DNA from: Natronorubrum daqingense
GTDB lineage: Archaea > Halobacteriota > Halobacteria > Halobacteriales > Natrialbaceae
Direction of reading: 5' to 3'
Length of the DNA stretch: 64,000 bases
Assembly: GCF_001971705.1 (NCBI RefSeq)
Contig: NZ_CP019327.1
Location: 1,612,001 to 1,676,000 of the forward strand
The notes beneath the pieces were generated by a model that worked only from the letters and a program-made list of their open reading frames with translations, was not told the DNA's origin and searched no databases. Below, piece after piece: positions 1 to 64,000 of this stretch. Made by a program: the position numbers and the translations under genes. Numbering within the stretch: the stretch's first letter is position 1; every line of letters starts with the position of its first letter.

Positions 1-804
1 GACGATTCCGCCGATCGAGAGGCCGACGAACACGTCTGCACCCTCCATCGCGTCCGCGAGGTCGCCTTCTGGAACGTCACGGGCGAATTGCTGTTTGTAC
101 TCGTTGACGTCGCCTCGCTGTGCCCGCTCGGCGGTGATGATCCCCGAGGAGTCACACATGGTAATGTTTTCTTTCTCACACCCGAGTGAAACGTAGAATC
201 GGGCGGTTGCGATGGCACTCGCGCCAGCACCCGAGAAGACGATTTCGAGATCCTCGAGGTCCTTCTCTGCAATATCGGCGGCGTTGAGCAACGCGGCTCC
301 AGAGATGATCGCCGTGCCGTGTTGGTCGTCGTGGAATACCGGAATGTCGATCTCCTCGCGCAGGCGTTCCTCGACGGTGAAACACTCGGGAGCTTTGATG
401 TCCTCGAGGTTGACGCCGCCGAAGGTCGGTTCCATCATTTTGACGGCTTCGACGAGTTTGTGCGGGTCGGCTTCGTCGAGTTCGATGTCGAAAACGTCGA
501 TGTCGGCGAAGCGTTTGAAGAGGACGCCTTTCCCCTCCATCACCGGCTTGGACGCCTGTGCACCGATATCGCCGAGACCGAGGACGGCCGAGCCATTCGA
601 GACGACACCGACGAGGTTGCCTTTTGCCGTGTACGTGTAGGCTTCGTCGTCCGCTTCGTCGATTTCTAAACACGGGGCGGCGACGCCGGGTGAATACGCG
701 AGCGAGAGATCCCGCTGGGTATTCGTCGATTTCGTCGTCGAAATCTCTATTTTTCCGGGAGGATCGGTGCGGTGATACTCGAGTGAGTCCTCGTCTAATC
801 CCAT
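1..804 (-). CDS. maeB: NADP-type malic enzyme, C-terminal part outside window
   Basis: Oxidative decarboxylation of malate to pyruvate, a cytoplasmic link between the TCA cycle and gluconeogenesis or NADPH supply. The 268 visible residues are the N-terminal half of the malic enzyme family: the [10 protein letters not shown] segment near residue 35, the [20 protein letters not shown] stretch, the metal-binding FHDDQHGTA motif, and the start of the NAD(P)-binding fold with [10 protein letters not shown]. The ATG at 804 is the first start and gives the usual [11 protein letters not shown] opening. The gene runs off the left edge, so a C-terminal phosphotransacetylase-like domain, present in some MaeB proteins, cannot be judged. 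Family assignment is firm; NADP rather than NAD preference is inferred. Confidence 0.93.
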
Positions 805-922
805 ACCGGGGACACTGCAGGGGAGTACTAAAAACAATGTGGAGGTGAGTTTCGACGGATGACGTATTCCCTCGGGCGTGGGTCGTCGTTTTGGGCGCGA
901 ATTCGTTCGGTGATTCGACCGT

Positions 923-930
923 TTTATACG
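923..930 (+). promoter_or_regulatory. TATA box of coaD
   Basis: TTTATACG lies about 27 nt before the ATG at 953, the spacing expected for an archaeal promoter giving a leaderless transcript. It supports 953 over the in-frame GTG at 941 as the start. Confidence 0.6.
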
Positions 931-952
931 CACCGCCCAAGTGAGGTGGCGT

Positions 953-1435
953 ATGGACGTCGCGCTCGGTGGGACGTTCGACCCCGTCCACGATGGGCAT
1001 CGTCGGCTCTTCGAACGGGCGTTCGAACTCGGGGATGTGACCGTGGGACTGACAAGTGACGAGCTCGCTCCAAAGACACGACACGTCGAACGACGCGTGA
1101 GATCGTTCGACGAGCGAAAAGCGAATCTCGAGGCGGAACTCGAGCCAATCGCGGCGACTCACGGCCGCGAGTTCGAGGTTCGATGTCTCGAGAAGCCGAC
1201 TGGTATCGCTACAGAGCCCCAGTACGACTACCTCGTCGTCTCTCCTGAGACCCGTGAGGGTGGCGAGCGAATCAACGAGATTCGTGAAGAACAGGGCCAC
1301 GACCCACTCGAGGTCGTCGTCGTCGAGCACATGCGCGCCGACGATGGTGATATCATCTCGAGTACGCGAATCGTGATGGGCGAAATCGACGAACACGGGA
1401 ACGTAGTCGAGGAAGAAGAAACGGACCCCCGATAG
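953..1435 (+). CDS. coaD: phosphopantetheine adenylyltransferase
   Basis: Transfers AMP from ATP to 4'-phosphopantetheine to give dephospho-CoA, the penultimate step of CoA synthesis. The 160-residue protein opens with the nucleotidyltransferase motif GGTFDPVHDGH (residues 6-16), with the HxGH-type histidines, and has the C-terminal ISSTRI motif near residue 137. Length and arrangement fit the archaeal PPAT family, which is related to eukaryotic rather than bacterial CoaD. Monocistronic, divergent from the malic enzyme gene. An acidic tail (EEEETD) follows the conserved domain. Confidence 0.9.
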   Translation: MDVALGGTFDPVHDGHRRLFERAFELGDVTVGLTSDELAPKTRHVERRVRSFDERKANLEAELEPIAATHGREFEVRCLEKPTGIATEPQYDYLVVSPETREGGERINEIREEQGHDPLEVVVVEHMRADDGDIISSTRIVMGEIDEHGNVVEEEETDPR

Positions 1436-1483
1436 CACCTGTTACTCGACGTGAGCGTCTGATTGTACGTACGTCACACTGTC

Positions 1484-1518
1484 GAGAATTCACGCCCGCC
1501 GTGAACGGCGGGATTCTC
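1484..1518. mobile_element. terminal hairpin resembling an IS200/IS605-type end (relic)
   Basis: CCCGCCGT-GA-ACGGCGGG at 1495-1512 is a perfect 8-bp stem, flanked by GAGAAT and ATTCTC which extend the stem past a small bulge. This CCCGCCGTTCACGGCGGG-like hairpin next to GTGAATTCTCG is, from memory, common at the 3' end of haloarchaeal IS200/IS605 or IS1341 (TnpB) elements. No transposase or TnpB gene is adjacent, so it is a relic or an independent hairpin. It could also act as a terminator for coaD, which ends 48 nt before it. Confidence 0.4.
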
Positions 1519-1615
1519 TCGCTGCTCAAAGATAGTTTCACCACCGTATCGTCCACGTACACTGACGCAGTGTGAGACTGTGGGAGTGAAACGATCGGAA
1601 CGGCAAACAATCAGC

Positions 1616-1924
1616 CTACCACTGGGGCGGCTCGAGACCCGCATCCGCGAGGATATCTTTCCACCGGGATTGAATCGAAAGCCGTGAGACACCTGCTGCC
1701 TCGGCGACATCACCCTGCGTTCGGCCGTCGCCTGCGACGAGTGAACCAGCGTAGATACTCGCCGCGAGAACGGGTTGCTTCGATCGGTCTTCGTCCGGGA
1801 CATCGGCGAGAAAGAGGTCGACCGCACACGAACGAGCGTCGCTCGTAAGCTCGAGGCGATCGGCCACCTGGTCCAGTTCCTCGAGCCAGTCATCGTACTC
1901 GAGTCTGTCGCGGGCGGAGTGCAT
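1616..1924 (-). CDS. short TFB-like (cyclin-repeat) transcription factor
   Basis: About 102 residues resembling a single cyclin repeat of transcription factor IIB: predicted helices containing AVDLFLADVPDEDRSK, VLAASIYAGSLVAG, and a C-terminal helix-turn-helix QGDVAEAAGVSRLSIQSRW, which parallels the second-repeat HTH of the full TFB at 32308. There is no N-terminal zinc ribbon. Similar short TFB-family proteins occur in many haloarchaea, with unknown role; a decoy or accessory specificity factor is conjecture. The start at 1924 (MHSARDR) is chosen because the upstream residues look non-conserved; in-frame ATGs at 1975 and 2026 are alternatives. Confidence 0.7.
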   Translation of the reverse strand: MHSARDRLEYDDWLEELDQVADRLELTSDARSCAVDLFLADVPDEDRSKQPVLAASIYAGSLVAGDGRTQGDVAEAAGVSRLSIQSRWKDILADAGLEPPQW

Positions 1925-2182
1925 ACGCCGACGTATTGCCCCAATGAGGATAACGTTACGGGTCACGCCATACATATCGATAATTCGACCTGATTCGGTG
2001 TGCAAATCTCCGAAACAGTGGTCCAATGGGGTTCTGTCCCGGACAACGTTCAGCTACGAACGAGTCCGGAAATTGGCCGTTCACTGCCAATTTCACTAGG
2101 ATACAACTACTAAACCGTGGTACTCGCGCCAGTATACGATGACGCTCGTCGTTCGGGTTCGGACCACGGCTGCGTCTCGTCT

Positions 2183-2356
2183 ATGAAAGAGCCAACCTGC
2201 AAGCTTGTGTGTACCGGTTGCGGCCTCGAGATGCCGTATCGGAATCGATCGCTGGCCGAACAAGCGGCGGAACTCCACCAACTCCGGGATGCAGAGCATG
2301 TGACGTTTATCGTGCCGCCGGACTGGTCGCCCGAAGAGCCAGTGAAACAGCGATGA
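2183..2356 (+). CDS. small CxxC protein, unknown function
   Basis: 57 residues from the ATG at 2183. One CTGC knuckle (residues 10-13), preceded by another Cys at residue 6, suggests half of a zinc site, completed by a His or by dimerisation. The rest is a short amphipathic helix (SLAEQAAELHQLRDAEH) and a PPDW tail. Small one-knuckle proteins of this sort are common in haloarchaea; function unknown. An upstream in-frame GTG at 2117 exists but the added residues look random. Confidence 0.6.
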   Translation: MKEPTCKLVCTGCGLEMPYRNRSLAEQAAELHQLRDAEHVTFIVPPDWSPEEPVKQR

Positions 2357-2402
2357 CGCGTATCGACAGGTACTTACTCAGTTCGTGAAAATTTGTTCGT
2401 GA

Positions 2403-2487
2403 GCGCGGGTAGCCAAGCCAGGCCAACGGCGCAGCGCTTAGGACGCTGTCCCGTAGGGGTCCGCCGGTTCAAATCCGGTCCCGCGCA
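2403..2487 (+). tRNA. tRNA-Leu (anticodon UAG)
   Basis: Complete cloverleaf: acceptor arms GCGCGGG (2403-2409) and CCCGCGC (2480-2486), discriminator A at 2487 as expected for Leu, D arm, anticodon stem GCAGCG/CGCTGT around loop CTTAGGA with anticodon TAG at 2439-2441, a long variable arm (class II tRNA), and T arm CCGG-TTCAAAT-CCGG. No intron and no encoded CCA. Confidence 0.95.
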
Positions 2488-2518
2488 TTCTCCGCGAACA
2501 ACCCCGTGAGCGGAGAAT
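2487..2518. terminator. hairpin directly after tRNA-Leu
   Basis: ATTCTCCGC and GCGGAGAAT form a perfect 9-bp stem with a 14-nt loop starting at the discriminator base. It may be a processing or termination structure, or part of the integration scar discussed for the repeat at 2578. There is no obvious T-run after it. Confidence 0.45.
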
Positions 2519-2577
2519 GCGGTCGGCGGTTCGAATTAGACCGAGGTTCTGTGCCCACGGCGCAGGTTCTCGGGCGT

Positions 2578-2601
2578 GGTTCGAATCCGGTCCCGCGCAT
2601 T
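2578..2601 (+). repeat. duplicated 3' end of tRNA-Leu (possible att relic)
   Basis: The 24 nt here match 2466-2489 (T arm and acceptor end of tRNA-Leu) at 23 of 24 positions, A to G in the T loop being the only change. No 5' tRNA half lies before it. A T-arm-like fragment (GGCGGTTCGAATTAGACC) also occurs at about 2525. Tandem tRNA 3' ends are the usual trace of tyrosine-integrase insertion into a tRNA gene. Confidence 0.6.
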
Positions 2602-2734
2602 GTTGCGGCGAGCAAATACGCGAGCTACAGCTCTCGAGTATCGGACCGAAGCTGAAACTGGCCACTGCCCCAACAGTGGCCTCGAGTGAAGTCGAAACGC
2701 AACGTGGCAGACACGCGTCAGACGGTCCACAACG

Positions 2735-2740
2735 TTTATT
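2735..2740 (+). promoter_or_regulatory. TATA box of dacZ
   Basis: TTTATT lies about 28 nt before the ATG at 2766, fitting a leaderless dacZ transcript that probably also carries the downstream channel gene. Confidence 0.5.
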
Positions 2741-2765
2741 CGCGCGGACACGACTTATATGATCA

Positions 2766-3578
2766 ATGGACGGCTTAGACGACGTGTTCGGCGATCTCTA
2801 TTCGGACGTCGATGGGGTTTTCCTCTTCTCGCCGAGTGGCTCGTATTACGAGCGATTCAAAGCGATCGAGGATGTCGACGTAGTCGTCGTCGGAACGGAA
2901 AACGCGGTGGGTGCAGAGACGTTCGTCGAACTCCCACTCTCGTTCGACGATCTTACCGACCGAATTCGATTCGCGCTCGAGGGCGCACTCGAACAGGACG
3001 TCATCGAAGACGGGGACGAACTCGTCTGTGCGACGAGTGTGTTCAGCGGCGAAACCGATACGCTCGCGCGCGTTCGTGCGGACGGCGAGGCACACACCGG
3101 CATTTACGACCTCTTCGTGAAATCTCGAGCGGACCCGGAAGTGATTAAATCCGTCCTCGAGTTGGCGATCGAACTCGGACAGAAGGGACAGAAAGGAAAG
3201 CCCGTCGGTGCGCTCTTCGTCGTCGGCGACGCGGGCAAGGTGATGAACAAATCCCGACCGCTGTCGTACAATCCGTTCGAGAAATCCCACGTCCACGTCG
3301 GCGACCCCATCGTCAACGTGATGTTAAAGGAGTTCTCGCGACTCGACGGTGCGTTCGTCATCTCCGATGCGGGGAAGATCGTCTCCGCCTATCGATACCT
3401 CGAGCCGTCGGCCGAGGGCGTCGACATTCCGAAAGGACTCGGCGCGCGGCACATGGCCGGGGGTGCGATCACTCGAGATACGAACTCGATAACGATCGTG
3501 CTCTCGGAGAGTGATGGGCTCGTCCGGGCGTTCAAGGCCGGTGAGCTTATTTTGGAGGTCGATCCGGAGGCGTACTGA
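2766..3578 (+). CDS. dacZ: diadenylate cyclase (c-di-AMP synthase)
   Basis: Makes cyclic di-AMP from two ATP; in haloarchaea c-di-AMP is needed for osmotic balance. The 270-residue protein has an N-terminal alpha/beta domain (about 1-135) and a C-terminal DAC domain: PVGALFVVGD (147-155), catalytic DGA at 194-196 in LDGAFVISDAGKI, and the ATP-binding GLGARHM at 224-230. The second motif is RHM rather than the bacterial RHR; I cannot tell from here whether this is normal for the archaeal family. The MscS-type channel gene starts 1 nt after the stop, so the two are surely co-transcribed. Confidence 0.92.
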   Translation: MDGLDDVFGDLYSDVDGVFLFSPSGSYYERFKAIEDVDVVVVGTENAVGAETFVELPLSFDDLTDRIRFALEGALEQDVIEDGDELVCATSVFSGETDTLARVRADGEAHTGIYDLFVKSRADPEVIKSVLELAIELGQKGQKGKPVGALFVVGDAGKVMNKSRPLSYNPFEKSHVHVGDPIVNVMLKEFSRLDGAFVISDAGKIVSAYRYLEPSAEGVDIPKGLGARHMAGGAITRDTNSITIVLSESDGLVRAFKAGELILEVDPEAY

Positions 3579-3579
3579 T

Positions 3580-4344
3580 ATGGACTGGCAGACCCTCATC
3601 GACGAACCGGCCGTCATAGCCATGGCGGTGTTGGCACTCGGTGTCGTCGTCGGCTACCTCGTCGGCCGACTCAACGAAGAACTGTTGACGGCATCCGGTG
3701 TTCCGGACGCGGTCGAGGGAACGCCATTCGAGCGGACCGCCCAGTCGATCGGCACGTCGACGGTCGAAATCGTCGCTCGATTGAGTTCGTGGTTCATCTA
3801 CGGCATCGCCGTCCTCACGGCGATTCACATCGCGCAGTTACTCGACACCGATGCGTTCTGGATGCGGGTAACGGAGTTCATTCCGCAAGTGTTCATCGCC
3901 GTTCTCGTCCTCATCGTCGGCTTCATCGTCGCCGATAAGGCCGAGTTGGTCGTCGGCGAGTCGCTTCGCGGCGTTAAAGTCCCGGAAGTCTCGTTGGTGC
4001 CGAAACTCGTCAAGTACACCGTCTTGTTCGTCACGTTCGTCATCGCGCTCGGTCAGATCGGCGTCTTCGTCTCGCCGTTGCTCATCTTGCTCACGGTGAT
4101 CGCAATCGGCGCGGTCATCGTCGGGGCCATCGCCTCACAGGACTTCCTCGTCTCGAGTGCCGCGGGAATCTATCTGTTACTCAACCAGCCGTACGGGATC
4201 GGCGACCGGGTCGAAATCGGTGAGCAATCCGGCATCGTTCAAGAAGTCGACCTCTTCGTCACGAAAATCGAAGACGACTCCGAGGAGTACATCGTTCCCA
4301 ACCGGAAGGTCTTCGAGGAAGGAATCGTCCGGGTCCGAGACTGA
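3580..4344 (+). CDS. MscS-type mechanosensitive channel
   Basis: 254 residues with membrane segments near 14-30, 68-88, 100-122 and 145-195, followed by the MscS beta domain (QPYGIGDRVEIGEQSGIVQEVDLFVTKI) and YIVPNRKVFEEGI. The protein ends right after this beta domain and lacks the C-terminal cage of E. coli MscS. The start at 3580 is 1 nt after dacZ. A c-di-AMP synthase paired with an osmotic release channel suggests the channel takes part in the turgor response c-di-AMP controls; direct ligand binding is speculation. Confidence 0.88.
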   Translation: MDWQTLIDEPAVIAMAVLALGVVVGYLVGRLNEELLTASGVPDAVEGTPFERTAQSIGTSTVEIVARLSSWFIYGIAVLTAIHIAQLLDTDAFWMRVTEFIPQVFIAVLVLIVGFIVADKAELVVGESLRGVKVPEVSLVPKLVKYTVLFVTFVIALGQIGVFVSPLLILLTVIAIGAVIVGAIASQDFLVSSAAGIYLLLNQPYGIGDRVEIGEQSGIVQEVDLFVTKIEDDSEEYIVPNRKVFEEGIVRVRD

Positions 4345-4702
4345 CGGCTCGGTGATTCGTCCTCGCGCATCTACGCTGTTTGGTTCCCGTTCGGGCCACG
4401 GACGAAACGGAGAGTCTCACACCGGACGAACCGATGCCGTCGCAGCAAGGTCGCGTCCTCGAGCGTTGACTCAACGACGGCTACCGCTCCTCGAGATCTC
4501 AGCCGTCGACTGGCTCGGGCGGACTGGACGCGTTCTGGACTCGAGTGACATCGACTCGATCTTCACCGGGTGGTTTAGATACAATGACATATGTTAACAA
4601 ATATTTCACCGCATACAACCAATGTATCCATGCGGATCGGTAATTCGCAACATTGTTATCGAATACCAGTCTTGTTCTAACCGACCCAACTAATTGGCAA
4701 CA
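4345..4702. other. intergenic region, no gene seen
   Basis: 358 nt between the channel and permease genes. The first half is GC-rich without a convincing frame; the second half (4560-4690) is AT-rich and must hold the permease promoter, although no TATA box at ideal spacing stands out. Confidence 0.5.
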
Positions 4703-6076
4703 ATGGCAGACCATAAAATAATCGACAAAAAAGTCGGGCTCATTGGGGCAACGGTACTGATTATCGGCAACGTCATCGGGGTGAGTGCGTTCGTGCTTCC
4801 TGGCGAGCTCGCGGGAGATGCAGGGCCAGGGATCATTTTCGCGTTGTTACTCGCGTTGATTCCGCTCACGTTTGGAATCATCATGTCGTTGCAACTCGGG
4901 AGTGCGATTCCCGTTGCGGGTGGGACGTACGTCTACGCGTCTCGACTCGTCGGTCCGTTCTGGGGGTTCTTGCTGCCGTGGATTACGATTCCCGGCGTCT
5001 GGGCAGGGATGTTGTTCATCGCGCTCGGATTCGCTGAATACGCTGGGTTCGTCGCGGACAACATCTCGGTCATCCCGGAGATCCCAGAACTTGGGTTGAT
5101 CTACGGACTCCTTATTCCCTTCATCGTCCTGAACGTTCTCGGGATCAAGATGGTCGCGATCATCCAGTTCCTGATGGTGGCGGTCATCATCCTCGGGATG
5201 CTCGCATTCATCGTTCCCGGTGCGTTCATCATCGATACCGGCAACTACTCGGAGATGTTCCCGTACGGCGGTGGCGAGGTCATCGTCGCCGTCGTCTCGC
5301 TTTACTTCCCGTTGCGCGGATTCCGACTCGTCGTCGAACTCGGTGAGGAGATGAAAGATCCGGCGAAAAATATCCCACGCGTTCTGGGACTGTCTGCGGC
5401 GATTTCGATCACGCTATTAGTGGGCCTCATCGTCGTCCTCATCGGCACGACGAGTCACGTCGCTCTCGGGAACATGGATGCGGCGTTCGCACAGGTCTCG
5501 CTGGACAACTTCCCGGCACCGATAACCGCACTCATCCTTTCTGCCGCGGCGATGGGTGCGCTCACGTCGATCAACATGACCTACACGGCGTACTCGAGAC
5601 TGTTGATGCGTGCCGCGCGTGACGACATTATCCCGTCACCGATTGCCCGGATCCACGATCGGTACGACTCCCCGCACGTCGCCGTGCTCGTGCTCGGAAT
5701 TCCACCGCTCCTGGTCGCACCGTTCTCCCCAGGCGTCGTGACCCTCTCTGTCGCGCTCTCGTTGACCATCCTCTTCGGCCTCGCGGTCTCCGGCATCGCG
5801 CTGTGGAACCTGCCGAAGGTCTTTCCACAGCGATACGAGTACTCGCTGTACAAACTGCCGTCCTGGCTGCTCAAGTTCACTGCGGTCGGTGCCGTCGTCT
5901 CCGCGGCGTTCCTCTGGATCCTGACGACGACGCAACTCCCCCTGATGACCGGCGTCATCGCCGCCTGGATGCTCGTCGGGTACATCTTCTATCGTACCCG
6001 TGTCGCGTACTTCAACAAGCGCGGTATCGACCTCGAGAGTCGGATGTCCCAGCTTCACGAGAGCGAGCAAACGTAA
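4703..6076 (+). CDS. APC-superfamily amino acid permease
   Basis: 457 residues with about 12 hydrophobic membrane helices. Helix 1 has the APC signature (IGATVLIIGNVIGVSAFVLP, residues 14-33), with the unwound GxG-type substrate site, and the segment after helix 6 has RGFRLVVELGEEMKDPAKNIPR, the conserved E.K.P..IPR loop of the family. Substrate unknown; amino acid or polyamine uptake is typical. ATG at 4703 is preferred to the in-frame TTG at 4694. The C-terminus is a short charged cytoplasmic tail. Confidence 0.88.
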   Translation: MADHKIIDKKVGLIGATVLIIGNVIGVSAFVLPGELAGDAGPGIIFALLLALIPLTFGIIMSLQLGSAIPVAGGTYVYASRLVGPFWGFLLPWITIPGVWAGMLFIALGFAEYAGFVADNISVIPEIPELGLIYGLLIPFIVLNVLGIKMVAIIQFLMVAVIILGMLAFIVPGAFIIDTGNYSEMFPYGGGEVIVAVVSLYFPLRGFRLVVELGEEMKDPAKNIPRVLGLSAAISITLLVGLIVVLIGTTSHVALGNMDAAFAQVSLDNFPAPITALILSAAAMGALTSINMTYTAYSRLLMRAARDDIIPSPIARIHDRYDSPHVAVLVLGIPPLLVAPFSPGVVTLSVALSLTILFGLAVSGIALWNLPKVFPQRYEYSLYKLPSWLLKFTAVGAVVSAAFLWILTTTQLPLMTGVIAAWMLVGYIFYRTRVAYFNKRGIDLESRMSQLHESEQT

Positions 6077-6090
6077 TCGCAGGCATCTAA

Positions 6091-6134
6091 CTCTCTCCTC
6101 TCTCACTCTCTCCTCTCTCACTCTCTCCCTCTCA
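6091..6134 (+). repeat. CT-rich 15-bp tandem repeat
   Basis: Two exact copies of CTCTCTCCTCTCTCA (6091-6105, 6106-6120) and a third shortened one (6121-6134), starting 14 nt after the permease stop codon. Pure pyrimidine on the + strand except for one A per unit. Confidence 0.85.
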
Positions 6135-6355
6135 CTCGAGGCCTCGTTTTCACGGCCACCGAAACGCGCCACTTTATCGATGGACCAGACGCCACGCTCG
6201 AGGCGTCGTTCCACGTGAAGCCGTCAATCACAACCCACGCGGCCAGTCTGGAAGATAATCGGCCAGTGTGTGACTCAACTTCGCCGTCGTCGTTTCGTCA
6301 GCGTTCTCTCAGTCTGTTCGCTCCCGCCCAGGCGTTCCGGCTCAGAAATTCCGAC

Positions 6356-7183
6356 TCAGTCCTCCTCGAGTGCAAGCCCGGCGTGCCAGCGTTCGGCCCC
6401 GTGCGCTCGTTTGACGGCGTCCATCTTCGCGAGTAAGTGAGTTGCGAGCGTCGCGGTTTCGGCTGCTCGAGATTCTCCTTCGGTTCGGAACGCACCGGTC
6501 TCGCGATTCGCGTAGACGGTGCAGACAGCTCCCGCGCGGAGTCCATAGAGGTTCGCGATGGTCATGATCGCGCTCGCTTCCATCTCGATATTCTTCACGT
6601 TCGCGTCCTTCAACTGATCGACGAGGTCGTCGGCTCCCGCGGCTTCGAAGCCCTCGAATCCCGGACGGCCCTGGCCGGCGTAGAAGGAGTCCGCGCTCAT
6701 CGTCACGCCGGTGTGGTAGTCGTAGCCGAGTCGCTCCGCGGCGGCGACGAGCGCACAGACCACTTCGTAGTCGGCCGTCGCGGGGTAGTCTTCGCGGACG
6801 TACTCGTCACTGGTGCCTTCCTGTCGGACGGCTCCGGTCGTGATCACCAAGTCACCGACATCCATCTCGGGTTGGATCGCCCCACAGGAGCCGACGCGGA
6901 TGAACGTCTCGCAGCCGACTCGAGCGAGTTCTTCGACGGCGATTGCAGCCGAGGGGCTCCCGATGCCGGTGGAGGTGACCGAAATCGGCGTTCCGTCGGT
7001 CGTCCCCGTCGCGGTGCGATACTCGCGGTGGTGGGCCCTGATCTCGTGGTCGTCCCAGAACTCCACGATCTTCTCGAGGCGTTCGGGATTGCCGGGGAGG
7101 AGCACGGTGTCCGCCACGTCGTCGGCCGACACCTCGAGGTGGTACTGCACGTCGCTGTTGGGATTTTCGCTGTCGCCGGTCAT
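6356..7183 (-). CDS. udp: uridine phosphorylase / PNP-UDP family nucleoside phosphorylase
   Basis: Phosphorolysis of uridine (or related nucleosides) to base and ribose 1-phosphate. The 275-residue protein shows LPGNPER (29-35), the phosphate-binding GIGSPSAAIAVEEL, RVGSCGAIQ, and near the C-terminus VKNIEMEASAIMTIA with the ribose-contacting E-M-E motif. Length and motifs match the trimer-of-dimers uridine phosphorylase group. A TATA-like GGTATTTA (complement of 7209-7218) lies about 27 nt upstream of the ATG. It probably works with the nucleoside ABC importer and cytidine deaminase at 13851-19383. Confidence 0.9.
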   Translation of the reverse strand: MTGDSENPNSDVQYHLEVSADDVADTVLLPGNPERLEKIVEFWDDHEIRAHHREYRTATGTTDGTPISVTSTGIGSPSAAIAVEELARVGCETFIRVGSCGAIQPEMDVGDLVITTGAVRQEGTSDEYVREDYPATADYEVVCALVAAAERLGYDYHTGVTMSADSFYAGQGRPGFEGFEAAGADDLVDQLKDANVKNIEMEASAIMTIANLYGLRAGAVCTVYANRETGAFRTEGESRAAETATLATHLLAKMDAVKRAHGAERWHAGLALEED

Positions 7184-7334
7184 TGAGTACAGCGGTTTGA
7201 GCTACTGGTGTAAATACCTCCGGACGCCAGAACGTCCGTACGTGCACGCTCAAGGAGCAACCGATGCTCCTGACAGGCGTGTGAACACTGCCTTCGCAGC
7301 TGAATCCGTGGCTATTGTAGGTCGTCGTCGCAGT

Positions 7335-7373
7335 GATAACTCAAAGCTAAAAACTTATCTTCCCTGAGTTATC
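7335..7373. promoter_or_regulatory. perfect inverted repeat flanking a TATA-like element
   Basis: GATAACTCA (7335-7343) and TGAGTTATC (7365-7373) are exact 9-bp inverted arms separated by 21 nt that contain TAAAAACTTAT. The ATG of the membrane protein follows at 7386. The spacing would suit two contacts of a dimeric repressor around the promoter, or a stem in the leader. Confidence 0.5.
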
Positions 7374-7385
7374 TGATCAGTGATA

Positions 7386-7772
7386 ATGAACGGATACCTG
7401 ATGCGTGTCTCGGGGCTGGCCGGCCTCGCGGCGTGGTTCGCGATGGAACTGTACGCCCAACTCGTGCGCGATCCGGTCCTCTACGGCGGCCAAAGCGTCC
7501 CGCCGGAGTTCCTCGAGGCGGCCCAGCAGTCGTTGCTCGTCGGATCGATCGTCGTGGTCGTTTACGGCCAGGTCCTCACGCAGGGATCGGCGGACAGCGA
7601 ACCCGGGTGGCTGCGCTCGCTCGCGATTGGCGTCCAGTGGGGCGTCCCGACGCTGATCGCCCTCGATGCAATCGTCGGCGGGGTCTCGAACCTCGGATTC
7701 CTCGTCTTGGTCTCCCTGCTCGCCGGAGTTGTCGTCATCCTGGGAATTATCACGACTGATAGGCCCAACTAA
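7386..7772 (+). CDS. small membrane protein, unknown function
   Basis: 128 residues. Hydrophobic stretches near 8-22, 49-62, 79-95 and 100-120 predict four membrane helices; the middle loop is acidic (GSADSEPGW). No recognised family. ATG 7386 is preferred to the in-frame GTG at 7380. It is divergent from uridine phosphorylase and downstream of the inverted repeat at 7335. Confidence 0.65.
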   Translation: MNGYLMRVSGLAGLAAWFAMELYAQLVRDPVLYGGQSVPPEFLEAAQQSLLVGSIVVVVYGQVLTQGSADSEPGWLRSLAIGVQWGVPTLIALDAIVGGVSNLGFLVLVSLLAGVVVILGIITTDRPN

Positions 7773-8032
7773 CGGTTGTGTGACACTGTCATAGGTGTAT
7801 TTTTGGATGTGTTCTCGAGGAGAAGCGTCCCACGACCGATTCTGCAGAAGTGGCTGTTTCAGCTACAAGAGGCCTTTTGACGTACTCGAGGAATTTATAG
7901 TAGTATGGTATCTTTCACCGATTTGTTGGATAGTACAACCTATTAGATAACACGATATTCACGAACGAAAGCTTTACCATATCTCATACAAATTCACTGA
8001 TATCAACCCTACCCAGTGGTTGAAGTGCAACA

Positions 8033-8683
8033 ATGACAGAAGATAACGGACTACTGACGCGACGGACAGTTCTCAGATCAGGCGCGGCGACGGCAGCTCT
8101 CACCACAGTGGGTGCCGGTGCACTGTTTTACGGGTCTCAGTCTGCACTAGCAACAGATTACGACCTTGACGGTGACTCTGCAGAAGTTCAAGCAGATGAG
8201 AATGGTGAAATTGAATCGATCGAAATCACCCCAGAGATCACAGTTGAGTGGTCAAACCTAGACGGGGAGGAGACCCAAGCGGATATCACTATTGATGCCG
8301 CTGTTGATTACGATGAGGATGAAGATGACTTGGTTACTATTTCAGAAGGCGAACACAACATTGACCTAGAGGAGTTTGATCAAGAAAGCGACGAAACAGT
8401 GTATGAATCGGGTTCAGCAACTGAGTCACTCGGTTCAATTGATATTTATGACGACCTCGATGGTTTAAATGAAGAGGAAATTGAGGAAATTGAGGATGAA
8501 GAAACATTTGACATCTATGTTGAAGTAACTGTGACTGTCAATAGCGAAGAAGACGATAACGTTGGAGACGAACTCAGTAGCAGCGCCGGCAGTGACCTTG
8601 ACTTAACCATCGAGGGTGGGGCAAATATAGATGAGATTAGTGGCGAGATCGAACTTGATGCAGAATCAACGCTTGATAATTAA
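8033..8683 (+). CDS. secreted acidic protein with Tat signal
   Basis: 216 residues. Twin-arginine leader TRRTVLRSGAATAALTTVGA ends near an SALA cleavage site (residues 37-41). The mature part is all beta-prone and extremely acidic, with alternating strands such as IESIEITPEITVEWSN and FDIYVEVTVTVNS, suggesting one or two Ig-like sandwiches. No known family recognised. The DNA is much richer in A and T than the neighbourhood. It is followed by another secreted protein at 8871 in the same kind of DNA; co-function is inferred only from position. Confidence 0.72.
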   Translation: MTEDNGLLTRRTVLRSGAATAALTTVGAGALFYGSQSALATDYDLDGDSAEVQADENGEIESIEITPEITVEWSNLDGEETQADITIDAAVDYDEDEDDLVTISEGEHNIDLEEFDQESDETVYESGSATESLGSIDIYDDLDGLNEEEIEEIEDEETFDIYVEVTVTVNSEEDDNVGDELSSSAGSDLDLTIEGGANIDEISGEIELDAESTLDN

Positions 8684-8870
8684 ATAGCAAAACGAAATAA
8701 GGTCTATATCTTGATACAAACATATTCTATTAATGGGGTACAGTCTATACAAATATAGAATGTCGTTGGTGTTAGCGACTCGAAATAGTCAACTTAAACA
8801 ATCGAGAACAGATGTGCCACTATAACTGCCAGTAAAGCTACTTAAGGAAACTGGCTATAATTTTCCTTCT

Positions 8871-9986
8871 ATGGGATCAAAGACTCATCACCCCGTTGTA
8901 TTCGGTCTACTCGGAGTGATGATTCTATTTGGTCTCACAATAGGAAGCGTTTCAGCAGTTACCATGCTGACTGATGATGGAGCGACTATAGAATCTGTTA
9001 GTGGTGACATAGGTGTCACCGTAAGTTCATCGGTAGATGAGGACAACACATCAGTTGAATTGAATGAAACAGATGATAATGACGACGATGACGACGGCAG
9101 CGGAGGCGGCATCTCCCTCCCCCCACCCGACTCCGGTGGAGACTCCTCGGACGACCTAATCGGCTCCACACCAAGCGGCGTCATTACCCAAGAGTCCGAA
9201 TCCGGCACGGTCTCCCAGACGGAGCCGACGACGTTCGTCCAGACGGCCGTCGAATCGCTCGAGTTCGAGGACCCGGATCCGTCGTGGTCGGTGGCGGCTC
9301 GAGACCTGAATCAGGAGCCAGCGACGAACGGGGACGCGCCGGGTGAGACCCTCGGGGTCAGCATGGTCAGCGTCTCCGATAGTGCTGTCGGGGAATCCAC
9401 GACGATGGAGTTTGCGCTCGATCCGGCCACCCTCGAGGGCGTCAGTGACAGTGCCAGTGCAAGCGAGGTCCGAATCTTCGCCGCGACGGACGACGGCTGG
9501 GAGCCACTCGGCACGTCCGTCGTCGAGGAGGGCGAGGGTGGAAGCGATCACCTCCTCGAGACCGAGACGTCCGCGGCGGAAAACGGCGTCTACGCCGTCA
9601 GTCACACCGGCCAACCGACGGCTGCCATCGACCTCGCAACCGAGACGGTCGCGGCCGGGGAGGACCTCGAGTTCTCGGCCGACGCGTCGATCGACAGCGA
9701 CTACGACCTCGAGTCCTTCGAGTGGACGATCGACGACACGGAGTTCGAGGGCGAGACGGCAGTGGAGTCGATCGACGAACCCGGCGAGTACACGGTCTGG
9801 CTGACGGTCACGAACGAAGCCGGCGAGACCGACTCCACGTCGTCGACGCTGACCGTCGACGCCGCGGACGACGAGGCGGACGACGACGGGATTCCGGCCG
9901 GTGGCCCCGTCCTCGTCGCCCTCGCCGCCGTCGTCACCGCGCTCGTCGCACGCGCGAGGAACTGGCTTCGCAATGAGGCCAGCTAA
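8871..9986 (+). CDS. surface-anchored protein with PGF-pre-PGF-like and PKD domains
   Basis: 371 residues: N-terminal hydrophobic signal or anchor (9-32); short beta region; Asp/Gly/Ser/Pro linker (about 73-100); a region of about 135 residues with FALDPATLEG, EVRIFAATDDGWEPL and NGVYAVSHTGQ, the pattern of the PGF-pre-PGF domain; a PKD-like Ig domain (about 245-330, ending YTVWLTVTNEAG); acidic spacer; C-terminal membrane helix with an Arg-containing tail (ARARNWLRNEAS). Likely cell-surface protein. The first 70 codons are AT-rich and the rest GC-rich, with the switch in the linker. Confidence 0.72.
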   Translation: MGSKTHHPVVFGLLGVMILFGLTIGSVSAVTMLTDDGATIESVSGDIGVTVSSSVDEDNTSVELNETDDNDDDDDGSGGGISLPPPDSGGDSSDDLIGSTPSGVITQESESGTVSQTEPTTFVQTAVESLEFEDPDPSWSVAARDLNQEPATNGDAPGETLGVSMVSVSDSAVGESTTMEFALDPATLEGVSDSASASEVRIFAATDDGWEPLGTSVVEEGEGGSDHLLETETSAAENGVYAVSHTGQPTAAIDLATETVAAGEDLEFSADASIDSDYDLESFEWTIDDTEFEGETAVESIDEPGEYTVWLTVTNEAGETDSTSSTLTVDAADDEADDDGIPAGGPVLVALAAVVTALVARARNWLRNEAS

Positions 9987-10182
9987 TCGGACTCGAGATT
10001 ACCGCTCGAGACGGCGATTCGCAGCCATCGAGTCGGTGACTCGAGGTCCATCGGCCGCACAAACTATTCGTACCACTTTGGGAACGTATTTTCACTGAGT
10101 AGTTTCGTTGGATGATACTCTCGTTTAGAATAATAATATTCTCGATACCTTTTTACTGGTCACAATCTTGTGTCCGGCCACG

Positions 10183-12480
10183 GTGAGTACTCTATCAAGC
10201 CGGCTCCCCGACGAGATCCGGCGGTCGTATTCGCGGAAAATGCTCGTCCTCTTTGCAGTCATTATTCTCTGTATCACCTCGATCGGCGGGGTAATCTACC
10301 TGCAAACGGGCAGTGCACTCGAGGCCGAAACGGCGGATGAACTCGAGCAGTCGACGCAACTCCAATCGAACGTGTTGGCCGAGAGCATCGATCGGTACCA
10401 ACATCACGTGCGGACGCTGGCCGAGTCCAACGTGATCAACAGCGGCACGGACGGCGAGATCGAGTTGACTCTCGAGAGCGAGGTCTCCTCGGCCCCGGAT
10501 AGCGTCGTCGCCGCCCACTACATCGAGACGGACGACTACGAGGTCCTCATTAGTAGCGACGACGAGGCCGAAGGCGTCAGCTTCGCGGACGAGGGCGTCG
10601 ACTGGGCGACAGACGACACGCTCCACGACGGCCAGTCGGGAATCCACCTCACGGACCCGTACGACGATCCAGTGACCGATAACGCCTCGATCGCGATCAC
10701 GAGTTCGGTCCCCGAGGACTCCGATCGCGGGGTCGTCTTCGTCATCGATCAGGACGACCACGCGAGCGAACTCGCCTCGCCGTCGCTCGAGGACGACGCA
10801 TTCACCCAGATCGTCAACGAGGATGGCGAGGTCGTCATGAGCCACGACGACGAGGCCGCGACGGACGAACACCACGCGGTCGACGACGAGGACGATCCGC
10901 GTGCGACCGCAATCGAGAGCGGACTCGAGGGCGAAACCGGCTACCTCGAGTCCGACGTCGGCGGCAGCGAGATGGCCCTCGGCTACGCGCCGGTCGACGG
11001 AACGGACTGGGTCATCATGGCCCACACGCCGATGGACGCGGCCTACGACCTCCACCAGAGCGTCACGCGTTCGGTGATCGCGCTCGTGCTCGTCTCGTTG
11101 CTCGGCCTGGGAACGATCGGCGTCGTCGTCGGCCGAAACATGTCTCGGTCGCTGAACGAACTCACGGCCAAAACGCGGGAAGTCGAGCAAGGGAACCTCG
11201 AGACGGAACTCGAGTCGGATCGAATCGACGAAATCGGCGAGTTGTACGCCGCGTTCCGGAGTATGCGCGACTCGTTGCGAGAAACGCTTCACGAGGTCAA
11301 CACGGCGAAAAAGCGAGCGGAGCGCCGAGAGCAGACGCTCGAGGTGCTGGTCGAACAACTCGAGCAGGAAGCGAGCGACGTGATGAAGCAGGCAGCCGAG
11401 GGCGACCTCACGCAGCGAATGGACGTCGAGGAAGGCAACGAGGCCATCGAGCAGGTCGCCGCCGAGTACAACGAGATGATCGAGCGGATCGAGACGACGA
11501 TCGACGATCCGAAACGGTTCGCGGGCGACGTCGCCTCCCACAGCGAGCAGGTCACGGCGAACGTCGAGGAGGTCCAGGCCGCGAGCGAGCAGGTGTCGAC
11601 GGCCGTCCAGGACATCTCCTCGCACATCGATCACCAACACACGATGTTCCGCTCCGCGGCCGGGGAGATGGCCGAAATCGAACAGATGGCCGACGACATC
11701 GCGTCGCTGTCCGAATCGGTGAGCCACTCGGCGACGCAAACGGCGGCGGCCGGAGAGGAGGGGCGCTCGACGGCCCGTAATGCGAAGGAGGCAATGTCTC
11801 GCATCGACGAGGAATCCAAACAAACCCTACGAGAGATCGAGAAACTCGAGCAACAGATGGCCGAAATCGAGGAGATCGTCGACATGATCTCCGAGCACGC
11901 GGCACAAACGGACCTCCTCGCCTTGAGTGCGAACATCGAGGCGTCGAGACAGACGACGGAGACGACGGAGTTCGGAACCGTCGCGGCTGAGGTCAAAGAA
12001 CTGGCCAGGGAGACGAAAGAGTCCGCCGCCGAAATCGACACGATCATCGCCTCTCTCGAGTCGCAACTCGAGCGGACGACTAGGGAGGTCGAGACGACGC
12101 GAAGCGAGATTGACGAGAGCAAGGCGGTGATCGAAGAGACCGTCGACACTCTCGAGAGCATCGCGACGTACACGACCTCGACCTCGAGTGGCGTTCAACA
12201 GATCGCGTCGCTCAGCCAGCAACAGTCCGACTCGACCCAGGACGCCAGGCAGTTGATCACGAACGCGACGGAACTGAGCGAGCAGGTGACGGCGGAGACG
12301 GAGACGGTCGCCGCTGCGACCGAAGAGCAGACGAGTTCGCTCGAGGAGGTCACCACGAGCGCGAATCAACTCGCGAGCGAGGCCCAGTCGCTTCACACCA
12401 CGCTCGATTACTTCGAGACCGCGGCGGACGACGAACCGGACCACCACTTCAAGTTCTCACACGGCACGCTCGAGGAGTAG
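10183..12480 (+). CDS. methyl-accepting chemotaxis transducer
   Basis: 765 residues. Membrane helix at about 20-40, an extracellular dCache-like sensor domain (about 45-285), second membrane helix (about 298-318), HAMP (319-372), a second HAMP-like stretch (about 400-445), then the long coiled-coil signalling domain with hairpin tip HAAQTDLLALSANIEASR. Signals through CheW/CheA to the archaellum motor. The ligand is unknown. Start uncertain: GTG 10183 gives MSTLSSRLPDEI, TTG 10168 adds five residues; there is no ATG before the first helix except the Met inside it. Confidence 0.9.
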   Translation: MSTLSSRLPDEIRRSYSRKMLVLFAVIILCITSIGGVIYLQTGSALEAETADELEQSTQLQSNVLAESIDRYQHHVRTLAESNVINSGTDGEIELTLESEVSSAPDSVVAAHYIETDDYEVLISSDDEAEGVSFADEGVDWATDDTLHDGQSGIHLTDPYDDPVTDNASIAITSSVPEDSDRGVVFVIDQDDHASELASPSLEDDAFTQIVNEDGEVVMSHDDEAATDEHHAVDDEDDPRATAIESGLEGETGYLESDVGGSEMALGYAPVDGTDWVIMAHTPMDAAYDLHQSVTRSVIALVLVSLLGLGTIGVVVGRNMSRSLNELTAKTREVEQGNLETELESDRIDEIGELYAAFRSMRDSLRETLHEVNTAKKRAERREQTLEVLVEQLEQEASDVMKQAAEGDLTQRMDVEEGNEAIEQVAAEYNEMIERIETTIDDPKRFAGDVASHSEQVTANVEEVQAASEQVSTAVQDISSHIDHQHTMFRSAAGEMAEIEQMADDIASLSESVSHSATQTAAAGEEGRSTARNAKEAMSRIDEESKQTLREIEKLEQQMAEIEEIVDMISEHAAQTDLLALSANIEASRQTTETTEFGTVAAEVKELARETKESAAEIDTIIASLESQLERTTREVETTRSEIDESKAVIEETVDTLESIATYTTSTSSGVQQIASLSQQQSDSTQDARQLITNATELSEQVTAETETVAAATEEQTSSLEEVTTSANQLASEAQSLHTTLDYFETAADDEPDHHFKFSHGTLEE

Positions 12481-12594
12481 TCCCTCGAGCGCGACAGTTT
12501 CGGAGCGGACGTCGATCTGTCGACGAGCGTCTTGACCCCATATTCGAATTTGCCCGCCAACAGGTTTGTCCGTGCGGACGGCCTCCAAGCGGCT

Positions 12595-13026
12595 ATGAGC
12601 GAGGGAACGCTCGCGGACACCTACGTCGCCGCGATCCAACACGACCTCGCGTCGCTACCCGCGGAGGCGACGCTCGTCGGCGTCGTTCGCCAGCCGACGT
12701 CGTGGTTCCACGCCGCCGTCGACGAGAACTATCCCGAACTCGGGCCGCCAGCGGACCTCCTCGAGTCGTTTCAGTCGACCGTCGAGGACTACAAAATGCG
12801 CGGCCTCTGCGAGGAGGGAGCCCACAACGCCGCCTGGGAGGAAGTCGACTTCGAGGAGCGCTATCGCTCCTCTCTCGAGGACTCGAGCAAAGCACGTGAG
12901 GCGCGCAGCGACCTCGAGACGCGTCTCGAGAGCGGCGAATCGATCGCGCTCGTCTGTTTCGAAAACACCGATTCGAAACGCTGTCACCGGACGATTCTGC
13001 ACGACGTACTCGAGGGCGACGAGTAA
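12595..13026 (+). CDS. DUF488 family protein
   Basis: 143 residues. Contains LVGVVRQPTSWFHAAVDENY near the N-terminus and the family hallmark LVCFENTDSKRCHRTIL at the C-terminus, where Cys, Lys, Arg, Cys and His line the presumed site. DUF488 proteins resemble small enzymes or nucleic-acid handling proteins but have no settled function. Start at 12595 (MSEGTLADTY) rather than the upstream in-frame GTG/ATG near 12532, whose residues look non-conserved. Confidence 0.8.
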   Translation: MSEGTLADTYVAAIQHDLASLPAEATLVGVVRQPTSWFHAAVDENYPELGPPADLLESFQSTVEDYKMRGLCEEGAHNAAWEEVDFEERYRSSLEDSSKAREARSDLETRLESGESIALVCFENTDSKRCHRTILHDVLEGDE

Positions 13027-13188
13027 CCGTGCTGGTTGGCAGGATCGGCCCCTGATACCGACGCTTCGCAGGTGACGCGAGTCCGTATCCGGAACCCGTT
13101 CGATCCCGCCACAGTCCGGTTAAACTAACCGAACGCCCCCGACGAACGACACAAACAGTTACAGCAGCCAGGTCACTATGTGAGAGAG

Positions 13189-13782
13189 ATGCACGCGTTC
13201 GACCCATCGGAACGAACACAGGACGAAGTCGCACGATTCGTAAAAACCGTCGTCACGCCGCGTCCGATCGCCTGGATCAGCACGCAAAGCGCGGACGGCG
13301 CCGAGAATCTGGCACCGTTTAGCTCCTACAACTACGTCTCGTTACAGGAACCGACCGTCTTGTTCAACTCGCCGAACGGCGAACCGGACGAACTGAAAGA
13401 TACGGCCAGAAACGCCCTCGAGACCGAGGAGTTCGTCGTCAACGTCGTCACGGAAGCCGATATCGAACGGATGGACCACACGTCGGCGGCGATTCCCGAA
13501 GACGAGAGTGAGTTCAACCTCGCCGAGGTCGACCGCGGCGAGTGTGAAACCGTCGCTGCGCCGCGGGTAGCCGACGCGGCCGTCTCGATGGAGTGTACCC
13601 TCTACGATTCGATCGAGATTCACGACAAACTGATGATTCTCGGCGACGTTCAGTACGTCCACGTCGACGAAGGACTGCTCACCGACGGCAAACTCGACAT
13701 GCGCGACCTCGATACCGTCGGTCGTCTCGGCGGTCCGTACTACACCGTTTCCGACACGCTCCCGTTCGAACGGCAGTTCTAA
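13189..13782 (+). CDS. flavin reductase family (FMN-binding) protein
   Basis: 197 residues of the flavin reductase-like split-barrel fold: VTPRPIAWIST, the FMN phosphate-binding APFSSYNYVS, and NSPNGEPDELKDTARN. Such proteins reduce flavin with NAD(P)H or are monooxygenase partners; the substrate here is unknown. ATG at 13189 is chosen over the in-frame GTG at 13180. Convergent with cytidine deaminase. Confidence 0.85.
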   Translation: MHAFDPSERTQDEVARFVKTVVTPRPIAWISTQSADGAENLAPFSSYNYVSLQEPTVLFNSPNGEPDELKDTARNALETEEFVVNVVTEADIERMDHTSAAIPEDESEFNLAEVDRGECETVAAPRVADAAVSMECTLYDSIEIHDKLMILGDVQYVHVDEGLLTDGKLDMRDLDTVGRLGGPYYTVSDTLPFERQF

Positions 13783-13850
13783 CTCGAATACCTCGAACGA
13801 CGCGAATGACGCGGACGCCGCGATCGACGACCGACCTCACTCGAGCGTCT

Positions 13851-14243
13851 TCACTCGAGCATCTCCTCGGTGATCGTATCGGGTAACAACTCGCCCAGCG
13901 TGTACTCCGCTGGTGGTTCGTCGTCGCCGCGATCACAGAGCACGACGAGGTCGTCGTCACAGAACTCGGCGAGCGTCTGGCGGCACATCCCACAGGGCGT
14001 CACGCCATCTCGCTGGCCAGAACTGACGGCCACTCGAGTGAACTCGCGATGCCCGTTCTTGACCGCCTCGGCGATCGCGACCTCTTCGGCGTGAAGACTG
14101 TTGCTGTAGTTCGCGTTCTCGAGATTGCAGCCGACGAAGACCTCGCCGTCTGCCGTCTCGAGGGCAGCGCCGACCGGGTACTCGGAGTAGGGGACGTGGG
14201 CGTTCGACTGAACGTCGCGGGCCGTCTCGAGTAAGTCCGTCAT
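13851..14243 (-). CDS. cdd: cytidine deaminase
   Basis: Deaminates cytidine and deoxycytidine to uridine and deoxyuridine. 130 residues with the complete zinc site: C-N-L-E-N-A-N-Y then HAEEVAI (His-Ala-Glu) and TPCGMCRQTLAEF (PCxxC). Its uridine product is the substrate of the phosphorylase at 6356. Last gene of the minus-strand nucleoside transport block, 145 nt after the second permease. Confidence 0.93.
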   Translation of the reverse strand: MTDLLETARDVQSNAHVPYSEYPVGAALETADGEVFVGCNLENANYSNSLHAEEVAIAEAVKNGHREFTRVAVSSGQRDGVTPCGMCRQTLAEFCDDDLVVLCDRGDDEPPAEYTLGELLPDTITEEMLE

Positions 14244-14388
14244 AGCTGCTACTGGCTCGAGGACGGGCAAGAAGCCATCGACCGACCGACTCGGGACGTG
14301 CGTGTGGTGTCGAATGGGCGACAGTGGAACCAAAGTTGGAGAATCGGGCGCTCGAGGCGTTCGTTCGATGCCTCGAGCCGACGGAGAG

Positions 14389-15435
14389 TCAGTCCTCGCC
14401 GGATTCGTAGTGATCGCCGGCGGCGTCGGGCAGTCTGGTGCGACCGACGAGTGCGATCACGACGATCACCGTCGCGTGGGGGATGATTTGGATGAGGTTC
14501 GTCGGGACGGAGATGCCGGCACCCTGGAGTTGGGTCTGCATCGCGTCCAACCCGGCGAAGAGGAGCGAACCGCCCAGTGCACCGACTGGGTGGTAGTTCG
14601 CGAGCAGGTACGTCGCGATCGCGATGAAACCGCGACCGTCGATCACGGTTTCGCCGGTTCCGGTGAACGTGCCGAGGTAGCCGAGTGCGAACCCGGCACC
14701 GCCGAGGCCCGCGAACACGCCCGAGAGGATCACGGCCGTATATCTGACTCGTTGCACGTCGACGCCGGCCGTGTCGAGAGCTTTGGGATTCTCGCCGCTC
14801 GCGACGACCCACCGGCCAAAGCGCGTGTGATTGAGGACGAACCAGCCGAAGACGAACGCGCCGAGCATGATGTAGACCTGCGGTGGCGTGTCGAACAGCA
14901 GGTGTCCGAACAGCGGAATCTCCGAGAGGAGCGGGATCGTGACGTTGTCGAACGTCCCGACGTCGCTCGTGTTTGGACTCTCGAAGACCAGCCGCGAGAC
15001 GAACGGTGCGAGTCCCAGCGCGATCAGCCAGAGCGCGAGGCCGGCGATGATCTGATCGGCCTTGAACTCGATACAGACGATCGCGAACAACAGCGCGAAG
15101 AGCGTACTCACGAGCACGCCGGCGAGCAGCCCCCACCAGTGATGAGAGATGGTGAACGTGGATTCGCCGCCGCCGAGCCAGAACGTCGCGACGATTGCAC
15201 TAAACGCCGAGACGATGAGCAGGCCTTCGATCCCGATGTTGATCACGCCGCTCTTCTCCGCGAAGATGCCGCCGAGAGCCGCGAGCGCGATCGGAACGGC
15301 GAGTCGGAGCGTCGCGGCCTGCCAGCTCGCTGGAGTCGCCCAGAGGAACACGACGAGTGTGAGGGCGCTGACGGCGAGCACGGCAGCCGGGCGACGGTTG
15401 TACCACCCCTTGAGGATCGAGAACGGATTACGCAT
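14389..15435 (-). CDS. nucleoside ABC transporter permease 2
   Basis: 348 residues, about nine membrane helices. Contains GGIFAEKSGVINIGIEGLLI and FAGLGGAGFALGYLGTFT, signatures of the branched-chain/ribose type permeases that pair with BMP-family binding proteins (YufQ-like). Its ATG lies inside the end of permease 1 (8-nt overlap), implying translational coupling. Forms the membrane channel with the 15428-16672 product. Confidence 0.88.
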   Translation of the reverse strand: MRNPFSILKGWYNRRPAAVLAVSALTLVVFLWATPASWQAATLRLAVPIALAALGGIFAEKSGVINIGIEGLLIVSAFSAIVATFWLGGGESTFTISHHWWGLLAGVLVSTLFALLFAIVCIEFKADQIIAGLALWLIALGLAPFVSRLVFESPNTSDVGTFDNVTIPLLSEIPLFGHLLFDTPPQVYIMLGAFVFGWFVLNHTRFGRWVVASGENPKALDTAGVDVQRVRYTAVILSGVFAGLGGAGFALGYLGTFTGTGETVIDGRGFIAIATYLLANYHPVGALGGSLLFAGLDAMQTQLQGAGISVPTNLIQIIPHATVIVVIALVGRTRLPDAAGDHYESGED

Positions 15436-16672
15436 CGTCCTCACCCCCTTCGACGGGTTCACCGCCGTCCGTCTGGACGGGCTGTACGTCCTCGAAGTCG
15501 ACGTAGCGGCCGCCGATCATGCGGAAGAACTCCGGCATGGCGACGAACAGGATGATGAGTCCGCTCAGGATTCCTACCAGCTCCGGCGGGACGTCCGTCG
15601 CGGTGCTGATCGACTGCGAGCCGCTGTCGAGGAGGCCAAAGAGGAACGCGGAGGCCCCGATACCGAGCGGGCTGTTCCCCGCGAGGATCGAGACGGCGAT
15701 GCCGTCGAATCCGAGGTCTGGAACGCTCGTGATCCACTCGCCCTGAACCATGAGCACCCACAGCGAGCCCCCGATGCCGCCGAGTGCGCCCGAGAGCGTC
15801 ATCGCCCCGACGATCATTCGTTTCTCGTCGACGCCGCTGTACGCAGCAGCTTCTGGCTGGACGCCGCTCGTCCGGAGTTCGTAGCCGAAGGCGGTCCGCG
15901 AGAGCATCCAGGCGATGCCGATCATACAAACGATTGCGAACGCGAGCGCGAGTAGCGAGAAGTTCCACCGACCGCTGAAGCCGAGAAATGGAACGTTCGG
16001 AATTTCGGCGTACGCGGGGATCGATTCCGTCTGCTGGTTCGTGCTTTCCGGGTCCTGAAACTGCCAGGCCAGGAGCGTCGCCGCGACGCCACCGGCGACG
16101 AAGTTGAGCATAATCGTCGTGATAACCTCGTTCGCGTCGGCGTACGCCTTGAGCGCCCCCGGAATCGCACCGTAGAGCCCGCCCGCGACCGCGCCGGCGA
16201 GGAGGCCGAGGGGAATCAAGACGACGGTCCCGATAAACCCGCTCGGCACGATCACCGACGCGTAGAGGACGGTGACCGCCGTCGCGAGACTCCCCATGAT
16301 CAGTTGTCCCTGCGTTCCGATGTTGAACAGCCCAGCGCGGAACGCGACCGCGAACGACAACCCGGTGAAGATCAACAGCGTCGTCTGCGCGAGCGTCTCC
16401 GCGAGGTTGTAGTTTCGAAGCGCCCAGTCTCCCTCGAGCGGGTGACCGATCGCTCCGAAGAACAGTTCGTAGAAGACTTGCATCGGGTTGTAACAGAACG
16501 TAAATCCGGCCACGTTCAGGCCTGCTTGACAGGACGCGTACGCGCCGGAGACGAAAACGAGGACGCCGCCCACGACGATCGCCGCGAGCAGCGAGGCCAC
16601 GCTGATCGCGATTCGCTCGAGGACCGAGGCGTGGACGAGTCGCCTGAGAAGGCGTTTCAAACGGGTTTTCAT
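15428..16672 (-). CDS. nucleoside ABC transporter permease 1
   Basis: 414 residues, an N-terminal amphipathic basic segment, then 9-10 membrane helices. Includes GLSFAVAFRAGLFNIGTQGQ (about 102-121), ANEVITTIMLNFVAGG and a C-terminal acidic tail. YufP-like. Overlaps the ATPase gene by 4 nt and permease 2 by 8 nt. Confidence 0.88.
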   Translation of the reverse strand: MKTRLKRLLRRLVHASVLERIAISVASLLAAIVVGGVLVFVSGAYASCQAGLNVAGFTFCYNPMQVFYELFFGAIGHPLEGDWALRNYNLAETLAQTTLLIFTGLSFAVAFRAGLFNIGTQGQLIMGSLATAVTVLYASVIVPSGFIGTVVLIPLGLLAGAVAGGLYGAIPGALKAYADANEVITTIMLNFVAGGVAATLLAWQFQDPESTNQQTESIPAYAEIPNVPFLGFSGRWNFSLLALAFAIVCMIGIAWMLSRTAFGYELRTSGVQPEAAAYSGVDEKRMIVGAMTLSGALGGIGGSLWVLMVQGEWITSVPDLGFDGIAVSILAGNSPLGIGASAFLFGLLDSGSQSISTATDVPPELVGILSGLIILFVAMPEFFRMIGGRYVDFEDVQPVQTDGGEPVEGGEDDA

Positions 16673-18315
16673 CGCTCACCTCTGCGCTCAGAACCGAACT
16701 CGGAGACGGGTTCGGCAGTAGTCGATGCCTCGTCGGCGTCGTCTGGATCTTCGCCGGCCATGAGGAGGCCGAGGGTCTCTTCGGTGAGTGACTCTGGATC
16801 AGTAACGTCCATAAAGGAACCTTCGTAGATGACCGCCAATCTGTCGGAGAGACTCCGTACTTCGTCGAGATTCGACGAGATGAGCACAATCGCAACGCCC
16901 TCTCGACGCAACTCGAGGAGGCGTTCGTGGATGAACTCCGTCGAGCCGATGTCGACGCCGCGAGTCGGGTGGGTCGCGACGACGAGTTCCGGGTCTCGTT
17001 CGAACTCCCGGCCGACGATGAACTTCTGTTGATTCCCACCCGAGAACGCTTCGGCGTCCGCATCCGCGTTGGGCGGTCGAACGTCGTACGTTTCGATGAT
17101 GTCTTCTGAGTGTTCGCGGACGGCCCCCCAATCGATCTGATTCGACTGCGCGAACGTCTCCGCGCGTTGGCTCCCGAGCACGCCGTTTTCGACGAGGTCG
17201 AACGGCATCACCAATCCGCGCGTGTGCCTGTCCTCGGGGATGTAAGACATGCCGGCGTCGATCCGGTCGCGTCGCGACCACTCCGTAATCTCGGCTCCCG
17301 CCATCGAAATCGTCCCCGCTTCTGGCTGTCGGAGTCCGGTGATGGCTTCGACCAGTTCGGCCTGCCCGTTGCCGTCGACGCCGGCGATACCGAGGACCTC
17401 ACCGGCGCGCACTTCGAGATCGATCCCCGAGACGGCTTCGACGCCGCGGGAGTCCTCGACGGTGAGATCGGCGACCGAGAGCACCGTTTCTCCGGCGTCG
17501 TTGGCCTCCGTCTCGGCCTCGAGGAGGACTTCTCGCCCGACCATGTGTTCGGCCAGGTCCGATCGCGTCGTGGTGTTCGGGTCGACGGTGCTGACGGATT
17601 CGCCGTCTCGAAGGACGGTGATCGCGTCCGCGGCGTGGGTCGCCTCGCCGAGTTTGTGCGTGATGAAGATGATCGTCTTGCCCTGGTCGGTGAGCTCCTC
17701 GAGAACGTCGTAGAGTCCCTCGACTTCCTGGGGCGTCAACACGGCCGTCGGCTCGTCCAGGATGAGCACGTCCGCCCCTCGGTAGAGGGCCTTGAGGATC
17801 TCAACGCGCTGTTGGACGCCGACGCTGCAGTCGGCGACTTTCGCGTCCGGATCGACGTCGAATCCGTACCGATCGCAGAGGTCGCGAATCTCCCGAGTGA
17901 CTCGCTCGCGGTCGACCGCCAGCCCGAACCACTTTCGGGGCTCGTTGCCGAGGGCGATGTTCTCCGCGACGGTCATCGTGTCGACCAGCATGAAGTGCTG
18001 GTGGATCATGCCGACCCCCGCGTCGATCGCGTCTCGAGGGGACGAAAACGATCGCGTCGTCCCGTCGACGACGACGTCGCCCTCGTTGGGCTCGTAGAGC
18101 CCGTAGAGGACGTTCATCAGAGTCGTCTTTCCGGCTCCGTTCTCGCCGAGCAGCGCGTGAACGGTTCCCCGTTCGACGCGCAAGTCGACGTCGTCGTTCG
18201 CGATAACGCCCGGAAAGCGCTTCGTGATGCCGTCGAGATGCACCGCGAGATCGCTTGCAGACGCTGTGCCCCCCACACCCGCATCGTCGGTTTGTCCCGG
18301 TCCCGGCTCGCTCAT
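16669..18315 (-). CDS. nucleoside ABC transporter ATP-binding protein (two ATPase domains)
   Basis: 548 residues with tandem ABC domains of the RbsA/YufO type. Domain 1 has Walker A GENGAGKTT, Walker B VLILDEPTAVLT and a D-CSVGVQQ signature; domain 2 has degenerate Walker A (GVDGNGQAE), signature FSGGNQQK and a THPTRGVD Walker B region, as is usual for the second half in this group. Energises nucleoside import. Starts 6 nt after the binding-protein gene. Confidence 0.92.
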   Translation of the reverse strand: MSEPGPGQTDDAGVGGTASASDLAVHLDGITKRFPGVIANDDVDLRVERGTVHALLGENGAGKTTLMNVLYGLYEPNEGDVVVDGTTRSFSSPRDAIDAGVGMIHQHFMLVDTMTVAENIALGNEPRKWFGLAVDRERVTREIRDLCDRYGFDVDPDAKVADCSVGVQQRVEILKALYRGADVLILDEPTAVLTPQEVEGLYDVLEELTDQGKTIIFITHKLGEATHAADAITVLRDGESVSTVDPNTTTRSDLAEHMVGREVLLEAETEANDAGETVLSVADLTVEDSRGVEAVSGIDLEVRAGEVLGIAGVDGNGQAELVEAITGLRQPEAGTISMAGAEITEWSRRDRIDAGMSYIPEDRHTRGLVMPFDLVENGVLGSQRAETFAQSNQIDWGAVREHSEDIIETYDVRPPNADADAEAFSGGNQQKFIVGREFERDPELVVATHPTRGVDIGSTEFIHERLLELRREGVAIVLISSNLDEVRSLSDRLAVIYEGSFMDVTDPESLTEETLGLLMAGEDPDDADEASTTAEPVSEFGSERRGER

Positions 18316-18321
18316 GCGCTA

Positions 18322-19383
18322 TTAGACGTCGTCTGGGTCGTCTGGAACGTCGATATCGCCGTCGATGATCTCTTCTTCGGACTCCTCGAGTTCGTCGAGG
18401 ATATCGTCCGGGATCTCGTCGCCGATCGTGTCGCCGAGGACGACGTCGACGCCGTCGTCCTCGAGTCCGAGTTCTTCGACGTCGCCGCCTTCGAACTCGT
18501 CGTTGACGATCGATTCGACCGCCGTGAGGACTGCTTCGTCGACTCGCTTGACCATGCTCGCGAGGATGACGTCCGCGTAGTCTTCTTCCTGAACCGATTG
18601 ATCGGCGTCGACGCCGATCGCGAACCGACCTTCTTCCTCTGCGACTTGGAAGACGCCGATTCCGGCACCGCCAGCCGCGTGGAAGATGATGTCCGCGCCT
18701 TGATCTTCGTACAGCGTCGAGGCTGCTTCACGGCCGCCGGACGTGTCGTCGAAGGAGTCGACGTAGATGCTCTCGACGTCGACGTCGTCGTTCGCGTACT
18801 CGACGCCGGCGGTGAAACCGGCCTCGAAGGATTCGATCAGCGGCGATTCGTCGCCACCGACGAAGCCGACGACTGTTTCGTCCGGGTCTGTCTCGCTGTC
18901 CCCGGCCGAGAACTCTTCGGTCGTCAGCAGACCCGCGAGGTGGCCGACTTGAAACGAGCCGCCGGGTTCGTCGAACGTGTAGCTACGGACGTTGTCCGCG
19001 TCGACGACGGTGTCGATGATGATGAAGTTCTGTTCGTCGTACTCCTCGGCGTTGTCCTCGAGTGCGTCTTCTTGCTCGTAGCCGACGCAGGTGACGAGGT
19101 CGTAGTCACCGGGTTCGGCGTAGTCGCGTTGCATGTTGTCGAACTCGCTTTGCTCGCTGGGCTCGGACTCTTGGTATCCGACGTCGAACTCGTCCGTCGC
19201 ATCGTCGATGCCCTGGCTCGCCATGTCGTTAAACGAGTTGTCACCGAGGCCGCCGGTGGAGTACACCATCCCGACCTGGTACTCAGATTCGTCTTCGTCA
19301 CCGAATCCCCCAACGCAACCGGCGACAGTGGTTAATCCCGCAATACTTGCACCCGCAAGGAACCGCCGTCGATTCTGCGCCAT
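18322..19383 (-). CDS. BMP-family substrate-binding lipoprotein
   Basis: 353 residues. Twin-arginine leader QNRRRFLAGASIAGLTTVAG followed by a lipobox Cys at residue 22, then an acidic linker and the BMP fold (GMVYSTGGLGDNSFNDMA, FVGGDESPLIESFEAGF, DIIFHAAGGAGIGVFQ). BMP/PnrA proteins bind purine or pyrimidine nucleosides. The ATG at 19383 places RRR at residues 5-7; the longer frame from 19437 would bury the Tat motif. First gene of the transport block. Confidence 0.9.
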   Translation of the reverse strand: MAQNRRRFLAGASIAGLTTVAGCVGGFGDEDESEYQVGMVYSTGGLGDNSFNDMASQGIDDATDEFDVGYQESEPSEQSEFDNMQRDYAEPGDYDLVTCVGYEQEDALEDNAEEYDEQNFIIIDTVVDADNVRSYTFDEPGGSFQVGHLAGLLTTEEFSAGDSETDPDETVVGFVGGDESPLIESFEAGFTAGVEYANDDVDVESIYVDSFDDTSGGREAASTLYEDQGADIIFHAAGGAGIGVFQVAEEEGRFAIGVDADQSVQEEDYADVILASMVKRVDEAVLTAVESIVNDEFEGGDVEELGLEDDGVDVVLGDTIGDEIPDDILDELEESEEEIIDGDIDVPDDPDDV

Positions 19384-19566
19384 GAACCAGATTAGCGTAG
19401 ACCTCCGGTTTATACTCGTCGGAATCGACGAATGCAATGGGAACTGAACGCGTACTGGGCAACCATTGACATCCCAAAACAGATCGTGTTAAATTACACA
19501 ACTCTCCCTTCGTTCAAATAGCAGATGATAGCGAGTTGGCCGATCTGACTGGACCGACGCGAACCC

Positions 19567-20973
19567 CTACCGATGTGATTCGACCGTGGCTTCGACGACC
19601 GACCGCGCGTCCGCGACGAGTTCGTCGACGGTGTCGCTTTCGGCGTAGATCCGCACGTAGGGCTCCGTTCCGCTCGGTCGCACGAGAATCCAGGAGGCGT
19701 CCTCGAACTCGAGGCGGACGCCGTAGTCGGTGTCGACAGCCGCCCCGGCGAAGGCCTGGGGGAGTTCTCGCTCGAGGGCGGCCATGGTCTCGGCTTTGGC
19801 GTGATCGGGACAGTCGACGCTGACTTTTCGGTACGGCCGTTCGGTGACGGGTTTGCGGAGCGTTTCGGTATCGCCAGCCTCGGCGACGAGCGTGGCGACG
19901 ATCGCCGCGCTGGCGACGCCGTCGATCCAGCCGCCGAAATGCGTGTGGATGTGCTTCCAGGGTTCGGCGGCGAAGACGACGGCCGTCTCACCACCGGTTT
20001 CGGCCGCTCGCTCGCGCTCTCGAGCGATCCCCTCGTGAAGCGCGCCGAGTCGGACGCGTTCGACGCGGCCGCCCGCCTCACGAACTCGTTCGTCGATCCG
20101 CGCGGAGGCGTTCGGCGTCGTGACGACGACCGGGTCCTCCGCGTCGCTTTCAGCGGTGTAGTGGGCCGCGACGACCGCGAGGACCGTATCTTCGTGAATC
20201 ACGTCGCCGTCGGGGCCGAGGACGACCAGTCGGTCGGCATCCCCGTCGTGCGCCAGACCGACGTCGACGGAAGCGGACTCGAGGAAGGCGGCGAAGTCGG
20301 TGAGCGTCTCCGGCGTCGGCTTGCTCGGGCGAGCGCCGAAGTGGCCGTCGACGTTCGCGTTGAGCGCGACCACGTCCGCACCCAGGCGGGAGAGGACGTG
20401 TGGCGTCGCGTGGGCGGCCATCCCGTTGCCACAGTCGACGGCGACGGAGAGCCCCTCGAGCGGCGAGCGGTCGGCTGTCGACCCGTCGTCACTCCCGGGG
20501 GCCGCCTGTTCGGCCACGTACTCGACGACCGCATCTCGGTACTCCTCGAGCACGTCGAACGAGCCCGATTTCCCCCACTCGTCCCACTCGGCCGGTTCGC
20601 GTGGCTCCTCGCCGACGACCAGCGATTCGATGGCGTGCTCTGCGGTCTGATCGAACTCGACGCCGTCCGTGAAGAGTTTGATGCCGTTGTCCTCGGGCGG
20701 GTTGTGACTCGCGGTGAGCATGACTCCCTTGCGCCCCCGCGAGGCGTACGCGAGCGTCGGCGTCGGAACCTCTCCGAGTCGATAGACGTCGGAGCCGGCG
20801 CTCTCGAGGCCGGCTTCGATGGCTGCGGCGAGTGCCGGGCCGGTTTCTCTGCCGTCGCGTCCGACGACGAACGCCGTGTCGGGATCGCCGGCGGCCTGGC
20901 CGACCGCGAGCGCACGCGACGGAGAGACCGCTTCGACTGGACCACGAATCCCCGCTGTTCCAAAGAGCGTCAT
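19567..20973 (-). CDS. phosphohexomutase-family protein (possible phosphopentomutase)
   Basis: 468 residues of the four-domain PMM/PGM family. Phosphoserine loop TASHNPPEDNG with Ser89, metal loop DGDADR (243-248), and C-terminal phosphate site RPSGTEPYVRIY. The sugar-binding loop, normally GExSGH, reads AEPWKH (336-341), so sugar specificity probably differs from mannose or glucose phosphate. Position upstream of the nucleoside import block, on the same strand, suggests ribose-1-phosphate as substrate; this is inference. Archaeal phosphopentomutases of this family are known in Thermococcales. Confidence 0.85.
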   Translation of the reverse strand: MTLFGTAGIRGPVEAVSPSRALAVGQAAGDPDTAFVVGRDGRETGPALAAAIEAGLESAGSDVYRLGEVPTPTLAYASRGRKGVMLTASHNPPEDNGIKLFTDGVEFDQTAEHAIESLVVGEEPREPAEWDEWGKSGSFDVLEEYRDAVVEYVAEQAAPGSDDGSTADRSPLEGLSVAVDCGNGMAAHATPHVLSRLGADVVALNANVDGHFGARPSKPTPETLTDFAAFLESASVDVGLAHDGDADRLVVLGPDGDVIHEDTVLAVVAAHYTAESDAEDPVVVTTPNASARIDERVREAGGRVERVRLGALHEGIARERERAAETGGETAVVFAAEPWKHIHTHFGGWIDGVASAAIVATLVAEAGDTETLRKPVTERPYRKVSVDCPDHAKAETMAALERELPQAFAGAAVDTDYGVRLEFEDASWILVRPSGTEPYVRIYAESDTVDELVADARSVVEATVESHR

Positions 20974-21132
20974 AGCTGAGCGTTCCGTGAGGAACTACTT
21001 AGCACCGGTGGGATAGATCGATTCTGAACTGGCCTGATGGGTGGGCACGAAACGTGAGCACGAACCGTGAGCGAAACGTGAAAGAGAACGACCGACGCGC
21101 GAGAACAGGCGACACCGACCCGTGCCAAGAAC

Positions 21133-21768
21133 CTATTGGTCCGGAAGTTCGTCGATCAGAACGACGGCTTCGCCGTCGATGACGGTGACGTCCTCGGCTT
21201 CGTTCCGGACGACCGTCTCGAGGCGATATTGACGGTTGCCGAGATCCTCGGCGACTTCGACGCGGGCGGAGACGCGATCGCCGATGGCGACGGGCCCGCT
21301 GAACTCGAGGTCCTGAGAGAGATAAACCGTGAGGCCGGGGAGGCGAGCGAGGGCGGCACTGATGAGCCCGGAGACGAGCGTCCCGTGGACGATTCGCTCG
21401 CCAAAGCGCGTGTCCGCGGCGAACGCCTCGTCTAGATGTAAGCGATTGGTGTCGCCGCTGATGCGGGCGAACTCGCGAACGTCGTCTTCGGTGATGGTCT
21501 TCTCGAACGTGACGGCGTCTCCGACCTCGATCTCGTCCGGATCGTCGACCGTTCGCTCGAAGTCCCACTCGAGATCCGAGTGTTCGACCGACGAAATGGA
21601 CGCGGCGACGGCCTCGCTGTCGGAACCATTCGCAAACTGCGGCGTCAGGAAACTCGAGGCCATCGACCGGTTGAGGGCCGTTGCGTTCTCGACGAACGTC
21701 CGTGCCATCGACGTCCACGCCTCGGTAACGGCTGTTACGTTTCGTGCCGCGGTGTTCTGGTCGGACAT
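21133..21768 (-). CDS. MaoC-like (R)-specific enoyl-CoA hydratase, PHA-linked
   Basis: 211 residues. The C-terminal 140 form a hot-dog fold: EKTITEDDVREFARISGDTNRLHLDEAFA carries the catalytic Asp/His of (R)-hydratase 2 motifs, then FGERIVHGTLVSGLISAAL. The first 65 residues are an additional helical part (WTSMARTFVENATALNRSMA) resembling phasin helices. Converts crotonyl-CoA-type intermediates to (R)-3-hydroxyacyl-CoA for PHA synthesis (PhaJ role). Divergent from phaR across a 245-nt promoter region. Confidence 0.85.
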   Translation of the reverse strand: MSDQNTAARNVTAVTEAWTSMARTFVENATALNRSMASSFLTPQFANGSDSEAVAASISSVEHSDLEWDFERTVDDPDEIEVGDAVTFEKTITEDDVREFARISGDTNRLHLDEAFAADTRFGERIVHGTLVSGLISAALARLPGLTVYLSQDLEFSGPVAIGDRVSARVEVAEDLGNRQYRLETVVRNEAEDVTVIDGEAVVLIDELPDQ

Positions 21769-21943
21769 CTACCGGATGGTAAGCCTGACGTGGTTATGAC
21801 TTCTTTGGCTGCACCAAGCCACGTTTACACCGAACACAACTGAACGTTATCTGTTCGGTCATCCCCGAACGCAATATACACGGAAAACGGACATTCTCCA
21901 TTCCCACCTAGTCAGTGACTCGAGATCGTCTCCACCCCATTAG

Positions 21944-21960
21944 ATACCATTAGATGGTAT
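21944..21960. promoter_or_regulatory. palindromic operator candidate for PhaR
   Basis: ATACCAT-TAG-ATGGTAT, exact 7-bp arms with a 3-nt centre, sits 24 nt upstream of the phaR TATA box and between divergent phaJ-like and phaR genes. A half-copy CCATTAG lies at 21938-21944. PhaR of Haloferax mediterranei is an AbrB-type regulator acting on its own operon, so this is a natural site. Confidence 0.6.
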
Positions 21961-21982
21961 TTGATGGTTTTCTTCGGAAATG

Positions 21983-21990
21983 CTTATCAC
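21983..21990 (+). promoter_or_regulatory. TATA box of the pha operon
   Basis: CTTATCAC ends about 24 nt before the ATG at 22014, consistent with a leaderless start of phaR. Confidence 0.55.
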
Positions 21991-22013
21991 GACTGTGCTC
22001 GTTGACTCTGGTG

Positions 22014-22334
22014 ATGACGGACGACCCCGATCCATCGCGCTGGTTCCCGCCCGCACTGTTCGCCGAGCAGATGCAAGAAACTGGAGAACAGTGGGCCGAG
22101 TCCCAACAGGAGTTGCTCGAGGCGATGATGGCCAGCAGTCAGTCGACGCCATTCGACGCGTCCTCGGCGATCGGACCGATGACGCTCGGCACGGCGACGT
22201 TCAAGGCTCGCGTCCAGAGCGGCGGCCGAATCAGCGTTCCCGAACCGGAACGGGACGCCCTCGACATCGAAGAGGGCGACATCGTTCAGACGATCGTGGT
22301 CCCCGTCAAACGCGACCGCGAGGAAGACGACTGA
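22014..22334 (+). CDS. phaR: AbrB-domain PHA regulator
   Basis: 106 residues. N-terminal helical part (FPPALFAEQMQETGEQWAES, LLEAMMASSQ) that resembles granule-binding phasin sequence, then a swapped-hairpin AbrB domain (FKARVQSGGRISVPEPERDALDIEEGDIVQ, about 62-92). In Haloferax mediterranei a protein of this design represses the pha genes and responds to granules. First gene of phaR-P-E-C. Confidence 0.85.
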   Translation: MTDDPDPSRWFPPALFAEQMQETGEQWAESQQELLEAMMASSQSTPFDASSAIGPMTLGTATFKARVQSGGRISVPEPERDALDIEEGDIVQTIVVPVKRDREEDD

Positions 22335-22355
22335 CTCACGAACCACTACCCAACC

Positions 22356-22841
22356 ATGACCCAGAACCCATTCACCGCGATGCTCACCGCCCAGCGAAAC
22401 GCACTCGAACGCACGCAAACGCTCACTCACGACAGCCTCGAGGCCCAACAGTCCTCGATCCGCGCGTTCGGCGAGTTCGTCGACCGAACGAAGGAGCTGA
22501 CCGAGTCGAACGCCGAACTGTCGAAGGGAACGATTCACGCCTCCTTCGACGCGCTCGAGGCCTCGACGCCCGAGGACGCCGCCGACTTCAGCGATCTCCG
22601 CGAACTCGTCGACGACGGCTTCGAGTCGGGAACCGAGGCACAACTCGCCACCCTCGAGGCCGTCAGCGAGACACTTTCGGAAGCCGAAGCGGCCTCCGAG
22701 GAGTTCTCGGACAGTTACGCCGAGGTCGTCGACACCTCCTTCGACGCGTTTCTCGACGCACACGAACAGGTCGAGCGCAACGTCACCGCCGTGGCCGACT
22801 CGGTCGAGGACGCAACCACGGAATTTGACGTTTCTGCCTAG
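22356..22841 (+). CDS. phaP: phasin, PHA granule coat protein
   Basis: 161 residues, almost wholly helical and acidic with heptad-like spacing and no cysteines (FTAMLTAQRNALERTQTLTH, QQSSIRAFGEFVDRTKELTE). Length and place between phaR and phaE match haloarchaeal PhaP, which coats the granule surface and limits its size. Assignment rests on context and helical composition more than on a motif. Confidence 0.8.
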   Translation: MTQNPFTAMLTAQRNALERTQTLTHDSLEAQQSSIRAFGEFVDRTKELTESNAELSKGTIHASFDALEASTPEDAADFSDLRELVDDGFESGTEAQLATLEAVSETLSEAEAASEEFSDSYAEVVDTSFDAFLDAHEQVERNVTAVADSVEDATTEFDVSA

Positions 22842-22891
22842 TTGAAAGACGGGTTGCAGTCTTTTCACGCCGACTACCGTAGGTACTACTC

Positions 22892-23434
22892 ATGTCCGAT
22901 TCACAGCCTCCCGCTCAGCAGTGGAACAGCGTCGTCGAACAGTGGAACGAGCAGTTCCTCGACGCCCTCGAGCAAAACGTCGAAGCCCAGGCCCAGTTCG
23001 TCGAGAGCTGGTCCGGTAGCGTCGACGACGTCACCGAGGGCGAGGAACTCTCCGAGGGCGTCCAGGGCTACGCTCGAGCCTACGAGACGTGGATGAGCGC
23101 GTCCCAGCGGATGGTCGAACAGCTAACTGAGACGCTCGAGGGCGAGGATCTCGACGTCGAAGCGTTTCGTGATATCTGGCTCGACACGGCCAACGAAGCG
23201 TTCAAAGAGGTCATGTCGACGACGGCGTTCGCGCAGGCGACCGGCGAAACCGTCGGCGACGTCTTCGAACTCCAACAGCAAGCCGACGAGGCGTCCCAGG
23301 AGACCCTCCGAACGCTCGGCTTCGCGACCGAGGACGACGTCGTCGAAGTCGGCGACCGACTCGTCGAACTCGAGCGTCGTCAACATGCCGTCGAAACGAA
23401 ACTCGATCGTATCCTCGAACACCTAGACGAATGA
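22892..23434 (+). CDS. phaE: class III PHA synthase subunit
   Basis: 180 residues, helical. Contains [38 protein letters not shown] and a C-terminal coiled coil with [19 protein letters not shown]. PhaE partners the catalytic PhaC in class III synthases. The stop overlaps the start of phaC by 4 nt (ATGA), typical of this subunit pair. Confidence 0.88.
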
Positions 23435-24780
23435 ATAACCCATACGCGACCGTACTGGACATGCAACGACAGGCCTGGGAGGTTTCCGCCGAACTGGCCG
23501 AAAAGAGCGGCGTCGCCCCCGAACGCGCGCAAACGGTCGAGTCCGTCGAGGTCGGAGCGACGCCGAGCGAGGTCGTCTACACGGAGAACAAACTCGAGTT
23601 GCTCCACTACGAGTCACGGACGGAAACCCAACACGATATTCCCATTCTCGTCGTCTACGCGCTGATCAACAAACCATACATCCTCGACTTACAGCCGGAT
23701 CGCTCCGTCGTCCAGACGCTGCTCGAGGCTGGATTCGACGTCTATCTGATCGATTGGGGCGAGCCGTCGAAACTCGATCGGTCGCTGGGTCTCGACGACT
23801 ACGTCAATCGCTACATCGACAACTGCGTCGACGAAGTTCGCGAGCGATCGGGCCAAGACTCGATCAACATCCTCGGCTACTGCATGGGCGGCACGAAGTC
23901 GGCGATGTACGCCTCGCTCTACCCCGAGAAGGTCGAGAACCTCGCGCTGATGGCCGCCGGACTCTGCTTCGACGGCGAGGGGGGCGTTCTCGAACTCTGG
24001 GGAAGCGAGGAGTACTACACTCCCGAGACGATCACCGACACGTTCGACAACGTCCCCGCAGAGTTCTTGGACGTCGGCTTCGCGTTGATGGATCCAGTCG
24101 CGAACAACGTCACGAAGTACGTCCGATTCTACGACAATATGGACGACGAGGAGTTCGTCGAGAACTTCGCGCGGATGGAACGCTGGCTCGACGAAGGCAT
24201 CGACGTGGCCGGGCGAGCCTACGAGGAGTTCATCCGCGACATCTACCAGGAGAACGCCCTCGCCGAGAACGACCTTCACCTGAACGGCGAGCACGTCGAC
24301 CTCTCGAACATCGATATGCCCGTCCTCCAGATCGTCGCGGAGTACGACCACCTCATCCCGCCGGAGGCGTCGAAACCGTTCAACGAACTCGTCTCCTCCG
24401 ACGACACCGAGATCCTCGAGTTCGCGACGGGCCACATCGGGATGTCGGTCTCCTCTCGAAGCCACGCCGAACTCTGGCCGCAGGTCTGTGAGTGGTTCGA
24501 AGAGCGCTCGACCGACTCCGACCTCGAGTCCGAACCCGAAACGCCCGCTCCGTCCGACGACGACGCGGCTCTCGCGGAAGACGTCGCCGGCGACGAATCC
24601 GGCCCGACTGATCTGACGGAGATCGACGGCATCGGACCGACGTACGCGGCACAACTCCGCGAAGCGGGAATCGAAACCGCGGGTCAACTCGAGAACGCGC
24701 CCGTCGCCGAAATCGCGACGGAGACGGGACTCTCACCGGGGCGTCTCGAGAACTGGATCGAACAGGCGCGATCTCGATAG
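23431..24780 (+). CDS. phaC: class III PHA synthase catalytic subunit with C-terminal HhH domain
   Basis: Polymerises (R)-3-hydroxyacyl-CoA at the granule surface. 449 residues, alpha/beta hydrolase fold: nucleophile box GYCMGG with Cys151, Asp306 in AEYDHLIPP and His335 in GHIG complete the triad. After an acidic linker (362-392) comes a helix-hairpin-helix domain (395-448: [20 protein letters not shown] and following), the kind found in DNA-binding or scaffold proteins. Haloarchaeal PhaCs are known to have long C-termini; this domain content is worth note. Co-translated with phaE. Confidence 0.93.
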
Positions 24781-24940
24781 TCCGTCTCTGACGGACGACC
24801 GACGCCGTAACGATCGGGTCCGATCGGTCTCCTCGTTGTCCGCGACGGTCGCCGACGTATTTTTACCCGGTTCGTCCCCGAATTGTATATTTTGATGATG
24901 GGCAGGCCGTTATTTAGCCCCGGTCGTTGAACGGTCGACT

Positions 24941-25684
24941 ATGACGATGGAAGGACGGACGTGCGTTATCACCGGGTCAGCACGCGGTATCGGCCGCGGA
25001 ATCGCAGAACACCTCGGGGACGAGGGTGCAAACGTCGTCGTGAACTACCGGACGTCGGAGCAACCCGCTCTCGAGGCCGTTGAAATGATCGAAGCCGCGG
25101 GTGGAAACGCGGTCACCGCGAGAGCCGACGTCGCCAACAGAGACGAGGTCGAGCACATGCACGAAATCTGTCACGAGGCGCTCGGGCCGGCGGACGTGCT
25201 GGTCAACAACGCGGGGATCACCGCCGATGATCAGTTCATGGAGATGACCCGCGAGGAGTGGGATCGGGTCATGGACGTCAATCTGGGCGGGATGTTCAAC
25301 TGCACCCAGACGTTCTTCGATGACATCTGGAACGCCGAGGAGGGTCGACTGATCAACATCTCGAGCGTCGTCGGCAAGCAAGGGAACTTCGGACAGGCCA
25401 ACTACGCCGCGGCGAAGAGCGGCATGTTCGGCTTCACGCGAACCATCGCGCTCGAGTTGGCCAAAGGCGGGTCGACGGCAAACTGCGTCGCCCCCGGCTT
25501 CACCCGCACGGACATGCTCGAGAGCGTCCCCGAGACGGTCTTAGAGCGCGTCATCTCGGGCATCCCGCTCGAGCGATTGGCCGAAGTCGAAGACATCGCC
25601 GCCGTCGTGCGCTTTCTCGCGAGCGAGGACTCGTCGTACGTGACGGGCGAAGTGATCGATGTCAACGGCGGGATGGACCTCTAG
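24941..25684 (+). CDS. phaB: acetoacetyl-CoA reductase, SDR family
   Basis: 247 residues. Cofactor motif TGSARGIGRGIA (11-22), LVNNAGIT, catalytic Ser in INISSVVGKQGNFGQ, YAAAKSG (YxxxK), and C-terminal VTGEVIDVNGGMDL. Sequence is FabG/PhaB-like; the position 160 nt after phaC supports reduction of acetoacetyl-CoA to (R)-3-hydroxybutyryl-CoA. An AT-rich segment with TATTTTTA and TTATTTAG precedes it (24855-24920), so it probably has its own promoter. Confidence 0.88.
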   Translation: MTMEGRTCVITGSARGIGRGIAEHLGDEGANVVVNYRTSEQPALEAVEMIEAAGGNAVTARADVANRDEVEHMHEICHEALGPADVLVNNAGITADDQFMEMTREEWDRVMDVNLGGMFNCTQTFFDDIWNAEEGRLINISSVVGKQGNFGQANYAAAKSGMFGFTRTIALELAKGGSTANCVAPGFTRTDMLESVPETVLERVISGIPLERLAEVEDIAAVVRFLASEDSSYVTGEVIDVNGGMDL

Positions 25685-25808
25685 AAACGCAGTTTCGGAG
25701 GTCGGCCAACGCGCTCGAGTCCGCTTGTCGTGCCGGTCTCGATTCGTGTCACCGTCTCGATCTCACCCGGGCGCTAGGAATTATCACTCATGCTGTCTTT
25801 CGATCGGT

Positions 25809-26213
25809 ATGGTCACGCCGGAATCGTTCTATCACGTTGCGCTGAAAGTGACGGACGTCGACGCAGCCGTCGCGTTCTATCGAAACCACCTCGCAGGTGA
25901 GGTCATCGAGCGAAAGCGACCCGACGAGGACGCGACGGGTGCGGAAAACGTCTCACACGCCGCGTTGCAAGTCGGTGATAAGCGTCTCTACGTCTTCGAT
26001 CGGGCACCCTACGAGGCTGCCGGACTCGTCGAGGATCTCCCCTACGGCTTCCTCCACTTCGGCTACGTCGTTCCCGACGTCGCGGCCGCCGCTGCGGACC
26101 TCGAGGGAGACGTTCTCTTCGTCATGGAGCCGACCGTCTTCGGCGATATGAAAATCGCCTTCATCGAGGGCCCCGCAGGCGAGCGAATCGAGTTGCTCGA
26201 GTATCTGGACTGA
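25809..26213 (+). CDS. VOC (glyoxalase-type) superfamily protein
   Basis: 134 residues with the paired beta-alpha-beta-beta-beta modules: FYHVALKVTDVDAAVAFYR at the start and IAFIEGPAGERIELLEYL at the end, with metal-ligand-like His9 and Glu near the C-terminus. Reaction unknown (dioxygenase, isomerase and resistance proteins share the fold). TATA-like AATTATCAC is 30 nt before the ATG. Track reading extends upstream but lacks conserved residues there. Confidence 0.82.
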   Translation: MVTPESFYHVALKVTDVDAAVAFYRNHLAGEVIERKRPDEDATGAENVSHAALQVGDKRLYVFDRAPYEAAGLVEDLPYGFLHFGYVVPDVAAAAADLEGDVLFVMEPTVFGDMKIAFIEGPAGERIELLEYLD

Positions 26214-26333
26214 TCGGCGGAGACGACCCAAAAGTGCCACAGAGCGCTCCTGAAGTGCATACTCGAGTCGGTACCTTCCCGCCCGTCGAATATCAGTCAC
26301 AATCGAGTCCCGAACCGACGCGCCGGTTCGTCG

Positions 26334-26855
26334 CTACGCCTGTCGTTTCTCCTTCGAAAGCACCCGCACGTTCTCGATTCCCGTGTCGGGATACTGACCG
26401 TCGTCGTCCTTCTCGACGGCCTTGACCATATCCCAGACGACGTTTAGGCCGGTCGTGACTCCCTCGAGTGCCTCCATCTCACAGCCCGTCTTGCCGGTCG
26501 TCTCGACGCCGACCTCGAGTTCGAGGTGATCCTCGACGAGGTCGAACTCGGTGTCGACGTTCGTGATCGGGATCTGGTGGCACATGGGGATCGTCTCCCA
26601 GGTGTGCTTGACGGCCTGGACGGCACCGATTCGGGCCGTCGCGAGCACGTCCCCCTTGCCGATTTCGTCCTCGCGGATCGCCTCGACGGTCGAAGGTTGG
26701 AGGTGAATCTCGCCGACGGCGACCGCGCGACGCTCGCTGTCCGGTTTGTCGCCGACGTCGACCATCTGCACGTCGCCGTCGTCCGTCGTGTGCGTGAGGT
26801 CGCCGGCGTTCCCCTCCCCATCCCCGGCCGAACGCTCCTCGGGTGTGTCACTCAT
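26334..26855 (-). CDS. moaC: cyclic pyranopterin monophosphate synthase
   Basis: Second step of molybdenum cofactor synthesis. 173 residues: acidic N-terminal extension (1-25), then VQMVDVGDKPDSERRAVAVG, KGDVLATARIGAVQAVK, PMCHQIPI and the GKTGCEMEALEGVTTG site. The start codon overlaps the stop of nnr by 8 nt, so the two are co-transcribed. Confidence 0.93.
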   Translation of the reverse strand: MSDTPEERSAGDGEGNAGDLTHTTDDGDVQMVDVGDKPDSERRAVAVGEIHLQPSTVEAIREDEIGKGDVLATARIGAVQAVKHTWETIPMCHQIPITNVDTEFDLVEDHLELEVGVETTGKTGCEMEALEGVTTGLNVVWDMVKAVEKDDDGQYPDTGIENVRVLSKEKRQA

Positions 26856-28281
26856 CGGTTTCGTTCCAGAGTGCTGCGGGAATCTCCTTGAGCATGTCGG
26901 ATGCGAGGAAGCCGAACGCCTCGGTTTCGGCCAGTCGCTCGCCCGCGAGTCCGTTGACGTGGGCGGCCGCCGCCGCGGCCTCGAGCGGGTCTGCGTGAGA
27001 CATGAGCGCGGCGACGATGCCTGCGAGCGTGTCGCCGGTGCCACCGACTTTCATGCCGGCGGTCCCGGAGCGACTGATTCTGGTCCGCTCGCCGTCCGTG
27101 ATCACGTCCGTCGCCCCCTTCGCGAGCACGAGGTGGCCGAGTTCGGCCGCGAAGTCCTCGACCTCGTCGGCCGCCGCCGCGAGATCGTCGACATCTGGGC
27201 CGCCCATCCCCGCCAGTTCGCGCCGGTTCGGCGTACAGACCAGCGTCGCGTCGGTCTCGAGATCGGGAACGACACGCAGGGCGTCCGCATCGACGACGAC
27301 CCGGCCTTCGAAGGACTCGAGGAACTGCCGGGCCGCCTCGAGCGTCTCGTCTGCGGTGCCAAGTCCTGGCCCCAGCACGACCACGTTGTCGTACTGATGG
27401 GCCGTCTCGAGTAGTTCTTCGGCCGTCTCGGGAGTGAGCACGTCGTCGTCGCTTTCGTAGGGTTGGACGATGAGGTCCTCGCTGTAGCCCTGAATCTCAC
27501 CGGCGACGGCGTCGGGTGCGGCGACGAAAGCGAGTTCGCCACCGCCACGCAGTGCGGCCTGTGCGGCGAGTGCGGGCGCGCCGGTGTAAGGGCCGCCGCC
27601 GATGATGTAGGGTCTCCCTTCGCGCCCGTCCGGTCGCGCGAGGTCGACGTCGCCGGGGCCGACGAATCGCTCGGCCGCGGCGGGAATCCCGATATCGGCG
27701 ACGGTCACGTCGGACGCGAGGTCCGCGAGTCCGGGTTTCGTGTCGTGGAAGGTAACGACGTGATCGGCCTCGACGCCGTTGTCCGCGTGTTCACCATCGT
27801 TCGCGTCGAATCCCGAGGGGACGTCGACCGAAACGACCGTCGCGTTTGCGTCGTTGATCGCCACCGCGGCAGTCGCCGCCGGCTCTCGAAGGTCGCCGCT
27901 GATTCCCGTTCCGAGCATCGCGTCGACGACAACGTCGCAGTCCGGGAGGTCGAAGTCACTCGAGTCCGTCACTTCGCGGGTATCGAAGTCCGCTCGCCGG
28001 AGGGCGTCCCAGTTTTCTCGAGCGATGTCGGTGCCGATGCGTTCGGCGCGGCCGAGCAAGCTGATCGTCAGATCGTAATCCTCGAGGAACCGAGCGGCGA
28101 CGAACGCGTCGCCGCCGTTGTTTCCGCGACCCGCGACGATGGCGACGCCCGAGCCGGCGTCGGCGACCTCTCGGATCGTGCGGGCGAGTGCGTGTCCACT
28201 CGACTCCATGAGCTGTTTCTGTGAGACGCTGAGCGCCGCGGCGTTCTCGTCGACGACAGCCATTCGCTCGCCAGTAATCAT
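26848..28281 (-). CDS. nnr: bifunctional NAD(P)HX epimerase/dehydratase
   Basis: Repairs hydrated NADH and NADPH. 477 residues: N-terminal YjeF-type epimerase (GRGNNGGDAFVAARFL near 52-67; DAMLGTGISGDLR) and C-terminal ribokinase-like dehydratase (IIGGGPYTGAPALAAQAAL; LGPGLG; TPNRRELAGM; GTGDTLAGIVAALM). The start MITGERM at 28281 is typical of haloarchaeal relatives. Followed by moaC with overlap. Confidence 0.92.
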   Translation of the reverse strand: MITGERMAVVDENAAALSVSQKQLMESSGHALARTIREVADAGSGVAIVAGRGNNGGDAFVAARFLEDYDLTISLLGRAERIGTDIARENWDALRRADFDTREVTDSSDFDLPDCDVVVDAMLGTGISGDLREPAATAAVAINDANATVVSVDVPSGFDANDGEHADNGVEADHVVTFHDTKPGLADLASDVTVADIGIPAAAERFVGPGDVDLARPDGREGRPYIIGGGPYTGAPALAAQAALRGGGELAFVAAPDAVAGEIQGYSEDLIVQPYESDDDVLTPETAEELLETAHQYDNVVVLGPGLGTADETLEAARQFLESFEGRVVVDADALRVVPDLETDATLVCTPNRRELAGMGGPDVDDLAAAADEVEDFAAELGHLVLAKGATDVITDGERTRISRSGTAGMKVGGTGDTLAGIVAALMSHADPLEAAAAAAHVNGLAGERLAETEAFGFLASDMLKEIPAALWNETDE

Positions 28282-28402
28282 ACGCGAGCGTTCGACGGGA
28301 CGACCGTTGAAGATTGCGGACGTCGGGGGTTGGCAACCGGGTGTGGATCGTCCGCCCACGGTGAACCAATATACTCAATCTGTTTCGCTCCCTACTCACC
28401 GT

Positions 28403-28885
28403 GTGAACGTCTTCTGGCTCGACGACGACCCACGGCTCGCAGCTCGCTATCACTGCGACCAGCACGTCAACAAGCTCCTGCTCGAGGCCGCGCAGGTGCT
28501 CTGTACGGCGGCTCGAGAGAACGGGTACGAGGCGGATTTTCTCTACCAGTCGACGCACGCAGACCATCCAGTGACGGTCTGGGCCCGCGAGTCTCGAGCG
28601 AACTGGCGTCAGTTGCGAGAGCACGCACAGGCGCTCAACGAGGAGTTCGTCGAACGATACGAGAAGGACGAGCCACACGCTTCCTGGCAGGTAATCGAGC
28701 GCATCGATCCCAGCGAAATCGAGTTTCCGTCCGCAGAGCCCACGCCAAAGCCCCAGGCGATGCCCGATGAGTATTGCTGTTCCGACGATCCCGTCAGCGC
28801 CTATCGAGCCTACTACGCCGGCGAAAAGGCCGAGTGGGCCGAGTGGAAGTACACCGAAAAGCCGCCGTGGCTCGAGACGCAGTGA
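28403..28885 (+). CDS. conserved protein of the phage pyrimidine-dimer-glycosylase-like family
   Basis: 160 residues from the GTG at 28403. Pattern NVFWLDDDPRLAARYHCDQH, NKLLLEAAQVLCTA, HPVTVWARESRANW, MPDEYCCSDDPVSAYRAYY matches, from memory, a small family shared by phages and prokaryotes and sometimes annotated as DNA glycosylase or just hypothetical. Conserved His (HCDQH, STHADHP) and Asp residues could form a metal site. Function unproven. No ATG start is available in frame before conserved sequence begins. Confidence 0.65.
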   Translation: MNVFWLDDDPRLAARYHCDQHVNKLLLEAAQVLCTAARENGYEADFLYQSTHADHPVTVWARESRANWRQLREHAQALNEEFVERYEKDEPHASWQVIERIDPSEIEFPSAEPTPKPQAMPDEYCCSDDPVSAYRAYYAGEKAEWAEWKYTEKPPWLETQ

Positions 28886-29075
28886 CGATAACTCGAGTAG
28901 ACACCAGCGACGTCGAGTAGACGCGACAGGTCGAATCCCGCGTGCATTCAGCAGTCCGGAAACACTGCTCAGTGAGTCCGTCTGGCGTGCGACAGTTACT
29001 CAATAACGATTGTTGCTTTTGGATACGGGAACTATATTTGCAAATACCTAAATCCCCGCGGCCCATACATCGATC

Positions 29076-29246
29076 ATGGACGCAATCGACGCCGAACCAA
29101 CTGTTGAGCCAACTGCCGAATCGACCCACGCTAACCACTCCCAACTACCAACCGAGCAACCCGAACCGTCGGTCTATCTCCCCGGAACGCCGACCGCGTC
29201 GTTCCTCGAGTACATCGAAGTCGCAATCAAGACGCTCACACGCTGA
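29076..29246 (+). CDS. small protein, unknown function (56 aa)
   Basis: ATG at 29076 to TGA at 29244-29246. Sequence is rich in Glu, Pro and Thr for 35 residues (EPTVEPTAESTHANH) and ends in a short helix (TASFLEYIEVAIKTLTR). An AAATACCTAAAT element ends about 22 nt upstream, giving the right distance for a leaderless promoter, and acidic codon use continues to the stop. No family recognised. Confidence 0.55.
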   Translation: MDAIDAEPTVEPTAESTHANHSQLPTEQPEPSVYLPGTPTASFLEYIEVAIKTLTR

Positions 29247-29340
29247 AAACGGCTGACACTCCGTCTAAAATACCCAATTCTCACGATCCGTTTTCACCGA
29301 TCTGCACGGAGGGCAGTTTCGGTCGATTCGAAACCGTTCG

Positions 29341-29400
29341 AGCCTGTCGTCTCTTCCTTGAGTCTGTCGTCTCTTCCTCGAGTCGATACTTCCTTTCCTC
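29341..29400 (+). repeat. 20-bp tandem repeat
   Basis: Two copies of AGYCTGTCGTCTCTTCCTYG at 29341-29360 and 29361-29380 differing at two positions, and a decayed third at 29381-29400, downstream of both the small gene (29246) and the convergent acylphosphatase stop (29433). Confidence 0.75.
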
Positions 29401-29432
29401 AAGTCGGTCCTCTCGAGGGCACTCCCGGGCAG

Positions 29433-29711
29433 TCAGTAGCGAATCTCGAATCCGTCCTCTCCCTGTGGTTCTTCGTACGTCGCGTCGACGTCGTCGACCA
29501 CAGCCGCCGGGCTACCCGTGTGACACCACTCGACCATCCCCTCGACGGTGGCCTCGTCGCCTTCGAAAACCGCTTCGACGCGCCCGTCCTCGAGATTCTT
29601 CACCCAGCCGTCGACCCCCTTCTCGCGAGCCGTGTCGCGGGTATTCGCACGGTAGTAGACGCCCTGGACTGTGCCGGTGACGAAGACGTGTACGCGAGTC
29701 CGTTCTGCCAT
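29433..29711 (-). CDS. acyP: acylphosphatase
   Basis: 92 residues covering the whole small ferredoxin-like fold. VFVTGTVQGVYYRANTRDTA holds the phosphate loop (GxVQGVxYR) and catalytic Arg; GWVKNLEDGRVEAVFEG holds the catalytic Asn. Hydrolyses acyl phosphates. Start at 29711 gives MAERTRVHVFV. 61 nt downstream of the DNA glycosylase gene on the same strand. Confidence 0.93.
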   Translation of the reverse strand: MAERTRVHVFVTGTVQGVYYRANTRDTAREKGVDGWVKNLEDGRVEAVFEGDEATVEGMVEWCHTGSPAAVVDDVDATYEEPQGEDGFEIRY

Positions 29712-29772
29712 GGCCGGACACTCGAGCGCCGGCGGCAAAAATCTGGGTTACGCACCGATTCGAAAGTTGAGG

Positions 29773-30654
29773 TCATCCGCCGGTTCGAAGGTGATGAAAG
29801 AGGTACGTCTGTGCGTACCCCGCGTGCTGGCCGCCGAGCTCCTCGCGAATGGCTCTCGAGGTGGCCGCGTACCCGTTCTGAGAGCATTCGGGATAGTACT
29901 CTTCGATCGCCGACTTGATCCACGTGTCGAGTGGCACGGCTTCGTCGAAGTCGAGCGAGAACAGGAGGACGCAGTCGGCTACCTTGTCGCCGACGCCGAC
30001 GAAGCGCGTCAGGTACTCTCGAGCGGGTTCGTACTCGAGGTCGCGAGCCTCGGCCGGGTGGGCCTCGCCGTCGGCGACCATCTCGGCCGTGCGAACGACG
30101 TAGGGTGCTCGGTAGCCAAGGCCCAGGTCGCGCAACTCGGCTTCGGTCGCGCTCGCGAGTTGGGCCGGCGTCGGAAACGAGTGATACGTCTCGTCGTTCC
30201 ACTCGAGTGGCGTGCCGTACTCGCGAGCCAGCGTCGACACCATCGAGTGGATCCGACTGACGCGCATCTGCGCCGAACAGATAAAAGAGACGAGACACTC
30301 GAAGGGCGGATCTTCGACCAGTCGCATGCCCCGGTGTGCCTCGTAGGCTTCGGTCAGGAGCGGATCGTCCGGCGACGCCGCTTCGATCGCCTCGAGGTCG
30401 TCGTCCAATCGCAGCAGTCGACGGACGAGCGACTCGGCATCGATTGGCGACTGCCACTCGAGGGTCCGTCCGGTCGTTCGGACGCGGATCGGGCTCCCGT
30501 CGACGACGGTGTAGTACCACGCCTCACCCGGTGGCGTTTCGGTGTACATGGCATCGTCGCTGCGTCGCCAGCAGTAGGTTTGGCCGCTCTCGAGCGTTCG
30601 ATACAGGTCGAGTCCGCCTGAAAGCTCGCCGATCGGAATCGTGCCTGTTTCCAT
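29773..30654 (-). CDS. 8-oxoguanine / 3-methyladenine-type DNA glycosylase
   Basis: 293 residues of the HhH-GPD superfamily. N-terminal TBP-like domain includes SGQTYCWRR; the catalytic part has FVGVGDKVADCVLLFSLDF with the HhH and Lys, and AVPLDTWIKSA with the catalytic Asp, the arrangement of OGG1 (G-x-K-V-A-D-C). Removes oxidised or alkylated purines. Start at 30654 (METGTIPIGEL). Confidence 0.88.
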   Translation of the reverse strand: METGTIPIGELSGGLDLYRTLESGQTYCWRRSDDAMYTETPPGEAWYYTVVDGSPIRVRTTGRTLEWQSPIDAESLVRRLLRLDDDLEAIEAASPDDPLLTEAYEAHRGMRLVEDPPFECLVSFICSAQMRVSRIHSMVSTLAREYGTPLEWNDETYHSFPTPAQLASATEAELRDLGLGYRAPYVVRTAEMVADGEAHPAEARDLEYEPAREYLTRFVGVGDKVADCVLLFSLDFDEAVPLDTWIKSAIEEYYPECSQNGYAATSRAIREELGGQHAGYAQTYLFHHLRTGG

Positions 30655-30785
30655 CTGCTCGGTTCCTCGAGACGCGACGCCGTGTGCCTTTCGACACGCG
30701 TGCAATGCCCGCCTTCACACTGAACGAGACACTCTTTCGTAGCGGGCGTTCGAACGAGGCGAACCTTCATACCGCAGGCGACACA

Positions 30786-30797
30786 ATACCATGGTAT
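30786..30797. promoter_or_regulatory. 12-bp palindrome on the DUF555 start codon
   Basis: ATACCATGGTAT is a perfect palindrome that overlaps the ATG at 30796. If the transcript is leaderless, a protein bound here would cover the transcription start. Confidence 0.35.
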
Positions 30798-31341
30798 GCA
30801 CTGCAGGGTTGTTGTCGAAGCCGCGGTGCCGGTGTTCGACGTCGAGACGGAAGACGAAGCCATCCGGATCGCCATCTCGAAGACGGGCGAGATGCTGAAC
30901 CCTGACTTGAACTACGTCGAGATCAACATGGGTGAGCGAACCTCCCCATCGGGTGAGGAGCTCCCACCCGCGTTCATCGCCGCCGACGAAGCACTCGTCG
31001 CACTCGAGTTGGAAATGACCGTCTTCAACGTCGAGCGCGAGGAACACGCCTCGCGAATTGCCCGGAAAGAAATCGGCCAACTCCTCGAGAACATCCCACT
31101 CGAAGTGATCCAAATCGAAGAGTTCGAAGACGAAGATGAAGGCGAGGAAGACGAGGAAGATGAGGAAGACGGGGAAGCCGACGAAGACACGGCAGATGCC
31201 GTCAACGCTGACGATGACGGCAGCGGAACGGAGGCGAGCGAGAATGATGACGCCTCGAGCAGCGAAGACAGCGCCGAATCGGACGAAGACGCAGACAGCG
31301 ACGACGAAATTCTCCCCGAGTTCGAAGACCTCGTCGAGTAA
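30796..31341 (+). CDS. DUF555 (UPF0212) family protein
   Basis: 181 residues. The first 110 are the conserved archaeal domain (MHCRVVVEAAVPVFDVETED, IAISKTGEMLNPDLNYVEI, GEELPPAFIAADEALVALEL). The last 70 are almost only Glu, Asp, Ala and Ser, a haloarchaeal acidic tail. Function unknown though widely conserved in euryarchaea. ATG 30796 is used; the ATG at 30791 is out of frame. CTTCATACC 30 nt upstream may be the TATA element. Confidence 0.85.
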   Translation: MHCRVVVEAAVPVFDVETEDEAIRIAISKTGEMLNPDLNYVEINMGERTSPSGEELPPAFIAADEALVALELEMTVFNVEREEHASRIARKEIGQLLENIPLEVIQIEEFEDEDEGEEDEEDEEDGEADEDTADAVNADDDGSGTEASENDDASSSEDSAESDEDADSDDEILPEFEDLVE

Positions 31342-31506
31342 CTGAAACTGGAGATTGCGTTCACTATCGGGCGATTACGAACGAAAATACGGCTAAATTG
31401 TGGGACTGTATTCGGAAGCGCGACAGGAGTCTGCCCCACGGCCGGGGGCGAATTCCCGAGTCTCGCCAGTGTGAAGCGTTGTACTCGAAGGAAGCGACGT
31501 ACTCGT

Positions 31507-31743
31507 TCAGTCAGCGGTCGCGGCGACTGCTTCTTGCTCTCCCTCACGCATGTTCATCGTGATTCCGCCAGCGAGTGCAAAAACAGCGGCCTTGTGGTCC
31601 GTTTTCGATTTGTGGATCGATGTTGGTCGAATACCGCGCGACTCGTACTCGTCAAGGTTGATCTGACAGTCTTCCCAGGCTGCACACTGGTTCGATACCT
31701 CCGCAAGAAGGCCGTGAAGGTGAATGAGCTCCTGCTTCTTCAT
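31507..31743 (-). CDS. UPF0058 family protein
   Basis: 78 residues beginning MKKQELIHLHGLLAEV, the typical start of this archaeal family; helical throughout. In-frame ATG at 31749 would add two residues. An AT-rich AATAATATAA box (complement of 31770-31785) is 28-40 nt upstream, supporting a near-leaderless transcript. Function unknown. Confidence 0.85.
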   Translation of the reverse strand: MKKQELIHLHGLLAEVSNQCAAWEDCQINLDEYESRGIRPTSIHKSKTDHKAAVFALAGGITMNMREGEQEAVAATAD

Positions 31744-32007
31744 AACCATCCAATCCTACCCACTGCAGGGTTATATTATTATCTTGAGTCGCGTTAACAC
31801 GCGCCCTGAGGCTGAAACGGACTATGTCACGGCCTGTCAGGAAACGAAGGCTCTCCCTACCGAGTGAAAACCACCCGACGAAACCCCGATCAAGAGTGGG
31901 TTACTATCGGTTGTGAATTCACAAATTCGGATGTTACCCACAGTCCAATCGATGCCTACGCTGCCCCTACCGGAGGGAAGAACGGAGACCAGCGCGGTAA
32001 GTATCGG

Positions 32008-32187
32008 TTATCCGAGCTGTTTGAGCGTCTGGAGGTCCCGATCCGTTCGCATGAATTCCGAGAGGCGACGCGACGCGTGGCAGTTTGGGCAGTGAAACAT
32101 CGATGCGGGAGTCGGGAGGTCGTTGGGAGTAATCTGCCACTCTTTGGTACATTCGGGACACAACAGTTGCACGGTCGTCTGGTCCAT
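32008..32187 (-). CDS. zinc-ribbon protein
   Basis: 59 residues with two CxxC knuckles (LCPECTKEW, FHCPNCHASR), a classical zinc ribbon, and a short C-terminal helix (RRLSEFMRTDRDLQTLK). Likely nucleic-acid or protein binding; no defined role. Too short to show in most gene lists, but both knuckles and acidic/basic codon pattern support it. Just downstream (minus strand) of nothing; tfb lies upstream. Confidence 0.75.
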   Translation of the reverse strand: MDQTTVQLLCPECTKEWQITPNDLPTPASMFHCPNCHASRRLSEFMRTDRDLQTLKQLG

Positions 32188-32307
32188 GCTACGCCATTGC
32201 ACACCATGCCTCAAAAGTGTTGTCGCCCGGGGACGCAAAAATCGAGTCGAATCGCACATCCCGACGGCACGTCACACCGTTCGCTGGCGACAGTCGAAAA
32301 GTGGCAT

Positions 32308-33279
32308 TTACGCCGGTGCCGCCGTGTCGGACGCCTCGAGCAGTTCCTTGTAGCGGTTGCGGATGGTGACTTCGGAGATGCTCGCGACTTCGCTGACGTC
32401 GTTTTGGGTGACCTTCTCGTTCGTCAAGAGCGCCGCGGCGTAGACGGCGGCGGCGGCGAGGCCGACCGGCGACTTACCGCTGTGGACGCCTTCCTGACGG
32501 GCCGACTCGAGTAGCTCTCGAGCCATGCGCTCGGTCTCGTCCGAGAGATCGAGGTCGCTGACGAAGCGTGGCACGTAGTGTTCGGGGTCAGCAGGCTTGA
32601 CCTCGAGACCGAGTTCTCGGATGATGTATCGGTACGTGCGGGTTAGTTCCATCTTCTCGACGCGGCTGACGGCCGAGATTTCGTCGAGGCTGCGGGGCGT
32701 CCCGGCCTGGCGAGCCGACGCGTACAGCGAGGCCGTCGCGACGCCTTCGATCGAGCGACCGGGGAGGAGGTCTTCCTCGAGTGCGCGACGGTAGATGACG
32801 CTGGCCGTCTCGCGGACGTTCTCTGGGAGACCGAGCGCGCTCGCCATCCGGTCGATCTCGCCCAGCGCCTGCTTGAGGTTACGTTCCTTGGAGTCGCGCG
32901 TCCGGAAGCGCTCGTTCCAGGTGCGCAGCCGTTGCATCTTCTGGCGCTGGCGACTCGAGAGCGAGCGGCCGTAGGCGTCTTTGTCCTGCCAGCCGATGTT
33001 GGTCGAGAGGCCCTGGTCGTGCATCATGTTCGTCGTCGGTGCACCAACGCGGGACTTCTTGTCCTTCTCGGCGGCGTCGAATGCGCGCCACTCCGGACCG
33101 CGGTCGATCTCGTCTTCCTCGACGACGAGGCCACAGTCGCGACAGACGGTCTCGGCGTGTTCGGCGTCGGAGATGAGTCGGCCGCCACACTCTGGACACT
33201 GTTCTTTCTCACCCGACGTTTCCGTCGATTCTTCCTCTTCCGTCTCGCCCGTATAGCTTCTAATTGTGGTATCTGTCAT
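32308..33279 (-). CDS. tfb: transcription initiation factor TFB
   Basis: Recruits RNA polymerase to TBP-bound promoters. 323 residues: acidic N-terminus, zinc ribbon CPECGGRLI...CRDCG (28-50), B-finger/linker with RGPEWRAFD, then two cyclin repeats, the second ending in the HTH NDVSEVASISEVTIRNRYKEL that reads the BRE. Haloarchaea carry several TFBs with distinct targets. The TATA box is at 33371 on the complement, giving an untranslated leader of about 68 nt, unusual among mostly leaderless neighbours. Confidence 0.96.
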   Translation of the reverse strand: MTDTTIRSYTGETEEEESTETSGEKEQCPECGGRLISDAEHAETVCRDCGLVVEEDEIDRGPEWRAFDAAEKDKKSRVGAPTTNMMHDQGLSTNIGWQDKDAYGRSLSSRQRQKMQRLRTWNERFRTRDSKERNLKQALGEIDRMASALGLPENVRETASVIYRRALEEDLLPGRSIEGVATASLYASARQAGTPRSLDEISAVSRVEKMELTRTYRYIIRELGLEVKPADPEHYVPRFVSDLDLSDETERMARELLESARQEGVHSGKSPVGLAAAAVYAAALLTNEKVTQNDVSEVASISEVTIRNRYKELLEASDTAAPA

Positions 33280-33344
33280 GGTGTATCGGGATGGTTACTC
33301 GGGGCTCCCGGGTGGGGTAACCAGAAGAAACCCGGTCGCCTCGG

Positions 33345-33359
33345 CTAACATATTGTTAG
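33345..33359. promoter_or_regulatory. inverted repeat at the tfb transcription start
   Basis: CTAACA-TAT-TGTTAG, exact 6-bp arms. The tfb TATA box (TTTATA, complement of 33371-33376) places the transcription start about here, so the repeat would lie across it. Confidence 0.5.
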
Positions 33360-33370
33360 GTCGTAAGCCA

Positions 33371-33376
33371 TATAAA
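33371..33376 (-). promoter_or_regulatory. TATA box of tfb
   Basis: Complement reads TTTATA; nothing else in the 346-nt region 33280-33625 looks as much like a core promoter, and no gene is seen in that region. Confidence 0.5.
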
Positions 33377-33625
33377 GATTTCGCCCACATTATAAACTGA
33401 TCGGATTTTCTATTATATATGTTTCGGATATATGCTGATTAATCGTTCGGTTAGTCGGCGGGTACTCGAGCGAACGTCAGTGGTGCTGGTTCGACCTCTG
33501 GAGTGGTACTCGACCAAGCCATCCTACCAGTGGGACGGAGGCGTTAGAATAGTTGTGTCCACATACGTTGGTATTCATCCCCCAAATCGCAAGGCACAGA
33601 GTCGATCGACAGCTCCTCGAGGCGG

Positions 33626-33910
33626 TCACACGGTGAACAGATGTCCATCAGTCGGGACGTCGAACAGGCCGACGCGCGCTCCCGCATCGAGCCACGCGTG
33701 GCCGTAGGAAAACGACGCCAACGCGTTGACCAGGTCGCCTTCCTCGCGGAAGTGACGGCCGTCCTCGAGGTACGAGGACGCCATCTCGTAACACTCCTCG
33801 GCAGCCCTCTCCATCGGCGTCCCGGCTGGCGGCGCGACCGACGCCGCCTCGAGCGCCTCCGCGAGTAACGCTCCGTAGCGATTCGTCTTCTCCTCGAGGT
33901 CTGCAGTCAT
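33626..33910 (-). CDS. DUF357 family protein
   Basis: 94 residues, helical. TNRYGALLAEALEAASVAP and MASSYLEDGRHFREEGDLVNALASFSYGHAWLDAG match the archaeal DUF357 helical-bundle pattern (length and the SFSYGHAWLDAG stretch). Function unknown. Start at 33910. Confidence 0.85.
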   Translation of the reverse strand: MTADLEEKTNRYGALLAEALEAASVAPPAGTPMERAAEECYEMASSYLEDGRHFREEGDLVNALASFSYGHAWLDAGARVGLFDVPTDGHLFTV

Positions 33911-34083
33911 GGGTTGTCCTTCGGCGTCCGTACCGTAAGTCCGTCGCCATCGTGTAGGGTTCGACGTGGACGCTATCGGCAAGGTCGCAGGAACGATACC
34001 GTCGAGGTTGCAGGGTACTCGCGTGGACGGGTGGGTGGCAGAGAACGCAAGGGGTTTAGGCGCTGTGTCCCAAACCTGGACTC

Positions 34084-35409
34084 ATGAGCGAGCAGCCTCG
34101 AGTCGAGATCTATACCAAAGAGGACTGTCCGTACTGCGACAAGGCCAAGGACCTCTTCGACGCGAAGGAGGTCGAGTACGAAACGTACAACGTTACTGGT
34201 GACGACGACCTGTTCGAGGAGATGGTCGAACGAGCGGAGGGTCGCAAAACCGCACCCGAAGTCTTCATCGACGACGAACTCATCGGCGGCTGGGACGAGA
34301 CCAGCGCGCTCGACGAAACCGGCGAACTGGACGCGAAACTCGGTATCGAAAGCGACACCGAGGACGGCGAAGTGCTCGAACACCGTCAACTGATCATCGC
34401 CGGAACCGGAATTGCAGGCCTCACGGCGGCGATCTACGCCGGCCGCGGCGACAACGAGCCGTTGGTTATCGAAGGCGACGAGCCCGGCGGCCAGCTCACC
34501 TTGACTACCGACGTCGCGAACTACCCCGGCTTCCCCGAGGGGATCGGCGGCCCCGAACTGGTCAACAACATGAAAGAGCAGGCCACGCAGTTCGGCGCCG
34601 ACCTCAAAAACGGGATCATCGAGTCCGTTGATGCGGACCAGCGCCCGTTCCGCGTCGAACTGACCAACGGCGACGTCTACACCGCAGACGCCGTCATCGC
34701 CGCCTCCGGCGCGAGCGCGCGAACGCTCGGCATCCCCGGCGAGGACGAACTCATGGGCTACGGACTCTCGACGTGTGCCACCTGCGACGGCGCGTTCTTC
34801 CGCGACGAGGACATGCTCGTCGTCGGCGGCGGCGACGCCGCGATGGAGGAGGCGACGTTCCTGACCAAGTTCGCCGACACGGTCTACATCGCCCACCGTC
34901 GCGAGGAGTTCCGCGCCGAACAGTACTGGGTCAATCGCGTCCACGAAAAGGTCGAAGACGGCGAGATCGAAATCATGAAGAACACCGAAGTGACCGAGAT
35001 CCACGGCTCGCAGGCCGAGGGCGTCGATCACGTCACCCTCGTCGAAAACGACAAAGGCCACCCGACCGACCGACTCGACGACCCCGAAACGGACGAGTTC
35101 GAGTTCGACGTCGGTGCCGTCTTCTTCGCCATCGGCCACACGCCGAACACGTCCTACCTCGAGGGCACGGGCGTCCAGATGGACGACGACGGTTACCTCC
35201 GAACGCAAGGCGGCGACGGCGGCGGCCAGACCGAGACCGACGTGCCCGGCATCTTCGGTGCCGGCGACGTGGTCGACTACCACTACCAGCAGGCCGTGAC
35301 CGCCGCCGGTATGGGCTCGAAAGCCGCACTCGACGCCGACGAGTACCTCGAGGACCTCGAGCGAGCGGAGGCCGCCGGCGAGGCCGATGCCGTCGCCGCG
35401 GACGACTAA
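34084..35409 (+). CDS. glutaredoxin-thioredoxin reductase fusion
   Basis: 441 residues. Residues 1-85 form a glutaredoxin domain with CPYC (15-18), TAPEVFIDD and GGWDET. Residues 100-420 are a TrxR-like flavoprotein: FAD motif AGTGIAGLTAA (106-116), redox pair CATC (231-234), NADPH motif VVGGGDAAMEEA (246-257) and GIFGAGDVVD. Acidic, Ala-rich tail. The fusion would let NADPH electrons pass directly to the glutaredoxin-like site, serving as a self-contained disulfide reductase; haloarchaea use gamma-glutamylcysteine rather than glutathione. Confidence 0.92.
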   Translation: MSEQPRVEIYTKEDCPYCDKAKDLFDAKEVEYETYNVTGDDDLFEEMVERAEGRKTAPEVFIDDELIGGWDETSALDETGELDAKLGIESDTEDGEVLEHRQLIIAGTGIAGLTAAIYAGRGDNEPLVIEGDEPGGQLTLTTDVANYPGFPEGIGGPELVNNMKEQATQFGADLKNGIIESVDADQRPFRVELTNGDVYTADAVIAASGASARTLGIPGEDELMGYGLSTCATCDGAFFRDEDMLVVGGGDAAMEEATFLTKFADTVYIAHRREEFRAEQYWVNRVHEKVEDGEIEIMKNTEVTEIHGSQAEGVDHVTLVENDKGHPTDRLDDPETDEFEFDVGAVFFAIGHTPNTSYLEGTGVQMDDDGYLRTQGGDGGGQTETDVPGIFGAGDVVDYHYQQAVTAAGMGSKAALDADEYLEDLERAEAAGEADAVAADD

Positions 35410-35735
35410 CTGGCTGCTCACGACGTCCACTTCCCGCACACCGACTGGCTCTCGAGGGTGCACGCTCTCGATTCACGTCCTTCGAGTGAGCGCTGTCTCG
35501 GTGGACGCAACCGGCGTGCAACCGCTCTCGAGTGGTCGAACCCTGCGAACGAGCTATCATCTCAGTGGCTTTTCTGTCGAACCGTCGTACGTACGTAGTT
35601 ACCAGTAGTTCTCTCGTCAATCGTTTTTGCCAGTAATCAGTGGGATAAAGATGGCTGTGACACGTACACTCCTGTTCGACATCGAATACTTTCGGACCGG
35701 AAGACATACACCGACTGTGTCACGACACCTGTGCA
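35410..35735. other. intergenic region before glmU
   Basis: 326 nt, no supported gene. GTGTC-AC-GACAC (35717-35728) is a small palindrome 8 nt before the glmU start. The rest lacks clear signals. Confidence 0.45.
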
Positions 35736-36929
35736 ATGGCTGTTCGATCTGCAATCGTCCTCGCCGCAGGGGAAGGAAAACGGCTTCGACCGATGACGGA
35801 ACACCGGCCGAAGCCGATGCTTCCCGCCGCCACCAGACCGATTCTGGCGCACGTCTTCGATGCCCTGGTCGAAAGCGGGATTACGGAAATTACCGTGGTC
35901 GTCGGCTACGGACACAACCGAGTGCAATCCGCGTTCGGGTCGACCTATCGCGACGTTTCGGTGACGTATGTCACGCAGGACAAACAACTCGGAAGCGGTC
36001 ACGCCCTGAGCGTTGCCGATTCGGCGACGACCTCGCCCTGTCTCGTCGTCAACGGCGACCAACTCGTCGACACGCAAATTCTGCGTGACGTCGTCGACGG
36101 ACACGACGATTCCGTGGCGACGATCGGTGCGATCCAACACGGCGACGTGACCGACTACGGCGGCGTCCTCCTCGAGCGCGACGAAACGGGCGGATCACCG
36201 CGAGTCCGCGAAATCGTCGAGAATCCCCGCGACGACCGCGGCTACCTCCTCAACGCCGGCGTCTACGTCCTCGAGCAACGGGCGATCGACGCGATCGGCG
36301 GAGCGAACTCGCGACCCGGCGAGCACTCGCTCGTCGACGGCCTCGCGACGTTGATCGAGGGCGACGAGACCGTTCGTGGCGTCCGCTCGAGTGGTCTCTG
36401 GATCGATGCGACCTACCCGTGGGATCTCCTCGAGGTCGCCGACGCGTTGCTCGAGGCGAGTGAGGGCGGCGTCGACCATCGAATCGCGTCGTCCGCTAAG
36501 ATACACGACAGTGCGACGATTCGTGGTCCGGTCGTGATCGCCGAGGACTGCGTCGTCGGGCCGGGTGCCGTCGTCGGACCCAACGTCTGTCTCGGGGAAA
36601 ACGTCACCGTCGGATCGAACGTCGTCTGCGAGCACAGCGTCATCGACGCCGACACGCGAATCGGTCCGAACGCGACGCTGATCGACTGCGTGAGCGGTCG
36701 CGGCGTCCGGGTCGGCCCGGGGTCGACCGTCGTCGGCGGCCCCGGCGACGTTCACGTCGAGGATCGCATCCACCGAAACGAAGGCCTCGGTGCGTTGCTC
36801 GCGGATCGGGTTCGCGACGGCGGCGGCGTCACGTACCGGCCGGGAACGATCGTCGGCTCGAACGCGACCCTCGAGTCGGGCGCGACCGTGAGCGGTACGA
36901 TCGACTCCGAGACGGAGGTTCGATCCTGA
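35736..36929 (+). CDS. sugar-1-phosphate nucleotidylyltransferase/acyltransferase, GlmU-like
   Basis: 397 residues. N-terminal nucleotidyltransferase: SAIVLAAGEGKRLRPMTEHRPKPMLP (signature with the catalytic Arg and Lys), VVNGDQLVD (metal Asp), and YLLNAGVYVL. C-terminal left-handed beta-helix hexapeptide repeats (about 250-390), as in bifunctional GlmU or archaeal glucosamine-1-P acetyltransferase/uridylyltransferase. Its stop shares one base with the glmS start, so UDP-GlcNAc supply is the likely purpose. An exact sugar specificity cannot be set by eye. Confidence 0.85.
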   Translation: MAVRSAIVLAAGEGKRLRPMTEHRPKPMLPAATRPILAHVFDALVESGITEITVVVGYGHNRVQSAFGSTYRDVSVTYVTQDKQLGSGHALSVADSATTSPCLVVNGDQLVDTQILRDVVDGHDDSVATIGAIQHGDVTDYGGVLLERDETGGSPRVREIVENPRDDRGYLLNAGVYVLEQRAIDAIGGANSRPGEHSLVDGLATLIEGDETVRGVRSSGLWIDATYPWDLLEVADALLEASEGGVDHRIASSAKIHDSATIRGPVVIAEDCVVGPGAVVGPNVCLGENVTVGSNVVCEHSVIDADTRIGPNATLIDCVSGRGVRVGPGSTVVGGPGDVHVEDRIHRNEGLGALLADRVRDGGGVTYRPGTIVGSNATLESGATVSGTIDSETEVRS

Positions 36930-38725
36930 TGTGTGGAATCGTCGGCTACGTCGGGACGGAACGCGACGCCATCGATGTTCTGCTCGACGGCCTCTCCGGC
37001 CTCGAATATCGGGGCTACGACTCGGCGGGAGTCGCGCTGGCGAGCGATCCACTCGACGTCTACAAGCGAGAGGGGGAGCTTTCGGCCCTCGAGTCCGCGG
37101 TTCCGGTAAAGGACCTCCGCGGGCCAGCCTGTGGCATCGGTCACACGCGCTGGAGTACGCACGGACCGCCATCGGACCGGAACGCGCACCCACACGCAGA
37201 TGAGTCGAATCGGGTTGCCGTCGTCCACAACGGAATTATCGAGAACTACCAGTCGCTTCGCGACGAGCTCTCGGCCGACGGCGTGGCGTTCACGAGCGAG
37301 ACGGACACGGAGGTCGTCCCCCACCTGATTGGTCGAGCCCTGGAGGAGGGACGCTCACCCGAAGCCGCGTTTCGCGCCGCAATCGATCGCATCGAGGGGA
37401 GCTACGCTATCGCGGCCGTCTTCGCCGATTCGGACGCCATCTACGCGACCCGGCAGGCGTCGCCACTCGTCCTGGGGGTCGGCGACGACGGCTACCACCT
37501 CGCGAGCGATGCACCGGCGTTCGTCGAGTACACGGACCGCGTCGTCTACCTCGAGGACGGACAGTTCGCCCGCCTCGAGCCCGACGCCATCGCCGTGACG
37601 GACGCGAACGGTACGCCAGTCGAGACGACGGTCGAAACGCTCGAGTGGGACGCCGAGGACGCCGGCAAGAGCGGGTACGACCACTACATGCTCAAAGAGA
37701 TCCACGAGCAGCCGACGGCCCTTCGCCAGTGTCTTCGCGGGCGCGTCGACGAACTGAGCGGAATAGTCACGCTCGAGGAACTCGACTCCGTTGGGTCGGT
37801 TTCAGACGTTCAACTCGTGGCGTGTGGAACGTCGTATCACGCCGCCGTCTTCGGCGCGTCGTTGCTCTGCGATCGCGGCGTTCGCGCGACGGCGATGCTG
37901 GCCAGCGAGTACTCGAGCGAACGGGTGCCGGTCGATTCTTCGACGCTCGTCGTCGGCGTCACCCAGAGCGGCGAGACCGCCGACACGATGCGGGCACTTC
38001 GCGAGGCAAACAAGGCCGGTGGGGAGACCGTCGCCGTGACGAACACCGTCGGAAGCTCGGCCGCTCGCGAGTGCGACCACGCGCTGTACATCCGCGCCGG
38101 GCCGGAGATCGGCGTCGCCGCGACGAAGACGTTCGCGAGCCAGCAAGTCGCCCTGACGCTGCTCGCCTGTCACCTCGGCGGCGAGGCGACTCACGAACTG
38201 GTTCGGACACTGCGGGACGTCCCCGACCAGATTCAGACGATTCTCGACACCTCCCGAGCCACCTCGATCGCGCAGACGTACGTCGACTCGGACGCGTTCT
38301 TCTTCATCGGTCGTGGCTCCCAGTATCCCGTCGCGCTCGAGGGCGCACTCAAACTCAAGGAGATCTCCTACGAGCACGCCGAAGGGTTCGCCGCGGGCGA
38401 GTTGAAACACGGGCCGCTGGCGCTCGTCACGGAGGACACCCCGGTGTTCGCGATGGTGACCGGCGACGACGAACAGGCCCGCAAGACCGTGAGCAACGTC
38501 AAAGAGGTCAACGCCCGCGGCGCACCCGTCGTCGCGGTGACCGACGGGCAAACGAACGTGGACCGGTACGCCGATCACGTCCTCGAGGTGCCGCCGTCGA
38601 CCGAGATCGGGACGGCGATCACCGCGAACGTCCAACTCCAGTTACTCGCGTACTGGATCGCCCACGAACTGGGGCGATCGATCGACAAACCGCGGCATCT
38701 GGCGAAGAGCGTGACCGTCGAGTAG
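36929..38725 (+). CDS. glmS: glutamine-fructose-6-phosphate aminotransferase
   Basis: Makes glucosamine-6-phosphate, the first amino-sugar step. 598 residues: N-terminal Cys2 (MCGIVGYVG) glutaminase domain with GYDSAGVA and GHTRWSTHG, and two SIS domains (CGTSYHA, VTQSGETADTMRALR; RGSQYPVALEGALKLKEISYEHAEG), ending in KSVTVE. Complete. Overlaps the GlmU-like gene by one base. Confidence 0.95.
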   Translation: MCGIVGYVGTERDAIDVLLDGLSGLEYRGYDSAGVALASDPLDVYKREGELSALESAVPVKDLRGPACGIGHTRWSTHGPPSDRNAHPHADESNRVAVVHNGIIENYQSLRDELSADGVAFTSETDTEVVPHLIGRALEEGRSPEAAFRAAIDRIEGSYAIAAVFADSDAIYATRQASPLVLGVGDDGYHLASDAPAFVEYTDRVVYLEDGQFARLEPDAIAVTDANGTPVETTVETLEWDAEDAGKSGYDHYMLKEIHEQPTALRQCLRGRVDELSGIVTLEELDSVGSVSDVQLVACGTSYHAAVFGASLLCDRGVRATAMLASEYSSERVPVDSSTLVVGVTQSGETADTMRALREANKAGGETVAVTNTVGSSAARECDHALYIRAGPEIGVAATKTFASQQVALTLLACHLGGEATHELVRTLRDVPDQIQTILDTSRATSIAQTYVDSDAFFFIGRGSQYPVALEGALKLKEISYEHAEGFAAGELKHGPLALVTEDTPVFAMVTGDDEQARKTVSNVKEVNARGAPVVAVTDGQTNVDRYADHVLEVPPSTEIGTAITANVQLQLLAYWIAHELGRSIDKPRHLAKSVTVE

Positions 38726-38933
38726 TTGACCGGAGGAGAGGCACGCACTCGCCGACATCAAAGAGACGGGGACGCGTTAAGCACGGTACTGACACTGCAC
38801 TGCTACTGACGCGCTCGTTTCTTGCATTTTACCACTTCAGATTTCTCTTTGCTTCGTCCGTTCTACCGGGCCCGAAACTCACCAGCCACGGAGAGCGAAA
38901 CCATCATAATTGCGTACACTCACGTGACGAGCA

Positions 38934-41366
38934 ATGACCGACGACTCGAGCGCACTCGCAGACGCCACCGCCTCGTTTCTCGAGACGTACGACGAGGGCG
39001 AGCGCGCGCTCGAGGCCGTCCTCGAAGCCGATGCTAAGAGGGAGACGTGGACGTTCGACGACGTGGGGGTGGATTCGGGGACGTTCGGTGAGCTGGTTTC
39101 TCGAGGAATTGTGGAGAAGGAAGCGGGCGAGTATCGGGTTGGGAATCCCAGAGTGGTCGAGGCAGTGCTCGCCGGGGAGGAAGTAGCGGCGGATGATCGC
39201 TCGAAGGTAACTGCAGTCCCGTCTCTCGAGCGGCCGCACTGGGCAGCGCCGCGGGCCATTGCGGGAGTGGTCGGTGCACTGATCTTCTTGTTCGCGACGC
39301 GTATTGTCGGCTTTCGGTCGGTGTTTCGAGGTGACGATGTCGTTCTCCCAGAGAACGACCCGTACTACTATCGGTACTGGATGGAACAGTTGATAGCGGA
39401 GTCATCCGGCCCGACTGATTTCGGAACGATTGCGGAGATGCCCGATCGCGCCGCGGGTACACGACCGTTCTCTCACGCGGCGAACTGGTGGTTCGCCGAA
39501 CTCGCCGGAGGTGACGCGTGGGCCGCCGAGATGGTGGCCGCGTGGCTTCCCGTCGCCGGCGCACTCGCCCTCGGAGTCGTGCTCTACTTGCTCGGTGTCG
39601 TGATGACTGGCGACGTGCGGGTCGGTATCGCAGCGATTCTCATGATTGCACTGGCCCCGATGCACGCGGTGTACACCGGCGTGGGTTTCCTCGAGCACCG
39701 GGTTCACCAGTACGTTTGGCTCGGCGTGACGCTTCTCGCGCTCGCGTGGTTGGCCGTGGATCTGACGAACCGACGGGATCGAACCGACGACTCGTGGACG
39801 GCCGTTCGTTCCCACCTCGAACAGCCGTGGACGTGGGTCGCCGCGGTAACGCTCGGTGTTGCCATCGCGTTGACAAATCTGGCCTGGGGTGGTGGAACGT
39901 TGCACTTGATTCCGTTAGCCGGGTACATCGGGCTCCGGGCGGCGCTCGACGTTCGATCGTCAGTTTCACCCCTCGGTGCAAACCTTCCAGTCGTCACCGG
40001 TGTCGGCCTCGCCACGGCCATTTCGGTCGGCGTGCACCGACGGTGGGAGTGGCACGACTCGTTCGTGGCGTACGCGCCGACGTTGGTGCTCGGCGGGTCG
40101 ATCGCCGTCCTCCTCGCGGGGGAAGTGTGGTACCGACGACAGTGGGCTGGGACTCGATTGGTCGGTGTTCAGGTCGTCGTGACGGTTGCGGGGATCGAGC
40201 TATTCCGTCGGTTCCGTCCGGAGGACATCGTCTGGGTACGCGAGCGATCCCAGGACCTGTTCGCCAGAGACAGCGCCGCGACGGAAGCAGCGTCGCTGTT
40301 CGCAGCCGAGCACGCGTTCCTCTTCGGGCCGCTCATGCAACTGGGGATGGGGTATTACATCGCCCTCATCGTTCTCGCGTGGGCCGTGTGGGCCCTCTCT
40401 ACGCGATACGAGCCAGCCTGGCTCCTGTTGATCGTGTACGCCGCGTGTTGGACGGTTTACGCGGCGTTCATGATGCGATTCGGAGCCCAGTTGATGGTCG
40501 TGCTCGCGGTTCCGGCAGGAATGGGTCTCGTGTACTTACTCTCAGTGCTCGACCTCGCTCGCGCTCCGAAGCCGTTCCGTTCGGACGAGGGTACAGGGAG
40601 ACGACGGAACGACGTGAGCGAACATTCGGAGGCGACGATCGAACTCCCCTCGAGTCCGCAGATTGCCGCGTACACGGTCGCCGTCGTCGTGGTCGTCTCC
40701 GCGTTCAGCTTCGTCTACCTGCCGGGTTTCGTCGGACAGGTGGCGACCGACGACGAACAGTACGAAACCGCACAGGCGATCGCCTCCCACGCGAATGCGA
40801 CTCCCGACCAGGGCCACGACGAGTACGTCCTGAGTTCGTGGGGAGACAATCGGCTGTACAACTACTTCGTGAGCGGTGATTCGGACAGATACGGGTACGC
40901 GAGTTCGAATTACGAGGAGTTCCGCACCGACGGTGATCCCGACGGCTGGTACGACGAGTTCGACGGGGAGGTCGGATACGTCGTTATGGAGGGTGGCGGT
41001 GGGAACGTCGAGTCCGACGACGCCCAATCGCAGCTTCACGGTGGGGTCACCGGGGGCAACGCCCCATCGGTCGATCACTACAAGGCCATCTACGTACACG
41101 ACGACCGATCCGTCTCGGCGTTTGCCGTCGTTCCCGGGGCGACGCTCGAGGGCTCTGTTGAGCCGGACGAAACGCTGGAGGTCGCGACCGACGCGTCGGT
41201 CTCCGGCGAGACGCTCGAGTACGAGCGGGACGTGACTGCCGACGACGACGGTGATTTCGAGGTGACGGTTCCGTACGCTGGCGAGTACAGCGTTGGGGAC
41301 GACACAATCGACGTGACGGAGGAGGACGTGATGAACGGATCGGAGGTCGAGGCGGCCTCGAGGTAG
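38934..41366 (+). CDS. STT3/AglB-family oligosaccharyltransferase with N-terminal extension
   Basis: Transfers lipid-linked glycan to Asn of secreted proteins. 810 residues: an approximately 90-residue soluble N-terminal segment resembling a winged helix (WTFDDVGVDSGTFGELVSRG), about 12-13 membrane helices (from residue 103), the catalytic loop GDDVVLPENDPYYYRYW (133-149), and a C-terminal extracellular domain. The WWDYG site appears as S-W-G-D-N-R-L-Y-N-Y (W636), so it is a divergent version. It may be an AglB paralogue with its own glycan donor. Preceded by a 208-nt gap after glmS. Confidence 0.82.
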   Translation: MTDDSSALADATASFLETYDEGERALEAVLEADAKRETWTFDDVGVDSGTFGELVSRGIVEKEAGEYRVGNPRVVEAVLAGEEVAADDRSKVTAVPSLERPHWAAPRAIAGVVGALIFLFATRIVGFRSVFRGDDVVLPENDPYYYRYWMEQLIAESSGPTDFGTIAEMPDRAAGTRPFSHAANWWFAELAGGDAWAAEMVAAWLPVAGALALGVVLYLLGVVMTGDVRVGIAAILMIALAPMHAVYTGVGFLEHRVHQYVWLGVTLLALAWLAVDLTNRRDRTDDSWTAVRSHLEQPWTWVAAVTLGVAIALTNLAWGGGTLHLIPLAGYIGLRAALDVRSSVSPLGANLPVVTGVGLATAISVGVHRRWEWHDSFVAYAPTLVLGGSIAVLLAGEVWYRRQWAGTRLVGVQVVVTVAGIELFRRFRPEDIVWVRERSQDLFARDSAATEAASLFAAEHAFLFGPLMQLGMGYYIALIVLAWAVWALSTRYEPAWLLLIVYAACWTVYAAFMMRFGAQLMVVLAVPAGMGLVYLLSVLDLARAPKPFRSDEGTGRRRNDVSEHSEATIELPSSPQIAAYTVAVVVVVSAFSFVYLPGFVGQVATDDEQYETAQAIASHANATPDQGHDEYVLSSWGDNRLYNYFVSGDSDRYGYASSNYEEFRTDGDPDGWYDEFDGEVGYVVMEGGGGNVESDDAQSQLHGGVTGGNAPSVDHYKAIYVHDDRSVSAFAVVPGATLEGSVEPDETLEVATDASVSGETLEYERDVTADDDGDFEVTVPYAGEYSVGDDTIDVTEEDVMNGSEVEAASR

Positions 41367-41462
41367 TCGTTTTGCGTGGTGTCCGGGTGAACGGGTGCAA
41401 TTCCACCGATCGGAAGTAAGGGGAAATTTTTGTAGTAAGGAGTACGTATATTCGGTAAGATC

Positions 41463-41735
41463 ATGTCCGTCTCTGAAGATGCGACGGTTACGAGCAAAGG
41501 CCAGGTCACGATTCCAAAACGGATTCGTGACAAACTCGAACTCGAGGAAGGGACAGAGATCGAATTCGTCCTCGGTGACGAGGGAACACTCGAGATTCGA
41601 CCGAAGAAACCAGCGATGGACCAACTTCGCGACGTCCGAGAGAGCCTCGCGTCCCACGACATCGACCTCGACGCGATGCGACAGGAGTCGAAGAACGCGT
41701 GGCGCTCACACGGCACGGACGAGGAGTCGACGTGA
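41463..41735 (+). CDS. vapB: AbrB/MazE-type antitoxin
   Basis: 90 residues. SpoVT-AbrB domain (TVTSKGQVTIPKRIRDKLELEEGTEIEF, about 8-35) then a charged C-terminal arm that would occupy the toxin groove. The stop overlaps the start of the PIN-domain gene by 4 nt, a standard VapBC pair. Confidence 0.9.
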   Translation: MSVSEDATVTSKGQVTIPKRIRDKLELEEGTEIEFVLGDEGTLEIRPKKPAMDQLRDVRESLASHDIDLDAMRQESKNAWRSHGTDEEST

Positions 41736-42148
41736 TCTTCCTCGACTCGTGGGTCTGGTTAGAATTCGTTTTCGACGGGGACAGTGCACGCGCCGCAGAG
41801 GCGGCGATCGAACGCGCCGACAGCGCCGACGAAGGCGGTCTTATCACACCTACCGTCCTCGCGGAAGTTTCGTATCGGATTCGGACGGTCGAAGACGAAC
41901 GAACAGCCGACGACGCGATTCAGGCGATTCACGCGTACGAACACATCGAAAGCGTCCCGTTGATCGACGAGATCGGCGAGTACGCAGCGGCCCTTCGGTT
42001 CAAGTACTACGAACCCGGCGAGCGAGAACTATCCTACGCGGATACGATCCACCTGGCGACTGCGGCGATTCACGACGACTGTCACACGCTCTATTCGGGA
42101 GATCCAGACTTCGCGGATCTCGAGGAACTCGAGACGGTTATTTTGTAG
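41732..42148 (+). CDS. vapC: PIN-domain ribonuclease toxin
   Basis: 138 residues from GTG at 41732. PIN acidic residues in IFLDSWVWLEF (Asp5), LAEVSYRI (Glu), SYADTIHLATA (Asp) and LYSGDPDFADL (Asp). Toxin of the VapBC type, cleaving tRNA or other RNA in studied members; target unknown. Confidence 0.9.
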   Translation: MIFLDSWVWLEFVFDGDSARAAEAAIERADSADEGGLITPTVLAEVSYRIRTVEDERTADDAIQAIHAYEHIESVPLIDEIGEYAAALRFKYYEPGERELSYADTIHLATAAIHDDCHTLYSGDPDFADLEELETVIL

Positions 42149-42248
42149 CTGGGACGGGTGAGCGAGCCCTTCGTCCGGAATGGAGAGGGAGTAGCTATGA
42201 TCGTCGCGTGGACCGTTCGGTTCCAGCGTCGGCCGGTGGTCTGACTCG

Positions 42249-42650
42249 TTATCCCTGCCCGTTGCGTCGGCGGTTTGCAGCCTCGTGTAGCGCTTCCATC
42301 GGATCACTGACCGTCGTCACTCCGGCGAGTCGGTCGTCGCTTTTGGGACGGACCCCAGCCGATTCTCGGTTCTCGTTCGGCGGGCCTGGGGAAACGTTCC
42401 GTCCGTCGTCCGTCGCCGTCTCGGGGAGGGAACGGCGAATGCACTCGAGTTCCGCGCGCACCTCTCGGCAGTGCCGTTTCGCCGTTCGACGAGCGTCCGA
42501 CTCGAGCGTCGGGTCGGTCATCACTGCCTCGAAGAGTACGATCGATTGAGACTCGAGTGACTCGAGCATCACGGCGTAATCGTCCGTCAAGGAAGGAGGT
42601 TCGATTCGTTCGTCAGCGGTGATTGGGGTCGGTGTTTCGTCGTTCTGCAT
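42249..42650 (-). CDS. hypothetical protein
   Basis: 133 residues, hydrophilic, with a helical central part (DYAVMLESLESQSIVLFEAV, DARRTAKRHCREVRAELECI) and a disordered Pro/Asn/Ser-rich linker. No signal peptide, membrane segment or known motif. Starts MQNDETPTPI at 42650, a good start, with 100 nt between its stop and the vapC stop (convergent). Confidence 0.55.
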   Translation of the reverse strand: MQNDETPTPITADERIEPPSLTDDYAVMLESLESQSIVLFEAVMTDPTLESDARRTAKRHCREVRAELECIRRSLPETATDDGRNVSPGPPNENRESAGVRPKSDDRLAGVTTVSDPMEALHEAANRRRNGQG

Positions 42651-42784
42651 GGTATTTTAACATCTTGTGGTGGATTTTTCACGAGTTGCGGTCACAATCG
42701 TCGACTACTCGTTTTGTTCTCGGTTCGTCGTGGCCGTGTGAGTATCCCTTGAGGAATAGACACTAACTCAGCTCACTTATAGGT

Positions 42785-42832
42785 TAGCGTATTTACGCTA
42801 TAATTAGATACTGAATACGACATACTATTCAG
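42785..42832. promoter_or_regulatory. two inverted repeats around the promoter of the winged-helix gene
   Basis: TAGCGTA-TT-TACGCTA (42785-42800) abuts TATAAT (42799-42804), and CTGAATA-N8-TATTCAG (42811-42832) covers the expected transcription start. Both have exact 7-bp arms. The downstream gene encodes a winged-helix protein, so autoregulation is likely. Confidence 0.55.
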
Positions 42833-42876
42833 AAACCAAACGAAGTTAATGCTCGTCGGTGGGACAACAGCGTCGA

Positions 42877-43155
42877 ATGCGACCCCGACCAGAGTGGATG
42901 TCTCTCAAAGACGGGCTTATTCTCGAGTTTCTTCGGGAGCACGACCTCGAGCTTCCTGCAAAGCCACTCTATCGGAATCTGAACCGGCACGGACACGAGA
43001 TTGGGTACTCGACCGTGAGACTACGCCTCGCCGAACTCGAGGAGAACGGATTGATCGAAAAAGTGGACGAAGCAGGCTACTATCAGGTGAGTTCGAAGGG
43101 AAGGGCATATCTCGATGGCGAACTCGACGTGAGTGACCTCGAGCGACCCGAGTAA
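42877..43155 (+). CDS. winged-helix DNA-binding protein
   Basis: 92 residues from the ATG at 42877 (MRPRPEWMSLKDGLILEFL), a typical opening of the haloarchaeal PhiH1-like/winged-helix repressors. Contains HGHEIGYSTVRLRLAELEENGLIEKV (recognition helix and wing) and YYQVSSKGRAYLDGELD. A GTG at 42859 could add six residues. Likely regulator of its own promoter and possibly of the ABC exporter gene, which follows after 82 nt. Confidence 0.82.
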   Translation: MRPRPEWMSLKDGLILEFLREHDLELPAKPLYRNLNRHGHEIGYSTVRLRLAELEENGLIEKVDEAGYYQVSSKGRAYLDGELDVSDLERPE

Positions 43156-43237
43156 CGCAATCTGGGAGGGGCGAAGCGACGCGCCTATAGTGATTGATTC
43201 GAGAATGCCAGTATAACGGAGTCCCTTCATTTCCTTC

Positions 43238-45046
43238 ATGTCTCACGACGATTCTTCGCTCGACCTCACGTGGCGCGAAAAGGGAAAGGCCCTCTACCGA
43301 GTTGCAACGTTCCAACCGTGGTTCGCCGCCGGTGTCATCGTTCTCAGTGTAATCGCGGCCCTGTTCGAAGGGGTCGGTCTGAGTTTCATCATGCCGATCG
43401 TCGAGGTCGCGCAGGCGAACGATCCTGCAGCAGAGGCCGACGGCATCTTGGCAGCGTTTCTGGCGGTGTACGACTTCTTCGGCATACCGTTTTCGCTTGG
43501 ATTTCTGGTCGCTGGCGTCGCGCTGGTGATGACTATCAGATTTACGACGTCGTTTCTCGTCGGCTGGTTTCGGGCAGCGATCGAGACGAAATACGTGCGT
43601 CACCTTCAGGAGGAGTCGTTCCGACACGCACTGGATGCAGAAGTCACGTACTTTGACGAAGAGGGATCCGACGACATTCTCAACGCGATCGTGACGCAGG
43701 CCGAGTATGCGGGGAAGGTCATCAGGTACGCGATCAACGTACTCGAGCAGGGGCTACTCGCGGCGATGTACCTGACGATCGCAATGATTCTCTCGCCGTC
43801 GTTAACCGTCGCGACGCTCGTGTTACTCGGTGGCGTCACGATTTTGTTCCGTCGCGTCCTCGATACCGGCTATTCGCTCGGTGACGAGGTCGCGGACGCG
43901 AAAGAGGGCATTCAGTCGAACGCGCAAGCGGGCACGCAGGGCGTCCGCGAGGTGAAATTGTTCGACATGATCGAGGAGTTGAAGTCCGGATTTTCGCGCT
44001 CTGCAGAACGATTCGAGCGAAACCGGATCAAGGTCGAGCGTAACGACGCGGCGATCACCAACTTCTACGAGTTGGCGACCGCCGTGACCGTCTTCGGACT
44101 CATCTACCTCGCGTTGACGTTCTCGTCGATGAACCTCGCCGAACTCGGCGTGTTCCTCTTCGCGATGTTCCAGCTCGGGCCGAAGGTCTCGAGCCTAAAC
44201 AAGTACGTCTACCGCGTGGAGAGCGAACTTCCCCACCTCGTTCGCACGCAGGAGTTCATCGACGAACTCGAGCGAAACACCGAACCCGACGGGGACAGTG
44301 AGCCAGTGCCGAACCCGATCGAACGAACGGAGTTCGACGGCGTGACGTTCAGCTACGACTCGAGCGACGAAGCCGTGCTACGAGACATCTCCTTCGGGTT
44401 CGATCGCGGCGAGTTCGTGGCCTTCGTCGGTCCGTCGGGTGCAGGGAAGTCGACCATCGCGTCCTTACTCGGGCGGATGTACGAGCCGGACGGCGGCGAG
44501 ATCACGGCCAACGGAACCCCGATCGACGAGTTCGACATTCAGGAGTGGCGCTCTCGAGTGACCGTCGTCCGTCAGGACCCCCACGTGTTCAACGATACCC
44601 TTCGTCGGAACGTCACCGTCGGCAACCGAGATGCGACACAGGGAGACATCGAAGAGGCGTGTGCAATCGCACAGGTTACGGAGTTCCTCGAGGAACTGCC
44701 AGAGGGTTACGACACCGTACTGGGCGACCAGGGCGTGAAATTGTCGGGTGGGCAACGTCAGCGGGTGGCGATCGCTCGAGCACTGCTGAAGGACGCAGAT
44801 CTGTTGATTCTTGATGAGGCGACTAGTGATTTGGATACGTCGCTCGAGAAAGAGGTTCATGAGGGAATCGAAGGGATGGAACGTGATTACGCGATGTTGG
44901 TAATAGCGCATCGCTTGTCAACTGTGACGAACGCAGATCATATCTACACGGTTGAAGATGGGACGATAGTTGAAGCAGGTACACACGAGGAATTGATAAA
45001 CGACGGGAGTGAATACTTTGAATTATATACAATTCAATCACAGTAA
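43238..45046 (+). CDS. ABC exporter, permease-ATPase fusion (PglK/MsbA-like)
   Basis: 602 residues: six membrane helices in the first 310, then an ABC ATPase with Walker A GPSGAGKST (about 397-405), Q-loop VVRQDPHVFND, signature KLSGGQRQRVAIA, Walker B LLILDEATSDLD and H-loop IAHRLST. Placed at the head of the glycan cluster, so a flippase for lipid-linked glycan, as PglK in Campylobacter, is the best guess. Base composition falls from GC-rich to AT-rich at about 44.8 kb, within the ATPase domain. Stop shares one base with the next start. Confidence 0.85.
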   Translation: MSHDDSSLDLTWREKGKALYRVATFQPWFAAGVIVLSVIAALFEGVGLSFIMPIVEVAQANDPAAEADGILAAFLAVYDFFGIPFSLGFLVAGVALVMTIRFTTSFLVGWFRAAIETKYVRHLQEESFRHALDAEVTYFDEEGSDDILNAIVTQAEYAGKVIRYAINVLEQGLLAAMYLTIAMILSPSLTVATLVLLGGVTILFRRVLDTGYSLGDEVADAKEGIQSNAQAGTQGVREVKLFDMIEELKSGFSRSAERFERNRIKVERNDAAITNFYELATAVTVFGLIYLALTFSSMNLAELGVFLFAMFQLGPKVSSLNKYVYRVESELPHLVRTQEFIDELERNTEPDGDSEPVPNPIERTEFDGVTFSYDSSDEAVLRDISFGFDRGEFVAFVGPSGAGKSTIASLLGRMYEPDGGEITANGTPIDEFDIQEWRSRVTVVRQDPHVFNDTLRRNVTVGNRDATQGDIEEACAIAQVTEFLEELPEGYDTVLGDQGVKLSGGQRQRVAIARALLKDADLLILDEATSDLDTSLEKEVHEGIEGMERDYAMLVIAHRLSTVTNADHIYTVEDGTIVEAGTHEELINDGSEYFELYTIQSQ

Positions 45047-45831
45047 TGAATAAGAAGTCACTTCGCAGAAGCGTCTCAAAAAGCAATCTGCTGTCGAAAT
45101 TTGCGTCTCCCGTCCACCGAAAATATATGCAGTACTATTGTCAGTCATACACGTGGACAAATCATGGGCGTCACTGGAAGACTCGTGTCGAACCGTTTGA
45201 GTTGATCTCTGTTGACCCAACCACAATTAAAGAAAGGCAAACAAAGCGAGATGTCTTTCATGGCCCATATGTATCTGAGATTCTCTCAGGTGACTGGGAT
45301 AAGGGCACGGAACCATTGGCCGACTACGATCTTTATCAATCTCTCCGAAATCACTTTGAGAGCGGAGTACCTTGGAAAAATACCGAATTTTACGAGCGGG
45401 TATCTGCGAACGTGGATGATGAAGGCTGGCAGAAGTGGGGATGTAACACACTGGAAGAGTTCGAAAGCCGGTTAGATGCAATTGACCAATTGTACTCCAC
45501 TATCAAAACCGAAGGATATCGGACACAGCGGGAATTGATCTCTGAGGATTTGGACGATCCAATATATAACGGCTGGCGATCGCTTCCTCCAGAATTGTAC
45601 GAGATCAGCGTAGTGATTAACCGTTCCGGTGAGGCCGTTTTTTTCGAGGGGCGACATCGGCTAACGATAGCACAATGTCTCAATCTGGACCGGATTCCTG
45701 TACGAGTAAAAGCAAGACATATGGAGTGGCAGAAATATCGAGAGAGTAGAGCAATCACACAAGATGTAGATCAGGTCTTGGCTAGTACAAACTCAGTTGA
45801 TGAGGCTGAACCCTCACACCCAGATTTATAG
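45046..45831 (+). CDS. ParB-like-fold protein of glycan cluster, unknown function
   Basis: 261 residues in AT-rich DNA. The C-terminal part YEISVVINRSGEAVFFEGRH and RLTIAQCLNLDRIPVRV resembles the ParB/sulfiredoxin nuclease fold (conserved G-R-H-R-L). The N-terminal 130 residues have no recognised match. Similar proteins occur in surface-polysaccharide loci, role unknown; ParB-like ATPase or kinase activity is possible. Translationally coupled to the exporter (TAATG). Confidence 0.6.
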   Translation: MNKKSLRRSVSKSNLLSKFASPVHRKYMQYYCQSYTWTNHGRHWKTRVEPFELISVDPTTIKERQTKRDVFHGPYVSEILSGDWDKGTEPLADYDLYQSLRNHFESGVPWKNTEFYERVSANVDDEGWQKWGCNTLEEFESRLDAIDQLYSTIKTEGYRTQRELISEDLDDPIYNGWRSLPPELYEISVVINRSGEAVFFEGRHRLTIAQCLNLDRIPVRVKARHMEWQKYRESRAITQDVDQVLASTNSVDEAEPSHPDL

Positions 45832-45872
45832 TATAGAGTTTAACATTATTAAGCAATTTGTTATTCCAGCCT

Positions 45873-46961
45873 ATGAAATCGCGTAAGATTGCATTTTTCA
45901 CTTCAACTCTAGGTGATGGTGGTGCACAGCGTACCGTGGCCAATCTATCCCGCGGATTTGCTGAGAAAGGCTACACTGTTGATCTAATCACTATTAATTG
46001 TGAGGGGCCCTATATTGAAACGATTCCCGATAGCGTAAATATAATCGAAATTAATTCCGATCGAGCACTGACATCAGTTCTACCAATTGCCAAATATCTT
46101 AGGAGTGAACAACCAGAGGTGTTCTTCACTACAATGGAATATCTTAACGTCATTTCATTATTGGCGTCTGAGATAGCGAAAACTAAGACAAATATAGTTA
46201 TCCGGTGTGCCAATATTCAGAATAAACAAGAATCACAGGGAATTAAACGTATTGTCCAAAGGAAACTTGCTAAACTTCTCTATCCGAGAGCAAGTGAATT
46301 AATCGCATTGTCGGAAGATGTCCGAGAAAATATGTCCGAAATATATGGGTTGGAGGGGAATCGAAATTCAGTTATACACAATCCGGTTCAGGTATCTGAG
46401 ATTCAAAAGCAGTCTACAGAACCAGTTGATTTGTCCTTCTTAGATGAGGGTTCTAAAATGGTTCTGAGTGTGGGTAGCTTATCAGAACAAAAGAATATGG
46501 CAACAGCAATAAAATGCCTCAGTAATCTTTCAGATGGTCAACCTACAGAGTTAGTAATCTTAGGCAAGGGTCCAAAAAAGGAGAGTCTCAAAAGACTTGT
46601 GAACAAGCTAGGGCTTCGTGACAGAGTACACTTCCTGGGATTCGTGGATAACCCTTTCCCATATATGAAAGCCGCTGATGTGTTTGTCCTTACTTCACGG
46701 TGGGAAGGATTCGGTCATGTGATTGTCGAGTCATTGGCTTGTGGGACACCTGTGGTTGCAACAAACTGTCCTGGCGGTCCATCAGAGATTCTCAAAAACG
46801 GTGAATATGGGAGGTTAGTTCCCGTAGGCGATGATGTTGAGTTATCAAGAGAAATAAGTGATATATATGACAGACCCGATGAGAGAGAACACATCTATGA
46901 CAGGGCAAATGATTTTGAGTACACAAAGATAACTGATAAATATGAGGAAGTGATGTTTTAG
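45873..46961 (+). CDS. glycosyltransferase family 4
   Basis: 362 residues, two Rossmann domains of the GT-B fold. N-terminal FFTSTLGDGGAQRTVANLSR; C-terminal VLSVGSLSEQKNM, ADVFVLTSRWEGFGHVIVES (E-x7-E region) and GTPVVATNCPGGPSEIL. Retaining transferase acting on the cytoplasmic side on lipid-linked glycan. ATG at 45873; an upstream TTG is not needed. AT-rich. Confidence 0.9.
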   Translation: MKSRKIAFFTSTLGDGGAQRTVANLSRGFAEKGYTVDLITINCEGPYIETIPDSVNIIEINSDRALTSVLPIAKYLRSEQPEVFFTTMEYLNVISLLASEIAKTKTNIVIRCANIQNKQESQGIKRIVQRKLAKLLYPRASELIALSEDVRENMSEIYGLEGNRNSVIHNPVQVSEIQKQSTEPVDLSFLDEGSKMVLSVGSLSEQKNMATAIKCLSNLSDGQPTELVILGKGPKKESLKRLVNKLGLRDRVHFLGFVDNPFPYMKAADVFVLTSRWEGFGHVIVESLACGTPVVATNCPGGPSEILKNGEYGRLVPVGDDVELSREISDIYDRPDEREHIYDRANDFEYTKITDKYEEVMF

Positions 46962-47040
46962 ATACGATTTTCAACCAACAATACAATCATATTAGCAAGA
47001 TAGATATATCATTATAACCAATGCTCCAATAACCGAACTA

Positions 47041-48294
47041 ATGATTGAGTTATTCCCATTCGTATCGTTATCATTACTTTTCATATACATCAGCTTATCG
47101 GACATAAAGCGTTCGAAGCTCGATTTCCTCACCGTATTTGATGTTTTCTATACCTTCGCATATATATTAACGCCCCTCCATATAATTTATTTGGGGGAAA
47201 ATTATGTATCGTCAGGACATCTTGGCGTATATTCTAGCATAAATGTGGGATCTGTAACCTCCATATTGGTTGTAATTATCTTCTATCTAACTCTAAGGAC
47301 TACATATGTAAAATTCAGTCCAAATTTTAACAATACTAATATTCGTATGGAAAATCACTCAGGATATATATTTTTGAGTACCATGTTCATCTTCTTGTCA
47401 ATTATTGGTATTGTTGGATACACATCAGTTTCTGGCGAAAGTCCATTAGCTTTCTTGAAAATCCCAATTAGGTTTGTCTGGGCTGCACTAATGTTGTTAA
47501 TACCGGTTGCGATAATCAGAAAAGATAAACTTTCTATAATTTTGTTAATTTCAGCCAGTACCATTTCAGTCATCAGTTATGGGATCCTGCAAGATCGCAC
47601 TAGGATCGTTATTGCCGCTATTGTATTTGTATGTGTTATATATTCAATTAGCAGCAGAGCAGGGAGGTGGATTTTAGCAATTTCATCAATAACGGTTCCA
47701 GCATTTCTTGTATCTGCAGGTAGTCGTTCTGGTCAAGGACAATTCATTACGGATTTTAATGGAATAACGGACGCATATTCATCTGTCATACGAGAAGGTT
47801 CACATGCATATATGTCTCTAGAAACATCGTTACAACACCCTGAGAGTGATACGCTTATTGGTATACAAGATGTAATAATTGGGCCGCTTCATCTTCTCCC
47901 ACAACGCCTAATTGGTGTGGATTTTCCAGGAACCATCACACATTGGAACACCTACTTGATTACAGGAAATTACGAAAGTGTAGTATTGCCAGGTATAGTA
48001 GGATACAGTTGGTATTCAGGGATTTATATTGGTATAATAGCCATTCCGATTTTATATTCATTATTCGGTAAATTAATAAGTGAGTTTCTCAACAGTATGG
48101 AGGATAACTTAGCAAACAATGTGGTATATTACACGTTCGCAGCTCTATGGGGATTTTCATTTGTACGGAGTGGGGACATACGGGTCTTTTTCAGAGGACA
48201 TGTCGAATGGATTTTTGTAATAGTAGTTCTAATAGTCCTATACGGATTCAACCAGCGGTGTGCGCTGGCTGGACTGCTCCGCCAGAACGAGTGA
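47041..48294 (+). CDS. Wzy-like O-antigen/oligosaccharide polymerase
   Basis: 417 residues, strongly hydrophobic with about 11-12 membrane helices and a larger external loop near 245-290 (SGQGQFITDF, REGSHAYMSL, PLHLLPQRLIG) as in oligosaccharide repeat-unit polymerases. The last 14 residues (QRCALAGLLRQNE) are encoded in GC-rich DNA next to the transposase relic, so the native C-terminus may have been replaced. Presence of a polymerase indicates that a repeating glycan is made. Confidence 0.75.
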   Translation: MIELFPFVSLSLLFIYISLSDIKRSKLDFLTVFDVFYTFAYILTPLHIIYLGENYVSSGHLGVYSSINVGSVTSILVVIIFYLTLRTTYVKFSPNFNNTNIRMENHSGYIFLSTMFIFLSIIGIVGYTSVSGESPLAFLKIPIRFVWAALMLLIPVAIIRKDKLSIILLISASTISVISYGILQDRTRIVIAAIVFVCVIYSISSRAGRWILAISSITVPAFLVSAGSRSGQGQFITDFNGITDAYSSVIREGSHAYMSLETSLQHPESDTLIGIQDVIIGPLHLLPQRLIGVDFPGTITHWNTYLITGNYESVVLPGIVGYSWYSGIYIGIIAIPILYSLFGKLISEFLNSMEDNLANNVVYYTFAALWGFSFVRSGDIRVFFRGHVEWIFVIVVLIVLYGFNQRCALAGLLRQNE

Positions 48295-48319
48295 AATCGC
48301 TCCCGACGGGTTTCGGTCG

Positions 48320-48612
48320 CTGTGGTTAAGCTAGACGCTCAATTCGTGGCGGGCAAGTGCAGTCAGACAGCCGCCAGCATCGACGAGAAAATCTGTCTCG
48401 CCTATATCGTGTTTCTCGGTAGGCCGATGTAAGAACGCTGCCGCGGGGTCAGTACCGCGGCGGATAATGACATCGATTTCGAGCAACAACTTTGAGTCTG
48501 TGTCGATCGCGGCGTACAGTCACTTTTTCTTACCATCTACCTCAATCAGTTTCTCATCAACCACGCCCCGTCTAAGGTCTTCTCTGAGCAGTCTAGCGAG
48601 TTGCATGAGCTC
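48320..48612 (-). pseudogene. transposase relic (IS6-like), two in-frame stops
   Basis: Read on the complement: VVDEKLIEVDGKKK, stop, LYAAIDTDSKLLLEID, RRGTDPAAAFLHRPTEKH, FLVDAGGCLTALARHELSV, stop. It matches the DDE core of the haloarchaeal IS6-type transposases as I remember them (Asp in VDEK, Asp in AAIDTDS). TGA at 48520-48522 replaces a Trp codon; TAG at 48331-48333 ends the frame, after which similarity is lost. Both ends are missing; no inverted repeats seen. Confidence 0.75.
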
Positions 48613-48739
48613 TTCTAGCCATCACCTGTTCGTTCCCTAAACACTCATTTAGATGTGCCTCTGGTCCCGACTCAACACTATAATTAATACTCACTCTATC
48701 CGATCGTATAATGGTGAATTTCCTGCTAAATCTGAACTA

Positions 48740-49495
48740 TTATTGCTCAGCACGCGCGACATACCGGCTAGGAAGGTAGCGATGTGGTGATGGAATAGCC
48801 GCGGCTTTTGGTAATTTTCGCTGAAGGAGTACTCCAACATGAGTATCTTTTGACTCAATTGAAAAACCACGGTCGGAAAGTTCCTGCTCGATCCATGGAA
48901 CCGTCGGGATTGGAGCATGATACTCTGCGAAAGAGTTGATCTTACGCTGGTACCAGCTACCCCCTTCAGGATTATCTGGTTTGAAACGGCTGTTGCGGTT
49001 TCGAACCGACGGCGTGACAGGGTGATCGATACAAAGCGAATTTTGTGTAAGGTCTGATAGAATGTCAAGGAATCTTTTCTGATCTTGAATGTAGTGAAGA
49101 ACACCGAAGCAGATGACAACGTCAAACTCGCGATCAAACTTGTGTTCCATTATGTCGTCAATTATGAGTTGCAGGTCAAATTCAAATATCTCATTCAGTG
49201 TGTCATAGACACCCTCACGCTCGGCGTTGATGTCGATCGCGGTGACGGACTCTGCACCGCGATTCATTGCTTCAATCGAGTAAAAGCCATGTTTCGGACC
49301 AATATCAAGAACGTGCTTACCCGAGAGGTCGTCCGGTAGGTGATCAATTTTCAGCAGTTGGTTTGAGTAGTGAACGTACCCTTCTGTACTTACTGAGTCT
49401 GTAAATGGGATTGAGTGATGCCAGTTGTGGTCAGATATCTTAGATTCAATATCAGATTCAGACAATGATGGTTTGACAAGATGGCTATAGTTCAT
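48740..49495 (-). CDS. SAM-dependent methyltransferase
   Basis: 251 residues, class I Rossmann fold: motif I HVLDIGPKHGFYSIEAMNRG, motif II AIDINAE, motif IV FDVVICFGVLHYI. CmoB-like layout. Likely methylates a sugar of the glycan, based only on location. Unlike most genes here it is on the minus strand in AT-rich DNA. Confidence 0.82.
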   Translation of the reverse strand: MNYSHLVKPSLSESDIESKISDHNWHHSIPFTDSVSTEGYVHYSNQLLKIDHLPDDLSGKHVLDIGPKHGFYSIEAMNRGAESVTAIDINAEREGVYDTLNEIFEFDLQLIIDDIMEHKFDREFDVVICFGVLHYIQDQKRFLDILSDLTQNSLCIDHPVTPSVRNRNSRFKPDNPEGGSWYQRKINSFAEYHAPIPTVPWIEQELSDRGFSIESKDTHVGVLLQRKLPKAAAIPSPHRYLPSRYVARAEQ

Positions 49496-49866
49496 TTTCC
49501 TAAGAGTTATAAAACAGTGCTATCATTTATTTGTTCGGTTGTTCGTCAATGTGCCTCAAGACTACAAATTGTGATTATACACACACCTCTATCAGGATGA
49601 TACGCGAAAAGAGGTTGGTAATTGCGTCGGCATCTATCGATTCACGACGCGTCGATGGCTGGCGCGTGAAATGACGTGGGTATCAAGGGGGTCCGTCCAC
49701 ACTTCGGCGGTAGGCGGCCGCCAAAGCTCACACTGTACAGTTCAACAACACCGTAAATACTCCAAAATGGCCAACCCAGGACATTGCAACCAATTCACGC
49801 ACTCACCAAAGAGATCAGTGGTATTAACATTGCATACTGATTGGAGAACAACCAGTACGACCTCAA
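49496..49866. other. divergent intergenic region, no gene seen
   Basis: 371 nt between the methyltransferase and the glycosyltransferase. It has a GC-rich patch (about 49630-49730, including GGCGGCCGCC) inside otherwise AT-rich DNA. No continuous frame has haloarchaeal codon use; probably a leftover of an earlier insertion plus promoters on each side. Confidence 0.4.
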
Positions 49867-50976
49867 ATGAGAATCTGTTTCATATCCTCAGACATATACA
49901 CATATATTAATCAGGTGGACAATGACGCCTCGGGCGGGGCTGAACGACAACAATACATTATTGCAAACGAACTCCTCGAGAGAGGCGATGAGGTAGCGAC
50001 AATAGTCGGTGACTTTGGACAGCCCCCGTACAAACGCCAGGATGGTTTCGAGATTTGGAAAGGTTGTCCGGGTAGTATTTCTAGCATTACATCAATTCCC
50101 GCAAGCGTAATTAGCCTGTGGAGAGCCATGAAAAATGCAGACAGTGATATGTATTATATTCGTGGATCACCCCGTCTATTTGTGATTTCGACACTGCTGA
50201 GTCGGTTTCTCCGTAAACGGGTTCTCTTTTGCGTTGCCAACGAATCAGATGTTGATCTCGAGTATCTCGAGCAAAAGTATGGATCGCTGTTTGTGAAAAC
50301 CTATTCAAATTTCATTCGTCGGGCAGACATAGTCGTTGCACAGACAGCGACGCAACAGCAAATGTTACAAGAAAATTTTGGAGTCGATTCGACGATAATC
50401 CCGAATTGCTACGATCTCCCACCGGAATCGGAACTCCTAGATCACGACTCGAGAGAGTACGTGCTCTGGGTCGGTCGAAGCAACAAAGAGAAGAAAAAGC
50501 CGATGCGGTTTCTAGAGTTAGCCAAATCTGCCCCCGAGATCCAATTTGTGATGGTTGCCCAGCCAAGCAATGATGGGAGTCATCACGAACACGTAATGGC
50601 AGAAGCTGCCAACGTCGATAACCTGCGTTTTGTCGATACGGTTCGACCGGATAAGATTCACAAATACTACCGAAAAGCCAGTCTTCTCGTTAACACCTCC
50701 GATTACGAAGGATTCCCGAATACGTTCCTCGAGGCTTGGAGATATGAAACACCCGTTGTATCGCTCTACTATTCACACGACGATGCGTTTACGGCAGGAA
50801 ATGCAGGTTTCCGATCGGGATCAATAGATCAATTGAGAAAGGATGTAGCCGAATTGTGCAATAATGACGAGACACGAGCAAAGATGGGTACTGACGCGAG
50901 GGCGTTCCTGAAAGACAACTACCTTTTGGAGAAGGTCGTTGATCAATATGAAATATTATTCGAGAATGAGTTATGA
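49867..50976 (+). CDS. glycosyltransferase family 4
   Basis: 369 residues, GT-B. Starts MRICFISSDIYTYINQ, NDASGGAERQQYIIANELLERG (acceptor domain), WVGRSNKEKKKPMRFLELAK, and LVNTSDYEGFPNTFLEAWRY in place of the classical E-x7-E stretch. Probably adds a sugar in glycan assembly; donor unknown. Codon use is intermediate between host and AT-rich genes. Confidence 0.88.
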   Translation: MRICFISSDIYTYINQVDNDASGGAERQQYIIANELLERGDEVATIVGDFGQPPYKRQDGFEIWKGCPGSISSITSIPASVISLWRAMKNADSDMYYIRGSPRLFVISTLLSRFLRKRVLFCVANESDVDLEYLEQKYGSLFVKTYSNFIRRADIVVAQTATQQQMLQENFGVDSTIIPNCYDLPPESELLDHDSREYVLWVGRSNKEKKKPMRFLELAKSAPEIQFVMVAQPSNDGSHHEHVMAEAANVDNLRFVDTVRPDKIHKYYRKASLLVNTSDYEGFPNTFLEAWRYETPVVSLYYSHDDAFTAGNAGFRSGSIDQLRKDVAELCNNDETRAKMGTDARAFLKDNYLLEKVVDQYEILFENEL

Positions 50977-51002
50977 AGAAGGTTAGTTCCGATAAATATG
51001 GA

Positions 51003-51749
51003 TTATTGGCCAGGACTCTCTTTTTTTCCATACCAATATACAGCAGAAGGAAGTGCCATTGCCGCGTCCTCAAGTCCGTGTGATTTCTTTAGTACCAAAT
51101 CGACATATTTCAACCAAAAAGTCGGGATTCGCAGAGCCACACTCAAAATTTTCCGTATATTCGAGTTCCCAAAGCTAAGTAGATAGGCTAAATACTCACA
51201 ACATATCCAAATGAGTGTACTTGTTGGCCCTTTTGATGCGCCACAGTTAATTGTATTGAAGTCGTCATTGGTGCAAATTTTGTTTTGAAGGCCGTTGCTG
51301 GTAAATCGCCTGAAATCTGTTGGCAGAGCATGATACCCCTGTAGAAATGGGACATCAATGTAAACGTAGCCAGAAGGCTTGGTGATACGTTTCAACTCCG
51401 AAATGGCAAGATCGATTTGTTCTATATGCTCAAGAACAGCTTGACAGACCACCGCATCGACACCTCCATTAGGGACAGGGAGATTGTGTATGTCCCCAAG
51501 GAAATTTGTGAACTCCGTTCCTCTAATATCAGTCCCGATCACATTTTGTTGGAGGAATTCATCTGAAAACCCAGATAATCCTTCACCACCGTTTCCACAG
51601 CCAACAATCAAGACAGTACCATTATTTCCGACCCTCTGTTCAATATCAGAACAGATTCGTTTTGCAACTAAGTTATGAGTCGGTGAGGGTATGAGACCTT
51701 GAATAGAAGTTTGGAACGGGAAAGATAACGTGGTATCATAATCGAGCAT
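51003..51749 (-). CDS. SAM-dependent methyltransferase
   Basis: 248 residues. Motif I TVLIVGCGNGGEGLSGF, motif II IGTDIRG, DAVVCQAVLEHI, and ITKPSGYVYIDVPFLQGYH, typical of the UbiE/Methyltransf_11 type often seen in glycan loci. The C-terminal 60 residues contain hydrophobic patches (WICCEYLAYLLSF) that suggest membrane association. Convergent with the glycosyltransferase (26 nt between stops). Confidence 0.82.
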   Translation of the reverse strand: MLDYDTTLSFPFQTSIQGLIPSPTHNLVAKRICSDIEQRVGNNGTVLIVGCGNGGEGLSGFSDEFLQQNVIGTDIRGTEFTNFLGDIHNLPVPNGGVDAVVCQAVLEHIEQIDLAISELKRITKPSGYVYIDVPFLQGYHALPTDFRRFTSNGLQNKICTNDDFNTINCGASKGPTSTLIWICCEYLAYLLSFGNSNIRKILSVALRIPTFWLKYVDLVLKKSHGLEDAAMALPSAVYWYGKKESPGQ

Positions 51750-51794
51750 AGTGCGTAATCAAAGTAATTATACAAAATTATTGCCGTTTCAATC

Positions 51795-53618
51795 TCACAC
51801 TATTCGATTAGCTACCTCCTCCTGAAAATTCCAAATTGAATGGACACGAGTAGGCCAATCAACATCTGACTTCCTATTATATCTCAGGTCAGTCTTCGTC
51901 TGGTGAATGTATCCAAGTGGAAGATATACAGCAATACAGTGAGGATCAATTCCTATCTGATCAGAATAATTTTGGAGATGACTACACAGCAGCTTTCCAA
52001 TCGGCATATTATTGATAAAATAGTTCTTGAATGACGAATTAAAATTAGTACCGAAGGCGTCAATGAGTTGTAGTATAAGATATCCAACATCGATAATTGG
52101 ATTAGCACTAATTTTAGAAAACTCCCAATCAATAACGTATGATACCTCCTGGTTCCTGAGGTAGATATTCGATCCAGATAGATCCCCATGCGTAACCACT
52201 TGAGGAACCTCGAGTTCGCGATCCACTGACGGGGGATTAGATAAACCCACTTGCTCTACTGTCAGTTCCCGTTCGATCTCGGCTGGCGTTTTGGTGACCC
52301 ACCTATCACACGTTGCTCGCTGGAACTCGATCAACCAATCGAACACGGCCTCGAGGTGGCGATCGACGCTCTCGGGCGTCGCTTCTAACGTTTGATCCAG
52401 CGGCGTCCCACTCACGGGTTGTTCGATCCGTTCCGGTCCGAACGTCGTCTCCTGCGATTCCCCAGTCGGCACCGTGTCTGCGAGTGAATCGGGCACGGTA
52501 TTGAGTGCGGCTTGGGCGTTCTCGTTTACCGTCGCCTGCCAACTGCTGTTCGGAACTTTTCGGATTCGTTGAATCTCGTTGTCCTCGAGTTCGAGGACGG
52601 TCGATCGATTCTTCCCGGCTAGAACGATACCGTTCGGGGAAGACAGCTCCCCCGCTGCGTTCTGGCGGCGACAAACGAACAGATATCTCGGATAGCACTG
52701 CCGAAGGATCCCTGCTCGCTGTGCGAGTCGGGAAATCTGACGGGCAATAACGAACGGCGTCGTACTCGCCGTTTTATTCGACCCGTGGAGCAGCCAGTCG
52801 TGGGCTTCTTGACTCCGAACATCGAACGCCCGCTGGTTCTCGTGTCGCGACGTCGAAAGCAGTGCGTGTTCCCCCACAACCGACAGGCCAGCACGCCGTA
52901 CTGCACGAGTAATTCCGAAGGAATGCCCTCGAAGCGACGACTCGAAACGCTCGCGAACGCCACTGGACGAATCACCCAACCCGAGTCGTTCCGTCAGACC
53001 AATCTCTCGCGTCCAGCCGTCGGTCAGTACCAGGAGCGACCCGTCCTCGGCCAAAATGGGTTCGAGTTGCTCGAGGTACTCATCAATCTGGTTCGCTCGA
53101 CACTGCACGACGATCACGTCGAACGATTTCGGAGGGAACGAAAGTTCCTCGAGATCGCTGTGAACGGGGTTCACAGTCGTTCCCGTCGCGTTCGCAACTG
53201 CCTGTTGTGCTCGAAGGCGGGGCACGCTCGTGTCAACTGCGTACAGTTCCTCCACCACTTCGCTCAAGAGAATCCCCACGCTCTCGTCGTGGGTGCCGAC
53301 GACCAACCCACGTCCGGAAAGTACCGACGAAACGAGCACGCGCCAGCACGCCGTTCGCGTCTTGAAAAATCGATCGACTATCGAGCCGTCCATGTAATCG
53401 TCCCTGACGCGTGCTAAGACCTCGTCGAGTGTGTCGGCTTGCACGGTTGCGAGCGCTTCGAGATCGTCCACGTCTGTTTCTTCCGTCTCGAAATCGATGG
53501 TGCTTGGAATACCCTCTCTGAGAGTTACGTCCATCCCACAATGGTCACAGGAGGGGGCGACGAGATGACCGGCGAAACAATACGGGCAAATAGGAGACGT
53601 ACCGTTCGAGCCACTCAT
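51795..53618 (-). CDS. fusion of zinc finger, methyltransferase-like domain and APH/choline-kinase-like domain
   Basis: 607 residues. (1) C11-x2-C14 and C24-x2-C27 form a zinc finger. (2) About 80-260: a Rossmann methyltransferase-like region (GRGLVVGTHDESVGILLSEV, PPKSFDVIVVQCR, EDGSLLVLTDGW) with a degenerate glycine motif. (3) About 315-600: phosphotransferase domain with the Brenner-type motif THGDLSGSN (H477, D479, N484) and metal motif VIDWEF (D497). Would phosphorylate a small or sugar-like substrate. Its first 1.4 kb is GC-rich; the last 0.4 kb, from about 52.2 kb, is AT-rich. I know of no described family with this architecture. Confidence 0.7.
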   Translation of the reverse strand: MSGSNGTSPICPYCFAGHLVAPSCDHCGMDVTLREGIPSTIDFETEETDVDDLEALATVQADTLDEVLARVRDDYMDGSIVDRFFKTRTACWRVLVSSVLSGRGLVVGTHDESVGILLSEVVEELYAVDTSVPRLRAQQAVANATGTTVNPVHSDLEELSFPPKSFDVIVVQCRANQIDEYLEQLEPILAEDGSLLVLTDGWTREIGLTERLGLGDSSSGVRERFESSLRGHSFGITRAVRRAGLSVVGEHALLSTSRHENQRAFDVRSQEAHDWLLHGSNKTASTTPFVIARQISRLAQRAGILRQCYPRYLFVCRRQNAAGELSSPNGIVLAGKNRSTVLELEDNEIQRIRKVPNSSWQATVNENAQAALNTVPDSLADTVPTGESQETTFGPERIEQPVSGTPLDQTLEATPESVDRHLEAVFDWLIEFQRATCDRWVTKTPAEIERELTVEQVGLSNPPSVDRELEVPQVVTHGDLSGSNIYLRNQEVSYVIDWEFSKISANPIIDVGYLILQLIDAFGTNFNSSFKNYFINNMPIGKLLCSHLQNYSDQIGIDPHCIAVYLPLGYIHQTKTDLRYNRKSDVDWPTRVHSIWNFQEEVANRIV

Positions 53619-53655
53619 TATCTCTGTCGCCTCACATCAGCCCAGATCCTCTTCT

Positions 53656-54756
53656 TCATCCGCCAACACCCTGCAGTTCCCGCGGTGCTCGAGTGCCAAG
53701 CTCTACGAGGACCTCGGTCGTCTCCTCGACCGTTCGTTCCCAGCGAAACGCATCGTCTAACGTTGGCGTGGTTTCCCCCTCGAGTTTCCGTCGAATACGT
53801 CTAGCAACCGCCTCGGGTGTCACCTCGGAAACGTACGTCACCGAATCGCCGAACGTCGACCGAACCTGCGGTAGATCCGAACTGACGACCGGGACACCCG
53901 TCGACAGGGCCTCCATGATCGTCCGCGGGACGCCTTCGGCCCGACTCGCGAGAACCAACAGGTCCGCACCTCGATAGACGCTCGACATCTCGCCGTAGGG
54001 AACCGAGCCGAGGAAGGTAACGTTCGACCCAGCGCGCTCCTCGAGCACCGATCGAAGTGCTCCGGTGCCACAGAAGTACAGCTCGGCCTTCGAATCCGCC
54101 AGCCGTTCGAACGCCTCTAGTACCAACTCCGGACGCTTCCCCTCGACCAACCGTCCGACGAACAACACGACGGGACCCTCGCTGTCGATCAGCTCGCTTT
54201 CCGGCCCGGCGGGCGTAAAGCGCTCCGTGTCGATGCCGTTCGAGACGACCTCGATCCGACTCGAGACGCCGAACTCCCGAACCCGTTCCCGGTCGGTCTC
54301 GGTGTAACAGAACACGACATCAGCTTGGTTGAACGTCCATCGACCAATAGACCGCAGATACAGATCGAAGACCCACTCGGGCGCGTTCTGCGAGTAGAGG
54401 CCGTGGTTCGTGATCGCCAGTGGGGTGTCGCCCAGAAACCGCTTGAGCGCCGCGAGGTTCGTCGCAGCGTAGAGGTGAGAGTGGGCGTGGATCACGTCGA
54501 AGTCCGCCGCCGCGGCCAGATACTGCGCCAGTCCGGGGCTCAGATCGTTGCCCAGCGGGCTCGCGACGGGATCGTATCGCACGACCGTGTATCCGTCTCG
54601 CTCTTCCGTGTGTGGCTCTCCCGGATCCGTTCGCACCGTCACCACCGTCACGTCGTGTCCCATCGCCGCCTGATCGCGACTCATCGCGTGGACGTGGTAC
54701 GGGCCGCCGCCTTTCACGTCCGGGTACACCTTCTGTGCGACGCGCAGAATCCGCAT
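53656..54756 (-). CDS. glycosyltransferase family 4
   Basis: 366 residues, GT-B. MRILRVAQKVYPDVKGGGPYHVH start, VVLFVGRLVEGKRPELVLEA, and LVLASRAEGVPRTIMEALSTG (E-x7-E). GC-rich with native codon use, unlike the genes at 45-52 kb. Start is 54756; the open frame runs upstream to 54948 but without conserved residues. 37 nt before the fusion gene on the same strand, so co-transcription is likely. Confidence 0.9.
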   Translation of the reverse strand: MRILRVAQKVYPDVKGGGPYHVHAMSRDQAAMGHDVTVVTVRTDPGEPHTEERDGYTVVRYDPVASPLGNDLSPGLAQYLAAAADFDVIHAHSHLYAATNLAALKRFLGDTPLAITNHGLYSQNAPEWVFDLYLRSIGRWTFNQADVVFCYTETDRERVREFGVSSRIEVVSNGIDTERFTPAGPESELIDSEGPVVLFVGRLVEGKRPELVLEAFERLADSKAELYFCGTGALRSVLEERAGSNVTFLGSVPYGEMSSVYRGADLLVLASRAEGVPRTIMEALSTGVPVVSSDLPQVRSTFGDSVTYVSEVTPEAVARRIRRKLEGETTPTLDDAFRWERTVEETTEVLVELGTRAPRELQGVGG

Positions 54757-55045
54757 TATCTGTGAATTCTCGAGGAATCTGATATGTCGTTCGGTTCGGC
54801 GTGTCGTCGCCAGACAACCGTATTTAACTGGCCGACACACGACCATCGGCGATGCCAACACAGCGGGGAGACGAGTCCCCTCGTGTCTAACGTGACCCGT
54901 CGTCGAAAACCCGGTCTGAGGGGGACACTCGACACCGACGGCGAACACTGCACGGAAAGCGTCTCCCTCGAGACCGAATCGTCAGCGCAACTGACGTTCT
55001 ATTGATCGATACAATCAACACGAACAAGACCGACCACTGAGACGA

Positions 55046-55543
55046 ATGCGACTCGCCACCAGAATCGTGCTGACCGCACTCTTTCTCGGTGCGCTCCTCG
55101 GTCTCTGTGTTCACTACGGCGGGACGTACGACGACAATTGGCCACATCCCTCGGGCGATCAACTACAGGATGACCCCGACGCCGCCGTCGGTGAGCGAGT
55201 TCTCCTGTTTGGGTCCGTCGAGTCGGTCGAAGACGATACCCTCGAGATTCACGTCACCGATTCCGAGGGCCGAGTCGCTGTCGAACTCGAGATCGACGGC
55301 GTCGACGAGTCTGTCGCTTCGGGGGGTACTGTGCAAGTCTATGGCGTTCTCGAGGACGACCAAACGATGACTCCCGACGAGACGGTCGTCGTCGAGGAAG
55401 ATGACCGAGCGTTCGAGTACAAACTCGCCACGTCCCTCGTCGGCGTCGTACTCGCAATCGCGTACTTCTGTCGCTACTGGCGAATCGACTGGACTACCGT
55501 CGCCTTCGAACCGCGATCCGGAGGTGACGATCGGGATGGCTGA
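55046..55543 (+). CDS. membrane-anchored OB-fold-like protein
   Basis: 165 residues: signal or anchor helix (6-24), a beta-rich domain (48-120: GERVLLFGSVESVEDDTLEI, GTVQVYGVLEDDQ) that looks like an OB fold, and a second membrane helix (132-150). Role unknown. Overlaps the next gene by 8 nt. Confidence 0.65.
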   Translation: MRLATRIVLTALFLGALLGLCVHYGGTYDDNWPHPSGDQLQDDPDAAVGERVLLFGSVESVEDDTLEIHVTDSEGRVAVELEIDGVDESVASGGTVQVYGVLEDDQTMTPDETVVVEEDDRAFEYKLATSLVGVVLAIAYFCRYWRIDWTTVAFEPRSGGDDRDG

Positions 55544-56021
55544 ACTCCTCTCGCACGTTCTCGTCGCCTACGCCCTCGCGACTGTAGCCAAGTGGTCGCT
55601 CGAGTGGTTCACCGAGCGCCACGTCGGCGTCGTCATGATCGGGTCTCTCCTGCCCGATCTAAACCGAATTGACCTCTTCGTCTCGGAGACGACGTTCGAA
55701 TCGGTCCTGGGCGTCCCGTTCGGTCTCGACGCGATCCACACGCTCGGTGGGGTCGTCCTTTTGTCGGCAGTTGGTGCAATGGTCGTCACGACGCATCACC
55801 GCCGAGTGTTCGGCCTGTTGCTCGCGGGTGCGGTCTCGCACCTCATACTCGATGCGTTCAAAGCCTACGCCGATGGGGCAGCCGACGCGTGGCTGTATCC
55901 GATTACCTGGATTCGTCATCCGACTCCGAATCTCTACGTCTCAGCCGATCCAGCTGTCCTCGGTTTCACCGCCAGCGTCGCACTTCTCGTCTGGTGGGGA
56001 GACTATTCTCAGGGCAACTGA
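55536..56021 (+). CDS. membrane protein, YdjM/metal-dependent hydrolase-like
   Basis: 161 residues with about four membrane helices and conserved His/Asp pattern of the DUF457/YdjM type: LLSHVLVAYALA, GSLLPDLNRIDL, AIHTLGGVVL, GAVSHLILDAFKAYADG. Start at 55536 within the end of the preceding gene. A putative membrane metal hydrolase; no substrate known. Confidence 0.72.
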   Translation: MAELLSHVLVAYALATVAKWSLEWFTERHVGVVMIGSLLPDLNRIDLFVSETTFESVLGVPFGLDAIHTLGGVVLLSAVGAMVVTTHHRRVFGLLLAGAVSHLILDAFKAYADGAADAWLYPITWIRHPTPNLYVSADPAVLGFTASVALLVWWGDYSQGN

Positions 56022-56236
56022 ATCCTCCCCCGGTTGAAACACTCTCGTTCGAGACTAACGGAGACGCGACTCGAGGCGAGAAGCCGACGAATCGACGGCG
56101 AATCAGCCCGCCGTCCGCATCCACCCGCTCCGAAAACCGAACAGACGCCCGTTACGGTGTGTAACGGAGAGCATTACGAACGGTGCTCTCGCGGACGTGT
56201 CGATCACTGTCGACAACGTCGACAGGCACGACCACC

Positions 56237-56596
56237 ATGGCCCCCGCAATCGTCCACTTCCTCGTCGGCGCATCGATCTTCCTTCTCGTCGTAAGCCCCT
56301 TCGCCATTCGGTACAGGGTGTCCCCGGTCGCACTACTGTGGATCATCGCAATCGGCGGGATCTGGGGACTGGGACCGGACATCCACCACATCGCGCCGAT
56401 CTACGAAGCGGAGTTGCGCGCGTTTCACGACTCCCCGTGGGCCGACCTCTTCGCGTTTCACTACACGCTCGATCGGCCGGCGGTGCAAGCCCGTTACAAC
56501 GAGACCGTCTTCGGCGCACTAGTGGGGTTCCTCGGAGCCGTGAGCGCATTCACGCTCGCAGACGTGCTGGAACGTGGACTTCCGTTCGGGAGATAG
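56237..56596 (+). CDS. small membrane protein
   Basis: 119 residues with three hydrophobic segments (5-22, 31-46, 90-107) and a His/Asp-rich middle (LGPDIHHIAPIYEAEL, FHDSPWADLFAFHYTLD) which again hints at a membrane metal site like its neighbour. Unknown function. Start at 56237 (MAPAIVHFLVGA), preceded by a Pro-free non-conserved extension that I left out. Confidence 0.62.
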   Translation: MAPAIVHFLVGASIFLLVVSPFAIRYRVSPVALLWIIAIGGIWGLGPDIHHIAPIYEAELRAFHDSPWADLFAFHYTLDRPAVQARYNETVFGALVGFLGAVSAFTLADVLERGLPFGR

Positions 56597-56621
56597 ATTC
56601 ACTCTCCGCCACCGTAGACGA

Positions 56622-57701
56622 TCACTCAGAGAGATGTTGCCAGATATTCGTTGGTTCGGCGTCGTTTAGATCAGCATTTGTCTCCATCTGACGTAATTCA
56701 GAGAGACAACGTTTGGCGACGAGTGGATAGACGTCTGCAGGCGTGACCGCGAATTCGAGTTGCATGATTTCTGTCCAATTCTCCGCCCAAATGTCCGCAA
56801 CGACTCGTGGATAGAGTTCGTCATTCAGATGCAGACCGAACTCGTGGCCTTCTTCGACGACCATCGTTCGGATCTGTTTGCGAATCCGGGCTGATGTACA
56901 ATAGGTTGCTACCAGAAATTCAGCACCGGATTCCACCTCATCGGGGTTTCGACCGAATTGCTCGCGATTCAGTTCTTTGAACTCCTCACGGACTAGCTTG
57001 ACGCGACGACCATGCTCGTCACTGCGGACGACCACACCCTCGACCGGTACGTCATCAGCGAGAGTTGAGGACGGGAATGTATACGCCTCCGGATCGAATC
57101 CATTGTCAACGTGTTCGAGAATCGATGCTGGAACGAACGATGACGTAATCGGCGTGTCCTCCATTCGAATGCGCTCGAACACATCCCAAGCAGCATCGAT
57201 GTCAAGGAATTCCGCGAACGTCTCCTCGTAGGGATCCCCCGGCGGCGTCATCGTCTCGATCGGTTCGAAAGGGAGGACGTCGAACCCGACGAGTGCCGGA
57301 AGGTCGCGGTCAGAATACCCGTAATCAAGCGTCGAGTAGACGAGGTTCTCCGCGTAGATGATCAGTGGTCCATCGTATTCCTCGTGGAGCGTCCGTAGCA
57401 CAGCAGTGTTGATACCCGTTCGAAGACAACGGACAGCTCGATGGAGCGCACCATCGATCTCAGTCAAAGAATCGGTGTGTGAACCACGGATTGAGCGTCG
57501 TGTCCCGAATACGAGACTCCCATCGCCATCTGCGGCGGTCTCAACGGCTCCTGGGTAGGAGTCTGCGTACCGCTCATCGAATAGCGTGAACCGGAATGCA
57601 CTCCCATCGAACTTCTCAACGAGAGCCAGGTCCTCGGCGTCGAAGAACGTCGCTGGCACGACAGGGTGGTCGTATCTTGGGACTTTTGGATAGACTTTCA
57701 T
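56622..57701 (-). CDS. RNA ligase family protein (nucleotidyltransferase)
   Basis: 359 residues with the five ligase motifs in order: I LVEKFDGSAFRF (nucleophile K30), Ia-like FGTRRS (66-71), III/IIIa IIYAENL (114-120), IV VEGVVVRS (220-227), V RVKLV (233-237). No DNA-ligase OB or BRCT domain; a helical C-terminus (240-359) follows, as in T4 Rnl2/Rnl1-like enzymes. Seals RNA via ATP-dependent adenylylation; substrate (RtcB-independent repair, tRNA?) not known. Gene lies alone in a poorly conserved stretch. Confidence 0.75.
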   Translation of the reverse strand: MKVYPKVPRYDHPVVPATFFDAEDLALVEKFDGSAFRFTLFDERYADSYPGAVETAADGDGSLVFGTRRSIRGSHTDSLTEIDGALHRAVRCLRTGINTAVLRTLHEEYDGPLIIYAENLVYSTLDYGYSDRDLPALVGFDVLPFEPIETMTPPGDPYEETFAEFLDIDAAWDVFERIRMEDTPITSSFVPASILEHVDNGFDPEAYTFPSSTLADDVPVEGVVVRSDEHGRRVKLVREEFKELNREQFGRNPDEVESGAEFLVATYCTSARIRKQIRTMVVEEGHEFGLHLNDELYPRVVADIWAENWTEIMQLEFAVTPADVYPLVAKRCLSELRQMETNADLNDAEPTNIWQHLSE

Positions 57702-57894
57702 TGTTTTCGTTAGAGATATCCGTTCGTTCGTGTCGAATAACCGTCCTCCTGCCTGAGTGAAATAGTGTTCGTGTCAATAGTGGCCAACCTCATAAGAACA
57801 GTGCTGGTCTTTGACACCACTCCAGAGTCACTCGGTAAGCGAGCGCTCTCACAGTGTCAACAGTACCGTTCGAACGAACGGAATGTCTTGAACG

Positions 57895-58137
57895 TTACTC
57901 GTCCGGCGTGCGACTGCCTTCTTCGAAATCCTCGAGATCGCGTTCAAGCCGTTCGATGTGCGTTTCAAGCTCGTCAACGCTCATTAATGCCAGTCGAAGG
58001 AACTCATCGTCACGGTCTGGCATGAGCGGCAGGCGGGTCTCTGCCTCGGTCGATTCCTCAGTTCGCTGGGATCGCTTGCGAACGAGTTCTTCACGCGCTG
58101 CACGGATTTCTTGTCGAAGTAGTTCGGCGTCGTCCAT
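57895..58137 (-). CDS. small coiled-coil protein
   Basis: 80 residues, charged, helical, with two coiled-coil stretches (AELLRQEIRAAREELVRKRS and ETHIERLERDLEDFEEG). No family recognised. Start at 58137 (MDDAELLRQE). It reads on the same strand as the RNA ligase, 193 nt upstream of it. Confidence 0.55.
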   Translation of the reverse strand: MDDAELLRQEIRAAREELVRKRSQRTEESTEAETRLPLMPDRDDEFLRLALMSVDELETHIERLERDLEDFEEGSRTPDE

Positions 58138-58741
58138 GGATAATTCCACGCCACCAGAAACGCAGCTCGCTACGGCCCGAGAGGGGCGGTCGCGCGAACC
58201 GCTTACTGGAAGCGTGACTTTCCAACCAGCGAAAGTCACTCCATATCAATCTTCTACCGATGATGGTATAAATGCTTTCTGTGGGCCAACCACGTACTGG
58301 ATGCGTGATCTCGAGGCTCCCTGGACACCGTGATCGACGAGGGCTGGGTTTCGGTCACAGCGTCGGTAGAATTCCCGGAGCCAATCGTCTCCGAGCGATG
58401 GACGGCGTCCAACGATACGTCGCGAACCTCGATAACCGGCCCGAAGATCAGGTCGAACGGGCGGACACCGCACTCGCTGCGCTCGCCACTCAGCACCCCA
58501 GTGCTGGGGACGGCGACTGATACGGATTGCTGTAACGATTTACCGGTGCAACCGCCGCCCGGGTCGCGGTTGCGCCGGTAATGACTTACAGTAAACCGTA
58601 TGAGGTGTACTCGATACGACCGATATCGTGGCCGATGAGGGGGGCTGAAAACGTCCTGGTCAATGACGGATATGCGAACCGAACCACGTTCGTGAACGGC
58701 TTTCGGTTCATCGAGGACCTGCCCTCCGGCGATAGCTGACG
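58138..58741. other. gene-poor region with hairpin repeat and possible decayed gene
   Basis: 604 nt. Open frames on both strands at 58246-58581 do not agree with haloarchaeal codon use. TATA-like GGTATAAATGC occurs at about 58265. The palindrome at 58521-58600 is the only well-defined structure. Probably degraded mobile DNA. Confidence 0.4.
58521..58600. repeat. 80-bp imperfect palindrome (REP/MITE-like)
   Basis: Left arm TACGGATTGCTGTAACGATT continues to ACCGC; right arm is its near inverse ending AGTAAACCGTA. Of 35 paired positions about 28 match, most mismatches in the middle of the arms, with a GC-rich loop CGCCCGGGTCG. The transcript would make a strong hairpin. Confidence 0.7.
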
Positions 58742-59002
58742 TTACTGTGGGTCCAGATCGCGAGCGTCGAGATCGCCAGCGAGATACTGCTGACCCTCGC
58801 GGGTAATATCGTAGACACCGTTCCCGAGATGAACGAGGAGACCGTAGGTGACGAGTGTTTTACAGCGGGCGTTGATATGCTGTCGAGAGAAGCGGACGCG
58901 ATCACTGTCAGCCATTTCCTTTGGGGTATCGGGTCCCTCTTCGGCAAGATGCTCCAGAATACGATCATCGGCGCGTGACATCCAGTCGGCGTCAAAGCGC
59001 AT
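58742..59002 (-). CDS. winged-helix DNA-binding protein
   Basis: 86 residues from the ATG at 59002 (MRFDADWMSRADDRILEHL), same family and opening as the regulator at 42877. HTH and wing in SRQHINARCKTLVTYGLLVH and VYDITREGQQYLAGDLDARD. ATG at 59008 (MIMRF) possible. Divergent from the HalOD1 gene with an inverted repeat between. Confidence 0.8.
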   Translation of the reverse strand: MRFDADWMSRADDRILEHLAEEGPDTPKEMADSDRVRFSRQHINARCKTLVTYGLLVHLGNGVYDITREGQQYLAGDLDARDLDPQ

Positions 59003-59043
59003 AATCATCTTTGATTGCGCCGACACTATCCCAAACGCGCTAA

Positions 59044-59078
59044 GTCAATTAGAAAAGCTAGTAGCAACTATAATTGAC
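59044..59078. promoter_or_regulatory. inverted repeat between divergent regulator and HalOD1 genes
   Basis: GTCAATTA (59044-59051) and TAATTGAC (59071-59078) are exact 8-bp arms, 19 nt apart. Placed 42 nt from the winged-helix start and 46 nt from the HalOD1 start, well suited to a regulator acting on both. Confidence 0.5.
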
Positions 59079-59123
59079 TCCCAACCTTTTAAACGCCAGC
59101 CGTCCTAAGTGTTGGACGCTACA

Positions 59124-59372
59124 ATGAATCGCTCGTCAATGACTGGGCCTGGAGAATCGACTGACCTCTTGGTCGACATCATCGAGACGCTCGAAGCATG
59201 TGGGGTGGATCGAGATGAGTACCAGCTGTACGACTCCATCGACGTTACGGCCCTCGCGGGGATCCTGCACTCGTCGAGTGGGGACGTCGAAGTACAGTTC
59301 ACAGTGGAAGGAATTCGGCTCGCGGTGACACCGGAGAGCGTCGACGTCATGATCGACGAAGAGCCCAGTTAA
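59124..59372 (+). CDS. HalOD1 output domain protein
   Basis: 82 residues comprising a single halobacterial output domain: STDLLVDIIETLEACGV, YQLYDSIDVTALAGIL, VEVQFTVEGIRLAVTPESVDV. These small stand-alone HalOD1 proteins are abundant in haloarchaea; role unknown, presumed signalling. Start at 59124, with TTTTAAA about 31 nt upstream. Confidence 0.82.
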   Translation: MNRSSMTGPGESTDLLVDIIETLEACGVDRDEYQLYDSIDVTALAGILHSSSGDVEVQFTVEGIRLAVTPESVDVMIDEEPS

Positions 59373-59747
59373 CCAAACCAATAGTGAGATTGCGGTCGAT
59401 CCCTAAGATCATCGCTGAAAGCCCATGGCCGTCCACGTCGCTTCGCACCGTTAACTCGGGAGAACTTGCTTTCCCGGTAACCGAGGCGGCCGCGCCCTTT
59501 CTGGGCCTATCAGGCCACCGGTTGCATCACCAAGTGTCAAGCCTAGGTGAACGAGTGGTTCCCAACGGCACGCCACGCTCGCCGCGTTCTGCCCTCCGCT
59601 TGCTCACGTCTCCCTGCAGTCACCGTTCGTCACGAGGTCCACCTCGCTTCGCTCCTGACTGACCATTCCGGGCAGGTCGCCGCGTGGGAGTGGGTGAGGC
59701 GTAGCTCATCAGAAACGGTTATCGGGTGGCGCGAAAGAGCCGAGAGT
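59373..59747. other. intergenic region, likely relic DNA
   Basis: 375 nt between HalOD1 and Doc genes with no supported gene. Contains repeated GC-rich phrases (CCACCTCGCTTCGCTCC and CCACGTCGCTTCGCACC). Looks like debris of a mobile element; I could not identify it. Confidence 0.35.
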
Positions 59748-60146
59748 GTGACTGACGACGTCGCGTATCCCTCCGTCGGATTAATCCTCGATATCCACGA
59801 GCAGATCGTTGCGGAAGGCGATGCGACGGAGCCGGGAATTCGATCAGAAGATGCGATTGAATCCGCACTACAGTATGTTTCAGAAGGGTTCTTCGGTGAG
59901 GTACCGCAGACACTTCACGAAAAAGCGGTTCATCTAATGCGACTGCTCGTTGCGGATCATCCGTTCGTCGACGGGAACAAACGAACTGCACTCCGAACGG
60001 TGGTCGTCTTCTATATGCTGAACGGATACACGTTCGAATACGGCGACGAAATCCGAGCACTACTGCACCGTTTCGCCACCGACGAAGCCGAGGTCGACAT
60101 CGAGACAGCAGTCATCTACTTCCGAGCATGCGCTCGGCGCAACTGA
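59748..60146 (+). CDS. doc: Doc/Fic-family toxin
   Basis: 132 residues from GTG at 59748. Fic motif HPFVDGNKRTA (H71-R79) is intact, and PSVGLILDIHEQIV is the usual Doc N-terminal helix. Doc phosphorylates EF-Tu in E. coli; targets here unknown. No ATG is available in the frame before this GTG. There is no upstream Phd-type antitoxin; the likely partner is downstream at 60159. Confidence 0.85.
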   Translation: MTDDVAYPSVGLILDIHEQIVAEGDATEPGIRSEDAIESALQYVSEGFFGEVPQTLHEKAVHLMRLLVADHPFVDGNKRTALRTVVVFYMLNGYTFEYGDEIRALLHRFATDEAEVDIETAVIYFRACARRN

Positions 60147-60158
60147 TAAGGGGGCACA

Positions 60159-60350
60159 ATGAGTACATCCGACACAGATATGGCGTCCAGCACTGATTCG
60201 ACGAAAGCGGTCGATGACGAAGTCCGTCGGCTGTACGAGCGGTATCAGTCGGCTGAGAGCGACGAGGAACGCCGTGAAATCGCCCTCGAGATGGGAAAAC
60301 TCGATGGACGCCGTCACGCAGAGATCTACGCCGCACTCGAGAACGAATAA
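60159..60350 (+). CDS. small acidic helical protein, candidate Doc antitoxin
   Basis: 63 residues: TKAVDDEVRRLYERYQSAES, EERREIALEMGKLDGRRHAE. Two amphipathic helices, no DNA-binding domain seen. Twelve nt after doc, same strand. Either start 60159 or 60180 (MASSTD) is possible. If it is the antitoxin, the toxin-antitoxin gene order is the reverse of phd-doc. Confidence 0.6.
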   Translation: MSTSDTDMASSTDSTKAVDDEVRRLYERYQSAESDEERREIALEMGKLDGRRHAEIYAALENE

Positions 60351-60508
60351 GCCGTTCGGCAATCATCGGGTGTCGAAACGAAATCCGACCGAGACACACT
60401 TTTGACTCTCCGTCTCTCGTTCTCTCATCGTGGCGTTCTCGCCTCGGCTCCTCTCACACCCCGCTCTCCCTTCTCACTCCCCGTGTGACTGGTTCCCGTC
60501 AGCCCACC

Positions 60509-62008
60509 CTACCGCCGCACCATCGTCCACACGTCCTCGAGCACCGCCCAGATCTGCCGGATCACGATCGACAGGTCGACCCAGAACGACTGGCGACGGA
60601 TGTACTCGAGGTCGTAGCGAAGCTTCGCACTCGGATCGGTGCTGCTCGCGTCGTGGATCTGTGCTAGCCCCGTCAGGCCGGGTTTCACGAACCAGCGCTT
60701 TCGCCACGAGGGCGCGTCTTGCTCGAGGAGCACTTCTTCTTGCGTCCAGACGGCTCGCGGTCCGACGACGCTCATGTCCCCGACGAAGATCGACCACAGC
60801 TGCGGGAGTTCGTCGAGATGAGTCTTGCGCAAAACCCGGCCGACGCGAGTGATGCGATCGTTGTCCTCGTCCTCGGTCGGCGTCGCGTCCTCGCCTTCGG
60901 GGATCATCGTCCGGAACTTGTAGATCGGGAACGTCTCGCCGAACCCGGCCGTTCGATCCTGGCTGTAGAACACCGGACCCGGACTATCGATCTTGATCAC
61001 CGCGGCGATGACGGCCATTAGCGGGGCGAAGACGAGCAAGCCGACCAGCGCGAAGACGACGTCGAACAGCCGTTTGCACAGGTAATCCAGCGGGTCCCAC
61101 GGCTCGAGGTCGACGTCGACCAGTTCGCCGACGGCTCCCTCGGAGACGAGCACGCTGTCGGTGTACTCGCGGTGGACCTTCGCCGAGACGCCGTGTTCGT
61201 GACAGGCGTCGAGCGCGCCGAAGAACTCCGCTCGGTCTGCGTGTCGGAACGCGAGCACGACGGTGTCGATATCACGCTCGACGAGGACGTCCTCGAGTCG
61301 CGAGAGGCCGCCGAGGCGCGGATAGCCCGCAATTTTCTGCGAGCCCGCCGACAGGTGAGTCACGCCATCGCGTCCGTCGCTCTCCACCGTCTCGAGTGCG
61401 AGCCCGCCGTCCGTCACGGCGTTCGCGCCGGTGCCCGCCTCACCTGCGTCGTCGATCTCGTCCTCGTCGAAGGTGTGAAAGCCGACGCTCGAGGGGCAGA
61501 GATAGCCGAGGACCGGCGCGTCGACCGTCGGTGCGATTCGCTCGAGTTGGGCGATATCGTCGCCGACGAAGAGCGTCCGTCCCGGTTCGCCGTTTGGCGG
61601 GCGGCGGATCCAGACGAACCACGCGGGAAGCGCGACGCCGAGGAGGCCGATAATCGTGATCAGCGTCGCGCGCGGGAATCGAAGCGACCAGTTGAAGTAG
61701 CCAAGCGAGGCGAGTGCGAGGCCGGCGACGATGACTCGCTTGTGGGTGAGCGCGACGGTGTCGAGGATCCGCTGGGGTCGGGGTCGATACAGCGGGAGCA
61801 GACACAGCGTCACGGCGAGGACGCTCAGGCCGAGCATCCAGTACAGTTCGCCGCCGGTGACCAGCGTCGGCTCGAGGCGATTGAACAGCGGGACGTACGT
61901 CGTCACGAGCGATTGGGTGAACGGATGGTTGGCGCTCGCCACGGCACCGACGGTCAACCCGACGACGCCGAGGAGGCTGACAATCCGATAGCGCCACCCG
62001 GTTAGCAT
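60509..62008 (-). CDS. polyprenyl-phosphate sugar-1-phosphate transferase (WcaJ/PglC-type)
   Basis: 499 residues: five N-terminal membrane helices, a CoA-binding/Rossmann-like middle (about 140-270) with an acidic insert, a membrane hairpin, then the catalytic sugar transferase domain: KRLFDVVFALVGLLVFAPL, SPGPVFYSQDRTAGFG, FPIYKFRTMIPE, HLDELPQLWSIFVGDMSVVG and GPRA. Moves sugar-1-phosphate from UDP-sugar to dolichyl phosphate, the first step of N-glycan or exopolysaccharide assembly. Plausible starter for the glycan of the 43-54 kb cluster. Confidence 0.9.
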   Translation of the reverse strand: MLTGWRYRIVSLLGVVGLTVGAVASANHPFTQSLVTTYVPLFNRLEPTLVTGGELYWMLGLSVLAVTLCLLPLYRPRPQRILDTVALTHKRVIVAGLALASLGYFNWSLRFPRATLITIIGLLGVALPAWFVWIRRPPNGEPGRTLFVGDDIAQLERIAPTVDAPVLGYLCPSSVGFHTFDEDEIDDAGEAGTGANAVTDGGLALETVESDGRDGVTHLSAGSQKIAGYPRLGGLSRLEDVLVERDIDTVVLAFRHADRAEFFGALDACHEHGVSAKVHREYTDSVLVSEGAVGELVDVDLEPWDPLDYLCKRLFDVVFALVGLLVFAPLMAVIAAVIKIDSPGPVFYSQDRTAGFGETFPIYKFRTMIPEGEDATPTEDEDNDRITRVGRVLRKTHLDELPQLWSIFVGDMSVVGPRAVWTQEEVLLEQDAPSWRKRWFVKPGLTGLAQIHDASSTDPSAKLRYDLEYIRRQSFWVDLSIVIRQIWAVLEDVWTMVRR

Positions 62009-62414
62009 TCGTTACGAGTAACTATTCGACAGTGGCATAACGTTGTTGGCAGGCAAGACAGTCACGAAAAAGATCACTCGAGGGGAGGACGTCTCGAGGT
62101 GTCATGGGAGCTGAAATTCGAGGGTGTATTCTCGAGTCGGATTTCGACGGCTGGAATTGGTCGATTTAGTTTGATTACTCGGATACCACCGCGTGAGGTG
62201 AAATACGAACGGAGAGTGAATCGTCCTATCAGCGACTGAGTATGGGACCACATCGGTCGCATTGGAGGCCGTATCTGGAGTGACGTTCGTCGTCTCGAGC
62301 GGACTCGAAGTGGACGCACAAAAACTCGCGAGCGCTGTCGCTGAGTGGTGTAGCGCGCGAAAGAAATGAAAGTGCTGCGAAACCAGAACGGATTCTGGTG
62401 GTTAGTTAGCTGCG
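62009..62414. other. intergenic region, no gene seen
   Basis: 406 nt between the sugar transferase start and the surface-glycoprotein stop. Holds the promoter of the transferase (no TATA box singled out) and the terminator hairpin at 62382. No credible open frame. Confidence 0.5.
62382..62399 (-). terminator. terminator-like hairpin after the surface glycoprotein
   Basis: ACCAGAA-CGGA-TTCTGGT, exact 7-bp stem and 4-nt loop, 16 nt past the stop codon on the minus strand, followed there by TTTCGC and other T-containing runs. Confidence 0.5.
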
Positions 62415-64000
62415 TTAGTTCTGCTGTCGGAGTGCCAGCATGGCGGCTCCGAGCAGGGCGACAACAGCGACGGCAACGCCGAAGCCGGGCGTGTCGTCGT
62501 CGCCGTCGTCGTCAGCTTCGCCGTCGTCGTCAGCTTCGCCGTCGTCGACGCCGTCGTCGGAGTCGTCACCATCGTCTTCTTCGGCGACGGTCACGGTGCC
62601 GTCGTACTCATCGCTGAAGTCGTCGTTCTCAGCGGTGATCGTGAAGTCGTGGTCACCTTCGCCGAGGTCCTCACCGTCTGCGGTGGTGAGCGTCTCGGTC
62701 AGCTCGTCGTCACCGTCAACGGTGATTTCCTCGTCAGCGACTTCGCCGTCGAAGTCGAGTTCGAGGGTGAGCTCGAGTTCATCGTCTTCGTAGTTCGAGA
62801 CGATTGCGTCGATGTCGGTCTCTTCGTCAACGTCGATGTTTGCGTCGTAGTCAGCGTCGACGGAGATTCCTTCTTCGTCAGAGTCGTCAGCTTCACCGAG
62901 GACGAGGTCCTCGAGTTCAGCGTCGTCTGCGTCGCCTTCTGCGTCGTAGGCGAACAGGTCGAATTCAACACCCTCTTCCTCATCTGCGAGGTCGAATGTG
63001 GTGGTGAATTCACCGTTTTCGTCAACGGTTGCGTCGCTGCGGTCAACGAAGCCACCTTCGTCGGAGTCAGCTTCAGTGTCAACCTCCGAGTGTGGTGCAA
63101 AGTTTGCGACACCGGATGCTTCAGCGTCCTCGTCAGCTGGGAGTTCATCGATGTCGTCCCACTCGAGGGTGCGCTCGTCGAAGCTCAGGTCGATTTCTTC
63201 GTCGTAGTCTTCGTCGTCATCTTCATCGAAGTAGTTGGAGTCTTCGATAGAGATGTTAACTTCGTGATCTGCGTCGAAGTCAAAGTCCTCACTGGTGCTG
63301 CTGTTTTCAAGGTCGTCAAGGTCTTCAACTTCGAGGATCAGATCTCCATCGTAGTTGTCGCTGTCGGTAATAGCGTTCAGATCGAGTTCGTCTTCAGAAC
63401 TGAACTCGAGATCGTCACCGACTGCACCACCAGCTTCCTGGGTGATGTTTACGTCAACGGCACCTTCGAGCACATCGTATGCACCGTTTGCACCGAGATC
63501 TTCAACCGTCACGAAGAGCTGGTCTTCCTCAGCGATCTCGTCGCTTTCGGTCGCGTACTCTTCGTAGTCGTCGAGGTCATCAACAGCATCGACTGGTGCG
63601 GTGGATGTCGAGACGTCGTCAAATCCACTGAACTCGTCAACAGGGAGCGTGTCCCGGTCGAAGTCGTTCTCTAGGGTGAGGTTGTCCGTCCGATCGTATT
63701 CGGGCTCGTCACCAACCGTTAGATCCCAGTTGTTTGCTGGGAGTGGGTTGTCGTCCAGAGCACTGTCGTCAACTTCTACCCACTCGATTTCAGCATCGTC
63801 TTCATCTTCTTCTGCAATGTCCCATGCACCGTCACCACTATCGTCGCCGTTTCCTGCAAGGTGCGTGTTGTAGGTGAGGGTTAGCTCATCAGTGTCAACG
63901 TTCTCCAGTGAAATGGCGGCTTCGTAGTTGTCATCTTCGTCACCAACAACTACGACACCCTCATCAACATCTTCTGCATCGAGTGTGATATTGGCAACGT
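62415..64000 (-). CDS. S-layer-like surface glycoprotein with PGF-CTERM, N-terminus outside window
   Basis: The last 528 codons of a larger gene. Highly acidic; C-terminus is an Asp/Gly-Glu-Ala linker then the PGF motif (TPGF) and a membrane helix ending LALRQQN, which archaeosortase ArtA cleaves and replaces by lipid. Repeated beta-rich domains upstream (DUF7827/BGTF-like; FTITAENDDFSDEYDGTVTV, YNTHLAGN). Several N-x-S/T sequons (NITQ, NISI, NSS, NLT) fit N-glycosylation. A GTG at 63512 is not the true start, as the frame remains open to the window edge. Confidence 0.88.
   Translation of the reverse strand, partial: VANITLDAEDVDEGVVVVGDEDDNYEAAISLENVDTDELTLTYNTHLAGNGDDSGDGAWDIAEEDEDDAEIEWVEVDDSALDDNPLPANNWDLTVGDEPEYDRTDNLTLENDFDRDTLPVDEFSGFDDVSTSTAPVDAVDDLDDYEEYATESDEIAEEDQLFVTVEDLGANGAYDVLEGAVDVNITQEAGGAVGDDLEFSSEDELDLNAITDSDNYDGDLILEVEDLDDLENSSTSEDFDFDADHEVNISIEDSNYFDEDDDEDYDEEIDLSFDERTLEWDDIDELPADEDAEASGVANFAPHSEVDTEADSDEGGFVDRSDATVDENGEFTTTFDLADEEEGVEFDLFAYDAEGDADDAELEDLVLGEADDSDEEGISVDADYDANIDVDEETDIDAIVSNYEDDELELTLELDFDGEVADEEITVDGDDELTETLTTADGEDLGEGDHDFTITAENDDFSDEYDGTVTVAEEDDGDDSDDGVDDGEADDDGEADDDGDDDTPGFGVAVAVVALLGAAMLALRQQN

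What the first reader, a model, noticed from the sequence alone, without database searches (positions are those of the whole stretch)
51795..53618. Zinc finger, methyltransferase and kinase-like domains in one protein
One 607-residue protein has a CxxC-CxxC finger, a methyltransferase-like fold with a weak glycine motif, and an aminoglycoside/choline kinase-type domain with intact HGD and D-W-E motifs. It lies in a glycan cluster, so it might modify a sugar (phosphoryl or phosphocholine-like decoration) after sensing or binding through the dead methyltransferase. I know of no described family like this.
Basis: partly seen in the sequence, partly recalled or inferred. Interest (0 to 1): 0.75.

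Follow-up and report, generated by a model that had tools for sequence, protein, structure and literature searches.

The report
Archaeal methyltransferase-kinase for surface glycans
This gene makes a salt-loving archaeon's two-enzyme protein (a methyltransferase-type half and a sugar-kinase-type half) that probably puts a phosphate on a surface sugar chain just before the chain is moved out of the cell, much like chain-capping enzymes known only from bacteria.

Summary
The ORF is on the minus strand (53618..51795, 607 aa) and has a CxxC-x9-CxxC ribbon, a class I methyltransferase (MTase) fold and an APH-type kinase domain, predicted together with high confidence (pLDDT 87.8, pTM 0.88). It is not an artefactual join. 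Full-length homologues occur in 28 of 125 genomes of its family (Natrialbaceae), in a few other haloarchaea and in one actinobacterial contig. Kinase motifs (K, HGD, N, DWE) are intact in all 38 members. The MTase GxG motif is intact in most but changed at least 7 times, including in the window's own four-member clade. A Wzx-type flippase gene lies within 400 bp in 23 of 39 copies. The window's clade instead sits with a WbaP-type initiating transferase and, in two of four loci, a PglK-like ABC flippase. In three genomes of another haloarchaeal family the two halves are separate adjacent genes. Best reading: a cytoplasmic glycan kinase, usually with a working MTase, that phosphorylates (and perhaps methyl-caps) a lipid-linked glycan before flipping. 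The same arrangement, MTase then kinase, is known in bacterial O-antigen terminators: WbdD, and K. pneumoniae O7 ORF6-N, whose kinase is also APH-like. This is an archaeal variant of a known kind. Activity is untested.

The parts
51795..53618 (-). Zn-ribbon / methyltransferase-like / APH-kinase protein, 607 aa
   Evidence: 38-member family
53538..53588 (-). CxxC-x9-CxxC zinc ribbon-like motif (residues 11-27)
   Evidence: sequence; at least 3 Cys in 21 of 38 members; low model confidence here
52665..53366 (-). Class I methyltransferase-like region (about residues 85-318)
   Evidence: Pfam; family profile vs PDB methyltransferases; model; Foldseek
53262..53318 (-). Remodelled SAM motif I (residues 101-119, SGRGLVVGTHDESVGILLS)
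   Evidence: GxG lost; GTHDES also in L064, GDHDEC in L080, GAETEA in L077; changed at least 7 times on the kinase tree
51801..52628 (-). APH-type kinase domain (residues 331-606)
   Evidence: Pfam APH; model pLDDT 95.7; Foldseek
52557..52559 (-). Invariant K354, candidate ATP-binding lysine
   Evidence: invariant in A3; role inferred from kinase folds
52167..52190 (-). Catalytic loop HGDLSGSN (residues 477-484)
   Evidence: HGD and N invariant
52122..52130 (-). Metal-binding D-W-E (residues 497-499)
   Evidence: invariant in the family
53656..54948 (-). GT4 glycosyltransferase, 37 bp upstream, same strand; internal start near 54756 likely
   Evidence: 58% identical gene next to the family gene in L064
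51003..51749 (-). Free-standing SAM methyltransferase, 45 bp downstream, same strand
   Evidence: Pfam Methyltransf_11 E=8.7e-12
43238..45046 (+). MsbA/PglK-like ABC flippase-type transporter
   Evidence: 68% identical copy beside the relative in L077
47041..48294 (+). Membrane protein with about 9 TM segments, Wzy polymerase-like candidate
   Evidence: hydropathy; no Pfam hit above cut-off, so inference
45858..46961 (+). PglJ-like GT4 glycosyltransferase
49867..50976 (+). GT4 glycosyltransferase
60509..62008 (-). WbaP-type polyprenyl-phosphate sugar-phosphate transferase (initiator)
   Evidence: PF02397 E=1.5e-59; homologues in all three other loci of the window's clade

Best explanation
The protein is a soluble cytoplasmic glycan-modifying enzyme of surface-polysaccharide loci. 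The APH-fold domain transfers phosphate from ATP to a hydroxyl of a sugar in a polyprenyl-linked glycan; in most relatives the attached MTase domain then methylates the product (phosphate or sugar). The modified glycan is then taken by the flippase encoded next door. In the window's clade the SAM site is remodelled, so the product there is most likely an unmethylated phosphate, or the methyl step is done by the free-standing MTase gene directly downstream. Shown: the fold (by prediction), intact kinase motifs in all members, lability of the SAM motif, operon-like linkage to flippase or glycan genes, a two-gene version of the same pair. Inferred: catalysis, the substrate, the order phosphate-then-methyl, and timing before flipping.
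For: Kinase residues K354, HGD, N484, D497-W-E499 and D510 are invariant over 35 aligned members, while the MTase GxG is lost or changed at least 7 times: kinase activity looks like the constant function. A Wzx-type flippase (PF01943) lies within 400 bp of 23 of 39 copies, mostly just upstream on the same strand with gaps of -1 to 9 bp in the best cases; the ten genomes counted carry 5-12 such genes, so well under one adjacency is expected (rough because loci are related). The Halomontanus rarus copy has the same order: flippase, this gene, beta-helix protein. The window's clade shares a WbaP-type initiator in all four loci, a PglK-like ABC transporter in two and the GT4 in two. Separate, same-strand MTase and kinase genes (4-bp overlap in L109), beside polysaccharide lyase and beta-helix genes, in L107-L109. 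Foldseek: MTases, and antibiotic-sugar kinases or homoserine kinase. No TM segment in the protein. Same domain order and chemistry shown for WbdD and O7 ORF6-N (PMC3482155, PMC11231755).
Against: No biochemistry, and no haloarchaeal glycan with a phosphate or methyl-phosphate cap was found in the library searched. Over a dozen copies have no flippase within 400 bp, including the window. APH-fold kinases also act on small molecules. The bacterial terminators have a coiled-coil ruler that this protein lacks.
Confidence: 0.5

Rival explanations
1. It is a monosaccharide kinase (like N-acetylhexosamine 1-kinase, also APH family) that makes sugar-1-phosphate for a nucleotide-sugar in the same pathway.
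For: APH family includes such kinases (own knowledge); a nucleotidyltransferase PF14907 lies beside the relatives in L064 and L077.
Against: The nucleotidyltransferase is seen in only two loci, whereas a flippase is adjacent in 23 of 39 copies; a fused or co-transcribed MTase has no role in that scheme.
Confidence: 0.17
2. It is a chain-length terminator in the strict WbdD sense: it caps the non-reducing end and so stops polymerisation and licenses export by an ABC transporter.
For: Same MTase-kinase order; the window cluster has an ABC transporter and a free-standing MTase.
Against: No coiled-coil ruler; most relatives sit with Wzx flippases, where chain length is normally set outside the membrane (own knowledge).
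Confidence: 0.15
3. The MTase-like part is a sensor and the kinase regulates a protein partner (for example flippase or polymerase) rather than a sugar.
For: SAM motif degenerate in the window's clade; tight linkage to membrane transport genes.
Against: Nearest solved kinases act on sugar-like small molecules or homoserine; SAM motif intact in most of the family.
Confidence: 0.1
4. It is a phosphocholine-type or antibiotic-resistance kinase.
For: APH fold, weak match to APH(3') models.
Against: All APH NCBIfam scores are far below cut-off (20 against 205 bits); no recognised choline or cytidylyl genes; the gene lies in glycan loci.
Confidence: 0.04

Closest known systems
Klebsiella pneumoniae O7 ORF6 N-terminal terminator (PMC11231755)
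   Same: N-terminal SAM MTase followed by an APH-fold kinase (AmiN-like), in a glycan cluster; shown to make phosphate and methyl-phosphate on terminal rhamnose
   Different: O7 protein adds a CBM, a coiled coil and glycosyltransferases and works with an ABC exporter; the archaeal protein has an N-terminal zinc ribbon, ends after the kinase, and its relatives are mostly beside Wzx flippases. Sequence kinship could not be tested (no O7 sequence on hand)
WbdD of E. coli O9a / K. pneumoniae O3 (PMC3482155)
   Same: MTase then kinase in one protein, phosphorylates then methylates a glycan end
   Different: WbdD kinase resembles eukaryotic protein kinases and has a C-terminal coiled coil; WbdD not among listed sequence or fold hits
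APH phosphotransferases, PF01636
   Same: Fold, HGD..N and D-x-E motifs, Pfam match over cut-off
   Different: Fused to MTase, about 9-19% identity to solved members, glycan locus
RlmA-type Zn-ribbon methyltransferases (1p91)
   Same: Cys4 ribbon before a class I MTase; weak profile hit (E=0.0067)
   Different: No kinase; rRNA substrate; nothing here points to rRNA

Membership tests
APH phosphotransferase superfamily (PF01636) | Profile match over curated cut-off and kinase fold | tested here: met
   31.5 bits vs 23.2; 12 of 13 members match at E up to 0.1; Foldseek E 2e-7
APH phosphotransferase superfamily (PF01636) | Catalytic HGD..N and metal-binding D with N-lobe lysine | tested here: met
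   intact in 38 of 38 members; invariant in A3
Class I SAM methyltransferase | Fold and profile match | tested here: met
Class I SAM methyltransferase | GxG SAM-binding motif in the window copy | tested here: not met
   GTHDES in place of GxG; intact in 27 of 38 members
WbdD/O7-type MTase-kinase terminators | MTase followed by kinase in one chain in a glycan cluster | tested here: met
WbdD/O7-type MTase-kinase terminators | C-terminal coiled-coil ruler / polymerase recruitment region | tested here: not met
   protein ends with the kinase helices at residue 606
WbdD/O7-type MTase-kinase terminators | Cluster exports by an ABC transporter | tested here: inconclusive
   ABC transporter in the window cluster but Wzx flippases next to most relatives
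WbdD/O7-type MTase-kinase terminators | Phosphorylates a glycan end and methylates the phosphate | not testable with these tools
   needs enzyme assay
Aminoglycoside resistance APH(3') | NCBIfam equivalog cut-off | tested here: not met
   20.5 bits vs 205

The most novel reading that the evidence does not exclude
Haloarchaea make phosphorylated (and in many species methyl-phosphate) surface polysaccharides, using a kinase-methyltransferase that marks lipid-linked glycans for a dedicated neighbouring flippase: a decorate-then-flip licence in archaea, arrived at separately from bacterial WbdD. In the window's clade the methyl half has been rebuilt around a conserved HDE motif with another role.
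Probability: 0.22. Interest if true: 0.75.

Novelty: new variant of a known kind. Interest (0 to 1): 0.5.

Why it matters
If right, it gives archaea a kinase-methyltransferase glycan step so far shown only in bacterial O-antigen assembly, predicts phosphate on haloarchaeal surface glycans, and names about 40 loci in which this can be tested. The tight link to flippase genes makes the question of how archaeal flippases recognise finished glycans directly testable.

Tried and rejected
Artefactual join: rejected, homologues span the GC break. PADLOC mad2 hit: only the generic MTase fold, also found in the neighbouring MTase. Plasmid search: one record only, Halomontanus rarus. DNA search for the donor of the AT-rich island: among the listed matches in 125 genomes none is long; they are the GT4 gene, a short repeated element and short pieces of the GT4 at 49.9 kb. 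Searches for archaeal phospho-glycan papers gave nothing specific. Wider phylum sample added only the split version. A link between intact GxG and a nearby flippase (21 of 27 vs 4 of 11, Fisher p 0.02; my own tally with a looser limit of about 700 bp than the 400 bp used in the main count) is confounded by ancestry and not relied on.

Full report
What is there. The ORF at 51795-53618 is on the minus strand and codes 607 residues. It has a C-x2-C-x9-C-x2-C ribbon at residues 11-27, a methyltransferase match (Methyltransf_11 E=3.6e-5, over cut-off; Methyltransf_25 E=1.5e-5, just under it) and an APH kinase match (E=1.9e-7, over cut-off). AlphaFold2 on a 35-member alignment gives pLDDT 87.8 and pTM 0.88 for the whole protein and pLDDT 95.7 for the kinase alone. 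Foldseek against the PDB returns methyltransferases and antibiotic or homoserine kinases as separate matches and APH-type kinases for the kinase domain.

Not a join. GC falls from about 0.60 to 0.35 near codon 455, window about 52,150-52,300, at the edge of an AT-rich stretch (about 45.0-52.2 kb). Full-length relatives of uniform GC align across the break, and the catalytic motifs themselves lie in or at the edge of the AT-rich part. A recombination break inside a working gene is a likely reason (inference).

Family. Profile search found members in 28 of 125 genomes of the window's family and 28 of 391 of its class; named carriers include Natronolimnohabitans, Natronococcus, Natronosalvus, Halobaculum and one Nitriliruptoraceae contig, and a Halomontanus plasmid. 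That the window's family is Natrialbaceae is inferred from shared loci: genome G028, of the same family, gives the same protein as Natronolimnohabitans innermongolicus. Invariant residues over 35 members include R338, K354, H477-G-D479, N484, D497-W-E499 and D510. The kinase motifs are intact in 38 of 38 members. By a crude pattern count the MTase GxG is intact in 27 of 38 and changes at least 7 times on a tree built mainly from kinase columns; the ribbon is present in 21 of 38 and changes at least 5 times. The window belongs to a well-supported clade of four (100/99) in which GxG is gone; three of the four keep G-x-H-D-E-S/C, which points to rebuilding rather than decay.

Context. The gene lies between a GT4 gene (37 bp) and a second MTase gene (45 bp), all on the minus strand, in a cluster with GT4 genes, a PglK/MsbA-like ABC transporter, a 9-TM protein and, further off, a WbaP-type initiating transferase. 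In relatives a Wzx-type flippase is within 400 bp in 23 of 39 copies, usually just upstream on the same strand; the ten genomes counted hold only 5-12 such genes. Secreted proteins of one cluster, of which one scanned member gives a weak parallel beta-helix match, and a large membrane protein recur nearby. The other three loci of the window's clade share the WbaP-type gene; L077 shares the ABC transporter (68%) and L064 the GT4 (58%).

Split form. In three genomes of another family of the same order (L107-L109), a ribbon-MTase of 346-347 aa and an APH kinase are separate genes on one strand; in L109 the kinase is 314 aa and the two overlap by 4 bp. In L109 a beta-helix protein, a polysaccharide lyase 14 protein and a GT4 gene lie nearby. 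The family profile hits both halves in the matching order. This supports a joint function of the two activities.

Mechanism. The most economical reading is a cytoplasmic enzyme (no TM segment) that phosphorylates a lipid-linked glycan before the neighbouring flippase moves it; most relatives can probably also methylate. In bacteria the same order of domains makes a methyl-phosphate cap: WbdD (PMC3482155) and K. pneumoniae O7 ORF6-N, whose kinase has an APH-like fold and whose activity was shown by mutation, MS and NMR (PMC11231755). The archaeal family may work like these, but the window protein lacks the coiled coil that is part of their terminator design, so it is not filed as a member. Substrate and catalysis remain inferred.

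Verdict. A real haloarchaeal family for which no name or description was found here, and a new variant of a known kind (glycan MTase-kinase).

Noticed in passing
window about 52150-52300: GC changes from about 0.60 to 0.35 inside the coding sequence, at the edge of an AT-rich island (45.0-52.2 kb); looks like a recombination break within the kinase domain.
   Followed up: partly
window about 48250-48660: Short element matching many places across the related genomes (about 70-89% identity), probably an insertion-sequence remnant.
   Followed up: no
L107, L108, L109 (L109:8139-10120): Unfused ribbon-MTase and APH kinase genes on one strand (4-bp overlap in L109), with beta-helix and polysaccharide lyase 14 genes nearby.
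   Followed up: yes
window 45046-45831; L053, L071, L093: Protein of about 260-280 aa without any Pfam match that recurs in these glycan loci.
   Followed up: no
L064:17624-19362, L077:7029-8916: Nucleotidyltransferase (PF14907) and thymidylate-kinase-like gene directly beside relatives of the window gene.
   Followed up: partly
L093 (G027), L063/L092 (G226), L077: Degraded or interrupted family members or matches: a 163-aa fragment, an internal TGA, and a match broken into two pieces in L077.
   Followed up: no
L051, L052, L067, L069, L085, L094: Conserved cassette flippase - MTase-kinase - secreted protein (annotated as parallel beta-helix in L094, a Halomontanus plasmid).
   Followed up: partly
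window 56622-57701: Weak RNA ligase-type match (PF09414, below cut-off).
   Followed up: no
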